From Polytrichum commune (lineage: Eukaryota; Streptophyta; Polytrichopsida; Polytrichales; Polytrichaceae), in the NCBI GenBank assembly GCA_950295325.1, contig OX485805.1, positions 42,432,758-42,496,757 on the forward strand: a stretch of DNA of 64,000 bases. Direction: 5' to 3'. Shown here piece by piece: positions 1 to 64,000 of this stretch (the first letter of the stretch is position 1; every line of letters begins with the position of its first letter). Under the pieces are notes generated by a model. That model did not search any database, was not told the DNA's origin, and saw only the letters and a program-made list of their open reading frames with translations. A program made the translations under genes and the position numbers.

Positions 1-1266
1 CCCCTCAAGCGGTATAGCTTCATAGCAGTGTGCTATGTCGGCTACAAAAATATCGTGTATTGTCTCCGGCAGGTTAAGGACTAGATCCATCACTGAGTCA
101 ATTACCCAGAAATTAGAGGTGTCAGTGTCCATTAACGAGCGGTAAGTCCGCGTACGCTTAGCAAACCATTGTTTCAGCGTAGGGAGAATACCCTTTAATG
201 CCATAGTAATGAATTGTGCTATGGTGGAGTATATAGAATTGTGGGCATTTGTAAGCCATCTGTAGGTATTTTTGTGTTGCTTGAACGTACCCATCAGGTA
301 TGGGAGACGAGCAGCTTGTAGAGGAATTTCCGGAAGAAGATTACAGATTTCTTCAAATAGCTCCTCTGCTTTATTCTGAGGGTTAGTCCATGAATTATTT
401 TGTAGACAAGGGGCAAAATCTTTGCCCTGGAGTCTCAATAGTGCTTGAGCACGTATGTGCCTTATACAGATAAAGCTGGCATTTGAAGCCGCTTTATCTA
501 GCCCGGCTATGAACAAACGTTCCTGGATCCATTGAAGTTCATCAATGGCTGAATGGATTTTCTTCCAAGAGGGTTGGGAGTATTTGTATCCGCCTTCATT
601 CTTGGATGCTTTTTCTTTCAGAATCATCCACGTAGTATTTCTAATCCATAATGTTTGATCAGATGGGTCAATGTGTAAAATGGAACATACCTGTATCCAT
701 GCATCAATCACTGTTTCGACAACCTCTTGTAGGCGAGTTTGTCTTAAAGGTATATGGTTGAGACCACTTTTGAAATTATTCTTCAAAATTGGGTCTCGGA
801 TGATTTCAATGTTCATTGTGCGAACATGTATGTCTGTCAGCGAAGGGATTGTATGCACCGGGATAGTTTCCGCAGTGCTAGGGTCCAGGTATTTAGAGAA
901 TCTTTTGGTGAGTTGACATGGACATGGTGATAGAAACGTGCTATTATCAAAAACGAAATCACGAAATACCTTTGCTGGTTTATACACTGTTGAGTGAAAC
1001 TGGTCATAGTATCTCCAGCCAAAGGTAATATTCTCCAGACAAGGAATGAGTCCATCATTTCCTTGTCTGCGAAGGGCATCGGCACAGATGTGACGTATGC
1101 TAACCCATTCCATCGCCCTATTAGGGTATAGAGAGTGCACAAAACCTATCCGTTTTATGTTAGACTCCTTACATATCGAATTTCTTCCCAATTCATCCTG
1201 TTTAACTGTTCTTGAAATTGCAATAGTATGGGAGGGATCTGTACATACCAGGATTAGTTTGTCAGC
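1..1266 (-). CDS. Reverse transcriptase-like ORF of a Penelope-like or non-LTR retroelement (partial, runs off left edge)
   Basis: A single minus-strand frame is open from a stop at 1267-1269 to the window edge, about 422 codons with no internal stop. The end nearest the edge reads like a reverse transcriptase. A segment around 340-220 (YRWLTNAHNSIYS, then TIAQFITMALKGILP) looks like the fingers region. At 45-1 the peptide VADIAHCYEAIPLEG has the form of RT motif A, with its catalytic Asp in a D-x-x-x-C-Y-x-x-I-P context as in Penelope-like and telomerase-like RTs. Motif C (YxDD) would lie beyond the edge. The upstream half contains CxC and W-rich segments that I do not recognise. Coding may continue upstream across a small intron near 1240, because another frame at 1280-1410 looks protein-like. 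Family assignment is from memory of motif shape only. A LINE-type RT is the main alternative. No long terminal repeat is seen. Confidence 0.6.
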
Positions 1267-1545
1267 TTATTCAATCCCATGAAATATTCCTGCCAAAAGC
1301 CGGAGAAGAAATAGAAGTGGTATTAGAACCGCCACTGGATCCTTCAGCCCCGTTTTGGTTACAGTACAAATAACCAACATCGTTATTTTCATGTAATCAG
1401 GCGCTGCACCGTAGTATGAAAATTCACGTTGGCGATTGACGCCATCGTCGCTTGAATCCCTGGTGTGGGCGGTGTCAGAGGGTCTTTGTACCCTTTTTTG
1501 GCCAAGTCATTGTGCCAAGAAGGGGGCTGTTTGTAATCACACAGC

Positions 1546-2487
1546 AATATATTAGTATGTGATGCGGCGCATCATTCACCTGATGTACAACAAAGACTTG
1601 TTTTCAACAAAAAGAGGTGTCGATGTATAGACCATCGGTGTGGAGATTATTGAGCTATCCAAAAGGGGTAATCTAAAATCATCCAGTCATATATTTAGTA
1701 TGTTATGAACAGCATCGTCCATATATACCCTGTCGTAAAGCCATGACTTATTTTCAGACAACCAGGGGAAAGTCAGTCGATGAATCAACCATTAGTGCAC
1801 AGGACATATCACATAGATTATCCTGTCAGCAAGGGGCCGTTTCTGATCCCATAATAGTATGTTAGTGTGCTATACAAAATATTGTTTATTACACACCAAA
1901 TGAGAAGCTAGGTTTTAATTTCAGAAAACATGAAAGAAATACTGTCGATGATTACATCGTTAGTATGAGGAAAATGCCACATAATTTATCGTGGCAGTAA
2001 GGGGGTACTTATGTTATGAAGGACATCTTCATAAAAATTCCTGATATGAAGCAATGACTTATGTTCACAAGTCATGTGGAAAGAATATCGCTGAATAAGC
2101 CATAAGTATGCAGGAAGTATTATTTAGATTATTGTGCCAGCAAATGGCCATTTATACTCCCATGGTAGTATATTAGTATGCAACGAAGAGCATCGTTCAT
2201 ATACATACCTGATGTGAAGTAGGACTCATTTTTAGAGAGCAGGGAGAAAGACTGTCGATGAATAGATCGTCAGTGTGAGAAAACTACTCATAGATTATCG
2301 TGTTAATAAGGGGTTTATTTATAATCACTCAGTAGTATATTATTATGCTTATGAAGAGCATCTTGTATATATACCTGAAGTGAAGCTAGAACTTATATTC
2401 AGAAAACCAGGAGAAAGAATGTTTGATGATCAAACCATCCTTATGAAGAAGATACCATATAGATTAGCAAGATACTTTAGATCCCTC
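1546..2487. repeat. Degenerate ~160 bp tandem repeats, about six copies
   Basis: Six diverged units start near 1546, 1690, 1852, 2011, 2166 and 2332. Each opens with a variant of TAGTATATTAGTATG, followed by a CATC-TATATACCTGATGTGAAG block, a GGAAAGACTGTCGATGA block, a CATAGATTATCGTG block and a CAAGGGG block. A further partial unit precedes them at about 1390-1545. Spacing is roughly 145-165 bp. The array lies immediately 5' of the minus-strand RT ORF, as the promoter monomers of some LINEs do. That link is inferred. The last copy is the best preserved and is open as a small frame by chance. Confidence 0.8.
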
Positions 2488-4129
2488 TAAAGTAATGGAT
2501 ATACGGTAAGAGAGCTGACTAATCTTGTCTTGATTGGTTACAATAGGTTAAGTCCCCTTATTGTAAGGTCATGTTAGGACAACATACATCCCTGTTAAAA
2601 CAGGGTCTTGATAATCCACTGGTATGACTCAAATTTTGAGTACTTAAATGAGAAACTGGTTTAATCATGTGTGACTCGTTTACATAGAGTCATTTTCTTC
2701 TTATCAACATTCCTGAGTAGTTTTACCCATTTGTCAACTGCTGGTTAAGAATATTACTGCAATTCCACCAGTAATTTATAACTTGAAGTCCCATAATACC
2801 TGTTACTGTCAGGTATCCTATCGATTTCATAGTCAATCTTTTCATGACAGATGGGTTTTCTTCGAATCTTGTCAGAACACTTTCCTTGTTCGTAATCAGT
2901 AGCTCATAAGGTGCTTCCTCAGGTGAAAAATTCCTTATCTATTACTCATACTGGTGATTTTCGGCTTTGCCGAAATGGTCATAACTCATACTGCTATTAG
3001 TGTATTCTTGTTAGTAGAACTTCTCATTCCTGGGGTTTTCTGAAATGGTCATTTAACCATATTTATTGGTATCAAAACCTTAAAGCTCTCAAATTCTCAA
3101 TCACGTGACAGCTACTCATTTTCCTGGTGGGTCCTGTGAGTAACTTAAAAAAGACTCTCCGAGACTCATGAGTCATAACCTTTGAGCCATCGATATACTG
3201 ATTCTAAGAGAATCCTTCATCCCCCAACAAGACTATCTGTGGTCATACGAGACCTGTTATAGAAGAGATTTAAAGTATGTGCTGACTATCCGTAGTAGGC
3301 TTTGAAGTAAGTAGTATTTACCTGGTCAGAACCAGATTATATAGTAATGATTTTTCTAAGAACTCTATTCTCTCTTATCCACTGATAGAAACTTGTTTCA
3401 CGATATCAAGGATATCATGCGTCTCGTTTCTTGTGAGTCTGTCTCAGAGCATAAACTTATTCAGAGACAGTCCTGGGTTCCAAGAAGCTATCTACTGTAT
3501 ATAAACAGTAATCAAATTATGTAATACCCATATGAATGTGTAAAAGTTTATGTCACATCCATCCTTAAAATAAAATAAAAGCCTTATATATGGGAAGTTA
3601 TTTGATATTCTTTCAGCCAATTGATTGTTAATCCTGGGCCTGTAAGAAGACTACAGGAGTCATTCTACACTTCCGAGGTACTGAGTTCTGTGACGAGTCT
3701 TATACCATACTTCAATTAGTAATCCAATTATGTGAATTGTATCACACATGGGCCGTCCAGTATTTAGAGGGCTAAGAGTTTTTTTACAAGAAAATTATTT
3801 CTAATATTTCTTGTAACACTGAAATCCACCCATTATGTGTAATGAGACTATACACAGACTACCAGTATTCATCATGAATCGCCGATAATTTCTGTGTTAC
3901 TGTAAGTAATTCCAGGAGCAAATTTGTGAGCAGGAAGTTACCATTTACATCTCCCTGTACTGTTTTTAAGAATCACAGAATTGTCATATATCCGAATTGT
4001 AAGTTCCGGAAAGAATCAGCAATTATAGAGAAATGTATTTTTCATCAGGAAATACTCATAATCACTATTCCAGGTTTCAAAGAGAAGTTGCTTGGAAGAG
4101 ATATAATGAGTGGCCATTTTCTTCTTTGG
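2488..4129. other. Intergenic, no gene recognised
   Basis: AT-rich sequence with many short recurring phrases (for example ACTCATACTG and GAAATGGTCAT at 2943-3060) but no convincing reading frame. A small perfect hairpin with a 7 bp stem and TTT loop sits at 2957-2973. It may be a decayed continuation of the element to the left. Confidence 0.4.
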
Positions 4130-4330
4130 AAGGTGCTCAGCACTCGTAGAAGAGGTCCTCACCTGTGCCCATGCTCCCCAACATTACCAAGAAATAAGTT
4201 AGTAGAGCGTACATCAGGTGTAAGCGGACCTTCTTACTTGTTATCGATGTCAACAAGGCTATTTCACCTCCTAGGAAGTAGGTATCATTCACCATATTCA
4301 ATACAAATAGTTGCATATATTGAAAAGATA
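4130..4330 (+). repeat. Dispersed repeat block related to 8595, 11090 and 12128
   Basis: The stretch with TCACCTGTGCCCATGC, then CGTACATCAGGTG and TTGTTATCGATGTC, recurs in the same order in three further blocks at 8595-8815, 11090-11320 and 12128-12350. It is followed in each by a run resembling ATATTCAATACAAAT. This copy is isolated from the ~1 kb repeats that carry the others. Confidence 0.6.
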
Positions 4331-4816
4331 TATGAACATAAAATCTTGAATCAAGAATATGGTTAGATGGCTGATTATCCCATGTGACCAAGAAGTGTAG
4401 TCTTGTGAATTTTCAGAGAATGTTCTGTGGCTACACCTTGAATTCATCTTGCGATGAGCTAGACTTGGTCATTGTAGAGATGCACTGGGATCTTGACTTA
4501 CAGTATACAGGTGAATATTTACACAGAGTCACAGACTGAAATCACTCAGGCTTCGGACACTTCTATGGAACCGAACTCTCCTGTTGAGAGACTTGTGGTA
4601 GCATCACACAGACAGGCAGTATCTTACTTGTACGCCGAAGCCTACTCATAAGGGGAACTCAGGCTCGAAGCCTCTGCAGTAATACTCTTACACTAAGATC
4701 GAGGAAAGCCTGTCAGATGATTTCCTGCCTTCCGGCTCCTCTTTTTATACTTATATTTCGTTTCTTTTTCGGGCAGCCCACAGGGATTTTTTTGGGGGAG
4801 CCCATAGATCAAGATG

Positions 4817-4817
4817 T

Positions 4818-4843
<26 letters not shown>
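4817..4843. repeat. (GA)n microsatellite
   Basis: About 13 uninterrupted GA units. The flank to its right is part of an inverted dispersed repeat shared with 7072-7150. Confidence 0.95.
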
Positions 4844-4848
<5 letters not shown>

Positions 4849-4911
4849 TTCTTATTTGCAACTTACTCACGATACAAGAATGAAGTGAAGAATCATCTGT
4901 CCAACGGTCCT
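4825..4911 (+). repeat. Dispersed repeat, copy 1 (inverted partner at 7072-7150)
   Basis: GA run, poly-T, then CTTATTTGCAACTTACTCAC and GAATGAAGTGAAGAATCAT. The same text is found reverse-complemented at 7072-7150 with only a few differences. Confidence 0.8.
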
Positions 4912-4929
4912 TGTGTTGGTTTTTTGATA

Positions 4930-5285
4930 AAAGGGAAGTTTTGATAAAAATTCAAGTTTGACAATTGTCTTGTCTTCTCTTGTCCTCACTTCTCTTCACT
5001 TCTCAAATAAAAATTCATTATATTTTATTAAAACAACATTACTCTGCTATGGGCCCCTACCTTTTTCTACCTCTTTTGCCTCTCCCACCTCAAAACCTCT
5101 TGGCCCATGTCAATAAATAATGTAGGCCTTAAAATATGTCTTTTAAGGACATTGAACTCCATGGTAACTCTAACATTTTTTCGTTGTTGTAAACCAAAGT
5201 GGTCATGGGACAACTTCAACAACCAATCACAAATTTTATAGGGCCTTGGGACAACTTCATGGTCTATGGTGTAAACAATCCCTTA
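4930..5285 (+). mobile_element. Right-hand portion of a PIF/Harbinger-like non-autonomous element
   Basis: The 3' end (CAACTTCAACAACCAATCAC, then GGTCTATGGTGTAAACAATCCC followed by TTA) matches the right end of the better preserved element at 18298-19387. The stretch at 4930-5010 (TCAAGTTTGACAATTGTCTTG) matches that element's interior at 18520-18580. No matching left terminus was found, so this is a truncated or internally deleted copy. Confidence 0.6.
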
Positions 5286-7071
5286 GTATTATTGGGCCTT
5301 GTTGGTAATTGAAGGAGCATTTCAATAGATTTTTGCAAATGGTAGATTTTGGACAATACATATGTATAAGCTTTGATTCTTTGGTGTTGATGATAAACAT
5401 ATCCGAATGTGACCCTAGATTCCATTCATGTTCCTATTTGAAGCAAGCATCTATAGGGGTTGTGTTTTCCTAAAGGTCACAATCAAGTAGACCTAGACAC
5501 CATAATGCTTCTAATGAATCGATGATTCATTTTATTTATAAAAAGGAGTTGTACGCTTGAATGGAAGATTTTAAGAGGAAGCTATCGATCATGTCATTTG
5601 TGCCTGAATTAGAAAATATTCAAATATTGAAATTGCTTTGAAGTGTTTTTGTTCCTAAATAGATCACCATCCAAATTCCCTAGGTATTTACTTACACTTC
5701 TCAGAAAATTATGACGGGTTTTAGAATTTATGGCCTTAAAATTGCTTATCACGCGAAACGTACACTAAGTATTGTATTTTAGTGTCACCAATTCTACTTG
5801 TCTTGCTTAATACTAACAAAGTAAACAGCCTGTGCAGAGTCACCAACACTAAATGTAAACCGAACATTATTTGTCATTTCGTGAAAAAAAATTAGGGCAT
5901 CACATATTTACAATGTTGCAATTACTATCACTCACTAAGTGATTTCTCATCCAAACATCAATCATCCATGACAATATTTCACTATGGAATTCTTAGGATG
6001 CAAAATATACCGCACTTTGTTTCCACAATTGGCATGGACTTCATTCAAATTTCAATCGTCCATGACAATGGTGGTGAACTTAACCATAAGAAGTGTCATT
6101 GCAAAAGTTATCATAAAATATCATATGACACTCATTACAGTCTTTAGTGTAATTCCCAAATATAGTAGTGCTTCCCGGTCCATTTGTGTGTTGCAGAACA
6201 TGCGACAGGTTTCTTAATGCTCAAAGACCCACATGGCCAACATTTCATGGTTGTGATGGTCTGAAGGTGTTGGTTGATCTGTCCGGTCGGATATACACCA
6301 AATATTTTAATTCAATGTCATTTGGTATTTTATGTCATTGTGGTAACTTATCTCATGATACTTCTTATGAATAATAAGTATACAAATACCCTGCTTTTAT
6401 TGATCATTCTTATGATCCAATTATGATCCCGATACCCCTGGATCTTCTAACAATGTGTTTCCAAAAAAAAAACGGATCATGAGATCGGATTGCTCATATA
6501 GTTTCACAATTTGTTCTCCACAACGCAATCACAAGGATCCAAGTTGCCTTCATTAAGATTACAACGCTTCAGATTATGAATTGGTTATGGCATGAGTTTC
6601 CACCCTGGTGAATGGTGATCCAGGAACCTAAATTTCAAGATTGGCCACACTCCTCGGTGCTTCGTACCTGTGACGATATCAAAGTCGTGTTATTCAAGGC
6701 ATCAAAAATAAAGTTGCAACGATGATGTGTATCCATCACAACACTTCAGGATACAGTTTGGTGAATGAGTGCATCATTTCCTTGAAGTGCTCCAGGCACT
6801 GACTTTGTTGCATAGAAACTAAGACAAATGGAGTGCGCTGGTACTCTTTCAATACACAGGAGGATGAGTACCAAAGGCAGCCAATGGATCACTCATCCAA
6901 CATTGTTTCTTACAATTTTATTCTCTCCGATTCTCAGTGTCCATGTAGGAGATGAATTGTTTCCAGAAGTTGCCTCAAGCTCGTATTAACCCATACAAGG
7001 CCATACAAGGCCTTCTTAATACTTGCTCCGTCAACTATATGGATCTTGTCAAACCCCACTACAATGAACTT
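5286..7071. other. Intergenic, no gene recognised
   Basis: AT-rich, no credible coding frame. The segment near 6290-6370 resembles the ATTTGGTATTTTATGTCA-type repeat also seen at 19391-19440 and 60141-60235, suggesting an old copy of that family. Confidence 0.4.
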
Positions 7072-7150
7072 GCAACCGGACGGATGATTCTTCACTTCAT
7101 TCTCGGATCGTGAGTAAGTTGCAAATAAGAAAAAAACTCTCTCTCTCTCA
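7072..7150 (-). repeat. Dispersed repeat, copy 2 (inverted relative to 4825-4911)
   Basis: Reverse complement of 4825-4911, including the poly-T/GA junction. It ends in CTCTCTCATCCAACATAAAACC, a phrase that also occurs at the inner edge of the inverted-repeat element at 7312. Confidence 0.8.
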
Positions 7151-7311
7151 TCCAACATAAAACCCCGCAATAGTATGCACCCTTGAGGTTGCTTTTTGAA
7201 GTTGATTTCACACCGGAATTAGTTTCAAGGACCCTAAATTAGTGTACTTGAGGTCATTTGAGATGAACCCCTCTCTTCGGTATAAGGACATCGAAAACTT
7301 AACATAGACTG

Positions 7312-7535
7312 GAAATTATGGCATACGAGCGTACCTCTCGTCCATCCAACATAAAACCTAGACCCCTACATGTTTGTAGCTAATTTGTAACAAATGACTC
7401 GGACTAGACTAATTCAAGGTCTTTGAAGTTGATTCCGGTGTCACCCAAGTAATAGAATAGTAACCTTTGAGTTGCATACTATATAAGGGCTTTTATGTTG
7501 GATGAATGAGAGGTACGCTCGTATGCCATAATTCC
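7312..7535. mobile_element. MITE-like element with ~45 bp terminal inverted repeats
   Basis: The arm at 7312-7356 and the arm at 7491-7535 are reverse complements with about three mismatches over 45 bp (core GGCATACGAGCGTACCTCTC). The 134 bp between them has no coding frame. I could not fix a target duplication, so the superfamily is open. Weakly similar ends near 7700-7760 and 8110-8155 suggest an older relative next door. Confidence 0.75.
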
Positions 7536-8159
7536 CTCTCTCCAAACTTAACCGGGTCAATTATGTTGTCATTTTCTACGGTAGAGTCGCTTATTTCCAA
7601 CATGATTGTAAATATTGAACATATGCGTAGATATTGTAACCATCATGGAATCAATTGTAAGATATACTTATGTAAAAGATAAACTTGAAGTTTTTTTTTC
7701 TTGGTGAGGGGGGATTGTTGCATGTGGACATGCCTCTCATCCATTCATTTTAAAAACTTGCCCCCCTATAGGTTTGTGATTCATTCATTCTAAAGGGATG
7801 GTGTTAGAGTAATTAATGGTCTTCAAAGCTACAATAATATGTCACATTTGGTTGGCCCACACTAATTTATTGTTAGTGTGTGGATATTTACTACCATAGT
7901 AATAAAATAATATTTGTTTATTTGTTGTGGTTGCTATAGAAATGAATGAACTTAGTTCTAAGTTTTGTGATTTGATTATGACCTAATATGATTTTCATAG
8001 GTAAAGAGGCACCTTATTCACAAAGGCAACCTAATTGCACATAATTTGAGCGTTAATTTTTTTATATAAAAAGGTAAGCTCCAACCTACATACTATTTTA
8101 GAACACTTTTGTTGGAAAATGAGGGGTACACTCATATGTATAATTCCCTCCGACCTATT

Positions 8160-8162
<3 letters not shown>

Positions 8163-8210
<48 letters not shown>
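8163..8210. repeat. (GA)n microsatellite
   Basis: About 24 GA units at the left edge of the first ~1 kb repeat unit. Confidence 0.95.
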
Positions 8211-8217
<7 letters not shown>

Positions 8218-9060
8218 TTATTTTCAAGCATAAACCTTTCATATACATCCTCTAATTAAGAGGCCAAACCATTCTACTACATATCCATCTCCCTTTGCAA
8301 AACCCAAGAGGGTGGGTGGGACCATCCTTCAATGCTATATCATTGCATATCTATCTCCAATGCTCTTGCTACTAATTCATCTTGGTGTACGTCTAAGAAG
8401 TGCATAACCCTTGAGCATTCTAACATCCAAGGTTTTCAAAGTCAAAAACTAGAAAAAGAGCCTTATAGTGTATACTCCACAAGTTTACTCTTACATCACC
8501 TTAGACTAAGTATTCTACAACACTATAGAATACCTAAGTACTATACACACATTATTTTTGTAAGAAGATGAAATACAAAACCTAATGATGCCATCAAGAT
8601 TGTGAAGGGTCTGCTTCATCTTTGCCCATGCCACCAACCAAATTCAAGAAGAGGGTTAATAACGTACATGAGGTGAATAACAACAAATCCCAATTGTTAT
8701 CTATGTCAGACAATCATACAAGGCAAGATTATACATTTTGTATCAACACATACTCAAATTACCTTTGAGTATTCTACTTGTTCTTTTGCCATCTTGTGTG
8801 AAAGAAGAATGAAACACTTAGTCCACACATTCCACACTTCTACACTTTTTTACTCTAATCTCAGAAGTTACTTAGGGTAAAACTGCTCATGCGGCTTAAC
8901 CTTTTGAAAGGATGTTCCCACGTTTCCTTTCTCTTAATATTGATTAGGTAACTATCCTTGACCGTAGATGCATCTTAACAAATCTAAGATGGATGTGTGT
9001 TAGGTATAACTTTCCTAACCCTACGGTAAGTGAACCTTTAGGGTTGTATTTTACTATCAG
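8211..9060 (+). repeat. ~1 kb repeat unit A
   Basis: Order of shared blocks: AAGAGGCCAAAC (8260), a GGGTGGGTGGGA block (8310), a CACC-rich block with ACGTACATGAGGTGAATAAC (8595-8815), and TTGTTCTTTTGCCATCTTGTG (8780). The same order is seen in units B (10496-11641) and C (11642-12620). No coding frame is recognised, and the family is unclassified. Confidence 0.65.
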
Positions 9061-9728
9061 TGCAAATCTTTTAAGGCAAAGTAAAAACAGAGTTTAGACA
9101 GAGAGTTGTCTTTTTTCAAGGTGTGAGGCCAAACCCACCACCCTTAAGCGTCCTAGTCCGGGTGATGGTTTTGAGAATCACATGCATTCTACTAAAACTT
9201 GTAGTAGTATGAAATGTAACTTCCGTATCCGGAGACACCCACATTGTTTAAAGTCATGATGCTTTATTAATGCTAGCCTCTTGACTAGATGTAGCGTGGG
9301 CCTTCTCAAGAGTCCAACCCACGGCCTTAGCTACACATGCCCTTAAGGACATTCCTCTCGCTCCTTTAGTCTTGATTTTCCTTGTCTCAACATTGCAAGA
9401 ATCCTTCACACTTTCCATCAACTCGTGTACTCAGTTTATTTCCTAGTGTGGGTACAAGCGTTGACAAACGCTATTTTCTATTATCACAAACCTACACACT
9501 CTATTACTAGCTCAACAATTCTCCCATCCAAGTTCACCCCTTTCACCCACTATCTAATGCCTCTTGTTCCCCTAGTTTGCTAATAAACTAATTTAGTCTT
9601 AGCACGACTAGCCCAAGTTTCTAATTAAGCCCAAGGCTTGTCACAAGCCTAACCCCTAATTAGGATGGCCCTTAATTAACTTGGCCTCTAATTGGCCTGC
9701 CTCTAATAAGTTTGGCTTCGGATTAGCT

Positions 9729-9893
9729 CTCGGCCCAGTGCCAGCAGCTCCCAGTAACAGAAGCCTTGTAGCTGCAGTCCACCCTCGGCCCAGTGCCGGC
9801 AGCTCCCAGTAACAGAAGCCTTGTAGCTGCAGTCCACCCTCGGCTCGGCCCAGTGCCAGCAGCTCCCAGTAACAGAAGCCTTGTAGCAGCCTT
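9729..9893. repeat. 55 bp minisatellite, three copies
   Basis: Units start at 9729, 9784 and 9844 with CTCGGCCCAGTGCC, then AGCTCCCAGTAACAGAAGCC. The first two are 55 bp apart. The third carries a 5 bp duplication of CTCGG. Copies differ by only one or two bases. It is GC-rich compared with its AT-rich surroundings, so it is probably a recent expansion. Confidence 0.95.
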
Positions 9894-10025
9894 GTAGTGG
9901 TAATCCCCAACTACCTTACTAATTATTCAAGCCCCTACCTAATCTTCCTACCTAATTCCCCTAATTAGACTAACAACCCATTTCTAATCACACACTTTTT
10001 CTCTAATTCTAAGAACTCAAAATCC

Positions 10026-10062
<37 letters not shown>
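10026..10062. repeat. (GA)n microsatellite
   Basis: About 18 GA units, followed by purine-rich AG sequence to about 10140. Confidence 0.95.
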
Positions 10063-10067
<5 letters not shown>

Positions 10068-10495
10068 GAAGAAAAGAGAAGAAAAGGTTAAGAGAGGGAA
10101 CTTAAGGAGAGGAGAGGATAAGGGAGGAAGAGGAGAGATAGGGCATCCAATCACAACCCCTTAAACCTTCTCCCCCTTAGTAGGACCTCATCCTCTCCGC
10201 TAACCCTTCAACCCCTAAACCAACAAGGTAGAACCCAATTCAAACATTTAAACCCAAGACCCTTCCCTTTGCTTTCTCAAACTCCACTTACCTAACCAAA
10301 GCACTTCCCTAATACCACTACGCTTCTAATCAACTACGCAAAATAAGCCTAAGGCTTAAACATAACTTCACACCAAGCCTCACTCTTTTTATATTTTTGA
10401 AAACAATCATGAAACATAAAAATCCAACTCCTAATGGTTTCAAAGGGTTAATGGCACATGTGGGCATCATTTTGGGCTCACACAAGGCTTTTCTC

Positions 10496-11641
10496 AAAGC
10501 TTGATCTTCCTCTTTTCAGAGGTCTTTTCCTTTCTATTCTTCATCAAAATAAAGCAAGGGTGCATGGGTGGGATTTTCTTTCATCACAAGTCTATTGCTC
10601 CCCAAAACATAGTATCCATCATTGTAACCATGGATGTAGTGCTATGTTCTACATCATATGAAGTAGTTTGAACTTTCAACAAAGAATATGTATTCTCATA
10701 AGAGTGGTTAGATATGCTATCATGTTTCCTTGCTTTCAAATCAAAATTTGATAGCATGGTGTTATAAGGGCATAAAGTACTAAAATGCAATGATGTGTGT
10801 CATGGACACAAAAGCGCATAACATATGGTAGCTGAGTTCAAAACATAGTCTAGTATGTCACTGCATTGTGCTTAATAACTATTCTTACAACCAACTAATA
10901 AGTTAGAGATGTAATATGTAAACTTACATACCTCACTTATATGTATTCTCAATATCTCAACTACTTTCTAGAGTTTGTGTACATATCAAGATACCATTTC
11001 AAAATGACATAGTAACTTTCACAAGTATAAGATCATGAAGTGTAAGAGTATCCAAACATGAATAATGTACTATTGTTGGTGTTGAAAATGTGAAGAGCTA
11101 GCCTCACCTGCACCCGTGCCAACCCAAACATACAATTATGTGTTAGAAAGGCGTGTGTCAGGTGTCTTTAGCTAAGCTCAATTGCAATCCATGTCACACA
11201 TTTATCTCACCTGTCAAGTCCATTGAATGTTTGCAAACACCAATACTCACTACAAAACAATGAGTATACAAACCCACTCTTTTGCCATATTGTGTAACTT
11301 CTTGGATAGTAACAATCTTTAGTACACCAAACACCATGCACTTCCACACTAGTCTTGTATCCACATTCTAAGCCAAGAATGTGCTCCTTCAAGCATGTAA
11401 AAGAGTTTTCACATGGAGGAGCATAGAGTTTAAATTTTGGTTTAGTAAGGTATCGTGGCCGCTTTAGGTCACTAAAATTCTAAAACGTGGAGCATGGTAA
11501 CTTTCATTTACCATGGTAAGTTAACTCATGGTTAGTTTTAGTTAAATTTATTAACTGCGGTGTAGATTCTACTAAGTGTCCTAGCCTTAGTAGAAGGTTT
11601 TAATCAAGAATGTTACATTTAATTATATCTCAAAGGCAAAA
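10496..11641 (+). repeat. ~1 kb repeat unit B
   Basis: Starts with CTTCCTCTTTTCAGAGG, followed by GCATGGGTGGGAT at about 10562. The CACCTGCACCCGTGCC block lies at about 11105, and GAGTATACAAACCCACTCTT with TTTTGCCATATTGTG at 11260-11300. It directly abuts unit C. Confidence 0.65.
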
Positions 11642-12620
11642 TCGAGAGAGAGATCTGACTTTTCAAAACGAAGTTTTGAACTTCCTCTTTTCAGAGGCCA
11701 AATCCTTCAAACTCTTCCTCATTGCAATACAAGGGTGGGTGGGTGGGATTGTCTACAAGACTCTTGCATAATCCTTCATATCTACCCATATTCTAACATA
11801 ACTTTACTTTGCATAAGAGAGTTACACATAACTATGCATAGTAGTATGTATGATATCACATAAGTATGTTATGTATTGAACTAGAATGCCATGTATGACC
11901 ACATCCTCTATCTCCATACTTTGCAAACCTAAGGTGTCCACTACCATATGTGAAATTTCTGACTATCCCATGCTTTGGAGTTTAATCATTTACCTCCTTG
12001 CTCCAATACAAAGTACGCCTAACTAATCCACTATGTGTATGAGGTACTTACAAGAAGATAAGTTCCTAGTAACCTTAACCAATAGAAATGCATAAAATGT
12101 CATAATCATAACACATTATTGTATTGAATGTGTGAAGGGCCTGCCTCACCTGTGCCCATGCAACCAACCAACAAAAAATTGAGGATTAGTTACGTACACG
12201 AGGTAAATAACAACAGGACCCAGTTGTTATCCATGTCGCACACAACTATTCCATTTCAAATGCATCCAAGTATTTCAAGAAACCATACTCAATGTAAAAA
12301 CAATAAATGAGTATACAAACCTGTTCTTTTGCCATGATTGTGTTACTCCAAGTGGAATCCTCCTCTTGATAGTAAATCCTAGTCAACCTTACTCTAAGTG
12401 TGTCTCTATTACCCTAACGTGTATACACATTGCTCGCCGCCCCTCTCACCCGCGTGAATGGTGAAAAAGAAGCTCATTTTAGGGTTAAGGGTTTATATTG
12501 GGGTACTTACCTGTGGTAAGTCCTCGTAACCTTATTTTTACCTTAGGTTACATACTTGGTTACCGTCTGTTACTAAGGTAATCTCATTCATCCGTCACCT
12601 CATTACTATCTTTACATGGT
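11642..12620 (+). repeat. ~1 kb repeat unit C
   Basis: Starts with a short GA run and CTTCCTCTTTTCAGAGGCC. It has GGGTGGGTGGGTGGGAT at about 11735, TCACCTGTGCCCATGC at about 12146, and GAGTATACAAACCTGTTCTT with TTTTGCCATGATTGTG at 12309-12345. It is in direct tandem with unit B and clearly related to unit A. Confidence 0.65.
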
Positions 12621-12762
12621 AAGCTTGAATTCTTTCCATGTATGTTGATTTAGTAATTTTTTGTATAATGGTCATTTGTCTTGAAATGACAATTATTTTA
12701 AGGTGTATTAGTGTAAGGTTTGAAATATAAGCTTAAGTATAACATGGCATAAAACAAGAACT

Positions 12763-12784
12763 AGAGAGAGAGAGAGAGAGAGAG
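12763..12784. repeat. (GA)n microsatellite
   Basis: About 11 GA units. Confidence 0.9.
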
Positions 12785-14460
12785 CTATCCTGAATGAGGG
12801 AAACTGCACCTTGATCATAGCCATGAGCTCATATGTGAACCCAAGACATGTTTATTGAGCAAGGCTATCGAAAAGCGCCCTAATTTACAAAGCCAATATG
12901 AAATGAAAAATTAAGTTTTCTTCATGCCAACAAAAGTTAATCTTATTCTTAAAACTAAATCCAAGTTTCTTAAAAATAACTTAACACTTGAATGTCAAGG
13001 ATTTCAACTTGAATCACAAATGTATTATAAAGATGACTCAAAGACCTTATATGGCGTTGGCTTACCAAAAACAAACCAAAAAAAAAAAAAGTTGTATAAA
13101 CAATATTCCACAAAGTATTCCCACATTCAAATTGAATGTGAGAATGTTTAACATTATGTAGACCCCATCCATAGCGGCTACAATAGAAATTGTACATTAG
13201 AGTTATCCTTTAACTCAACCGGAGTTTTAGTAGGGAGTTGGTTGTTTCGCATGCATAACTTTCCATGTTCGGTAAGTTGTGGGTGCATGCTTGGAGTCAA
13301 TGTGGAGGTTTGAACGATGGACATTCCATATTAGTTCATTGGGTACCAAACTCATTTTGGCGTCTTCAGTATCACACACACTTGTATCGGAGGCTCTTTC
13401 CTTAGTCCCGTCTTTCCACGGTGTCGCCATGTGTTTTGATCATACTTACGGAGGTGCACAAGAAGGATCTTTGTTTCTACTGATGTGTAAGTTGTTGTTC
13501 ACTGCCTTTCAGATTGAAATGCTTTAACCTCAATCAGGAAATGAAGCTGGAACTAAGCTCTCCTCAGTCACTTCTTGCATCTAAACTTTCTTGCTTAAAG
13601 GGAACAGATGCCTTGAATTTCGGGGCGAAACGTGCAATTGATAAGAGTTTACAATGATTGCTTGTAGAGATTGACGCTTTCCTTTCCTCAGAGAGAGAAA
13701 TTTGGATGCAGAATGAGCCACTATGTTATGAACATTGTGCATTCTGTTTTGTCGGCAGCATCAATTTGAGCGATCAAAACCACCATATAGAGAGAAGGGA
13801 GTGGTACTAAAATCATAATCATGTGTAGCTTTCATTCAATGCCTTTCAGATTCTGAAATGTTTTAACCTCATCAAGATCACTTACTTGATAAATATGTGT
13901 GATAATTCATCGAAAAACTCGAAAACTCGTCGTTGTGGCTTTGAATTGATCATACATCCTGTAGCCACACTAAAATACAAATTACACTCCATACTTAGTG
14001 CTCACTGTACTCAGTTTGCCTTCAATCTGACTATTCATCTGGCTGGCAATCAACTGATCATCTTGATTAAACATAAGGTGATAGATTTAACGTCCATGCC
14101 CTAACGTTACTGGCCCAGTTCTGGGCACCAAGTCGCACTGGTTGACAATGAAGCCACTTATCGTGATTTTGAGTAGAAAGCATTCAAAAATTTGCATATG
14201 CAATTGTTGGATTAAGTTCGTACATGCGTGTGGCCGAGTGACAGCAGAAAAATGTCTTTACCTAAGGCAACCAGAAGTTTTCAGGACACCCGCCCATAAA
14301 TATCTACAAATCTCACAGTAACAAATTTTCCAACAGTTCGACAAAGCTCTGGCTCCTTTACCGGCACGTTCCTGCAATTTTCCGCACCTTTCCGGCCCAT
14401 GATCAGTGTGAGGTAAAACATGCTCCCATTCGTGTTGGTGCACAAACACTGACGTTCACA
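12785..14460. other. Intergenic, no gene recognised; one short direct repeat
   Basis: No convincing gene. A ~38 bp phrase (ACTGCCTTTCAGATTGAAAT and onward to AACCTCAATCA) at 13500-13537 recurs with small changes at 13838-13876. The right end approaches the 3' flank of the ubiquitin gene. Confidence 0.4.
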
Positions 14461-14824
14461 TTTCTTTTATCATGCATGTCATCTTCCCTTAGGTGCACCA
14501 AGTAATCCTATTATTTATGGGCCACAATACTTCATATCAGGATGACCATTTCCAAACCCAACAACTCCAGCCTCACGAAAATACGAAGAAAACAAGGGAT
14601 AAATCTCATCATTCTCGTCATAAGGAGGTCACATTCATCATATTAACTACCTATTTCACCAATATCAAACCATACAACCCGTCCATATGCGAAATCTTTC
14701 ACTTTATTCCAAAAGTATTCAGATTCCGTTCCCTTCGCTTCTGCAATGGCTGCCTCGCCTAGCACCTGCACGCGTGAGCGGCACCCTACGGAGTCGGCAG
14801 CCCAACCCACCAACAAAAACGCTT

Positions 14825-15566
<742 letters not shown>

Positions 15567-15648
15567 GATCGCAGACTTGGCTCAGCTCAGCAAATTTGTT
15601 GCGTCGTCGCGGAGGTGAAGAAGAAGACCTCCGCCGAATTTGCGAAGC

Positions 15649-15658
15649 CCTTCTATAC
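15649..15658 (-). promoter_or_regulatory. Possible TATA-like element of UBQ-S27a
   Basis: GGTATAGAAG on the minus strand, about 85 bp upstream of the ATG at 15566, a plausible distance for a short 5' UTR. The match to a TATA box is imperfect. Confidence 0.25.
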
Positions 15659-15827
15659 CCTCCGCCTGGAACAGCCCTCCTTCCATCTCGGCCGTCCACA
15701 TCGCACGGTCGGATGGGGCTCGCCCGGCCAACCCTAGTCTCCGCCAACCTCGTCGCTCGGGCCCCTAGCCCTGCTAATTAATAAGTTACCGTACCTAGTG
15801 GGGTGAAAACGCAGTCCACTATCATGC

Positions 15828-16940
15828 GGGGGACGTTAAATACCCCCCCCACGAACTTTTCGGACTGTCAGAGTCGGGCTGGGGCACCCGCCCGGCCAGA
15901 AAATCTGAATTTTCTGGACCCGACCGAAAACTGCTGCCCGCCCGCCCGATTTCGAAAAAACCATTGCCCTTGCATTCTTGAAGGCCACTTACTCACAAAT
16001 CCCATATTGAGTGCACTTCACCTTCAAGGGCCAAAATCCAATATATATGTTCACTTCCATTGAGTAAATAAGCAGTTGACTGGGGTTTCATTATCAAAGT
16101 GAAATCGTCAAAAGAAACATGTAATTAACTTGGAAGTCAAAAATATTACAAAACCCTCACTAACATTGAGGTTATAATTTTTGTGACTCACAATTTGAAA
16201 TTGTCTTTGTCATTCTAAAATGACACTTAAAACATGTAATTAACTTGGAAGTCAAAATATTACAATATTACATATATTAATTATTATAATTAACTCACTG
16301 GAATTAATTTCAATAATTAATTAATTACAGTAAGTACATTTTATAATCAATTAGGTTTACTTAATTTGGTAAGCATAGTTTCTGATTTATTTGGGATTAA
16401 TGAAGATTAATGAAGATTAATTAGACTTAATTATATTTAATCCCACTTGATATTATTGAATGCGTATGAATACTTGTGAAAGTAGACGGCATTACCTAAA
16501 ATATTATAAAATACACATACTAAATCAGCACACATGTTTTAAGTGTCATTTTAGAATGACAAAGACAATTTCAAATTGTGAGTCACAAAAATTATAACCT
16601 CAATGTTAGTGAGGGTTTTGTAATATTTTTGACTTCCAAGTTAATTACATGTTTCTTTTGACGATTTCACTTTGATAATGAAACCCCAGTCAACTGCTTA
16701 TTTACTCAATGGAAGTGAACATATATATTGGATTTTGGCCCTTGAAGGTGAAGTGCACTCAATATGGGATTTGTGAGTAAGTGGCCTTCAAGAATGCAAG
16801 GGCAATGGTTTTTTCGAAATCGGGCGGGCGGGCAGCAGTTTTCGGTCGGGTCCAGAAAATTCAGATTTTCTGGCCGGGCGGGTGCCCCAGCCCAACTCTG
16901 ACAGTCCGAAAAGTTCTTGGGGGGGTATTTAACGTCCCCC
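15828..16940. mobile_element. MULE-like foldback element with 410 bp terminal inverted repeats
   Basis: The left arm at 15828-16237 and the right arm at 16532-16940 are reverse complements with only about three differences, all near the outer ends. Both ends begin GGGGGACGTTAAATACCCCC. The element is flanked by an exact 9 bp direct repeat CTATCATGC (15819-15827 and 16941-16949). Long inverted arms plus an 8-10 bp duplication fit Mutator-like elements. The 294 bp centre is AT-rich and has a partial copy of arm sequence (16118-16152 repeated at 16232-16265). No transposase is encoded, so it is non-autonomous. The frames open in both arms are mirror images of each other, not genes. Near-identical arms suggest a recent insertion or ongoing conversion between arms. 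It lies 262 bp upstream of the ubiquitin-S27a ATG. Confidence 0.92.
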
Positions 16941-16949
16941 CTATCATGC

Positions 16950-17761
16950 TCTACAACATATATTAAGTTCCTTCCTTGCATTTAAAATTAAATTGGCCCT
17001 TTCATTAGCAGCCTCCGAAGCCTCAAATCAAACGCCAAGGGACTCCATGCACATGAATCCATCATAAACCTACGCGGGTCATGGATTTGTTAGAGTCCCT
17101 TCACCTTCGTAATAGTGGGAGTGGGGACGGTCACCTCCTCAAAGAGGTGCCATCTAGCCCTAGCCCTCCCACTCTTTATTGGGTTATCCTAGTCAATATT
17201 TATATATCACACCAATCAATGGTATTTAGTGCCGCGTACATTATATTATATGCAAACATTTATATTATATATTTCGTGTTGTTTGCAAAGTTCATTGTGA
17301 GCATGATAATTACATCCATGCTCCTAGTTTGAGCTACAACAAAGCTGACATCTTCTTGTCCTTGTTGGTGTTGGGAGCAATCGACCGTAGATTGTTTAAT
17401 TATATAAATAAATGACAATTTCTTTTGACATATTTTAGTTTTATTTTATTCACATCAATGTTTTGTATGATTCACATTCTCATTTAAGTCTCATCATATA
17501 TTCAAAATCCACGGTTATAGGTTGAAGGTGGATATGAAAATAAATAAAAATAGCATTATTAATTTTGATATTAATCATATTGATAAGTTTAGGCTCACAT
17601 ATCAATGCTCACTACTCACATGCTAGTGTCGTTGGGCTTTGACCTAGGATCCAAGCCATCTAGGGATGTGTTTATTATCCATGACAAAATTGGTGTCTGC
17701 CATCAACCCTTACCAAAAGTAATCTTGAAGTAAACAACGGCCAACATGGAACCAAGTCTCA
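16950..17761. other. Intergenic, no gene recognised
   Basis: Between the MULE and the next transposon. A short open frame from 17081 has no recognisable domain and an AT-rich tail. Confidence 0.4.
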
Positions 17762-18260
17762 GGGCCACTTCACACATGAGCCAAGAGCCGTGGCCATGAA
17801 ATTGTGAGAGCCCAAAAGAATGTGTCCAAAGGCCGTCCCAACACACCTCCAAAATCATGTAGTGTGGTCACGGACCTTCAAGTGTAGTGTGAAGCCATGT
17901 GTGACCGGGCCCTCGATCAAATGCTATTTCAATGAATTTCTACTCATGCGGATCTTCACACATGATAAGATAGAATAAATCAATGGTTGTGAGCATTCGG
18001 GGTGCCATGGTCTCCTGGTTTTGTGTTAGGCCTACCTTCAAGAGGTGATTTTTGAAAATAGTCCAAGTGACCATGAAACATGATCCATTCGATGCCATGT
18101 AAGAATCCATGTAGACTTTACATACATGTTGCATTTACATACTCCGTTGGTCCCTCAAGCGTACTGCGAAGCGAACTTGGACCAGCTCTGCCTTTTCCAC
18201 CAACGGGAGTGCTTGAAGCGCAATGGTCACGGGCTCTCTGTCTCATGTGTGAAGTGGCCC
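17762..18260. mobile_element. 499 bp TIR element, PIF/Harbinger-like
   Basis: The left end GGGCCACTTCACACATGAG and the right end CTCATGTGTGAAGTGGCCC are perfect inverted repeats, and similarity continues inward for about 45 bp. TCA flanks both sides (17759-17761 and 18261-18263), giving a possible 3 bp target duplication. A 3 bp duplication with G-rich ends resembles PIF/Harbinger, but that superfamily prefers TTA or TAA, so the assignment is tentative. No coding capacity. Confidence 0.7.
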
Positions 18261-18263
18261 TCA

Positions 18264-18297
18264 AGTCCCTCTCATGCTACACTAAATATGATATTTA
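18264..18297 (+). mobile_element. Left piece of an older repeat split by the 18298-19387 insertion
   Basis: CTACACTAAATATGATATTTA stands here and continues after the insertion at 19391 with GTGTCATATGGTATTTAATG. A similar uninterrupted sequence is present at 60141-60235, which acts as an empty-site relative. Confidence 0.65.
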
Positions 18298-19387
18298 GGG
18301 CATGTTTACACTATGGACCATGGAAGATGGCCTTTGTCAATGGTCCAAGTACATGGTCCGACTTTCATGGTCCAACTTCATAAAAAATTAGTTTTGAGAG
18401 CCTTGGGCCCCTCACGAGGTGTAAACCGAATGTGGACCAAGAAGAATGACCATGCACCAACAAGTCAAGGTGCTGATTTTTTTAATACATGCTCAAAAAG
18501 GGAAATATTGAAACAAATTCAAGTTTGACCATTCTCTTGTCTTCTCCTGGGCTTCACTTGTCTTCACTTCTTGTTAAATGTGTCAAAGATGTGGCTTGCA
18601 AATCTTCTCACAATAACTTTTACAAAAAAATGAGCGAATTAATTTGTACATGTTCAATGTAATTTACACGTGACATGTACCTTGTGTTGTCACTACAATA
18701 TATAGGATATTTAGTGTTTGATTATATTTAATGTTGTTCCCACCCTACCTTGCTCAGCTGTAAAGTTCAATTCTTTGATAATTAGTGTTAGAAGATTTCT
18801 CATTGTGGTCTTTTTGACCACCCTGATCTAGAGTCACTAAACGACTACATATTTTTCTTTTTCGTTTTGCAACTATAATTCTAAATTGTTTTGGGGCGTG
18901 TAATATACCGTTGGAAAGGTATTTTCAAGACCTTTTCAATGGTATATTATAAGCCCCCGAATTCCAAACATTCCAGTTGGTAGAGCAAAAACACAAATCT
19001 GCACTCAAATTCTTGAGTTTTAGATGTCCCACATTGTTTGGTGAAACGCGTGGGAGTGGCTTTAAGGGGTAGGGCAAGGTAGTAATGGTATGTCTCATGG
19101 GCTGTGATATGAAGGCACATAGATGGTAGTTGGAATTTCTTTGCAATGGGCCTTTGGCTTTTCCTACCAGACAATCTCTCTTGCCTCGCTCACCGCAAAA
19201 CGTGTTGGACCATGTCAGTTCATTTATTAGACCTTAACAATTATATTTTGGGGACCTCGACCTTCATGGTCCCTCTGACATTTTTGCCTTAGTGTAAACT
19301 GAAGTTGTCCCGGGGCAACTTCAGCAACCAATCAGCTGCACTGCAGAGCCCTGGTCAAACTTCATGATCCATAATGTAAACCGGCCC
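18298..19387. mobile_element. 1090 bp PIF/Harbinger-like non-autonomous element
   Basis: The left end GGGCATGTTTACACTATGG and the reverse complement of the right end GGGCCGGTTTACATTATGG form ~25 bp imperfect inverted repeats. TTA flanks both ends (18295-18297 and 19388-19390), the standard PIF/Harbinger target duplication. Removing the element restores a repeat that matches 60141-60235, which confirms insertion at a TTA. No transposase frame is recognised. The interior at 18690-18770 carries a piece of the TACACTAAATAGG MITE family, so the element itself has been invaded or has captured other repeats. Relatives occur at 4930-5285 and 63600-63714. Confidence 0.85.
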
Positions 19388-19390
19388 TTA

Positions 19391-19440
19391 GTGTCATATG
19401 GTATTTAATGTCACTATGGTAACTTTTCGGACGACAATTG
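19391..19440 (+). mobile_element. Right piece of the split older repeat
   Basis: Continuation of 18264-18297: GTGTCATATGGTATTTAATG and TCACTATGGTAACTTTTCGG, which align with 60163-60220. Confidence 0.6.
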
Positions 19441-20468
19441 AGATTTATAAGTGAGCAAATACTGTCGTGGATGATGGATGAGTTCATCCATTGTCCAAAA
19501 CCCTACCTTCTCTTGCCAGCAACTTGTGATCCTCTTTGTGTACAATTTTCTAGTGTACCCTAAGAATTCACCTAACACATTGATACAAATGAATATTATT
19601 GAATGAGAATAATTTTTTGAGTTGGACCCCTAGTGTAGGTACAGTAAGCGAAATTCAGATTGCTACTGTTTCTTTTTAATTGAATTCTATAATATTGACT
19701 CTTTATTGTCAGAGTTCATTGTAGAAGCTTAAGCTTACATGTTCTTCAGAGAAGGAACGCACAAACTGTACATTATGTGTATATTTGGCTCTAGAAATGT
19801 CGCAGAAGGCATGTTCCCAATATTTCTTGGACTCAACGCATTTCAACAATACACCTGGCACCAAATACTTGAAGGGAAGTATGAAAGTTGGGAGTTGAAA
19901 ACGAAGGAGTCCCCACACCCGATAATTTGATTTCGACAAAAGTGCACAGCACCGCACCTAATGGACGAGCTACGTAAAGTTAACACATAAACGAATTTGG
20001 TAGTTTGGTAATAGAATATTCCCAATTTATTTTTAATAGTCATGTGTATACACACCACAGTCTTGAAGTTCAATGTTGAATGAAAGAATGAACTGATTGA
20101 ATGAGAAAATCAATAGGTGCAAGAATGGATGAATCTATGTACACCACAAGGTCCATAACCTGGACTTTGTGCAACTACTTCCACTATCTACAACAAGAAG
20201 TGGACTATGTTTATTGTAAGCAAAATGGAAAACCCATTGAATGCAGATGGCAGTCGCCGACATTTCTCGTCTTGTTGGTGCAGTGTATGAAATTATCAAG
20301 CACGATACGCATTAGGATCATATCTCCGGAAAGCATTTAAGAAGTCATCTTGTTCCACTTGATCCCGTATACCTTCTATGGTGATGGCATTGTTTTGCCT
20401 CCGATCGCCAATATCAAATTCTAGAATTCCAACATCAGACACCATTGTCTTGGTGTGAGCACTGAACG
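19441..20468. other. Intergenic, no gene recognised
   Basis: No convincing coding frame or repeat structure seen. Confidence 0.4.
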
Positions 20469-20582
20469 GGTAAAATTGACCGCTAGTTACAGATGAACCA
20501 GTTGAGTTTAAAAAATAACCGGTTGAAGTTCAAGACTTCAGGAAAATTGCCAACCATTTTAGATGAATCTATGGAATATACC
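20469..20582 (+). repeat. Dispersed repeat; inverted copy at 58046-58160
   Basis: About 115 bp (GATGAACCAGTTGAGTTTA, then ATAACCGGTTGAAGTTCAAG, GGAAAATTGCCAACCATTTT) matches the reverse complement of 58046-58160 at roughly 80%. Its classification is unknown. Confidence 0.75.
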
Positions 20583-22456
20583 TCAAATAAGTAATGAAAA
20601 ACCAAAAGATCACAACATGTTGATCAAAGTTCATGCTTGGGGGACGGCTAGCTCAAATTAACTATTAAAAAAGCATGTACTAGTGAAATTGTCAGAGTCT
20701 AGGAAGGACGTTGATTGTTCAAAGTGATGAGGAGGAGAATGGGGATTATTATAAACGGCATTATTCTCTAAAATTTTGATTAGACTGGAAGGTAGTATTC
20801 CAACCTCTCTAGAACAAATACCAAAAATATATGTGTTTAAAAGAGACTGAACTACGTGCTTCTGCAAGTATGACAACCTCTCTCAATTCAATATTCAACA
20901 TTATTGGGATATATGAACATTTGATGAATACAAGAATCTTCACTTTAATAAAGAACAAGATATTTATACGTACAAGCTTTAAAACATTATGAGGACCTTG
21001 GCTATAGGCTGGATTTGGATATGTTTATCATCTTGTACTAATTGTGTGTTTCATATCCTAGGAGAAATGGGCTAGTTGGACAAATAACCATTTAAGATTC
21101 ATCTTAATTACTCAGGCTGCTCATTAACTGGAAGCCTAATAGCAACCGTGAGTGAACATTACCTCCATATTCTTGTCGGATCCTTTGCAGTTGAGTTGGA
21201 GTGATGTTAGCATATATTGTGGCGGTGATCTGCATGAGGTGGAAATTTGTAGTGAGTGACTACCTCAGGTGCCCATCTTTTAAAACTTTAGACGTGTTTA
21301 GGGAAATACAGTTTCCACATGGGAATCAAGAGGGTCTCATGCAATGTAAGAACGACACATGCCATGATTGAAGAGAAAACAAAATGTAGAGCCCTCAAGA
21401 AGAATCCATTTATAAAGTTCACAGAGTCTACTCAACGCTCATGTTTTATTTTTATTTCTCAAACTTCTAGTATTGATTTATCTAGATGGCACCTCACTGA
21501 TCCTATACACGCATTGCTACATGCACGTTCACAAATTAAATTATAGTAATGTTGAGCACCTCATCGGGGAGCTTCTTACCCTAACATTTGAGAACTCTTG
21601 ACGAGCATTGAGATTTTCTGGGTCCTTATGGTTGAAGACGTTGTTATGCTGTCACAAACCCATGCGCATGTCAAGAACTTAATACAAAATTGCATGACAC
21701 AATTGGTTTCTACGCTTTCTACTCATAATCATCATAATTGGCTTCATTCTCAATAAGTCTAACTTAATTAGTGCCCACAACTAGGCCAAAAATGCATAGG
21801 TCTTGGAATCCATCACCTTATGTTCAATCAAGATGATCAGTAAATTCCCAGATAAATGAACTATGAGGTAGATCGAAGGCAATTCTAGTACAATTACCTT
21901 TAAGAATACACTACATATTCTTATTTGAACTTAGTCTGGATACAAGGTGTATGATCAAATCAAAGCCACTACGACGAGTACAAATTCATTCATTGCATGA
22001 TATGGTATGAAGCAAGTTTGATCTTGGTTTGGCTCTAGAGCGATCGGTTTGCTTACCGCCATCCTGACCGCCTGGTGGATGCACGTATCTTTGGTGATGG
22101 GATATATTGATTGAACCGAGACTAATCACCTCTTCCTTCACAACCTGAGATCGAGAGAGAAAATGAAACAAGTTAGACTTGTAACTTTTACCATGGCGAT
22201 GATCTATAGCATATCGCGCCATAAATTGTTTGTCTACATCCATCAATTGTGAGTCTGATATTGACTTATTCATCTTTCCATCAATTGCGTTCTGCGTAAT
22301 TACCTGGCTTTTACAGAATCTGACTTTGAGCCAAAATTGGGGTTGCCATCATTATATGCTTGCTAGTACAGGACCACTCACAAAAGCAAACCTTAATAGT
22401 TCCTAGTCATGTGATCATACTGTTGATGGAAGTACGAAGAACAGGATATTTAGCGC
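20583..22456. other. Intergenic, no gene recognised
   Basis: Several short open frames, none with a domain I recognise. The minus frame at 22273-21986 is histidine- and serine-rich and looks like chance. Confidence 0.35.
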
Positions 22457-22931
22457 ATGCTTTTCTACAAATTAATTTCCTGCGGGCCCATACTTCACAA
22501 ATCCTCACGGTATATCTTGGTTAATACTGAATTATATGTCATGGGGCATGATCCAGATCATCGTTTTGTAAAATCAGCTCTCTACTTCTCGGAGACACAT
22601 CCACATCAAGGAACTTATAACTTGAGCTGGATAGAAATTTACCCCTCCACTGGCTCGGCCACAGATCAAGCTGCGAAGCAATCTGAATCAGTGTAACTTG
22701 TGATGCGGAAATCCAATTCACTTCATCACTGGAGATATGGAACACCTTGATTACTCTGCTTCAATAGTCCACGAGTGCATGATCTGTACAATGGGATATG
22801 AATCCAGTCTTATAGTAACAGATCGATCGAGACACAGGTTTGGTCGGGAGAATTTTGCAGACACGGACTACTGCCTCTCCAAGAACGTGCACATAATTGC
22901 CATCGACAGACGGTTCATTGTCCAGAATTAG
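22457..22931 (+). other. Two protein-like short frames of unknown nature
   Basis: The plus-strand frames at 22457-22696 (includes HPHQGTYNLSWIEIYPSTG) and 22737-22931 (includes SKNVHIIAIDRRFIVQN) have balanced composition and lie just before the 22.9-24.6 kb repeat cluster. They could be remnants of one gene or element. No family is recognised and no splice structure could be confirmed. Confidence 0.2.
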
Positions 22932-22933
22932 CC

Positions 22934-23262
22934 AAGAGCTGCCAAAGTCGGCTCAAAAAATTACCAAGTCTCGGAATGTTATGGTGAAATTTTTTCATCC
23001 CAGAGTCGTCCGAGTGGGCCCCAAATGGTTCCAAGTCACTAAGCATAGGAGGGAAGCATCATGAACGTCATGGCATTTGCAAATGCACTGAGCAGCAGAA
23101 TATTAACTATGGAATTTTTACCACGTGTGTGATTTCTGCAGCTTGTCCGCAAGAACATTGTATGAGAGTGTCATCAGATTACGATGTTGCCTTGAAACGT
23201 TCCTTTGACTCAAGCGCAAGCTCTCACCTCCGACAAAGGACAGACTGATTAATGTTACAAAT
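22934..23262 (+). repeat. Unclassified ~300 bp repeat, copy 1
   Basis: Shares with copy 3 GGGCCCCAAATGGTTCCAAG, GAACGTCATGGCATTTGCAA and TCCGACAAAGGACAGA, in the same order. Confidence 0.75.
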
Positions 23263-23564
23263 TCTCAGTCCAGATCATTTAAGTCAGTAAGTTTAGTAAG
23301 CATGCCAAATTAGCGAACAATGGCCATTAACGGATAAACACCACGGCATTTGCAAATGTGACCTCAAAGTCCAGACTCTTCAATTGTTCATATCTCGAAT
23401 GTTGCTCAAATGAAGCAACTGATGAGTCTACCTTGCCAGTCAAGAAGCTATCAATCATCCTAATCTGCCTAGTTATCTGAATATATTGAGCCAAACCCCT
23501 TAATTAAGTGAGCGGTAATTAGCATGCTTAATTACCGACCGAATTAGTTGAAGTGATCACATGC

Positions 23565-23800
23565 TTAGTCGGAGGACAGCTTGCGTTTTGAGTCAAAGGA
23601 ATGGATGTTTTAATGCAACATCAAAATCTGATGACACCGATAATTTCCTTGCAGACAAGCAGTTGGAATTGCGCATGTGATGAAATTTGCGTAACCTTTA
23701 CTACTGTGAATGGCCGACATCGGGGACTCTGGTATGATTAATTTTCACCAGAATTTTCCCAGAGTTTGGACTCAAAACTTCGGCCCCGACTTTGGCGTCT
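23565..23800 (-). repeat. Unclassified ~300 bp repeat, copy 2 (inverted)
   Basis: Read on the minus strand it carries AAAGTCGGGGCCGAAGTTTT, CGATGTCGGCC, TTACGCAAATTTCATCACAT and CAACTGCTTGTCTGCA, matching copy 4. Confidence 0.7.
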
Positions 23801-23974
23801 CTCTTCTCATTATACGCAATTTATCTGTCCACGGCAACCAAGGTAGACGTGTGTTATTGGGGTACTTTCCTCTCTGCACCCCCTTCTCGTAGGATATGAA
23901 ACAGTAGCGGGAGATGCTTAGCAAATCCTGCCCGTACCCTTTTGACCTCAGGATTTTGGAGCTCATACGATTCC

Positions 23975-24275
23975 GAACTCTGGGAATATAATACTGAAAA
24001 CACACCATGCCAGACTCAGTCGCCCAAGTCGGCCCCAAGTGGTTCCAAGTCATTAAACACCGGAAGGAAGCACGCTATGAACGTCATGGCATTTGCAAAT
24101 TCACTCAGCAGCGGCATTGTAACTATGAAAAATTCATCAGGTGTGCAATGTCTACAGATTGTCGGCAACTACAGATCGAGTGTCCAGAGGATTCAGAGTG
24201 CGATGTCGCAGTGAAACGTCCATTCTTTTGACTCCAATGAAGTTCTCCTCCGACAAAGGACAGAACGATTAATGT
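23975..24275 (+). repeat. Unclassified ~300 bp repeat, copy 3
   Basis: The best preserved copy. One plus frame (24007-24231) reads GPKWFQVIKHRKEARYERHG, then a Cys-spaced segment and DVAVKRPFF. Parts of the same peptide are visible in copies 1 and 4, so the family may derive from a coding sequence. Confidence 0.75.
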
Positions 24276-24371
24276 TACAAATTGAAATCATTGAAGTCAA
24301 TAAGCATAGTTGTTGTGGACAGACAAATTGCATAGAATGAGACGAGACATTGTTGACGAGAGACAAGAGCT

Positions 24372-24560
24372 CCCCAAAGTCGGGACTGAATTTTGATTCC
24401 AATTTCTGGGAATATTATGTTAAAAATTCATCATTCCAGAGTCACCAATGTCGGCCACGCACAGGAGCGAAAGTTACGCAAATTTTATCACATGTATAAC
24501 TGCAGCTGCTTGTCTGCATGAACATTGTATGAGAGTGTATTCAGATTGCAATGTATTCAG
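24372..24560 (+). repeat. Unclassified ~300 bp repeat, copy 4 (partial)
   Basis: CAAAGTCGGGACTGAATTTT, CCAGAGTCACCAATGTCGGC and TTACGCAAATTTTATCACAT. It also shares GAACATTGTATGAGAGTGT with copy 1. Confidence 0.7.
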
Positions 24561-24599
24561 TATTCAGATTTGAATATTTGCTGCATTTAACTAACATTC

Positions 24600-26939
24600 A
24601 AGATATGAACATTAGAAAGTCTGAACTTTGACGTCTGATATCATGTAACGTGCAGGCCGAGTTTTGTGGATGAGACATCGTTTGATGGAACTCTGTGAAG
24701 AGATCTCTTCATTTGAACAACACAAAGTTTTGAATCTCGAGGGATTACTCTGTTCAAGCAGTTCGATGGAATGTGATGAATATTCAAGGTATCCTGGTGT
24801 AATTCGGTTATTTTTTTTTATGAACCCCTATATTTAATTGGTATAGGATTAGGTAAGGATCAGAAAACAAACACCTTAAATACACGTGTTTAAGAGAGAT
24901 TGAGCTATGTATTTAAATTTTATTAAATAAGATAGAAGCAACTAATTTCATTATCCCATCCTAAACCAATGTCTATACTTGCTTCCTATTTACCAATCTT
25001 TTCTTATCTTAAATCATCTCTCATGCCAATTTTGTGGGTGAGTCCGCAAAGTGACAGTTTTGACAATCAGATGTCACGCCATCACATACAATAGGTGTTA
25101 GGTTGGATATTGTTATTAACGGCCTTTGCACTAGATGAAGTTGCTAATTCCAGATATTAAAAATGAACATGTTGTCGACACTATTCATTCCACTACTATT
25201 GTCCAGCTAGTTTGTCAATCATGAAGTAGTGGTTGAAGGTTTAGACTAGAATGGTACAAGTATTTAAGTATCTCGGAATTCAATGAAAATCTCTTGGTTT
25301 TTGTGTTTAGCTTGGCAGAGGTTGCTTTTACCTTGATTAAAGCATATCCTTTGAGGAGGAATTAAAATGTCTTCAATGCCTCAATGTCTTAATCATTCCT
25401 CAAAGGACATGTTTTCAATGCAAAGCGTTTAAGGCCACAAAAATCATTTTTCTAATATTAAACAATCTAGTATTATCATTTATTTGTATTCGCTATTATT
25501 TATATTGACATTGGTTTTTTCTCATCGTATTTCTCATCATTTTTTTCATTCAGGTAATATTTTTTTTTAACCATCTTAATTTCATTCCTAAATAGATCTA
25601 TGGTTTGATATGTATGATTTTCATTTTAAATATATGTTGCATCTTATATTCATATAAATATATTAAGATCTAACATTTTGATCAATTATTGTATCACTAT
25701 AGGTTTGAGATCTATCTAATTGATTATTTATTACATGATTATGCTATATAGATGTTATATTGAAGTTCTTAATAATTTATTATATGACTAGGCAATAAAA
25801 ATATAATATTTAAGCCTTTAATCATTTATTATATAACTAAACTACATAAATGCTAGATCTACATATATAATTATTTATTACATCTTTATCCGATATAAAT
25901 ATAGAATCTAGCTTTTTAATCACTTGATACATAACTAATGTTTCATTCTCACCCAACTTTACCAAATAACTACAATATTTCTTTAAAACCGAATTAAACT
26001 CTCTCGGTTATAGTAGAGGCATCCATATTGAAGTTCATTGAGGCTATATAATAAAGCATAAGGCACCTATGGTTTAGTATGGGACACCTAAGATTTAACA
26101 TGAGGACCCTATGCTTTAGCACATGGAGCCTACTCCTTAGCTTACATGACTTTTGGTTACTTATGCCCCCTCCCGACCTAACTTTATCAAATAACCTAGG
26201 TAAAGCTCTCTCGGTCATAGGGGAGGCATTCGGCTATTCCAATGAACCTACAAGAAATTGCTCCGGAGAATTTTTTAATATATTTTAGTTAAGTAGTTTT
26301 CACACATGTTCATTGTTTAATGTACCACACAATGACATGTTGGTTAGTTTTTTCTCTCAGCCCTAAATGTCTTACTACTTATTTATCTTACCATTGGTTT
26401 TTGTTAATGGAGTTCTTTGTGCCTTCATAGCCAAGACTAAAAGCAACTAATTACAAGGGCCGGAGACGACATTTTTAAAGGTCTTACATTCTTGCCACAT
26501 GTCTAGGTACCGATAAGAGGGTGAGTGCTTGAGACTTCAAACCTCCATTTTTAAATCATGACACATCGTTTGCCAACTATGCTCGGGACTTGATAGGTAT
26601 CGATGGTATAAAGGCTTTATTTTGAAAACTAACTTTTTGGCTTAGCTAAAGTCAAGTAAGAGTGGGACGTAAACTTCATATATGTTAGATCTATGTCTAT
26701 AAAACAAACGTCTCATATGTATAGATCTATGTTACTAAGATTTTAACTTACATACACAACAAATTGTACATTTTTAGAATCTCATGCATTGTTTGGGCCT
26801 TGAAGAAATATATATTAAATAAATTTAACACTAGAGAGTGCTCCCATTATTTGTATGTGCACATGTTTATTAATTTTCAATAATACCTTGAGTTCATTGC
26901 GTGCAGCCATGAGAGGGGGCTCGATCACATGCAGAAGAT
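24600..26939. other. AT-rich intergenic DNA with two small repeats
   Basis: No gene is recognised. A ~90 bp direct repeat occurs at 25952-26045 and 26165-26258 (core CTCTCTCGGTTATAG / CTCTCTCGGTCATAG followed by GGAGGCAT-type sequence). Between the copies lie about four degenerate 21-23 bp units of the form CCTA-GCTTTAGCACATGGA at 26061-26150. Confidence 0.5.
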
Positions 26940-28975
26940 TATGTTATAAGTTTGGATGAACAAAACGATCAATTATTTGATCACATTCAAGGAACCCAAG
27001 GGACAATTTAACCATTTATTGATAGTGGAGAGGAGTCTAATTTTGATCCACGTAGTGAGGATTGTTTTACTAATTTTGAACAACTTCCCAAGCCAATCCC
27101 TCAATTTAACGTCTTAATAAGGGAAAATATCAATCATGATATGGGTGGAATCAAGGCATGTGCTTTGGCGTCTCCCGAAATGTTGGTTACTCGAGGTCGC
27201 TGTCTTGGTGGTCTAAGGGCCCGTGGAGTAGGAAATTCAAGCGGTATCCAAATTCATAATATTGATGGATTACCCCCTGGTTCCCATGCATTTAGGGCTC
27301 AAGCGGCTCACACTCTTGCATTAGGAGGGCATGTTTTTGGTGTTACCCCACTTCACAACACTCCTCGGAAACAAGGGGATATTCATTAAGGTGTTGATGT
27401 GAGTACTATGAATGGTACATATTTTGAACACACATGTACAAAACTTAGGAAAAATCGAAATTGGATGGATGAAGATCTAAATGCAGCCATGCTTGCAGTT
27501 GATGATACAGCTCCTATAAAAACCATGGCTAGGCTTTATGGAATTCCCACATCTTTACATGACCATGTTACTGGGAAAACTATAGGTAGAAAATGTGGCA
27601 AATCAAGGGTGCTATCATTTGGAGAAGAGAATGAACTTGTAAAGTGGATTCTTAAAATGCAAACATTAGGTCATCCAATTAATTTGAGTTAATGCCGATT
27701 GAAGGTGGTTGAGATCACCCAAGACCGGGATACACCTTTTACAAAGGGCATTCCCGGTTCATGGTGGGTAAAATGGTTTAAAATAAGGAATCCAACCTTG
27801 ACACTTAGAGTGGCGCAAGGATTGGAGCAATGCAAGGCGAAGGGTTTATGCCTTAAGAATGTTGCATCTTCATATGATAATTTATTGGATATGTACATAA
27901 GGCACAAATATCCGGACAGTCACATTTGAAACTGTGATGAGTCCAAGGCCCAAGCAGGGAGGAATGGCGGGAGACGTATTTTGGCCAAATGAGAGATACG
28001 AAGTGTCTATACTATCACTCCGGATGAGAGAGAATGGTTGTCTGTATTGTCGTACATCAATGACTCCGGTTCTAGCATTCCTAATTTTTAAATATTTAAG
28101 GATAGGTCATTTAGGCGGAACTTCATAATTAGGTGTGAAGAGGGAGCTTGTATGGCCATGCAAAAAAAAACGTAGATGACGGGAACATTGTTCAACAAGT
28201 GGATTAACCAATTCTTACATCACATTGGTCAAATGTATGGCATTTCTAATGAGAATCGGCATCTACTGATAATGGATGAGCACAACTCCCATGTTACCAT
28301 AGATATTGCGCACACGGCCCGAAAAGTAGGTCTAGATCTCCTTACCATTCCCATCCACACATCTCATGTCACCCAGCCTTTAGATGATAGTATTTTCAAA
28401 CCGTTCAAAACGGCTTCAGAAATATTGGGATTTTTAGACCCTTAGACATAAGGATAAGGGTGTTGCGAAGGAAAACCTAGTGCAATGGGTTTCGTTAGCC
28501 TTGAAGAAAGTTATAACCCTAACAAACATTCAAAAAGAGTTTATTGCGACATGTATTTGGCCTTTAAATCGGACAACCCTGAATGACAAAGTGGGACCCA
28601 ACGAAGTGTTTGTTAATGCTCCAGATGTGGTTAATGAAAAAAAGGTAGGTGATGAGCATGTGGAGGACGTTATTGGAGAAAGGATACCACAAATTCAAAG
28701 AGGTGGAACTCAATACATGGTGGCATTGAGAGATGATGAGGGGGATACAATGCAGGGTGTGTATGATGGGATGGAAATGGAGGAGTAAGATACCAACGGG
28801 GTATGTAGCGTTTCACAAGAGTTGGATGGAGTTGACCCGAATGCAGCGTTAAAGTTGATATCAATTCTAGTCCTTTTACAAATAGTGTCAATTCCTCGAC
28901 GGAATCGTAGCACACCGTTTATAGATTATTCAAAATCTATAATTATGACTAGTGATGAATATATTGCCGCTTTAG
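26940..28975 (+). pseudogene. Decayed pogo/Tigger-like (Tc1/mariner group) transposase
   Basis: Conceptual protein in order. First, a low-complexity N-terminal part. Then a psq-type helix-turn-helix (27460-27580, TAPIKTMARLYGIP) and a CENPB-type DNA-binding helix-turn-helix (27640-27790, GSWWVKWFKIRNPTLTLR). Last, a DDE_1 catalytic domain with its three acidic sites visible: NCDES (27930), LIMDEHNSHVT (28270) and HVTQPLDDSIFKPF (28366-28400). Catalysis would be cut-and-paste transposition. From 27399 to 28445 one frame is kept but interrupted by several in-frame stops (27690, 27927 and at least three more), and the frame shifts after 28445. The C-terminal segment continues at 28480-28788 and into a K/R-rich tail near 28980. 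The copy is inactive. Terminal repeats were not found, so the element's limits are uncertain. Confidence 0.85.
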
Positions 28976-29009
28976 AATAAAAGAAAAAAAGACGTGAAGA
29001 GGTATCAAG

Positions 29010-29026
29010 AGGGGGAAAAAAAAAAA

Positions 29027-29075
<49 letters not shown>
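29010..29075. repeat. Poly-A plus (CA)n microsatellite
   Basis: A run of roughly 26-28 A followed by about 16 CA units, inside the charged C-terminal tail region of the decayed transposase. Confidence 0.95.
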
Positions 29076-29078
<3 letters not shown>

Positions 29079-29633
29079 GAAAAGAAAATGAGGGCCGAAG
29101 AACGTGTAGAAGAACATGGAGTAATGTGGCCAACTAAACAATGCATTAAAATTGGGGTAAAATTGCATGACGCAATAAGGGCTAAGAAACCTCTTTTTAG
29201 GGGGGCATACCAAGCCTATGTTGTGGTACAATGCATCTATTGTTTAAATTAAATCAAAAGTTTTGCATGTGGAGAAGGACTATGAACAAAAAAAACACCT
29301 AGTGAAGAATTATGTCCATTGTAAGAGCCAGTTTGGGTGCATTATCCCAGAGCCCCTCGTAGAGAGTGGCTAGCAACGGCGTCATCATTTCTAAATTGAA
29401 CTACAAGAGAAGGTATGCTAGATTAGTTTGTATATTTTTTATAATTTCATTTTAAACAATTAGAATTAAAAAAATGGCTATTGGAAATAACCATTTAAGA
29501 TCCATCTACCTTAATGAAAGTCTAAACCCATTCTAAATTTTTAAAAGTAGTTGCAATTACCATTGATAATAACTTAACCGTATTTTGTACTAATGGTAAC
29601 CAATGCAGAGCCCAACTTTTTCCTTTAAATTTG

Positions 29634-29770
29634 CACCCATACCCAGACCATGCCCATCAGCAACAACCTACGCCCACTCATGGCCACCCATGTCCACCCA
29701 TAGCATAGCACGTGCGCAGCCATGCCCACCCATAGCATAACATGTACGCACCCATGCCCACCCATGTTAT
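29634..29770. repeat. Degenerate minisatellite with CATGCCCACCCATG core
   Basis: Irregular repeats of CCCACCCATAGCATA-type units about 34 bp long. The same core recurs in the array at 30217-30357. Confidence 0.75.
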
Positions 29771-30216
29771 TCAAATCGTGCCCATGTATTCAAGAATTGT
29801 ATAATGTGCATTACCTACCTACACCAAGTCTTAGTTGGATCAGACAAATAAAAAGTCATTCACTATCGTTGGCTTCAGCCGGAACGCTTCTTGGTTAGCG
29901 TATTCCTTGCATTTTTTTCCTTTCGCTTCCTACCACTTTACAACATCCCCTCTTTCTTGAGTTTTGGAATCCTCTTGGCAGGAATGGGTTTAAGGTAGGG
30001 TGGGAAAAGCAAAAGCACAAGAAAGTGACAAAAAAAATACTGAGGATTCTTGGGAGCCCAAGGACACAATCAAGAAGAAGGAGGAGGAGGAGAACAAAAA
30101 GAAGACACATTGAATGATGAACTCACCTTACTAGGTGAAGGTGATTCGATGCTCTTATCCTTGAAAGCATTGAATAAAAGTTCATTCTATGATCCCTTCC
30201 AATATGCTTTGCTTTA

Positions 30217-30357
30217 GCTCATGCTCACTCATGAACAATAATATCAAACTCATGCTCACCCATGAATAATAATATCGCAACCATGCCCACCCATGAACAA
30301 ATAATATCGCACTTATGCACACCCATGAACAATAATATCGCATCCATGTCCACCCAA
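30217..30357. repeat. ~31-33 bp minisatellite, just over four copies
   Basis: Units of the form CATGCCCACCCATGAACAAT followed by AATATCGCA, at about 30220, 30251, 30283, 30315 and a partial one at 30345. It shares its core with 29634-29770, so both arrays probably come from one source. Confidence 0.85.
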
Positions 30358-30359
30358 AA

Positions 30360-32073
30360 CCCATGGGCATGGATGGCATGGACATGGATATGGACACCCA
30401 ATGTAGGGCTATGAACCAATGGTGAAAACGTAGGTTGGTACCCAAGGCCAAGGTTGTTGCCAAGGAGTTAGGCCCACAAAGCCCCGAGGGTTGGTTCATG
30501 ATACGAAGGAGGTTGTAATATGTCATGTAGGTATAGTGGTTAAAGTGTAGGGCCCAGTTGGTAGACTTGGTAGGTCGGGATTTTGGCACGCATCCACTAG
30601 GCTTGGCTCATGATTAAACTCAAGTTGGTTTAAAGCCTTGCATGGTGGGGCTTAATGAGACTATAAGCTCGGTACCCGGTATAAGGTAGGCCTAGTATGT
30701 ATTTAAGCTTAGTAAAGGTTGAGATTATATAATAAATGAGCTGGTCCTCGGGTTCCTCGCTCACATTACTCGACTGGCCTAGCTAGTGGAATTAGGAAAC
30801 TACTAATTCTGACTTTGGCAATTCATAAAACATTATACTTCCCCTGAAAATATTTTTTATTTCTTTGAGGCTATTTTGGGTTGAAATGCTAATATGATCC
30901 ACTATTTTTTTCCCCCATAACATGGCCACATGTACCCGCAATGGCTTAAAGTGTTGGTTTAAGCACCCTCTACCTTACCCCACACTCAATATCAAATACA
31001 AGTGGGAGGACCTATGTATTTAGTTCAGGAATCACCAAACATGCACTTCCCTTGATCATAACTAGATCATGGGAGATCTGAATTTTGATCCGACTATTGT
31101 TGATGCTTCATTGTAAATTTGCTAATACAACACAAAACTTTTTGTGAGTCTAATCAGTAGAAATTGAAGAATAGGAAAAATGAACTTAGTAGCACTCACA
31201 TACCTCACTTCTCGTATTGATCTTGAGAAACTTAACCAGTGGGATAAAATACTTGCTTCGTTTGCTTCATTGAGTTAAAAACAATGTCGCCATCTAATTC
31301 AAAGATCTGGGGTATTGGGTGTTCCTCTGGATGACGCGGGTGTAACAGATCTTGGTTAACAGTTACTAGAGGTCAGCTTTCAGCTCTTCAATTTCATGAG
31401 TCAAAGCACGGGGAAGTCATTTAAAGGATGTTGCCATATATGCTTTGAAAGAATACAACCCTCTAGGGCAAGATTAGAAGAAAAAAATGGAACCAAATAA
31501 TGTATCCACAGGCTGCACATGTCCATAAAAGTAGGAGAAACTCATGAGCAAGACTAGGAATGTGAACTACACAAGATTTCTGTATAACTCAAAGGCCTAA
31601 GTCAAATTTTAGCCATAGAAATTTACACATATCTCCAACATCAAAAATAAATCTGACCTTTCCCTCGTGTTTGCGATCACTCTAGACTCTTCTTACTTGA
31701 TGCATTTAAAGGATAGCACATAGTACATCCTAGTTCTCCAAGACATGGTGTGTGTCCAGACTGTCCACCCTAGTCCACCCTCCAGGGCAAACTGCAGTCT
31801 ATCTCCAAGGTTCTCTAGGTTGTCTCTCGTTGCAGTCTAAATCAGCCGTGCGGATATTGGAAAAGGTACAATTCACAAAGTGAAATCATGAAATTAGTTT
31901 CTGCTTGGAAACCATGTTCACCAGGCTCCCCTGAAAGAACTCCAGATCTTCTCAGGTTCTAAACAGGAGGGGAAGCTGTGTCAAGCATCTAGATTGTACA
32001 TGCACCTCTTCAGAATCCCATTAATGCTCCAATAGGATGCAGGTCAAGGAAAAACTTGAGGTGTGAGCTTGGA
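30360..32073. other. Intergenic and 3' flank of SF3B2
   Basis: No other gene is recognised. The right ~300-400 bp is likely 3' UTR of SF3B2, but no poly-A signal could be placed with confidence. Confidence 0.4.
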
Positions 32074-35000
32074 CTAAAACTTGAAATCCTTCTGCTTCTT
32101 TGCCTTGCCGTCCTTCTCTTGAGCTTTACGCTTCCTCTTCTTCTCCACCTGCAGAATTGGACATAAGCAAGTTCCATATGCTCAGATACACAAATTAACA
32201 GTAATTTCAAGACAAGTGTACAGCAGAACACGTGAATCATCAGATAAAAACAACAAACTGAAAAGCCTGGAAAGCACATCACAAGCAGCAGGTAACAAAA
32301 CAGACTGTCAGCAAAAAAATAACAAACCTCAGCAACCATCTCGCTGAAATCCTCCCTTTGGGTTTGCAAAGTAGCTTCATGACTAGCTTCCTCGTATCTG
32401 CACAAGTTACAAGGGGTGTATAAGACATCACATAACTAACCTGATGCAAGAACATGCAAGAACATGACTTCGGCCTAACAAGGAGAATTAGGCACCAGAG
32501 AGGAACACTCCTGACAAGGAATTTCTGGTCACAATCATGAAGCATTTGCTCATGAGAAGTGTGCTAATATATGCAAGTCCCCTGAAAGCAAACGCATCCA
32601 TACATCATCATGTTTATATACTTACTTGGCAGCAAGTGCAACATCATCAAGGCCTTCCAGCTCCTCAGGACGGAGAGTGATGTCCACTTTGTCTGTCCTC
32701 TGGCTTTTGAGTAGATCAACAGTCTGAAGAATCCAACAGTGATTCCACTGTTAGTCGTTACAGTTTTCGCAGATAACTCTAGCATTTCGCAGCTCTGACA
32801 AAAAAAAATTACTTACAATAAGCTAAATATGCGGTCTTACCTTTTTGGCAGCTGCCTTATCACCAGACGGAAGTACATACCTGCACATAAAGCAACAATT
32901 CTATGTCAGGGCTGCAACAAAAACTCTGCCATATCCTGTGAGGTCTATTCTTGAGCACTTCGTTTGATTTGACAGTGTGACTACCAAAAGTACATTCATA
33001 CTACTGTACTGGATTTCTTGTCGTTGCAACAAAGAGATTCCAATGAGCGAAGACAGAGGCATACGTGTGACTAGAGCCCAGTAGAGTTCCTGGTTGAGCT
33101 CGTTCCTCCTTCTCCTCAAGAACCTGCAACAGAAGCCACCCCTCATATGTAAGCAACTGACCATAAAAGTGTGCAAACACACCAGTACATGCTTTGGCCT
33201 CTTGTTTGAACTTCCTCAGATAATTAGAAGTAAAACATGACTAATCAATTCATACTAAGGTAATCATTTACATAGGATACTTTGCATCCTCTTAGTAGTA
33301 CAGTGAGGCACATTTGCAAGATGCCAAACCATCCTATGAGTTTTACCTGGTATAATGCCTTTTCAGGCTCTTTCCTCTGTGCCTTTCGTAAGTCAATAAC
33401 ATCTGGAGTCTCCACACCAGTCGGTGTCCTGTTCAAAAATTTGGGTGATGAGGAATTTTAGACACATACATCATGAACCATAACCAGGTGAAACTGCGAG
33501 GAATAACAGCCATTCAATATACCTTACTGACTTGCGTCTGGACATTGCACTTGAAACTACATAGTCAACTCAATATAATTTGCACCTCAACAAGATCCAC
33601 AAGAGCAAATGCAAATACCACACAACCTCGACCTACATTGCCACCAACTCACAACAATTCACGATTATACTTTAGGGAACACGCATGTGAAGGGAAGAAA
33701 AGCCTACGTTGAAAGAGAGTCAACTGAAGAAACACCATCTTCCATCTCATCTTCACCAAGTTCAGCCTCTTCCTCTTCCTCTTCCTCTTCCTCCTCATCT
33801 TCTTCCTCCTCCAAGTCACCCCAGTGCTTTGTCCTATCTACTGGTTCCTCCTGGTGGGACACAACATGAAAGAATACATATTAAGCAACAAATTTCAACC
33901 TATAAGAACATAACCAGTTCAAACATGATGTGACATGCTTTGAACAGTTATGACCGTCAACACATCAAATATTGTCAACTACAAATTATATCATCGACCT
34001 GTATTGTGTCATGCACAACTTCAACCAAAACTGACATGTACATGTATAATTCTATTTAACTTGCACATCAGCATATTAACCTTTACACACATAAGAAGCT
34101 ACTACTAAAACTATGTAGCTTCAGTTATAGCAAAGAATTACATACCTCATATGTATCAGGTTCTGAATGTTGCACACCAAACACGTCTCCATACAATGGG
34201 CGTCCATACTGCAGCCCCACAACAGTAGCAACTCATTAACAAAGGTTCAATCTTCAGACATTGCATGTGCAGGCCTGATTTCTGCATTATAAAACCTTGT
34301 CTGTACATGATTCATCAAATACATGACTAAATTGTTTGCACTCACACTACGCTCATTTGGTACATTCCCAACTATGCTCAAGCCCATAGATCGTGAATCA
34401 AACCACCATGAATACCTTCAAAGTTAGTAATACATTTAATAAATATTAAAATCCGATTTGAAGTAGTCGAAGACAAAATTCAATAATGACCTCTACTCCA
34501 TATCAAAACAATTAAGAGCATGCAAAATCCTTTGGAATATTGTGCACCTCATCAACAGGAGGCTTGCCCCAACCTCCAGCATGGTAGCCAAATGATGCAC
34601 CTTCTGGAATAGGTGCATTCAATCCAGGAATCTTCAGGTGCGGATAAGAAGGTGGAGGACCATATCTCTGCAACATAGTTTTTTTCACAAGCACAAGATC
34701 AAATATCCAATTGTGACAGTTGATATTCTGCAATATCTTGGCAGAGTTTTCACATAAACAGCACAGAAGAATATAAGTTTGGGAACAGTATATAGGAAGA
34801 GAAATAGTGAGCACTACACAATAAACTATTGTACTAACCTGCATGTTGATAAGCCAAGGAGGGGGAGCACCATCTGGCATGCCAAGCGCTTCCTTAAGTT
34901 CTTGTGATAACTGTCCAGGCTTCATTTCACGTAATTTGACCTGCAGTGATGATCAAAATAACCAGAAAAGCATGTAAATGGCTAACCAATTCCTTAGATG

Positions 35001-38000
35001 GGTTCTCTAATCAGACACTCAGAACCACATCCTGCCTATAATTGCATGATAACCTTAGTCCAGATCAAGCAGACAAAGAAGAAGCATGGCAACAGAAAAT
35101 CATTGCTGAGAACACTAGCACCACTTCCATTTTAAAAGCAATTCTAAGAGGTGAAATAGTTCATACCAGCACAACACTAAGCCCACACCAATCCAACTAT
35201 TGGAGACTGATGTCCTCCTCTATACTCATCGAGGATTAGTGAAAAATATTTGAGATAAAGTAAGACAGAGCTCTAGGCTTAGTGAGACTACATACATGAA
35301 TTTTAAAAAGCAGTTTTGATTACCTCAAATTCCTTCCCTTCATGGTAAAGGTCTCCATGATGAGTCAGTTTTGGTTTTGTTTGATACTTAAAAAACGCGT
35401 CATGGAGCACCTGGCACACACAATGGAATATGCATGAGTTTAATGAACAAAAAGGAAAATTCCAAATCATGGAAGGCATATCATGGGCAGCAAGAATGTA
35501 TGACCTGATAATAATAAGGTACATTACTACTTACAACTCGCAGCAAAGCCTCCCTCTGCTAAGAAAAGTGCAACAGCACAGCTGAAAAAACCCTCATTCA
35601 GAAATGCCATGTCTGAGAAGCCATAAGCGAACAGCCAGAGTTAGAAGTTACCTGGTAATCAATGTCCATCTTTCCCATCTTGGGCTGCATTTTTTCCCTC
35701 TGCTTTTGCTTCAGCTTCTTACTATCTTCCTTCTCAATGTAAGCCTGAGATGATAACAAGGAGCACATATTACAAAAGGGATTTGTACACAAGCACTCAT
35801 TCGCAAATATACAACCACATGTCCACAGTCCACTTCACTATGTCGAGACAAATATCAAATACTTACATTAACAGAAACATCCACAACCTAAGCAATCTGA
35901 CACTAAATAGGCCTAAAATCCTGGACATGCCCTTAACAGTGTACACACACATGCTGCATAAATAGAACATTCTTCAACAGCTACTGCTACTCCACCAAGT
36001 CTAAAGAGTCTAAAGATTCAATGACACAATTAACAAAACGTAAATAGATGCTGAAGTCCTACAAAGAAGACTGACCACTTCTTCAAATTCTACATACCTG
36101 TCTGATTTTCTCAATTCCAGTTGCGGCAATGAAGTCAGGAAGCTGAAATGGCTGCTTCTCTATACCACGCTTTCCCTGAAAGCACAAGTACCGTCAGAAC
36201 CAGAAGAATTCTATCTCTTTGATATCCTCCTTTAATTAGCAGTATTCCAATTCAGAGTTGACATTTTCTGCTACATTATATTATGTATATGCAAATTAGT
36301 GATGGCAAATAGGCAGCCTGACAGGATGCCTCACCAAACATCAATTTGTGCATCTGTTTCATGTTATCAGTCCCTATACATGGCAGATTGTGGGACTTGT
36401 ACACTGACTAGACAATTACTTAACTACTTCCTGCCATGCGTTTCTTTGCCATATATTTACTACACAAATGAACACCGAAGAGTAAAAGTTGTACGCCCGG
36501 AAAAGTTCTGCAGTATCAGGATCAAAACCTCCAGTCAGACAACATGGGAAGAAATAAGAAGAAAACACAAAGACATACACCTAAACTCAGACAACCTAAA
36601 TGTGGACACTGTCAATCCACAGCTGTCACTTAAGACACAAGCTATTCTATTGTCACAACATGTAACATCCATACCACACTCTACACCCCCAACCTATTGA
36701 ACTGACTGATCCCATGTGACTATCAACAAATCAAAACAGTTCTAGGATCTCCCCAAATCTCCCCCAACGCCCAACTTATAGACTGTTTAAACCAAAAGCC
36801 CATATCACCAATGTTTACAAGGTGTGGCCAACAGTAGACACTAATAGCACTCATAATAGGGGGGGGGGCTCTCCTCCGCAGCCACCCACATACCAGTGTT
36901 TCGTCCATATATCAGACTTGGCGATGCACGGCACCCTGCAGAAACCACATGTACCAAATAAGAGGCAATGCCAGCTCGCCGTCTGTAGACTCTTTACGTA
37001 CAACCACCCAGACGCAGGCTTTCGTTCTCTCTGGACATCTCCAATTAGTCCCAACCCACGAGGGATGTCAGTCACCCAGATTCATAAGTTTCAGGTGCAA
37101 TGTGATGTACCTGAAGGAACTTCCGCTTTTGACACCAATGTCTTGGGACTGGGACAGTGTTGCGGTAGCCTTTCAGAAACACTAGCAAGCGTGGATCAGC
37201 AGCGGTTGCATCCCAGACCTGTCCCAGCACATGTAGCTTATTAACAACAGAAGACACACTTGCATTTGTACACTCAGATGCACTAGTACATGATAAGAGT
37301 TTGACATCTAAGAGAAATAAGAAGAGGAAGTAGAGTAGAAAGGGTATAGAAAGTTTAGAATTCTACCTCAACCACATCAGGCTTCATACATTGTTGCTTG
37401 AGCTCTGCAATCTTCATCCTCCTTTGCAGCTACACATGCAAGCAACAACTGCACACCATCAGCTTTTTCTGCATCAGGAAAACCATAGTATACTGCAGAC
37501 TTAAGGGGCACCACACTGGAGAATGTTTAATACAAAAGCTCACCTTCTTCTTCTTGTTTGAGAGACCCTTCTCTTTGTCCTTATCATCTCCATCATCTGA
37601 ATCATCAGAATCATCACTTGTTTTCTTCTTTGGCTCATCAGCTTGGACTTCTTCAGTTTTTAAGTCGTCATCCTGATACCACAATCAACATAAAGAATAG
37701 TGACCATCCTGAGTTTCCTTACCCTGGATGCAACACAAATTTCTGAGTAAATTACATTCTGTCCTGTTCTGTTCTAACTCCCAATCAACTGGCTTGATAG
37801 ACAGAGTGTACACAGATCTCATCATCACTCTTTCAGGCATAGAAACCAAACTGCCTCTGCTGCAAGACTTTGTGCAAGGAGAGACAGGATGTCTTCACAA
37901 TTAATCCTCACAGAGCATAAAAAGGGTTGAAACAGCACCTTAGTAGCAATTGGAAACATGTCCTCTGCAGCTGTAAATTTGTCAAAAACCCTCATTAAAT

Positions 38001-39973
38001 CCTGCATGAGGGGATTCAAGTTACCATTTGCATCCTCAAATGCAGGCTTTTCCGAAACATACTCCACCTCCACTTTCTCCTCTAGCTGCCATGATGGGGA
38101 CATGGAATAACATCAGTATACATCTAGGTTGATCAAAGATTCTGAAAGAAAAGCGTCAATCAATTAAGACATGCCAAACCCTCACCAAACAAAAAAGCCC
38201 CTTGCTCGTTGAAATGCTTAACCCTCTTGAATGAATATTTTTGTAATTTTCTACACAAGCAGAAATAAGCAAAGACTACAATTGTGATAGACGACTCTCT
38301 AGAGGTATATCAATTTCGTTCAGCTGTGCACAAAAAGTGTATGTAGAGTAATCTCTAGTCCCACATAGTTGAAGTTTCCCCTGTTCTCTTATGAAGTAGA
38401 TTGAAAAAAATATCAGAAGGCACTGACGGATCCAGCATTGCAACCAACTTGCACAAGCTGCTGGATCATTCAATACATCACCTCAAAATATGGTCTAGGC
38501 TAGGTTGAATGGAAGTATTGAACTATTTAAAAGATTAGGTTAAACTAAAAACATCCTGCTTTAATATCTCGTGCCAGTAAACTTGAGAAGAAAGTTGAGA
38601 GAGAGGAGAACGGACTACAAGTACGCCTAAACAAAATAGAGACATGATTAGTGCACCCACTAAAGACGGTCCTACTGCAAAACGGCCACTATATTGTAGA
38701 TCTTCATTTTGCATAGAATAAGGTGACATTAAGGTTCCAGCTTCAGCATCTTTGGTTGAGCCATGGACGGGTCTACAGTGCCTACTTGTAATTTGTTCGT
38801 TAACGTACATTTCTCTCTGCATTGCCTTTGCAGACTAGACTCAAGCTGCTCAATTGTGTCATGAAATTCATCACTTCCAGTTGTACATGGATGCCCATAA
38901 AACGCCAGTGGCATCATGGCCAGTAAACCCTTTTTCTCATGTTTTGATTGCAAAATCATCATTAGTCAGATACACCAAAGTCACCAGCCCGCATGCGCAG
39001 GTAAGAGGCATCAAGGCATGATCTAAATGATGGAACAAATCTTACGCATAATTCCACCACAACTAGTGCAAAGCAATTGTGTAACAAATCACAGCACTGG
39101 AAAAACGTCTACCACACCATGATTCTACCCTAACTCACTTCAGCTTGTGCATGCCATCATGGCCAGTAAAACCTCTCCCTCATTTTTTTCAATTGCAAAA
39201 TCAGGAGTGCAGGCAAGAGGCAAGCATGCTCCAACTGATGAACAAGTCTTACAAGAAATTCCACCACAACTTGTGCAAACCAATTGTGAAACAAACCACA
39301 GCTCTAGGAGAACATGTACCGCACCATAACCCTACCCTAACTCACTTCAGCTTGTGCGTGGATGGCCATAAAACGCTAATGACATCATGGCCATAAACCC
39401 TTCCTCTCGTGTTTTTGTTTGCAAACTCATATGAGTCAGCCACACGAAAGACACCCGCACGCGCAGGTAAATAATCAACTCATGGTCCAAATGATGGACA
39501 CGTCTTACAACTAACGTACAACTTACCACAACTTGTGCACACCAATTGTATATCAAATCACATCTCCGGGAGAATATCCACCGTAACCATACACCATACC
39601 CCATACGAAAAATCAAGCCCCTAACACCAAACCCTAGGCTTGGACATCGAACCCTAAGCAAGGGACATTGTATTACCTCATCAGCCGCATCGTCATTGTC
39701 GCTGCCGTTCTCCTCCGACTGATCCGTCTTAAGCGACGTACTCCTGGTGGATTTCTTCTTCTGTTTCCGCCGTCTCCGCCTCCGCTCTGCCTCCTTCGCC
39801 TTCTTCCCCTCCACAACCCCCAAACCCCCATTCTCCTTCCCCTGCTTCTTCTTCATCATCCCGATGTCTTCCGCATCGCCGTTGGCCACCATAGCTTTGG
39901 CCGCCTCCTTCAGAGATGCGGAATCCGCGAGCGCCGTGCCGTTTTGCATGGTGTCCGCCATCACCATCGTCAT
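32074..39973 (-). CDS. SF3B2: Splicing factor 3B subunit 2 (SF3B2 / SAP145), 18 coding exons
   Basis: Component of the SF3b complex of U2 snRNP, acting at the branch site in the nucleus. Exons: 39973-39677, 38085-37939, 37672-37544, 37429-37367, 37218-37111, 36175-36098, 35744-35652, 35410-35324, 34940-34839, 34667-34548, 34208-34146, 33850-33708, 33428-33347, 33123-33065, 32880-32841, 32723-32626, 32397-32328, 32148-32074. All phases agree and the join gives 617 aa. Residues 55-75 are basic (nuclear targeting likely). A DUF382-type core covers about 195-330 (VPVPRHWCQKRKFLQGKRGI, MGKMDIDYQ). A PSP domain lies at about 369-420 (RYGPPPSYPHLKIPGLNAPI, FGYHAGGWGKPPVDE). An acidic Glu-rich run is at 443-458. 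The C-terminus is KDFKF, as in animals. In-frame ATGs at 39973, 39967 and 39961 compete for the start; the first is used here. Donors are GT throughout; intron 2 has the weak donor GTGCTG. Confidence 0.93.
38880..39605. repeat. Three ~210-240 bp tandem repeats inside SF3B2 intron 1
   Basis: Units begin near 38880, 39137 and 39345 with GGCCATAAAACGC or GCCATCATGGCCAGTAAA. They then share CAGGTAAGAGGC-type text, a TTCCACCACAACTTGTGCA block, CACACCAATTGTGAAACAAA and CTCACTTCAGCTTGTGC. They are moderately diverged. The whole array is intronic and noncoding. Confidence 0.85.
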
Positions 39974-42764
39974 TCCTACTCTCCTACTCCGAGTGTCGTT
40001 CGCAACCAAACCCCTCTCGCTAGGGTTCCCTCTATCTATCTCTCTCTCTCGGGGTCTTGCTCGTTGCTGTTTGTTGTGGGGTTTGCGGTTGGGGTTGGGA
40101 GGGCCCCTAGGCAAAACCTTCCCCTTTTGAGTCCTTTTTGGCCTCCCTCAAGAGAGTGGTGTTTGCCTTCAAATCATCATAAATGCATGGGGGAGGGGAT
40201 TTTACATAGTACTTACATGGCATGTGTCACAATGAACTCCGAATCGGGCAAGCGATTTCTATTGGTTGCAAATTTTGAAATGACCTTAATAGGGGTTTAT
40301 ATTTTGTACAAGGATTAAAATAAGTACATACTTTGTTTTCTCATGTAGCTTCGCAAACACGTGTTGATTTAACATGTGAGTTCAAACTATGCCTCTCACG
40401 TTCATGCCAACTACTTCCGTTTAGGTTGGTATCATCTCTCTCTCCCCTTCTCTCATACTTTCTCTTTTATCATTTTTTGTGTCTTTTGTATCCTTTTTAA
40501 ATGCTAAGTGCAAGAAATGTGGGGTCCAAAACACCCTTAAATGCACTTAGCTCTCATACTCAAGATTCGGTTTTCATAATTATGAGGACCATTTTCTTGA
40601 GTGAAAAATGTCAAGATTTGGCAAGATAGCGATGGCAATTAGTGCCACTTCATTTTCTTCATACTAGTGTAAATTCCTTGGATCCAATTTCTTGCTCTCG
40701 ACCAATAAGATTGCTCGATTTCTAAGTGAACCCACCCTAAGACATCACGTTTTGGTGTGTTGGAAACTGAGCATGTCACTAGAGTTATTCTTACAATATC
40801 TCAAACAACTATGTTTTGGGAGGAAGTTTCACCATAACATTATTCGATCACATGGTTGTGTTATACGACATGGGAAGAAACATAAAATAAGATGACATTG
40901 ATGTTGGTATGAATAATGAATAGTGCCAATTTGAAGAGTAAGATATTATGAATAATGTTGGTATTTTCAAAAAAAAAGTAATAATAATAATTTCAAGGAA
41001 AAATATTAGGATGAATAATAAAGCCTACACACAATGCCGGGAGTATAACTCCACCCAAATTTCCAAGTTCATCTTGAATGTATGCATAGTAAATGAATAG
41101 TCCCATCTTGTTCAAGGGGCCCATGTAATATAATTGACATATTCCAGGGTCATGAAACCGACCCTACATGGTTAAATAATGTTATGACCCCACTTCCGAC
41201 ATTTTATAATGTTTAAAGAGCTTTCAAGTGGTGTTGGAACCCCCAATTTTGGTGAATTGAAGTAGAGGAGTTTGACTTTAGTAAAAATAAATAAAATTAT
41301 CTAGTTGTCGTTTGGCCAAGGTCAAACTCCTTTTATTCTTCCTTTTTAACCCTTAAGCAGCTATGTAGCTCTAATGTCATTAAATTATTTTTTTAGTGGG
41401 TAGGAGGAAGGCTTGAGCTTAGTGGAGCCCACACCCACCCCAATAACCTAAGTGCTCATTTTTTAAGGCTTCTTAAGGGTATGCACACAAATAACAAATT
41501 TTGACACATATGATAGTTTTCCCTTACAAGTTTTCATGACATGCTATTTTTGTGTCTAGTTATGAAAATATACTAAAAAGAATCTATATCATATTTATAA
41601 GATATGTTCAAATGATAACCCTCTCATAATGTCTTGATAAATATTATAAACTTCCTTATCAGCACCAACCATTTAGATTTGTCTATTGATCCTTTGTGAA
41701 CCACTTTGTCTTTCATAGTATAGAGGAACCTATGTTTATAACTCTAAGATAAACATGCCTATTTAAGTTACATGATTTCTTATCTTAATTGAACACCTAT
41801 ATTAAAGTGGTATGTGGTTGGGTATGGTTTCAAGAATGGATGCTCAAAAGACATGCATTTGATAGAGATTGGACTACTTGTTAAAAAATATGATAGCTTT
41901 TCTAAAATTTATTAGTCAACAATCAACATAGTGAGGAGGGGGGGTGTGTATGAACATGATATTAACTTTTTATAGCCAAAAATTTGCGTGAACATATTAC
42001 CAATGTCTAGCTTCTACCGTAACTGCTCATTTTGAGACAAATGCCTCCTCACACTAGCACTCAAAACCGGGGACATGTGTCATGGCATTATTGATTCCCT
42101 AGTGATACCATAACCGAAGTTGGAGACTTAGGGTTGGTTTTCATGTAGGCTGCTTTGCCTGCCATATTCTAGAGTAGAGGCACCGACCACTTAAGAGATT
42201 TTGCGCTAAATTTGGAGAAGTATAAGGCGGTGCAAAATTCTCCCATGTAGGAAGATAGAAATAGGAGGATTGCAATTTTTTGGTCATTTTATTTCTTAGA
42301 ACAAAATTACTGTGAATTTTTGAATTCAAAAGTTGGCATGAACATATTACCAATGTCTATAGGTTGCCATAACCACTCGTGTTAACTACTCATTTCCTCC
42401 TCACTTTAGCGTCAAAACCAATATCATGTGATATGACACCATTGGTTTTGGCCTGATCGTAATCTAGTCTCAACCTAATTGAAATTCAATCCCAACCTTA
42501 TTCAAACTATGGCACCCTATAGATCCATGACGGGTCTTGATCAAGATTAGGTGATTCGAATTTACATGGCAACACTTTTTGGAGGTGAAGCTTGGGACTT
42601 GTGTTGAGAATTGGGTTGAGCAAAAAGCTAGCCCAACTCTTGACACGAGTCCCACGAATAATTTTGCATAAAATATTGAAGATCCAACTTTAATGATAAT
42701 TAACTATATTCTAATGGTTTCTTGAGGCTCAAAAGTTGGGACTTTGCCTTCATGTCGGGACTAT
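39974..42764. other. SF3B2 5' flank and intergenic DNA; one direct repeat
   Basis: The first ~200 bp is the SF3B2 leader and promoter region, with a CT-rich tract at 40029-40060. Farther right no gene is recognised. A ~130 bp direct repeat occurs at 41985-42115 and 42325-42465 (GAACATATTACCAATGTCTA, then CATTT-CTCCTCACTTTAGC-like text). Confidence 0.5.
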
Positions 42765-43547
42765 AGTTGCAATGAAACGCATTTTTGTCCGTTTCGAAAC
42801 AAACAAGAACATTTGTTTCAAGTGGAGTTTCGAAACAAGAGTCTAGGTTTAGGGTATCGATTTTCATTATGGTCGTGCATGTGCATAATTGGACGACCTT
42901 TAGAAAAGGAACATGTTATCCTTCTCTCAAATTGAAAAAGTTCGTTTTCATTCAAACAAACTTGAGGATGTTGGAGAGCATGGGAACTGATGATGCCATT
43001 CCAAAATAGAATCTCGATGAAATTGCCAATACTGATGTTCCATCTTTGCCTCCCCGGTTGAAAATTGAAGATCAATATTCTTTCTTGTATGAAGAAAAAG
43101 CTTAGCCATCTCAACGTGTGCCACGACAACGGGAATCTAAGAGTTTGAGTGAAGTTTTGACCATGCAAGCTTTATAGCATATGAATCTCAATTTCACGAA
43201 ACCTCTACTTCAAGCCAAAACAAACTTTTTGAAACAAACAATTTGAAAAAGAACACATGTGACAATGATTTCTGAAGTGGCAATCATGATGACCATTCAA
43301 GTGGTTTAGACAATTTAATTGTTTCTAATTCGCCAAGACTTTGACCATTATGAAGACCCTCACGCTTATTCTCGCAAAAACCACGCTTTAGCCTTGTTAC
43401 GGCTTTGTACAAGCGATGGAATATAATCCTAGAGCTTACAACATCATATAACTCTTTTTCATGAAACTTGTGTGTTTCGAAACGTTTCGAAATACCCGTA
43501 TCATTCTTGAAACACGTTCCATTCGTTTCAAAACGCACATTGCAACC
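42765..43547. mobile_element. Possible TIR element rich in TTTCGAAAC palindromes
   Basis: The left end GTTGCAATGAAACGCATTTT and the reverse complement of the right end GTTGCAATGTGCGTTTTGAA are imperfect inverted repeats. TTTCGAAACA-type palindromic words recur in both halves (42797, 42829, 43476-43490). No target duplication was fixed and no transposase is seen. Confidence 0.45.
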
Positions 43548-43857
43548 CAACTTGAGACTTGCAAACATGAGTGACTTGGGACCCCATGTGAACGGGCCGT
43601 CACGGGTCTACCTTATTAATTGCTAACAAGAGTCGATTAAACCTTTTGTCTAATAAAAGTATCCAAAAAAGTGAGGGTTTTAGGAGCGTCTACCTTTACT
43701 TTTCGTTGGAGTGACTTGAGGTCATGGCCATGGCATTCCACATGGCCTACCCACCCCCGAATCTGCGACGGTGCCACCGTAATTCCCCCGCGCACCTTTC
43801 TCACTCAAACTCAAACTCAATTCTTGCTTACACCAACTCCCCTCTCGTCAAACCCCA

Positions 43858-43905
43858 CCACAATTCTCTTCAATTCCCTCAATTCCCTTCAATTCCCTTC
43901 AATTT
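43858..43905. repeat. Short tandem repeat CAATTCCCTT
   Basis: About four imperfect 10-11 bp units of CAATTCCCTT. Confidence 0.8.
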
Positions 43906-43910
43906 CTTCA

Positions 43911-44878
43911 TGTTTTACGTCACGACCCGCTTGCTCAGCTCTGCACTTTCTGGTCCCGCGGTTTGTTGCACTCGGAGGATTTGCTGTCATGGCAAGGATT
44001 AAAGGAGTGTCAAGCACCTGAGCGGTGGGATACGATCAGCGACTGCCGAGATAGCCTCGCGCCGTGAGTTTTGTTCAGGTCCCAGAGGGAGCTAAGCGAT
44101 TTATTTTATAAATCAAAACTTTCAGCGGAGGTAACTCGATTTTTGGTGTTTGCTCCGGTGCGAGAGTCTGAGTTTTGGCGGTGAACTTGTTGGTCTTGGA
44201 AGTATTAGAGAGTTGATCGGATATCGTAGTTGAACAGATCCTGTTGGAGAAGCTAAGTGTGGAAAGAACCGGGGAGCTGGCCCGCTTTTCGCATCCTACA
44301 AGAAGTATTCTATGAAGGAGGAGGTGAATTTTTTTCGTAGTGTCAATTTGGTTAAGGACGGAGTAGACGGAAGGCTTTTTCAGTATGTAACCATCGATTC
44401 TGTGCTTGTCTTCCTATTCTTCCGCAGAAATCGATTTTTATCCTTACACCTTTCGTAGCGACCGCGTTGAGAGTTACTCAGATTCGACCTTTGCATATCT
44501 AAAAGCATCGATTTTCCCTGACCTATTTTCTGCCAGCTGAGTTTGTAACCTTTTCTGTTACAGAAGGTTTTGCAGTCCCTGTGCGAAGATTTCATTACTT
44601 AAATATGCAATTCTTTTCCTTCCACATTGATCCCCCTGTGAAGGCTAGACCGAGTTGAAGTACCTTACAGAGATCATCCTAAGAAACGAGTATAATTTTG
44701 TTTGCAAGGCAACAAGTATAAGTTATAGCTTCATCAGGTTATGTCACTGATGACAAACCGAGCTTGGAAGCATCTGAATAGAGCAACTTATCTTTCCTTG
44801 ACAAGTTGTATGTTGACACCGAAACGCTCTTTTAAGTAACTCAATTGAGAAAATAGTGGTAGTTTTTTGGGAAATTCT
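43911..44878 (+). other. Upstream region of PEX11, possible promoter and leader
   Basis: No conserved coding frame. It is more GC-rich than the intergenic DNA to the left, fitting a promoter or 5' UTR. A spliced noncoding leader exon is possible but not demonstrable here. Confidence 0.35.
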
Positions 44879-46426
44879 ATGATGGCGAAATCGGAAGGGA
44901 AACGGCCATTTCTGGACCACGTTGAGTGTTACCTTGCGCGGAGAGATGGTGTTGATAAGGCGCTCAAAATTATACGATACTCGACCAAGTTGTTGCTCAC
45001 TTCACCGATCGCCCCTTCGAACCCTGAGCTTTTTGGAAAGCTGAAGGACTTCGAGGCCAGTGTAGGCACCAGTCGGAAGGCCTTTCGATTAGGAAAGTTC
45101 ATACAGGATGTGAATGTGTTGAAGAAAACCAAGTTTTGCACTAGGGATGGCATCTTGGAGGTCGTGGCCAGCGGAGGAGAGGGTTTCTACTTCTTTGTGG
45201 AACAGTTCATTTGGCTGGTGAGTAAACAATTCTAGTTTTTCTCAATCTCTCTTTCTCGATTGCTTCAGTCGCCATCTCCTGATCAAAATAAACAGAAGGG
45301 AAGAGATGATGACTCTGATGTTGCCACTGGGCGGTGAATTATGGTGAATTATGGTGTTGATGATTCATCTTCGAGTTAGTCTAAGGCTCTATGTAATTTC
45401 GAAACGGGCATCATCACGAGAATTAAAATGAGAGGGCTCGTTTAGTTCGGGTCATTTGTTTCTGCTGTGTGCTCGGAGGGTTTATACATTTTTCACTGTC
45501 TGTTAAGGTAGATGGTGCTAAACCCGTCACTTCAAGAGCTGATCGTATCTAATATTGTACTAGATTGATAAAGTGTTAGATGTCTCTCATTAGCAACTGA
45601 AAGTGGATTCCGACGCACCAAAGCTTGCCTTATTTGAATCCTGAATGCCAAAGTTATAAGGGTTCAAAGTTTTTTACTTAATGCAAGATTTTAGGGTGCT
45701 GGTTTTAGCATGCTCTACCTTAGCGACAGCGGTGGTGGAAATCTTGCAGTTTTTCTACGTAGTTTTTTAATAAACTCTCATATGCTTGTAATAATCCAAG
45801 TAAGAACGATACGTTTTTTTATTGAGAAAAACAGGTTGTGATGGTTTGAAAACTCTAAAGCAGGATTTTGTCTCATCACTTCATAAAGAAGTGCCATTCA
45901 GAACGCTCATCCGGGTGCCATTCATTAGGTTTCTCAATGGCACTTCCTGATAAAAAAGCAGCCAGCTAAAGTGTTTTCAACTGCTCTCTGATATTTGCAG
46001 TGGAAGCCTATTAACCTCACTGTGTGGTTTTGCAAACAGGTGAAAGCAGGGCTAATTGACAAACGTCACTCGAAGCAATTGACCAAGATAAGTGCATGGG
46101 CGGAGTTCATTGGATACTTTGGAAGTGTTGCATTGAAGACTATTCAAGTTGCAGCGTTTCTTGAGAAGGAATCAAAGCTGATACAGGGAATGCAGAAGAA
46201 GGCTGAAGGTGGGCTGAGTCCGGTCGCTGAAATCAAAGAGCTTCAGGAACTGCAGGCGAAGCGTGTGATGAAAACCCTTTCCATCGTTCAGGATTTTGCT
46301 GACAGTTTGCTGGCATTGACTGATATTCGAGACACAAAAGGGGTCCTTGATAACCCCTTCTTATTATCATTTGCTGGCTTACTGTCAGCTTTGATCAGTG
46401 CTAACAAAAACTGGAAGAGTTGCTGA
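44879..46426 (+). CDS. PEX11: Peroxisomal membrane protein PEX11, two coding exons
   Basis: PEX11 proteins sit in the peroxisomal membrane and drive elongation and proliferation of peroxisomes. Exon 1 is 44879-45217 and exon 2 is 46040-46426. The 822 nt intron has donor GTGAGT and acceptor CAG in phase 0. The product is 241 aa, typical for the family (about 230-250). The N-terminal half contains FLDHVECYLARRDGVDKALK and KIIRYSTKLLL, the amphipathic region expected in PEX11. A hydrophobic stretch lies at the exon junction (GEGFYFFVEQFIWL). The C-terminus is FAGLLSALISANKNWKSC, close to what I remember of plant PEX11A-type proteins, which suggests that subclass. Tandem ATGs at 44879 and 44882 give starts one residue apart. 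It is divergent from SF3B2 and convergent with PP6C. Confidence 0.92.
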
Positions 46427-48507
46427 GCCTAGTTTCTGAAATAGAATCCCACCTTGAAACACCTAACCCAGCTTTCAAGCTTTCAACTGCAGTGTTTCAG
46501 GAAATGATTTATGTCCATAAGTCAGTCTCTGTGCTCCTGTTCCATTCTTTTTGATACTTTCCTGTCACCTGGTAAAGAGGCAGTGATTTTCAGGCACACT
46601 TATTTGTGGAGAAGGCTTCAAGGTAGAACCTAAATTGATTGAGCTTTGTAGGATTTTAGAATATATTGAGCAACCTGTATCGGAAGCCAGGGTACAAGGT
46701 AATGGACCCCTTCTTGAGTGAAGAGTCCAGATTGGTTGAAATTTGAAAAGCAACATGGTTCAATTATAGACAGTTTTGTCTTTGTTGCATTATGTAAGCA
46801 CTCTGGGGAGCCAAGATCATTCAAAGTTTTGTGCAATGGGTGCTATCACTTGTTTTACATTGATGAGATTCGTTTGTAAATTGTAAAAAGAGCCTTACAA
46901 TTGAATACATCTTTCTCTGCTTCATGGACTGAAATCCATCAACAGACAGGTTGTTCATTTAGGTTAGTTACCATCACACTGGGTGCTGAGGTTCCAGTGT
47001 TTGAATTTAATGTTGAGCAGGGTAGGGTGGTAACAACATTAAATATAACCAAACACTAAATATCCTTTTTAGTGTAGTTTTTAATCTTCGCAATATCCCA
47101 TGTTCCAACACTCCTAAGGCTTCTATTTTGCTGCGAGTGTGAGTTTGGTTATTTCACATTATAAGACAGAGTTTAGTGACTCACCCTGCTAGATCCTCTT
47201 TTGAAGTCTCTGCAATTTTTGAAGCTGTTATATGCCACTGGAAATGCAACGACTGTGCATTTTGAGAGGGGGTCAGTTGGTTCTGCTCACTGTCATGGTG
47301 GTGATAGCCATATGAAGACACAAGAAACGCATAAACTGCAGGGATATGCAGGTAAAAGTAACCAACATGCTTAAGCTCTACCTGACTTCCTAATTACCCA
47401 TATCGAATTTCTGTCATCAGTACAGAGCATGTCATCAGAAAGCGCTTGCCATGTTTTTCCTTTTCTTTTCTTCTACCTCATTGGGAAGTCACCACTCTTT
47501 GAAATCATACTGAACTATAATCAACCACAACTCTGTACAGGACAGCAGGCAAGTTCAATTTGCACAAACCCACACTATCAACATGTTACTTTCACATGAT
47601 CTTAACCAAAGTGTCAACCTTAGTACATGTATCAGCAACATTTTTCCAGTACAGACACCTCCATTCTCTACAAGAATCAGGATTGCAATCTGTTCAAACT
47701 GGAGAAGGGCCAATTGTTTACATCGGTGTATTTGTAGAGCACTATCAACCCATCTTGCAGTAGTAGGATCCAATGCCTTCCTTACATTGGTTCAGTAGGG
47801 AAGGAACCCTTGTTCATCAATCTCAAAGAAAACTTGTGCAGTATGGTGTACCACAATATCCAGAGAAGTAATAATGTATTGCCACAAGATGTAATATTGC
47901 AAGATGGCTTGAACAGCAAGAAGACTGCCACAAGTTCGTCACAAAGTTTACCAAATTGCAAGGTACTTACTATTTACATCCAGCATTAGACCGTATCTTG
48001 CCACCACTGCTGCCTCCGCCATCATATCCCCTGGCTCGTATGTGCACAAGGAGACAATGGAAACAATTCTAACATACAACACAAACTATTGGAGTTCCTG
48101 ACGGAATTGAACAAAGACCGTGTGTCTTGCAGGACGGACGGCCTTGTAAATAAACGAGAAGCGACGCTATCTGTCTCTCCCCCTACATGAAATCTACAAC
48201 TACAGAACCAAACAGGTAGAGAATTTAGTTCCTGACAACAGCAGTCAAAGCCATTTGACAACCTTGCACTAAATCGGACAGGTCTCACATCACTACTGTA
48301 AAATAAGTCTGGACGTGATGCTCCATATGAATGAACGGAGGTCACTGTGTGGGGTGCATCCCTGTGATTCTAGCCAACTTGTGGGCAGATGTGCAGGATG
48401 GGTAGCAGCAAACACCAGATCAAAAATATACTGGTGACTAGCCTTTACAGACCATCCATCAGATCACAATATTATTTGACCACTTCATTTCCGCTGAATG
48501 AATTTTT
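46427..48507. other. Convergent intergenic region between PEX11 and PP6C
   Basis: Contains the 3' UTRs of both genes. A MITE-family fragment lies at 46993-47082. No additional gene is recognised. Confidence 0.45.
46993..47082. mobile_element. Fragment of the TACACTAAATAGG MITE family
   Basis: GAGCAGGGTAGGGTGGTAAC and CAAACACTAAATATCC followed by TTTTTAGTGTAG match the right end of the complete copy at 60458-60779 and a piece at 18690-18770. Confidence 0.75.
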
Positions 48508-51500
48508 CTACAAGAAATAGGGGACTCCAGCTCTTGGTGCCATCATGGCATTGTTTTCCTCTGTCTCTGTGAAGAATTTCACATCCCTCTCCTACAATCA
48601 AAGTCACAAAGTATTATATTGTCAATATTGTCTTATCTAAACTCTTATGAAAAAACCCAAGCAGACCTCTATCCACACCTCGACCAACTAAGCCACTTAA
48701 GCCTCACCTTCAAAGACCACTACTCTATTGAAAAGCCACTAAGACAGCAGACTTCTACAGGCCATGCTTTCAATTGATGATAACAAAAGTAACAGACTCC
48801 AAATATGGGACAATATTGTATACATAACATGACGAGCAGTGTGGACAATGCAGAAACTAGAATAAAGGGTTTGAGCTTAACCATGTTTTCATTGAAACTT
48901 AGGATGGAGGCCACATTCCCGCATCTGTAGCAGTAATTGGGAGCAGACCACACCTGGAGTAGAGCATGCAAAGAACAGCCCACTAGCCCTCAGAAAGTTG
49001 ACTTGACAACCAACAAACAACCAAATCAAAGACTACATTGTATAGGAATTAATAAGGAAGGGTCCACGATTATCATGCAAATCTAATAGAAGCTATTGTT
49101 TTCTTAGATGCTGGATAGATATCTATGAAGAACAAGATGGAAAAAGTCCACATAATACTAAAGACAACTTAAGCAACTCTATCCTATCAAGTTGGCGTTG
49201 TGAAATGAAACATACCGTTACCAGGCCCTTATCAGGGAACATGTATTTCAATCCCTCTTGTACAAGTTGATGCGCACGGCATACTAGCTCCAACCCGTTA
49301 ATGTGGTTGAACTGCAGATTGCAACTATAAAATATTATCATTCATCTGATGTAGTATATTTGGACTCATAAACTTAAAATCCATGACCATGCAAGGGCAC
49401 ATGATCGTGTTCTCTTGGTTGCCCTGCTAACTCACAAGTTTTAATATATGGTTGTTTTTTAAGTTTCTGGTTTCTAAAGAAGTCAGAAATACTTGCCTCC
49501 GAAGTGACTCGTGCACCAAACAGCCAGCCAGCACCCCGTGGACTGACAGCCCATGTCTCGATGTCCTCAGGGTCACTCCACATAAGGTCACAGAAAGGTC
49601 CCTCATGAGGAATTTCGCACTGCCTTTCTATCACTCTAATCTGTAACCATGGCATTAACCAGAAGTGAACACCCCAACTCAAGCAGCAGAACTCACAAAA
49701 AGATGAACAGCTTGACTTTCCACAGAAACAGTTGGACAATAAAACCTCCTATCCACTGATGATTTGTGGGAATGAGCATTTGTAGAAAAGGACTTATGCC
49801 TACCTCACAATACTATACAACAGGCTATATGATACAAAATAGAGGAAAGGATGCTTTATTCTGGCAATTACTGGACACTGCAGCATTCCACAGGCACTCT
49901 GCAGCCACAACTGTATTACCAATCTCATAGAGCTTTGCTTACAAATGTCTTACCTGATCTATTGTACGTATGTCTGGTGACAAACCACCATGCACACATA
50001 GCACCTGCAACACATATCTAAAACTTAGTCTCAATTCACATTCAAGTTTCAAGGGAAACCTGGCTCCACATTATCCAGAATACAAATACAGTCCAACTTT
50101 TCTTACTGCAGCTAATTTAGCAAGAGTAATTTGAAGGGTAGTCAGGCAAATGGGATTGGTCTGAAAAACAAAATAGAATGGCCTGGGAGAATCTGATAAT
50201 TGGACTGGGTGATACAAGCTCGCAGCTGAAAGACATGACCATCTCCTGGGAGACAGTCTGCTCTTCAATAACATGTTTGGATTCCAAAAAATTATCTGCA
50301 TCTGTGTTCTTAGACAAATATCTTTTTAGAGGTACGATTTAAATATTATCACTTGGTCAACTGAAGAATCATCTTCCTTGGTTCCCTGTTACTTTGCTTA
50401 CTCAACATTAAGTTTACCAGTTGTATAATGTATAATGTTAACACAACCTTGGAAATCATCAAACAATGGACTTAGCTGAGATCAAATGTAGAGCTCACCC
50501 TTCCGTCTATGATTGCCGAGAGAGTCAGGTAATCAAAAACATCAGTGCAATATCGCCAAGCATTTGGATTGCCGTACTTTCGTTGACATTCATCATAAAA
50601 ACCATAGACCTGTCAATCACACCACATCAAGCTTGAAATTGACAGCCCTTCAAATATATTTAATAGACCAGAGGAGTTAGCAGCTCTGACAGACCTAGAC
50701 AAGACAGGAAACTTATTTCCTGAGAAGGTTGATTCAATTAAATGCACATTTATTAATCCCTCATCTGTGTGCTTTCTGATTTGTAAGCACTTGAACCTCC
50801 TGGAAGATCAGGCGCAAGAACAGAATAAATTACCAGGACCATATCTATATTGTGCATAAAGGGGCAGATGATACCTGAGTGATTTGTCTGCTTTCGTGAT
50901 TACCCCTGAGCAATGTCATATGTGCAGGGTATCTGCATCAGCCCAACTTTGTCAGAGGATTGAGCAATCAGCAACAAATTGTGATAAACAAACATCATGG
51001 TCTAACTCCATTACAGTTGGCACATGATGACACAGCAATTCCTTTAATTGGCATGATCCGAATTTGTAACCCTCACATGCCTTTACAGTACCAAATTTTG
51101 TTCAAAACTAGGAAATGACTTTTTATAGTTACTCTGCCAAAGTAGTGCAGAGTGGACATTACCTTGCCTTTAAGAGCAATAAAATTGTAAACACTTCCAG
51201 GCTATTGTAACCTCGATCCACGAAATCACCCTGCTCATCTCCACATCCACACTTATAAGACGACTATTGACTAACCAATATCCATCAGAAAAAAACATTT
51301 AACTCCCCTACACAAAGTCCTGTTTGCGATATCAAGAGCCCAAAAGTACGTTGTTTCCAGCTTGTTACACCAGATACTACAAAGTTGAATGTTTTCGCAT
51401 GAGAAATTGAACAGCTTGCATGCTTTGCAGTCGAGGGCTCAAAGGTCCTTCAAAAGTGTAATGTCCCTAGGAACACTGCTAGCTGACTGACTCAAGGCAA

Positions 51501-52519
51501 TTAGGCCAGGATCTCAGGGCATGTTCTCAAGTGAACGACTTTCGAAAGTGCTTTTCAAAAGCCTTCAATTCAATGGTTGCATTAAGAATTCCATCAAGCC
51601 CTTTGTCCATTTAGCACATGTGCTCTCTCTCAATTATCAAGGCTCCGATCATAACTCCTCGCATTAATTTTCAATTTTGAATTTGAGTATAATTGTGCTC
51701 CTCACTAATTCAAAACCTCACCATGAAAATATAGTTTGTACTGGGAACATGGCCCCCAGTCTGGAAGAGCTTCATCAAGTCATGAAATTGGCCATGTATA
51801 TCACCGCAAACAGTGACAGGGCTGTTTACAGGCTGCACATTAGACTCCTCAACCAAAATCTCCTTCACCTGCATTAAGAGAATTACCAATAGGTGTAAGC
51901 ACCATTCCTTCACACCAAATTCCGGCACACCAACCTGAAACTGAACCTCCACTCCGTCCCTGGTGAACTGCCAAAGCGCGAGAGCATCTAAAAGCCTCTA
52001 ACCCTAATCGACAGGTAAAAAAACAGTCTTCCAATATAAGAAAGACAGCAATAGTGCCACATCCTGCACACAAGGTGACGCTAACTCAAACGACTCAACT
52101 AGCTGACTACCAAACAACCTTGCACCCTGATTTTTTCAGCTTGCCGCCCGCAGGTGGCAAAGCTAGTGTCTGCTGCAGTTTCGGTACCGCCACGTCAAAA
52201 CGAACGGGGGAAGAAAACCAGGAACCGAACCCCGTGGAAATGGCGGGGCACACACCAGACCTAAGTACCAAACCCTAATCCTTGGATTCACATCTACCGT
52301 GCTGAAATTTTTACCACCACCTGAGCATGCAGAGCGCACGCGCGCACACTGCCAAAATGCACACAACACACACCGCCCTCAAACCCTAGCGCAGCGCACC
52401 AAAAGCAAAGCAAACCCCAATCTCAACCCCGGACTCACATATTCACAAAGTTGCTTGAGCTCGTCTTCCAAGAGGTGGTTGCCGCCCTTCACTTTTTCCA
52501 GCCACTGATCCAGGTCCAT
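48508..52519 (-). CDS. Serine/threonine protein phosphatase PP6 catalytic subunit (FyPP class), 10 exons
   Basis: Metal-dependent PPP-family phosphatase. The Arabidopsis orthologues FyPP1/FyPP3 act on phytochrome and PIN auxin carriers. Exons: 52519-52439, 51868-51722, 51230-51163, 50932-50875, 50609-50499, 50004-49954, 49640-49497, 49311-49216, 48953-48882, 48591-48508. The join gives 303 aa, the exact length I recall for FyPP. Signature motifs with residue positions: MDLDQW start, GDIHGQ 49-54, GDFVDRG 77-83, RGNHES 108-113, VHGGLSP 159-165, RAHQ 232-235, [10 protein letters not shown] near 256-265, and the C-terminus VPYFL that is methylated in this family. All metal and phosphate ligands appear intact. 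Intron 7 (49496-49312) uses a GC donor (GAG|GCAAGT) with a normal AG acceptor. The reading frame and protein identity on both sides demand this junction. Intron 1 contains AAACCCTAA at 52269-52277. Confidence 0.95.
49492..49497 (-). other. Non-canonical GC splice donor, PP6C intron 7
   Basis: Minus-strand GAG|GCAAGT. Exon 7 ends RVTSE and exon 8 begins FNHING, matching the conserved family sequence without gap. The strong consensus around the C is typical of GC-AG introns spliced by the major spliceosome. Confidence 0.88.
52269..52277. promoter_or_regulatory. Telo-box-like motif in PP6C intron 1
   Basis: AAACCCTAA on the plus strand. A further AAACCCTAG lies near 52381. Confidence 0.35.
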
Positions 52520-52820
52520 CTCGTCGTCCTCCGCGGGGCTCTTGCTCACAAGCTCTTCCTCTCTCGCAACAAGTGGCCACTCCTTGCGGCCACCGGAGAC
52601 CCAAAAAATACCTCAAAAACGTACACCAATCCGGGCAGCCGGCGCTGATTGATATGCCGAAAGAGAGGGGATAAAACCGAATTGAAGGAAGCACAGAAGC
52701 GGATCCAGCAAAGCGAGGCAAATGCCCAAGCGATTGACCTGGCTTGAGCTTGAGCTGGAGGCAGAGAAAGCGATAAACGGAGCGATGGCTACGGAGGAGA
52801 CCGACACCACCGAGCTCGCG

Positions 52821-54645
52821 AGTGCAACACCGACCGACCGAGCCCTCTCAAAACTCTTTCTTTCTTCTTCGCTGGTGATGTGGTGCTCCGCACCCTATTA
52901 CCGTGCACACAAAAACCTTTTTTTGGCGGGTGAAGACATTCTTATATTTATGAATCATGTTAGTATTTGGCAAATAAATGTTAGTATTTTTATGTGAAAC
53001 TAAGTTGTTGTTGTTTGGCACAAGTCATGTTGGGCTTAGTCAACGCACCATTTTAATGTGATTGCATAATCTCGTGAGTGCAACATTCATCGCCTTTCTC
53101 AAATTCTTTCTTCTTCATGTGGTGTTGGTGCCGCATCCTATTACCACGCATCAAGATCTTCTTGACAGGTGAAGACACTCTATGATTATGATCATGTTAA
53201 TGTTGTTGGTGAACATGCTCAAATGTTGTGTTTTTAGTTATGGGAATTTAATTAGGGAGAATAAGGGGATGTGATATTCTTAGTAATTTTTTCACTTGTT
53301 AAGTAGGGAATATGATATAGGAGTCATGTTGGACTTGGTCAACATATCATTGATTGTGACTGAATGGTTCCAAAGTTTGCGTTCACGAGCACAACATTGA
53401 CCCTCTCAAATTCTTTCTTCTTCAATGGGGATGTGGTATTCCACACCTTTATTACCGTGCACCCAAAACCTTCTTGGTGGGTGAAGAGACTTATTTATAA
53501 TCATGTTAACATTGGCAAACATAATTTTGAGAGTTTAGTGTCTATTGTTTTATAGGTAGAATATTAAATGTTAGTTAGGGAATGTGTTGCATAAGTAATG
53601 TTGGACTTGGTCAATAATATTTTTAGTGTGATAGAATGAATTTTAAAGGTGAGTTCATGAGTGCCACACACACCAATTTTCTCAAAATCTCTATTTGTCA
53701 CCTACTCAAGCACCCAAACATCCATGTGTTGTGGTTTTTTTTTGGGGGGGGGGCATGAAAACTATGATTGTTACTTAGGGAATGCAATGTTGAGTCGTTT
53801 TGGACTTTATCAACAAAGCATATACTATGATTGTATTGTTTCAAAAGATGAGCTAGCGACCAATTGACCTTACACACTCTTTCTTCAAGTGACGGGGTTC
53901 CACACCCTATTACTATGCATCTAAATAAACATTGGCAAGTGAGTGTAGAATTGTCATCATACTAGTATTGGTAAGCATAATTTAACTTTTTGTGCTCTAG
54001 CAAAAAAAAATGCAAAAAGGTAATGTGATACATGAGACATGTTGGGCCTGGTCAACAAACTATATCTTGTCATTGAATAATTTACAAAGTGTGAGTTCAC
54101 AAGCACCCCACAAATCATTTCTCAAACTAACTATTTCTTCTTCATTAACGATGTTCCACACCCTCATTGCACACCCACAAAACTCTTGGGTTGGTGCAAA
54201 GATTATAATTATCATGCTAGTGTTGGCAAAACATACATAAGTGGTATTTTTTTGGCTTTGGTAGGAGATTGTTAACCAGGAAATGCGGCATATGAGTCAT
54301 GATGCACTCGATCATCAAACCATTTACCCGAATTGATTGTGTGTTTTTTAACATTGAGCTAGAGAGTGCAACATCTATAGACCTTTAGAAACTTTTTCTT
54401 TGTTGATAGTGTTCCGCACCCTATTTCCACCATGCATCCAAAAATGTTTGTGGCGGGTGAAGACAATCTATAAATTACAAGCATGCATGTATTGGCAAAC
54501 ATCATAACTCAAGTGTTATAAATGTTGTGTATTATGTTTTGGCATAAAATTAAATGCAAACCATAAAAGGCGATATATGAGCCATGTTGGATTTGGTCAT
54601 GAAACCATATATTATCATTGATTGATACCTAAAACATTGAGAAAT
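52821..54645. repeat. Seven degenerate ~190-310 bp tandem repeats next to the PP6C promoter
   Basis: Units start near 52821, 53075, 53387, 53659, 53850, 54100 and 54362. Each opens with GAGTGCAACA-like text, then TCTCAAA-TTTCTTCTTC, CACACCCTATTACCATGCA, GGCGGGTGAAGAC, ATGTTAGTATTGGCAAACAT and TCATGTTGGACTTGGTCAAC. The first unit is the least AT-rich and begins about 300 bp upstream of the PP6C start codon, so the array may have grown out of promoter-flanking DNA. No coding capacity. Confidence 0.88.
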
Positions 54646-55119
54646 GTATTTGACTATTATAGAGTTCTTGCTCAATTCTAGATAAAAGTGGTATATCCAC
54701 TGATATAATTTGGACACAAATTGATGGAATTTAATAACATTTCCATACAACAAGATACAAATAATGCATTGGATTTAATTTAGGAGAATTGATTTCTTTG
54801 CACAATATCCAAAGTCAATCAACGATAGCATCAACATAACACACAATTTCTCAAAAAATAAGTTCTAAACATATTAAAATATGTGGTTTCACTTCTCATA
54901 ATTTAGATACAAACATGGTCGAACACCACTATTGGATCCTAGAAGATATGTAAGAAAATAAAATGTTAAAAGAAAATACGAGTTGATGGACCACAACTCA
55001 TTATAGAATTATTTGTGCACTGTTAGAGGGTACATTACATGCATGGTAATATATATTGTTAACGCTCCAGTTAATGCAAGCAATGAGATTGGCCACACTG
55101 CAAAGTCAAACAACAATGC
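54646..55119. other. AT-rich intergenic DNA
   Basis: Nothing recognised. Confidence 0.4.
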
Positions 55120-55235
55120 ACACACATACACACACATACACACACATTGTGTATGTTCTCCATACATACATATAGTACTCCATGTATGTAACACGCATTG
55201 TGTTATATACACATTGTGTATGTTCTCCATACATG
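55120..55235. repeat. (CA)/(CATA) microsatellite with a duplicated 25 bp flank
   Basis: CACACATACACACACATACA-type run, then CACATTGTGTATGTTCTCCA at 55143 repeated at 55211. Confidence 0.9.
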
Positions 55236-56213
55236 TATATAACTATGAGTTATACGAGTTATAAATTGTGTAGGATATGTATACATAGTACGGAAAGGAT
55301 CATATTGATACCCCTTTTGTGCACTCACGTATACTCATATGTGTTATGAAAGGTGCATCCTAGGACAAACTGTTCTAGATTTCCAAAAATTTGATTATGA
55401 CTACTGTAGGTTGATAGCTAGTCTGACACAACTATGCCAAATTATTATTTGAAGTGCCAAAAGTTGGTCCAACACTTTAAAATAATAATTTTCAAAATTC
55501 CAACATTTTTTTTATATGACTTTCTCACAATTCACATGTACCCAATCAATAAGTATAAGGTAATCACATTGCACATTACATTACCATTCCTTTTAGTATA
55601 TAATTCCTCCCCATAAGGTGTCAACAATCCAGGTGGGATGTGTAAACTTGAGAGATGAAGCCATGGTAATCCACTTGTATGTAGTTGTCGGTTTTATTTT
55701 ATTTTATTTTATTTTTATAAGTACTACAAATTGCACTTTTGTTTGTTGCAAGTGGTCCTATGTTCCATTGTCCAAGTTTTATGAGTTTAAGACAACTCCA
55801 TAATTTTTTCTTTCTTCTTAGCACAATCAAGCTCCAAAAATTTGTTCATAACACATTTTCTCTTCAAACCTCCTCACTTCTTGAAAATGCTTGCTGAAAT
55901 TTGTTCATATCTTTTGCACAAAATTTTCAAATCACAAAGTTATTCTTGGACGTTTCATGTACCAATTTTCTATAGTTGGACACAATTCCAAATAAGTGCA
56001 TTTTAAAGTGGAATTGAGGTCCGGAAATGTATTAAGGACATGGACCAAGTTTTTAGTACATAGTCTTGCAATTTCATGTCAACCCTTGTTCTTTGTGATG
56101 ACTAAGGACGACTTGGAATATAATGCCAACCCCTCTTTTATTTGGTGCCTCGCAATTGGGGTTTAAGCAGGAACAAAATCTTTGGACAAGAATTGTAGGC
56201 GTTGTAGGCAATA
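55236..56213. other. AT-rich intergenic DNA
   Basis: A short (TTTTA)n run at 55692-55718. No gene recognised. Confidence 0.4.
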
Positions 56214-56916
56214 CAATAACCTCCCGCTCAAGTACGCACCCGTTTAAGTAAGCATCCCGGTTAAGTATGCATTTTTTGGCAAAGAATTTAGAGTTCAAGA
56301 TTTCTTAGTTGAACATGTCGTGAATCGTCATTTGGTGTAAGTTTGGAAGTTTTTTACGTTTGGCTTTGAGGCCAACCGCTCGGATCTTGCTCTAAAATGA
56401 TTCAAACGATTTCTTGAGGCCATCAAATGTTTCCTCTGCTTCTGCTTGAACTTCAAGGCAGAGCAGCTAATCCTCGATGTCAAGAACCTGCTTATAAAGA
56501 GAGTCAAAACCCTATAATATAACTATGTTTTCTAAACCGATATTCAGTCACTGAGTGTTAAACATCGCCTTCACTAACGATGTACTCTCGGGCTAGAGCC
56601 CTTTTACTCGGAGTATTCTTTTGTTAAGCTTCAAGATGATTTCGCAACGTTGATGCTCATTGAGACGCTTTCCGTTTGGTTTCTTCGACATTGTAGCGAA
56701 ACACAAGCGATTTGGGAAACCTTAAACCCTAAAGTACACACCTACCGGCATAGCGAAACACAAGCAATAGCGATTTGGGACCCTAAATCCTAAAGTACGC
56801 ACCTACCAACTATAGTGAAACACAAGCAATTTGGGAAACCCTAAAGTACGCACCTACCAGCTAAGTACGCACAAACTGTGCATGTTCAAGTTGCATACTT
56901 AAGCGGGAGGTTACTG
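56214..56916 (-). mobile_element. 703 bp pogo/Tigger-like non-autonomous element with TA target duplication
   Basis: The left end CAATAACCTCCCGCTCAAGT and the reverse complement of the right end CAGTAACCTCCCGCTTAAGT are inverted repeats. Both are flanked by TA (56212-56213 and 56917-56918). CAGTA-ACCTC ends with TA duplication are typical of pogo/Tigger elements. On the minus strand an ATG at 56691 opens MSKKPNGKRLNEHQRCEIIL, a psq-type helix-turn-helix start. The far end reads KKLPNLHQMTIHDMFN before a stop at 56305-56307, like a transposase C-terminus. Stops lie between them and the DDE domain is absent, so this is an internally deleted derivative. Its relation to the 26.9 kb copy is not shown. 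Confidence 0.85.
56695..56865. repeat. Three ~57 bp subterminal tandem repeats within the pogo-like element
   Basis: Units of AGCGAAACACAAGCGATTTG ... AAAGTACGCACCTACC starting near 56695, 56753 and 56813. Each ends in AAGTACGCACC, the same word found in the terminal repeat, and so may be repeated transposase binding sites. Confidence 0.8.
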
Positions 56917-56918
56917 TA

Positions 56919-58045
56919 GTTGATTGATGGAAGATGTAATGGACACCAAATTTTGAGCAAGAAAATGTGGAGAGGCATACTCACAAGGTTGATTTCTAGC
57001 TACGATTCTTGATTGCTCGAGAACCATGATTCATTCTAATTTTGTGGCTTTCTAAAATGCAAGGGACTTCATATTGACATAGGATTGGCCTGATGGCAAG
57101 TGGCCTGAGATGGGGCTTTCACATGGGCGAACACAAACTTGCAAAGAGAACACAATATTTTATTTGTGGATGTTTCATCAATTTAACCATGACGCTGAGC
57201 CATATAAAGAGGAACGTCACTTGCAGGTAAACTTGAACCGACATGTGGATAGTTGTCCGTTGCAAACAAGGAAAACAATTCACAACTTATTAAGTTAATC
57301 TTTGCAACACTTGGATGAGACTTAGATGCTTGAGAAATGGAAGATAATAGTGTGCACACATATAAGATGACAACCTTCTTGACGAGGTCTTTCCCTTTGA
57401 AGCCACGTGGACAGTATATACTTTTGTGATGACGTGGATCTTTTTGGGTAGATTTAAGAAGAAAAACAAGAACTACCTGACCCTTGGCCTTCATCATGAT
57501 CTACTGAAATTTATGTATGTTTCAACAATAGCGTCATTCATTCAGAAACTGACCCTTTGACTACTATGAAGAATGCATCGTCAAGTAAACAATGGATTAT
57601 CATACATTTAGTTGGGAAATTTTCATGAATTGTCGTTGCCAGTCTTGAAACATAATGTAATTCAGGATACCCTATTAGAAGTAGAGTCATGAGCGCATCG
57701 GTTGCAATTATCGATACATCTGAGTCGAGAAGATTTAAGAGACACGGTGTCTGTAAAATAGCAGTGCCCGAGTGTGAAGTTAGGGCTGTCAAAACAAGTC
57801 AAACCCTGCTGTTCTTTGATGATCTTCAAGTGCTGGAGCTGTAATCTCAATCATTTTCAAGCACTTGTTCTGAAGCACAGTCTTCAACGTTGATTGGATT
57901 GAAGGAATGCCGTCTGCATGACCATGGACACTCTCCATTGAGGACAGTGATCGGGGAGATTTTTGGGCATAATCAGTTGAGATCCTAGTGTTTGCAAGTC
58001 CAACTGGTTACACATTGACATCCTCCGGTTTTCCTTTATAAGATT
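56919..58045. other. Intergenic, no gene recognised
   Basis: The minus-strand frame at 57792-57538 (ILQTPCLLNLLDSDVSIIA) is mildly protein-like, but no family is recognised. Confidence 0.35.
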
Positions 58046-58160
58046 GGGGTATATTCTCCAAATTCTTCTAAAATGATCGGTAATTTTCCTGGAGCCTTGA
58101 ACTTCAACCGGTTATTTCTCAAACTCAACCGGTTCATTTGTAATTACCTGCCGGTTCTCC
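58046..58160 (-). repeat. Dispersed repeat; inverted copy of 20469-20582
   Basis: See 20469-20582. Contains the palindrome AACCGGTT. Confidence 0.75.
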
Positions 58161-58874
58161 TCGATCATTGATTGAGGAATTGCCTTGTATTTGTTTTTTC
58201 ACAAGGTTTCCTAGTGCTCACCATCCCAAATTTTGTTGGCGTGTCATGTTTCCATTTGGACACAAGCATGAGGAATAGAGATTGTAGCAAGCAACCTTGA
58301 CAACATGGTGTTACACTCGATGTCATCCTGTTACGGGTTGTAGTAGGACTCCTCGTGTACTTATTTCGTTGCTCCTACGACCCGGTAAATAACACAAGGG
58401 TGTCGTCCTGTAATCAATAATGAATTTCCTCATGTACAATAGATCTAGTATGTACAAATTGCATAAACAACAAGAATGGGTTTGATAAAATTTGCAATAA
58501 TAGTGAGACACCCACCTATTGAAGTTGTTGATGATGCATAAATGATCTACTCATGGACAAAATTCTAAGGTTATAGAGGAATGCTCAATGTGTAGATAGG
58601 AAAAAATGTAGGAAAAATGTTGGAAGTGTGATCCTCCACTTGGATGACTGATTGATTATCGCTTTGTAAGACATGCACAAATTGTAAACACTCAACAAGG
58701 GTTTCATCTACGCAACCATCATTTGATACACACCAAGTGGATGTGATGCCCTTGTTGGACATTTATATAAAATTATCAAAATATCTTGTTGTATATATAT
58801 CAATCTATTTTGTTGCATCTAATGCGCAACATGATGTATTGAATAAGCCACCTTAATTCCATTGAATTTTATTT

Positions 58875-59345
58875 CAAAGGTTTAAAAGAGGACACAATGT
58901 CAATACGTCGGACGATGAAGGTGGATCTAGGAGGACAAAAAGAATGAAAGCTGGTGAAAACTTAAGAGAGTATACGCTACGACGAACTACTACGGCTCTC
59001 ACCACCTTGTCCTCTGATTTGGCTAATCGGAACACAATTGCCAAAGATCAAAATGATAGATTGATTAATCAAATAGCACTTAATTTATTCAAATTTGTCC
59101 ATCAAACAAATCCATCTTTAGCAAATAGCTTTTGTGATACATAGGTTGAATTACGTATGCAAGAAGAGGTATTATGGATGGAACAAAGGATGGAAAATCA
59201 AATTCTACAACAAGGAGGGACTCCACAACAACCTGCAGTTGTAATAGCTCCACCACCACCTCAAGTAACACAAGCAAGTTCATTGACTGAAGATGGTGAT
59301 GAAAAAGAAGAAGACGGGGCCAAAAAGAAGAAGATTATGCACTAG
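58875..59345 (+). pseudogene. Fragment of an unknown protein, perhaps transposon-linked
   Basis: One plus frame is open for about 155 codons except for one stop at 59142-59144. It starts in DDEGGSRRTKRMKAGENLRE, continues as a helical polar segment, has a QQPAVVIAPPPPQ run, and ends in EDGDEKEEDGAKKKK. Basic, then helical, then acidic/basic tails resemble the end of plant transposon-associated DNA-binding proteins such as Myb/SANT-like or trihelix types. No DNA-binding domain is visible in this piece. Confidence 0.35.
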
Positions 59346-60140
59346 ATAATTTGTTGTATCTTGGCATGCATGATCAAAGAGTAAACTTAGACTTGAACAA
59401 GTGATATACTATGAGTAGCTCGTCATGAAATTATAATCATTATGAAATCATATGTGAATTTATTTAGTTTGTAACTTTCAAAATTATAAATTGAACAACA
59501 TGTTGAAGATGATAACATGAAATTTGGTATTGATGTGGTTGACTATTTCAAGAAATGTAAAAACTTATTAAAAGTAATAATTATTTGGAAGCAATTTTTT
59601 TGAAAGTGAGTAGAGGGTATACATGCTCTAGCCTAATTTGTTTTTTTAATATTAATATGATACCTAAGTTTGAGTGGCAGAAGGTTAGGTGTAGATCCAA
59701 GAATGTAAAAGACATGTGCATTAGGAAGATGGAACTACGTTATCAAAATCCTTAAATATTGCAAGTGTTAATAATCGACGTAATTGGGAAGGGGGGGGGG
59801 GAAGGTAATTATGCAACGCTATATATTTTTTCCCAAGTAAAGTTTTTGATGTTCCATAATGTGTGAACCACCAACTTGGCATTTACTATTAAATTTAGCA
59901 TTGCTCATTCCAAATAGTAAGTGACACTAAATATCATGTTTAGAGTAGTTCGTGGTCCTCCACCTCAAATTTTAATTTTGTGAATTTTTTTATATTCAAT
60001 CTTGGGAAATTGAAATTGCGCATGGCTACACTTGTTTGTCTAATTAGTGTGGATTACCATTCGGAGATAAATGTTGCTATAATTTTTCACTGACATTATA
60101 GATTTCTACTAACTAAATTGTATTATATTCTTCGGTGCGC
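59346..60140. other. AT-rich intergenic DNA
   Basis: Nothing recognised apart from a G run at about 59791-59800. Confidence 0.4.
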
Positions 60141-60235
60141 ATACTGACTACGCTAAATATGATATTTTGTGTCATATGGCATTTTAAGTCACTTGGGCAA
60201 ACTTTTTTTAGTGACACTTTCTATGAATATGTCAC
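60141..60235 (+). mobile_element. Copy of the CTAAATATGATATTT repeat family (uninterrupted)
   Basis: GCTAAATATGATATTTTGTG and TCATATGGCATTTTAAGTCA correspond to 18276-18297 plus 19391-19420 with the Harbinger-like insertion removed. Confidence 0.65.
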
Positions 60236-60455
60236 CAAATAATGTCATCCCGACTTACATGCAGTTCATCCAAATGCCAATTACTGAAACAAAGTTTGAT
60301 ATACTTTGCATCTCAACAAATCTATGATGAAATATGGTCATGAATGATTGAAATTTTGATGAAAAACATGTAAGTAAGTGACAATACTTGCAATACTAAA
60401 AATCTACAATGCCCAAATAATTTTACAAGGGTTTAGGATTATATTTCGGCTAACA
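60218..60455 (+). repeat. ~235 bp direct repeat, copy 1
   Basis: Matches 61128-61362 at roughly 85-90% (ACTTACATGCAGTTCATCCA, AATTACTGAAACAAAGTTTG, CAAGGGTTTAGGATTATATT). Confidence 0.9.
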
Positions 60456-60457
60456 AG

Positions 60458-60779
60458 TACACTAAATAGGATATTTAATGTTTGATGCACTAAATACGAA
60501 CACATACACAAAATTCTCAATAACCCTATGTAAGTAACATTAAATGTAAACTCAAACACTAAATATCAACTATGGTAATATGTGAAAGTTACATGTTTAA
60601 ATGTAGTGTTAGTAAGAATATGAAAAAAATGATATAATAAAGGAGATGGCAGTAGGGAAGGTTGCAACACATTTATGTCTAACACTAATTGTCAAGGAAC
60701 TGAAAATTAGTGTTGAGTAGGGTAGGGTGGTAACATCACTAAAAATATAATCAAACACTAAATATCCTATTTAGTGTAG
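60458..60779. mobile_element. 322 bp MITE with TACACTAAATAGG inverted repeats
   Basis: The left end TACACTAAATAGGATATTTA and the reverse complement of the right end TACACTAAATAGGATATTTA are identical over 20 bp, with similarity beyond. It begins exactly where the 60218-60455 repeat stops matching its partner, which supports insertion there. Family fragments occur at 18690-18770 and 46993-47082. The duplication at the target is unclear. Confidence 0.8.
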
Positions 60780-61127
60780 TGTTGGACGGCCTTTGGGTAC
60801 TTAAGTTGGCCAAAACCCTAATTAGAGAGAGCACATAAACAAAGGTAGCAGGGCGTCGTTTAGTGCCTGGTGCCTCTCATCTGACACAGTTTTGCCTCTC
60901 TTCTTCTACTATGGTGCCTCTCGTTTGTGAGTAAACATTACTTGTATTTCCATTAGTTTGAGTCTGAATGTGCCTTTGCTCCATTAGTTTGAGTCGGTGA
61001 TGAGTCTTGGTTAGTGGCATCTGTCAAGTTGTGTTTGTATTGAGGTTGTGTAAGTTGCATGTGCGATTCTGCGAGTCTTGGCTAGTTGTGAGGCTTAACT
61101 TAGGTTTTTGACGTTGTTCAAGCTAAT

Positions 61128-61362
61128 ACTTTCTATAAATAAGTCTACAAGTACTGTATTCCCAACTTACTTGCAGTTCATCCAAACGCCAATTACTGAA
61201 ACAAAGTTTGGTATACTTTGCATCCGAACAAATCTTTGATGAAATATTGTCATGGATGATTGAAATTTTGATGAAAAATCAGTAAGTAAGTGACAATACT
61301 TGCACGCTGCAAATCTATAATGTCCAAATAATCTTACAAGGGTTTGAGGTTGTTTTTCGGCT
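61128..61362 (+). repeat. ~235 bp direct repeat, copy 2
   Basis: Partner of 60218-60455. Continues past the point where the MITE interrupts copy 1. Confidence 0.9.
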
Positions 61363-61379
61363 AACAGATAGTGTTATAG

Positions 61380-61745
61380 TTTAGGGTTTGGTTATTTGAA
61401 GACCTGTCACTATTTTTGGCCAACTCTCTGAAGATCAATGTCGTCATCACAGTGGGATGCATCGCATTGTACTTGCCGAGGGTGTCGATACTTGAAATGG
61501 TGTATTTTGGGTTTGGTTATCTAAAGACATGACAAGATTTTTGGTTATCTCTCTGAGTAACAATGTCATCAGTGGAATTCATCACATTGTATTTGCCGAG
61601 GGCGTCAATACTTGAAATGGTGTTTTTTTTTGGTTTGGTTATCTCTCTGAGTAACAATGTCTTCATCACAGTGGGCTTCATCACATTGTACTTGCCGAGG
61701 GTGTCAATACTCGAAATAGTGTTTTTTGAGTTTGGTTATCTGAAG
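61380..61745. repeat. Three ~110-125 bp tandem repeats
   Basis: Units start near 61380, 61505 and 61630 with GGGTTTGGTTAT, then CTCTCTGAGTAACAATGTC, CACAGTGGG-TTCATCACATT, TGTACTTGCCGAGGGTGTC and AATACTTGAAATGGTGTTTT. Confidence 0.92.
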
Positions 61746-61759
61746 AGGTGAATGTAGCT

Positions 61760-63599
61760 TGGTTTCTGTTTTGTGATTTGAGGTGAATGCGAACAGAAAC
61801 ACCAGAGAGAAGATCCAACTGAGTCGCAGGAGCTACATTCTCCTAACTTAAACCACGAGGAGCTTGAGTCTTCGGGGGTTGCATAATCCTCGAAACAAAA
61901 CCTAGGACAGTGATTATTGCAAACCGTTTTAACCTAAGGCGTAACTCTAAAAGTACTGGAGGTAATGCACACAATTTGTCGTATTATCCCAGAGTGGAGT
62001 TCAGGGCGTTTTCGGAACTTGCAAACAAGGTCGGATTTGCAGTCAAAACCCTGCCCTGAAACAATCCCGGAGTCAACTTCATCCAAAATGCACAGCAGTG
62101 GGGCGCATTTGACACTAAACTTAGCTTGGGGGCATTCAGTTTGCAGTTCGGGGTGCCCCTGGTGGCAATGCTCTATAAACATCCAAACCTACACGAACAG
62201 AATAGAAGATCAAACTCTCATGCCAAAAAGGTCCATGAATTGCGATGATGGCACCCAAGGAATTACTCTCGATTCCACCATACTCAAACTTGATTCAAAT
62301 CGGTGTGTACCCATATTATTATTCTAGTGGAATGCATATGCACTTTGAAAGAAACTCCTAATTTCCACACTGACTAATTAGTCAAACATACATTTACCGA
62401 GTTCTGACTTTCAAGGAAGGCCATTGAAGCTTCTTGGCTGATCCTGAAATGAAAAACCGTTGTGCATTGCCATGCTTAGCCACAACCTTCATGGACTGAG
62501 CCAAAGAATTCACCATGAACTCCTAATGCCAATGATGTCATTTTCTAGTATATTCTCAAAGATATGAACCCATATGAATCACCCCTCAATGAGCTATATA
62601 TGGAGATAGAGATGGTGATGGGCCTTGTGTGTGCATGTATAAGATATGATAAGTATGGTAAGGGTGTGTATCCTTAGCAAGAGGAAACGAAATTCCCAAG
62701 TCATCTTGGTACCACCTTCTACAAGTAAAGAGTGTGTTATAAGGGGTTTGTTTCAAATTTTCACTGTGTAAAACCCATATTAGAAGGGTGGAGGGGAAGT
62801 CTATATCTAGATGTCCTATTCATGGAGAAGACATTGTGCCATAGATTCCTGGTGAACATCAATGTTCTGTTTCCGCTTGTCAATGGATACCTGCCCTTAA
62901 TTAGAAGGACCTCCCCTAAGAGAAGTCGATTGACTTAGTTCTATACACATAGAACCTCTTCAAGGTCATTTTAAATACCTATCTAAACAAATACTTGGAA
63001 CTCTTTGCAAGTTTGCACATCGCAACACCAGACCACGCCACTTGTAAATAACCTCTACGACAATCTAGGTCAACTGTTGAAAAGATTCAAGGCTTCGAGT
63101 GTAAGTCACATCATGTTTGAAGATTGAGTTTATTTCATACTTTAAGTTCACTTTATGTCTAGGTAAGTGTAGTTGAAACCTGTGTATGATGTGTTTGAGC
63201 TGATAACTAAGAATCATGGCTAGATATTGGCCGATGTCACTGAAAAGGAGAATATTTAGCACCTGTAGTAAATTGACATTTCACCAATTATTGTAAGCTC
63301 TAGCTGATGCTTTCCCACGCAAAAACCAGTCATCAATGAGTCACAAAATCGATGTATCAACATTCTATACGTACATGGGACGTTTCTTGATGTTGGTTAT
63401 GCATTTGTCCATGAATCTAATATTGATTTAAAAAATAATTATATCGATTTTTTAATATTGACAATTCGATGAAATTCTTAGTGTACAATCAAGTATGATT
63501 CTTCCATTGGTTAACATAAGATGCATTTTTTTTTAATGTTTTTCACTTGTTAAGTGGAATTTGATGTAGATTTTTCATCCACTGAAAATTTATGGGGTG
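61760..63599. other. Intergenic, no gene recognised
   Basis: Several short open frames (for example 61965-62327) with no recognisable domains. Confidence 0.4.
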
Positions 63600-63714
63600 T
63601 GGTCCCAAACTATCCCCATGTAAACTTAAAGTGGGAGGTTGTGACACTCTCAACCAATGAGAATTCAAGGATTCTCACAAACCATGGCCTAATGGCTTTC
63701 GTGTAAACATGCCC
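63600..63714 (-). mobile_element. PIF/Harbinger-like element end
   Basis: Read on the minus strand from 63714: GGGCATGTTTACACGAAAGCC, the same start as the 18298 element, with TAA outside it (63715-63717). The opposite end was not found in the window. Confidence 0.5.
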
Positions 63715-63717
63715 TAA

Positions 63718-64000
63718 GTTTAAAATCTGTAAGATGTCATATAATAATACAAGTCTCAAATCCCAAAAAAGTCTTGGGGTTACAGCTTTGAGTTCCTCTT
63801 GGTGTAGATCATGTTGCACTTATGATGTAAAATTGAGATAAGAAATTGAGACAGCTGTGGTACTCACAAAATGATATATTTAAGTCTCAAAACATCCCAA
63901 TCGTATATCATGTACATGCCCCATGCCCCAAATCGAACTTTTTGGAATTATGGTGTATACGACTTGTATTGAGATTGAATTCAATACCATGGATCACAGA
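63718..64000. other. Intergenic edge
   Basis: Nothing recognised. Confidence 0.4.

Follow-up and report, generated by a model that had tools for sequence, protein, structure and literature searches.

A probable Penelope/telomerase-type retrotransposon that has complete LTRs and lacks a recognised endonuclease in the moss Polytrichum commune

A long reverse transcriptase (RT) frame lies at the edge of a 64,000-nucleotide stretch of Polytrichum commune DNA (the window), and it raises the question of which kind of element carries it and how such an element could insert. An earlier note, made from the letters of the window, had claimed an open RT frame of more than 420 codons that was nearer to Penelope or telomerase RTs than to plant LINEs. 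The frame was confirmed: positions 1-1266 of the minus strand hold 422 stop-free codons, ending ...VADIAHCYEAIPLEG. Window base 1 corresponds to C3:42432758, and the frame extends leftward past the edge to C3:42431834, the complete ORF2 of the window copy comprising 730 codons (C3:42431834-42434023, minus strand). Motif B (GIPMGFSCSPLW; GIPMGFSCSPLWCNLY) and motif C (FRYIDDLC) were found outside the window edge, where the earlier note had suggested looking for them, and the C-terminus was thumb-like as judged by eye; the motif names along the window part of ORF2 are partly those that we presume to apply. The plant setting taken for granted in the note was borne out by the LEAFY SAM domains of a land-plant host (four matches in the assembly). 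For one LEAFY DNA-binding fragment the top PDB hit was 4bhk, presumably the protein of the moss Physcomitrium.

Pfam RVT_1 was the sole family detected in ORF2, and it was present in each of the 13 copies aligned, of which three were partial. The window copy scored 18.8 bits, and the four other copies that were scanned singly all contained RVT_1 at 18.1-21.9 bits, likewise under the Pfam cut-off of 29.6. Sequence searches of the PDB with ORF2 gave no meaningful match, and the AlphaFold models of the element proteins were poor (pLDDT 43 and 46). Since related full-length frames were present at other loci and the window copy, compared with L011 as its nearest relative, gave a dN/dS of 0.083 (dN 0.146; dS 1.76, near saturation), the ORF2 frame is not a product of chance. 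Motifs A and B are spaced by ∼100 residues in ORF2, compared with ∼60 in the host LINE L058 (the latter counted by eye).

The affinity of the RT was analyzed with a profile of the ORF2 family. The claimed nearness to Penelope and telomerase RTs over plant LINEs gained support: the profile scored 63.5, 38.5 and 37.1 bits against three loci of a mussel-symbiont record (E 3.3e-18 and 9.2e-11) and 17.1 bits against the host TERT, a locus separate from the ORF2 family, and no host LINE (four loci) or host Gypsy (three loci) scored above 0 bits among the matches listed (the best 20, below which the LINE locus L061 ranks). A pattern that we assume to be typical of animal PLE (Penelope-like element) RTs had picked out one contig in the symbiont MAG; the mussel RT fragment is presumably an animal RT of Penelope type, and we take this best profile match to be of the Naiad/Chlamys type. 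The three loci (L062, L063 and L064; JACCHT010000015.1, all in the same Bathymodiolus symbiont MAG) are decayed retroelement RT pieces. As L062 and L064 have identical reading frames, they appear to be the same stretch, which leaves two independent mussel pieces. No Pfam RT family was detected in these pieces, and neither a hammerhead nor any other RNA family was found at these loci at E<=1. The RT contigs in the MAG are likely mussel DNA contaminating a public prokaryote genome. According to the portion of a bivalve study that was available, Penelope-like elements were deliberately kept out of its LINE set, and the mussel fragment is not named in that portion (PMC10294476). The search for relatives of ORF2 gave 31 pattern matches in viral contigs and 31 in genome_contigs, with 0 confirmed in either, none in plasmids and one in phages (E 0.4), which lay inside an annotated unrelated gene.

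Two RT trees were built from rows of moss copies, mussel pieces, host TERT and LINEs (plus Gypsy in the first tree), with no named PLE reference among them. In the first tree, TERT grouped with the LINEs (87/83), the Gypsy rows were interspersed with those of the moss, and long-branch joins were flagged. In the second tree, which omits the three Gypsy rows and C_L035, the LINEs were split from the moss, mussel and TERT rows (100/98), and the grouping of moss with mussel was weak (71/64). By the AU test on the second tree, neither moss+TERT (p 0.26) nor moss+LINE (p 0.15) was rejected. Judged from the sequences, ORF2 probably belongs to the PLEs.

The searched assembly comprises 408 Mb, nearly all of it in seven contigs of 42-78 Mb, presumably the seven chromosomes of a moss. 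At least 65 ORF2 matches were obtained and grouped into at least 47 dispersed loci, a lower bound given that 61 were scored among 122 first-look candidates; stop-free full-length matches were present at 14 of these loci. A lone gene was considered and rejected, as the ORF2 copies are dispersed. Two copies on different chromosomes share 99.86% identity across 4,957 aligned bases. Three groups are distinguished: group A, which includes the window copy and in which the six best matches are 71-77% identical to it in protein sequence, and groups B and C, at 39-46%. Values of dN/dS between 0.06 and 0.39 were obtained in the 12 of 45 pairs with computable dS. The dS of 1.76 together with low dN/dS indicates that the lineages are old and their coding sequence constrained; the ORF2 family is under purifying selection. 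The family loci showed no telomere association, as there was no enrichment at contig ends: the distances of 0.5, 1 and 2 Mb from an end took in 1, 2 and 3 of the 47 loci, compared with 0.8, 1.6 and 3.2 expected. The sequence TTTAGGGx2 was present in 1 of 68 loci.

The complete copies are arranged in the order LTR, ORF1 (an orphan with an RG-rich tail), ORF2 (RT), LTR. The five complete copies in which both sides were compared (L018, L017, L024, L014 and L011) span 6.3-8.6 kb, with LTRs of 1.1-1.95 kb. In all five of these non-window copies the paired LTRs were 99.85-100% identical (L018, 1117/1117 bases; L017, 1113/1113; L024, 1104/1104; L014, 99.94% of 1601; L011, 99.85% of 1949). The LTRs of the L018 and L024 types differ by ∼6%, whereas the pairs within these copies are identical, which indicates that paired LTRs have been homogenised since the types split. 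In 6 of 6 copies inspected, (CT)n opens the LTR, and CAGCTCT marks its end, exactly or to within a few bases. Terminal direct repeats as well as solo and tandem LTR copies are present in the family; 27 of at least 41 full-length matches to one LTR type were solo-like, being distant from ORF1 and ORF2 matches (40 scored among 760 first-look candidates). A complete element at L042 is preceded by two LTRs from different subfamilies, placed head to tail and joined via (CT)n (L042:2087-3220; C1:40471087-40473325). No tRNA-like binding site common to the copies was seen by eye after the LTR. An Rfam search of six stretches at E<=1 revealed no hammerhead and one weak match to a miRNA family (29.7 bits, cut-off 122). 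In the hairpin listed in Table 1, both partners vary in 3 of the 9 pairs and pairing is kept in 27 of 27 cells, a result equalled by 23 of 500 shuffles, with three sequences only in the comparison.

The ORF1 frame precedes ORF2 and measures 528, 568 and 570 codons from stop to stop in three complete copies. It contains a conserved core (WNVxRPxxRCxC...WFDHAxW) followed by the RG-rich tail. No Pfam family was detected in 11 of 11 ORF1 rows (most of them without the N-terminus), no meaningful PDB relative was found, and of 47 pattern matches in viral contigs 0 were confirmed. An ORF2 match adjoins downstream or overlaps on the same strand at 33 of 50 ORF1 loci, and the other 17 have no neighbouring ORF2 match. 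ORF2 lies in a different frame from ORF1, and conserved ORF2 residues are found upstream of its first Met. In group B the two frames are separated by stops; among the copies of group A, several have overlapping open frames. A splice between ORF1 and ORF2 is possible.

The features of the window copy are collected in Table 1. Near-full-length or full-length copies of its family X 5' LTR, 98-99% identical, were found at C5:15666275, C4:34839211, C5:49489098 and C6:41455019. Its 3' LTR lies outside the window at about C3:42429395-42431359 and has two further copies at 99% identity. The two LTRs of the window copy can be aligned to each other only as short islands. Because they represent different LTR families, each with near-identical copies elsewhere, the window copy is interpreted as a chimera of two families in which ORF1 has been cut down to 27 residues; given the 98-99% identity of both LTRs to copies elsewhere, the insertion is not necessarily old. 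The internal region at the usual site of ORF1 contains diverged direct repeats (blastn pairs of ∼250-306 bases, 68-70% alike); Tandem Repeats Finder detected no array there. Domestication argued from decayed LTRs around an intact ORF was rejected, as the LTRs are two different families with near-identical copies.

Table 1. Positions in the window of the parts of the element and of its insertion site
Feature	Position	Strand	Remarks
ORF2 (RT), 5' part	1..1266	-	422 codons: N-terminal domain, CxC, DKA, fingers, motif A
ORF1 remnant	1274..1354	-	final 27 residues; 81% identity with the C-terminus of L014 ORF1
Internal region, site of ORF1 in other copies	1355..2507	-	no ORF1 match reported
Hairpin, 9 bp, just inside the 5' LTR	2473..2494	-	shared by three group A families
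5' LTR, family X, ∼2.3 kb	2508..4843	-	starts (CT)13, ends GTCAGCTCTCTT
(CT)13 run opening the 5' LTR	4818..4843	-	
5'-side flank of the insertion	4844..4902	.	
Unoccupied paralogue of the insertion site	7078..7548	+	both flanks joined by (CT)6.5

An unoccupied paralogue of the insertion site was found in the same window. Its match to the occupied site was 94.9% over 59 bases of the 5' flank and 92.3% over 400 bases of the 3' flank, and the letters between the flanks were CTCTCTCTCTCTC. Since the flanks are joined there via (CT)6.5, the whole LTR-to-LTR unit lies within a run of (CT)6.5. Relative to the unoccupied site, the occupied one carries two extra letters (AC) at its 3' junction. A CT run precedes 26 of 28 exact LTR starts (under a pattern that requires a non-A 17 bases upstream), the run being partly the element's own sequence. 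The two starts lacking the run are preceded by CCCAGCTCTCTC and ATTCAGCTC, which resemble the LTR ends of other families by eye. Because the LTR ends themselves include (CT)n and additional CT is missing from several 3' flanks, the evidence for a target preference consists of the one empty site and the nested cases. Directly after the group B element L022, the 3' flank (C2:27229242-27229932) holds ∼0.7 kb of a partial family X LTR, another instance of one LTR within the CT tract of another. No target-site duplication was found in three copies, in which the flanks were short and the longest shared words measured 3-4 letters.

The earlier note had proposed looking for a GIY-YIG or other endonuclease domain. 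None was detected by Pfam in ORF2 (13 of 13 rows) or in ORF1 (11 of 11 rows, most lacking the N-terminus), and integrase, protease and RNase H families were absent from the same rows. When the ORF2 N-terminus was aligned by hhalign with four GIY-YIG sequences, the probability was 0.15 of 100, in a comparison of low power. As the ORF2 N-terminal domain and the whole of ORF1 matched no family, an unrecognised nuclease could be present. The genome contained 13 GIY-YIG matches, none of them at an ORF2 family locus, and by eye no RT-like frame accompanied the chromosomal match inspected (L048). Three of the matches (L046, L047 and L049) lie on the small contig G000:C9 and resemble homing endonucleases, which are usual in fungal mitochondrial genomes; this contig possibly represents an organelle or fungal contamination. 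This element is not a PLE with RT and GIY-YIG in a single ORF; it has a separate upstream ORF1 and full LTRs, and the window copy is chimeric.

Among known systems, the endonuclease-deficient (EN-deficient) PLE type goes by the names Athena and Coprina. Canonical Penelope/Poseidon elements are alike in their telomerase-like RT, terminal direct repeats, and solo and tandem repeats; they combine RT and GIY-YIG in one ORF and have short pLTRs, often with an inverted copy, whereas the moss element has a separate ORF1, long LTRs and no GIY-YIG that could be found. A hammerhead ribozyme occurs in many PLE terminal repeats and is not obligatory. The Naiad/Chlamys PLEs, reportedly described by Craig et al. 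in 2021, resemble the moss ORF2 in their CxC and DKG-like motifs and long A-B spacing; they carry an N-terminal GIY-YIG, to which the moss ORF2 N-terminus showed no similarity in the low-power comparison above. The nearest precedent is offered by the EN-deficient Terminons, which share with the moss element a telomerase-related RT, two ORFs, no recognised endonuclease and a short repeat at the 3' end able to pair with the target end, and for which the terminal repeats of the RNA are modelled as pairing with exposed telomeric repeats (PMC6431247). The moss element differs from EN-deficient PLEs in that its repeat is (CT)n and not telomeric, contig ends are not enriched, full LTRs stand at both ends and no hammerhead was found. 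The earlier note had also held intact Penelope-like elements to be rarely reported in land plants: in the part of a survey that was available they are indeed described as patchy across land plants, and Selaginella, Pinus and Picea already appear there as hosts of EN-less ones (PMC9033089). The portion of PMC7466625 that was available does not mention Penelope, and no description of this moss element was found in titles and the starts of abstracts. With EN-less plant PLEs already known, what is probably new here is that a land-plant retroelement of the EN-less PLE/TERT type has complete LTRs.

The two-ORF layout, the near-identical LTRs of the complete copies checked, the dispersal, the ORF-less LTRs and the position of the window copy in (CT)n are observed, and the genome appears to harbour a lineage that is active and diversified, has complete LTRs and lacks a recognised endonuclease. 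We consider it probable, with some reserve, that this is a recently active retrotransposon of the Penelope/telomerase branch, without a recognised endonuclease and with the layout LTR-ORF1-ORF2(RT)-LTR, which would use (CT)n/(GA)n ends for priming. Under such a mechanism, the LTR transcript end (...CUCUCU) would pair with a (GA)n 3' end exposed where a (CT)n/(GA)n microsatellite is broken or nicked, and ORF2 would extend this end, akin to telomerase or to a telomere-attaching PLE. The (CT)n at the LTR start could let the other cDNA end join the target via the same short homology. ORF1, with its RG-rich tail, may bind or package the RNA, both LTRs would be regenerated from a single sequence in each cycle, and the window chimera may have arisen when two families recombined or the template was switched from one to the other. 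A further-reaching proposal, possible though doubtful, is that the element follows a third LTR-retrotransposon route, in which a gag-like ORF1 acts with a telomerase/Penelope-type RT, true LTRs are remade each cycle without integrase or endonuclease, and (GA)n ends prime at CT microsatellites, including the CT tracts of the element's own LTRs.

An ordinary Penelope-like element could also be considered, the "LTRs" being the known pseudo-LTRs that arise from tandem templates, so that only the host and the length would be new. In the excerpts available, PLEs are reported with pLTRs, solo pLTRs and tandem copies, one A. vaga family being mostly direct-only (PMC3846280; PMC11167929), and two-ORF EN-less PLEs of 4-6 kb are already known (PMC6431247); the adjacent LTRs at L042 and the Selaginella and conifer elements cited above fit as well. 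The moss LTRs, however, measure 1.1-2.3 kb and have matching ends, compared with ∼0.2 kb, often plus an inverted copy, in the A. vaga material seen, and neither a GIY-YIG family nor a hammerhead was found; we regard this explanation as unlikely. A Ty1/Ty3-type LTR retrotransposon with a fast-evolving pol would share the order LTR-ORF1-RT-LTR (in Ty3/Gypsy also the basic, RG-rich tail of ORF1), identical LTRs and ORF-less LTRs, and it would agree with the Gypsy rows among the moss rows of the first tree, a join that the tool flagged as long-branch. Against it stand the host Gypsy RTs scoring below 0 bits by the ORF2 profile, the absence of protease, RNase H and integrase families, and, by eye, the lack of a shared tRNA-like binding site after the LTR, which make it very unlikely.

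That ORF2 is a domesticated host gene (a telomerase paralogue or rvt-type) might be argued from the window copy, which retains its 730-codon frame despite the loss of ORF1. The dispersed near-identical copies on two chromosomes, the window LTRs with their 98-99% identical copies elsewhere and the separate locus of the host TERT speak against this origin, which is even more improbable. An ordinary L1/RTE LINE of plants would agree with the many RVT_1 RTs of the genome (150 scored among 2620 first-look candidates, with LINE and Gypsy typed by eye), and the AU test alone does not reject moss+LINE. The profile scores against the four host LINE loci, the presence of LTRs and the wider A-B spacing argue in the other direction; a LINE is barely conceivable here. 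With the Penelope/telomerase-type retrotransposon as the preferred reading, the element can serve as a natural test case for the origin of PLE terminal repeats and for whether telomerase-like priming on repeat ends can support transposition off telomeres; the LTR layout combined with such an RT in CT-repeat DNA may show an insertion route without a recognisable cutting enzyme.

Further repeats were observed around the element. Inverted paralogues (86-92% identity) of L009:1-2204, which lies left of the window, were present at window positions 7141-8210 and 12763-13989, and the window element is flanked by two inverted copies of a dispersed repeat. Moreover, window positions 15828-16237 and 16532-16940 form a 410-bp inverted repeat with 99.3% identity and a spacing of 294 bases, perhaps a recent terminal-inverted-repeat transposon.
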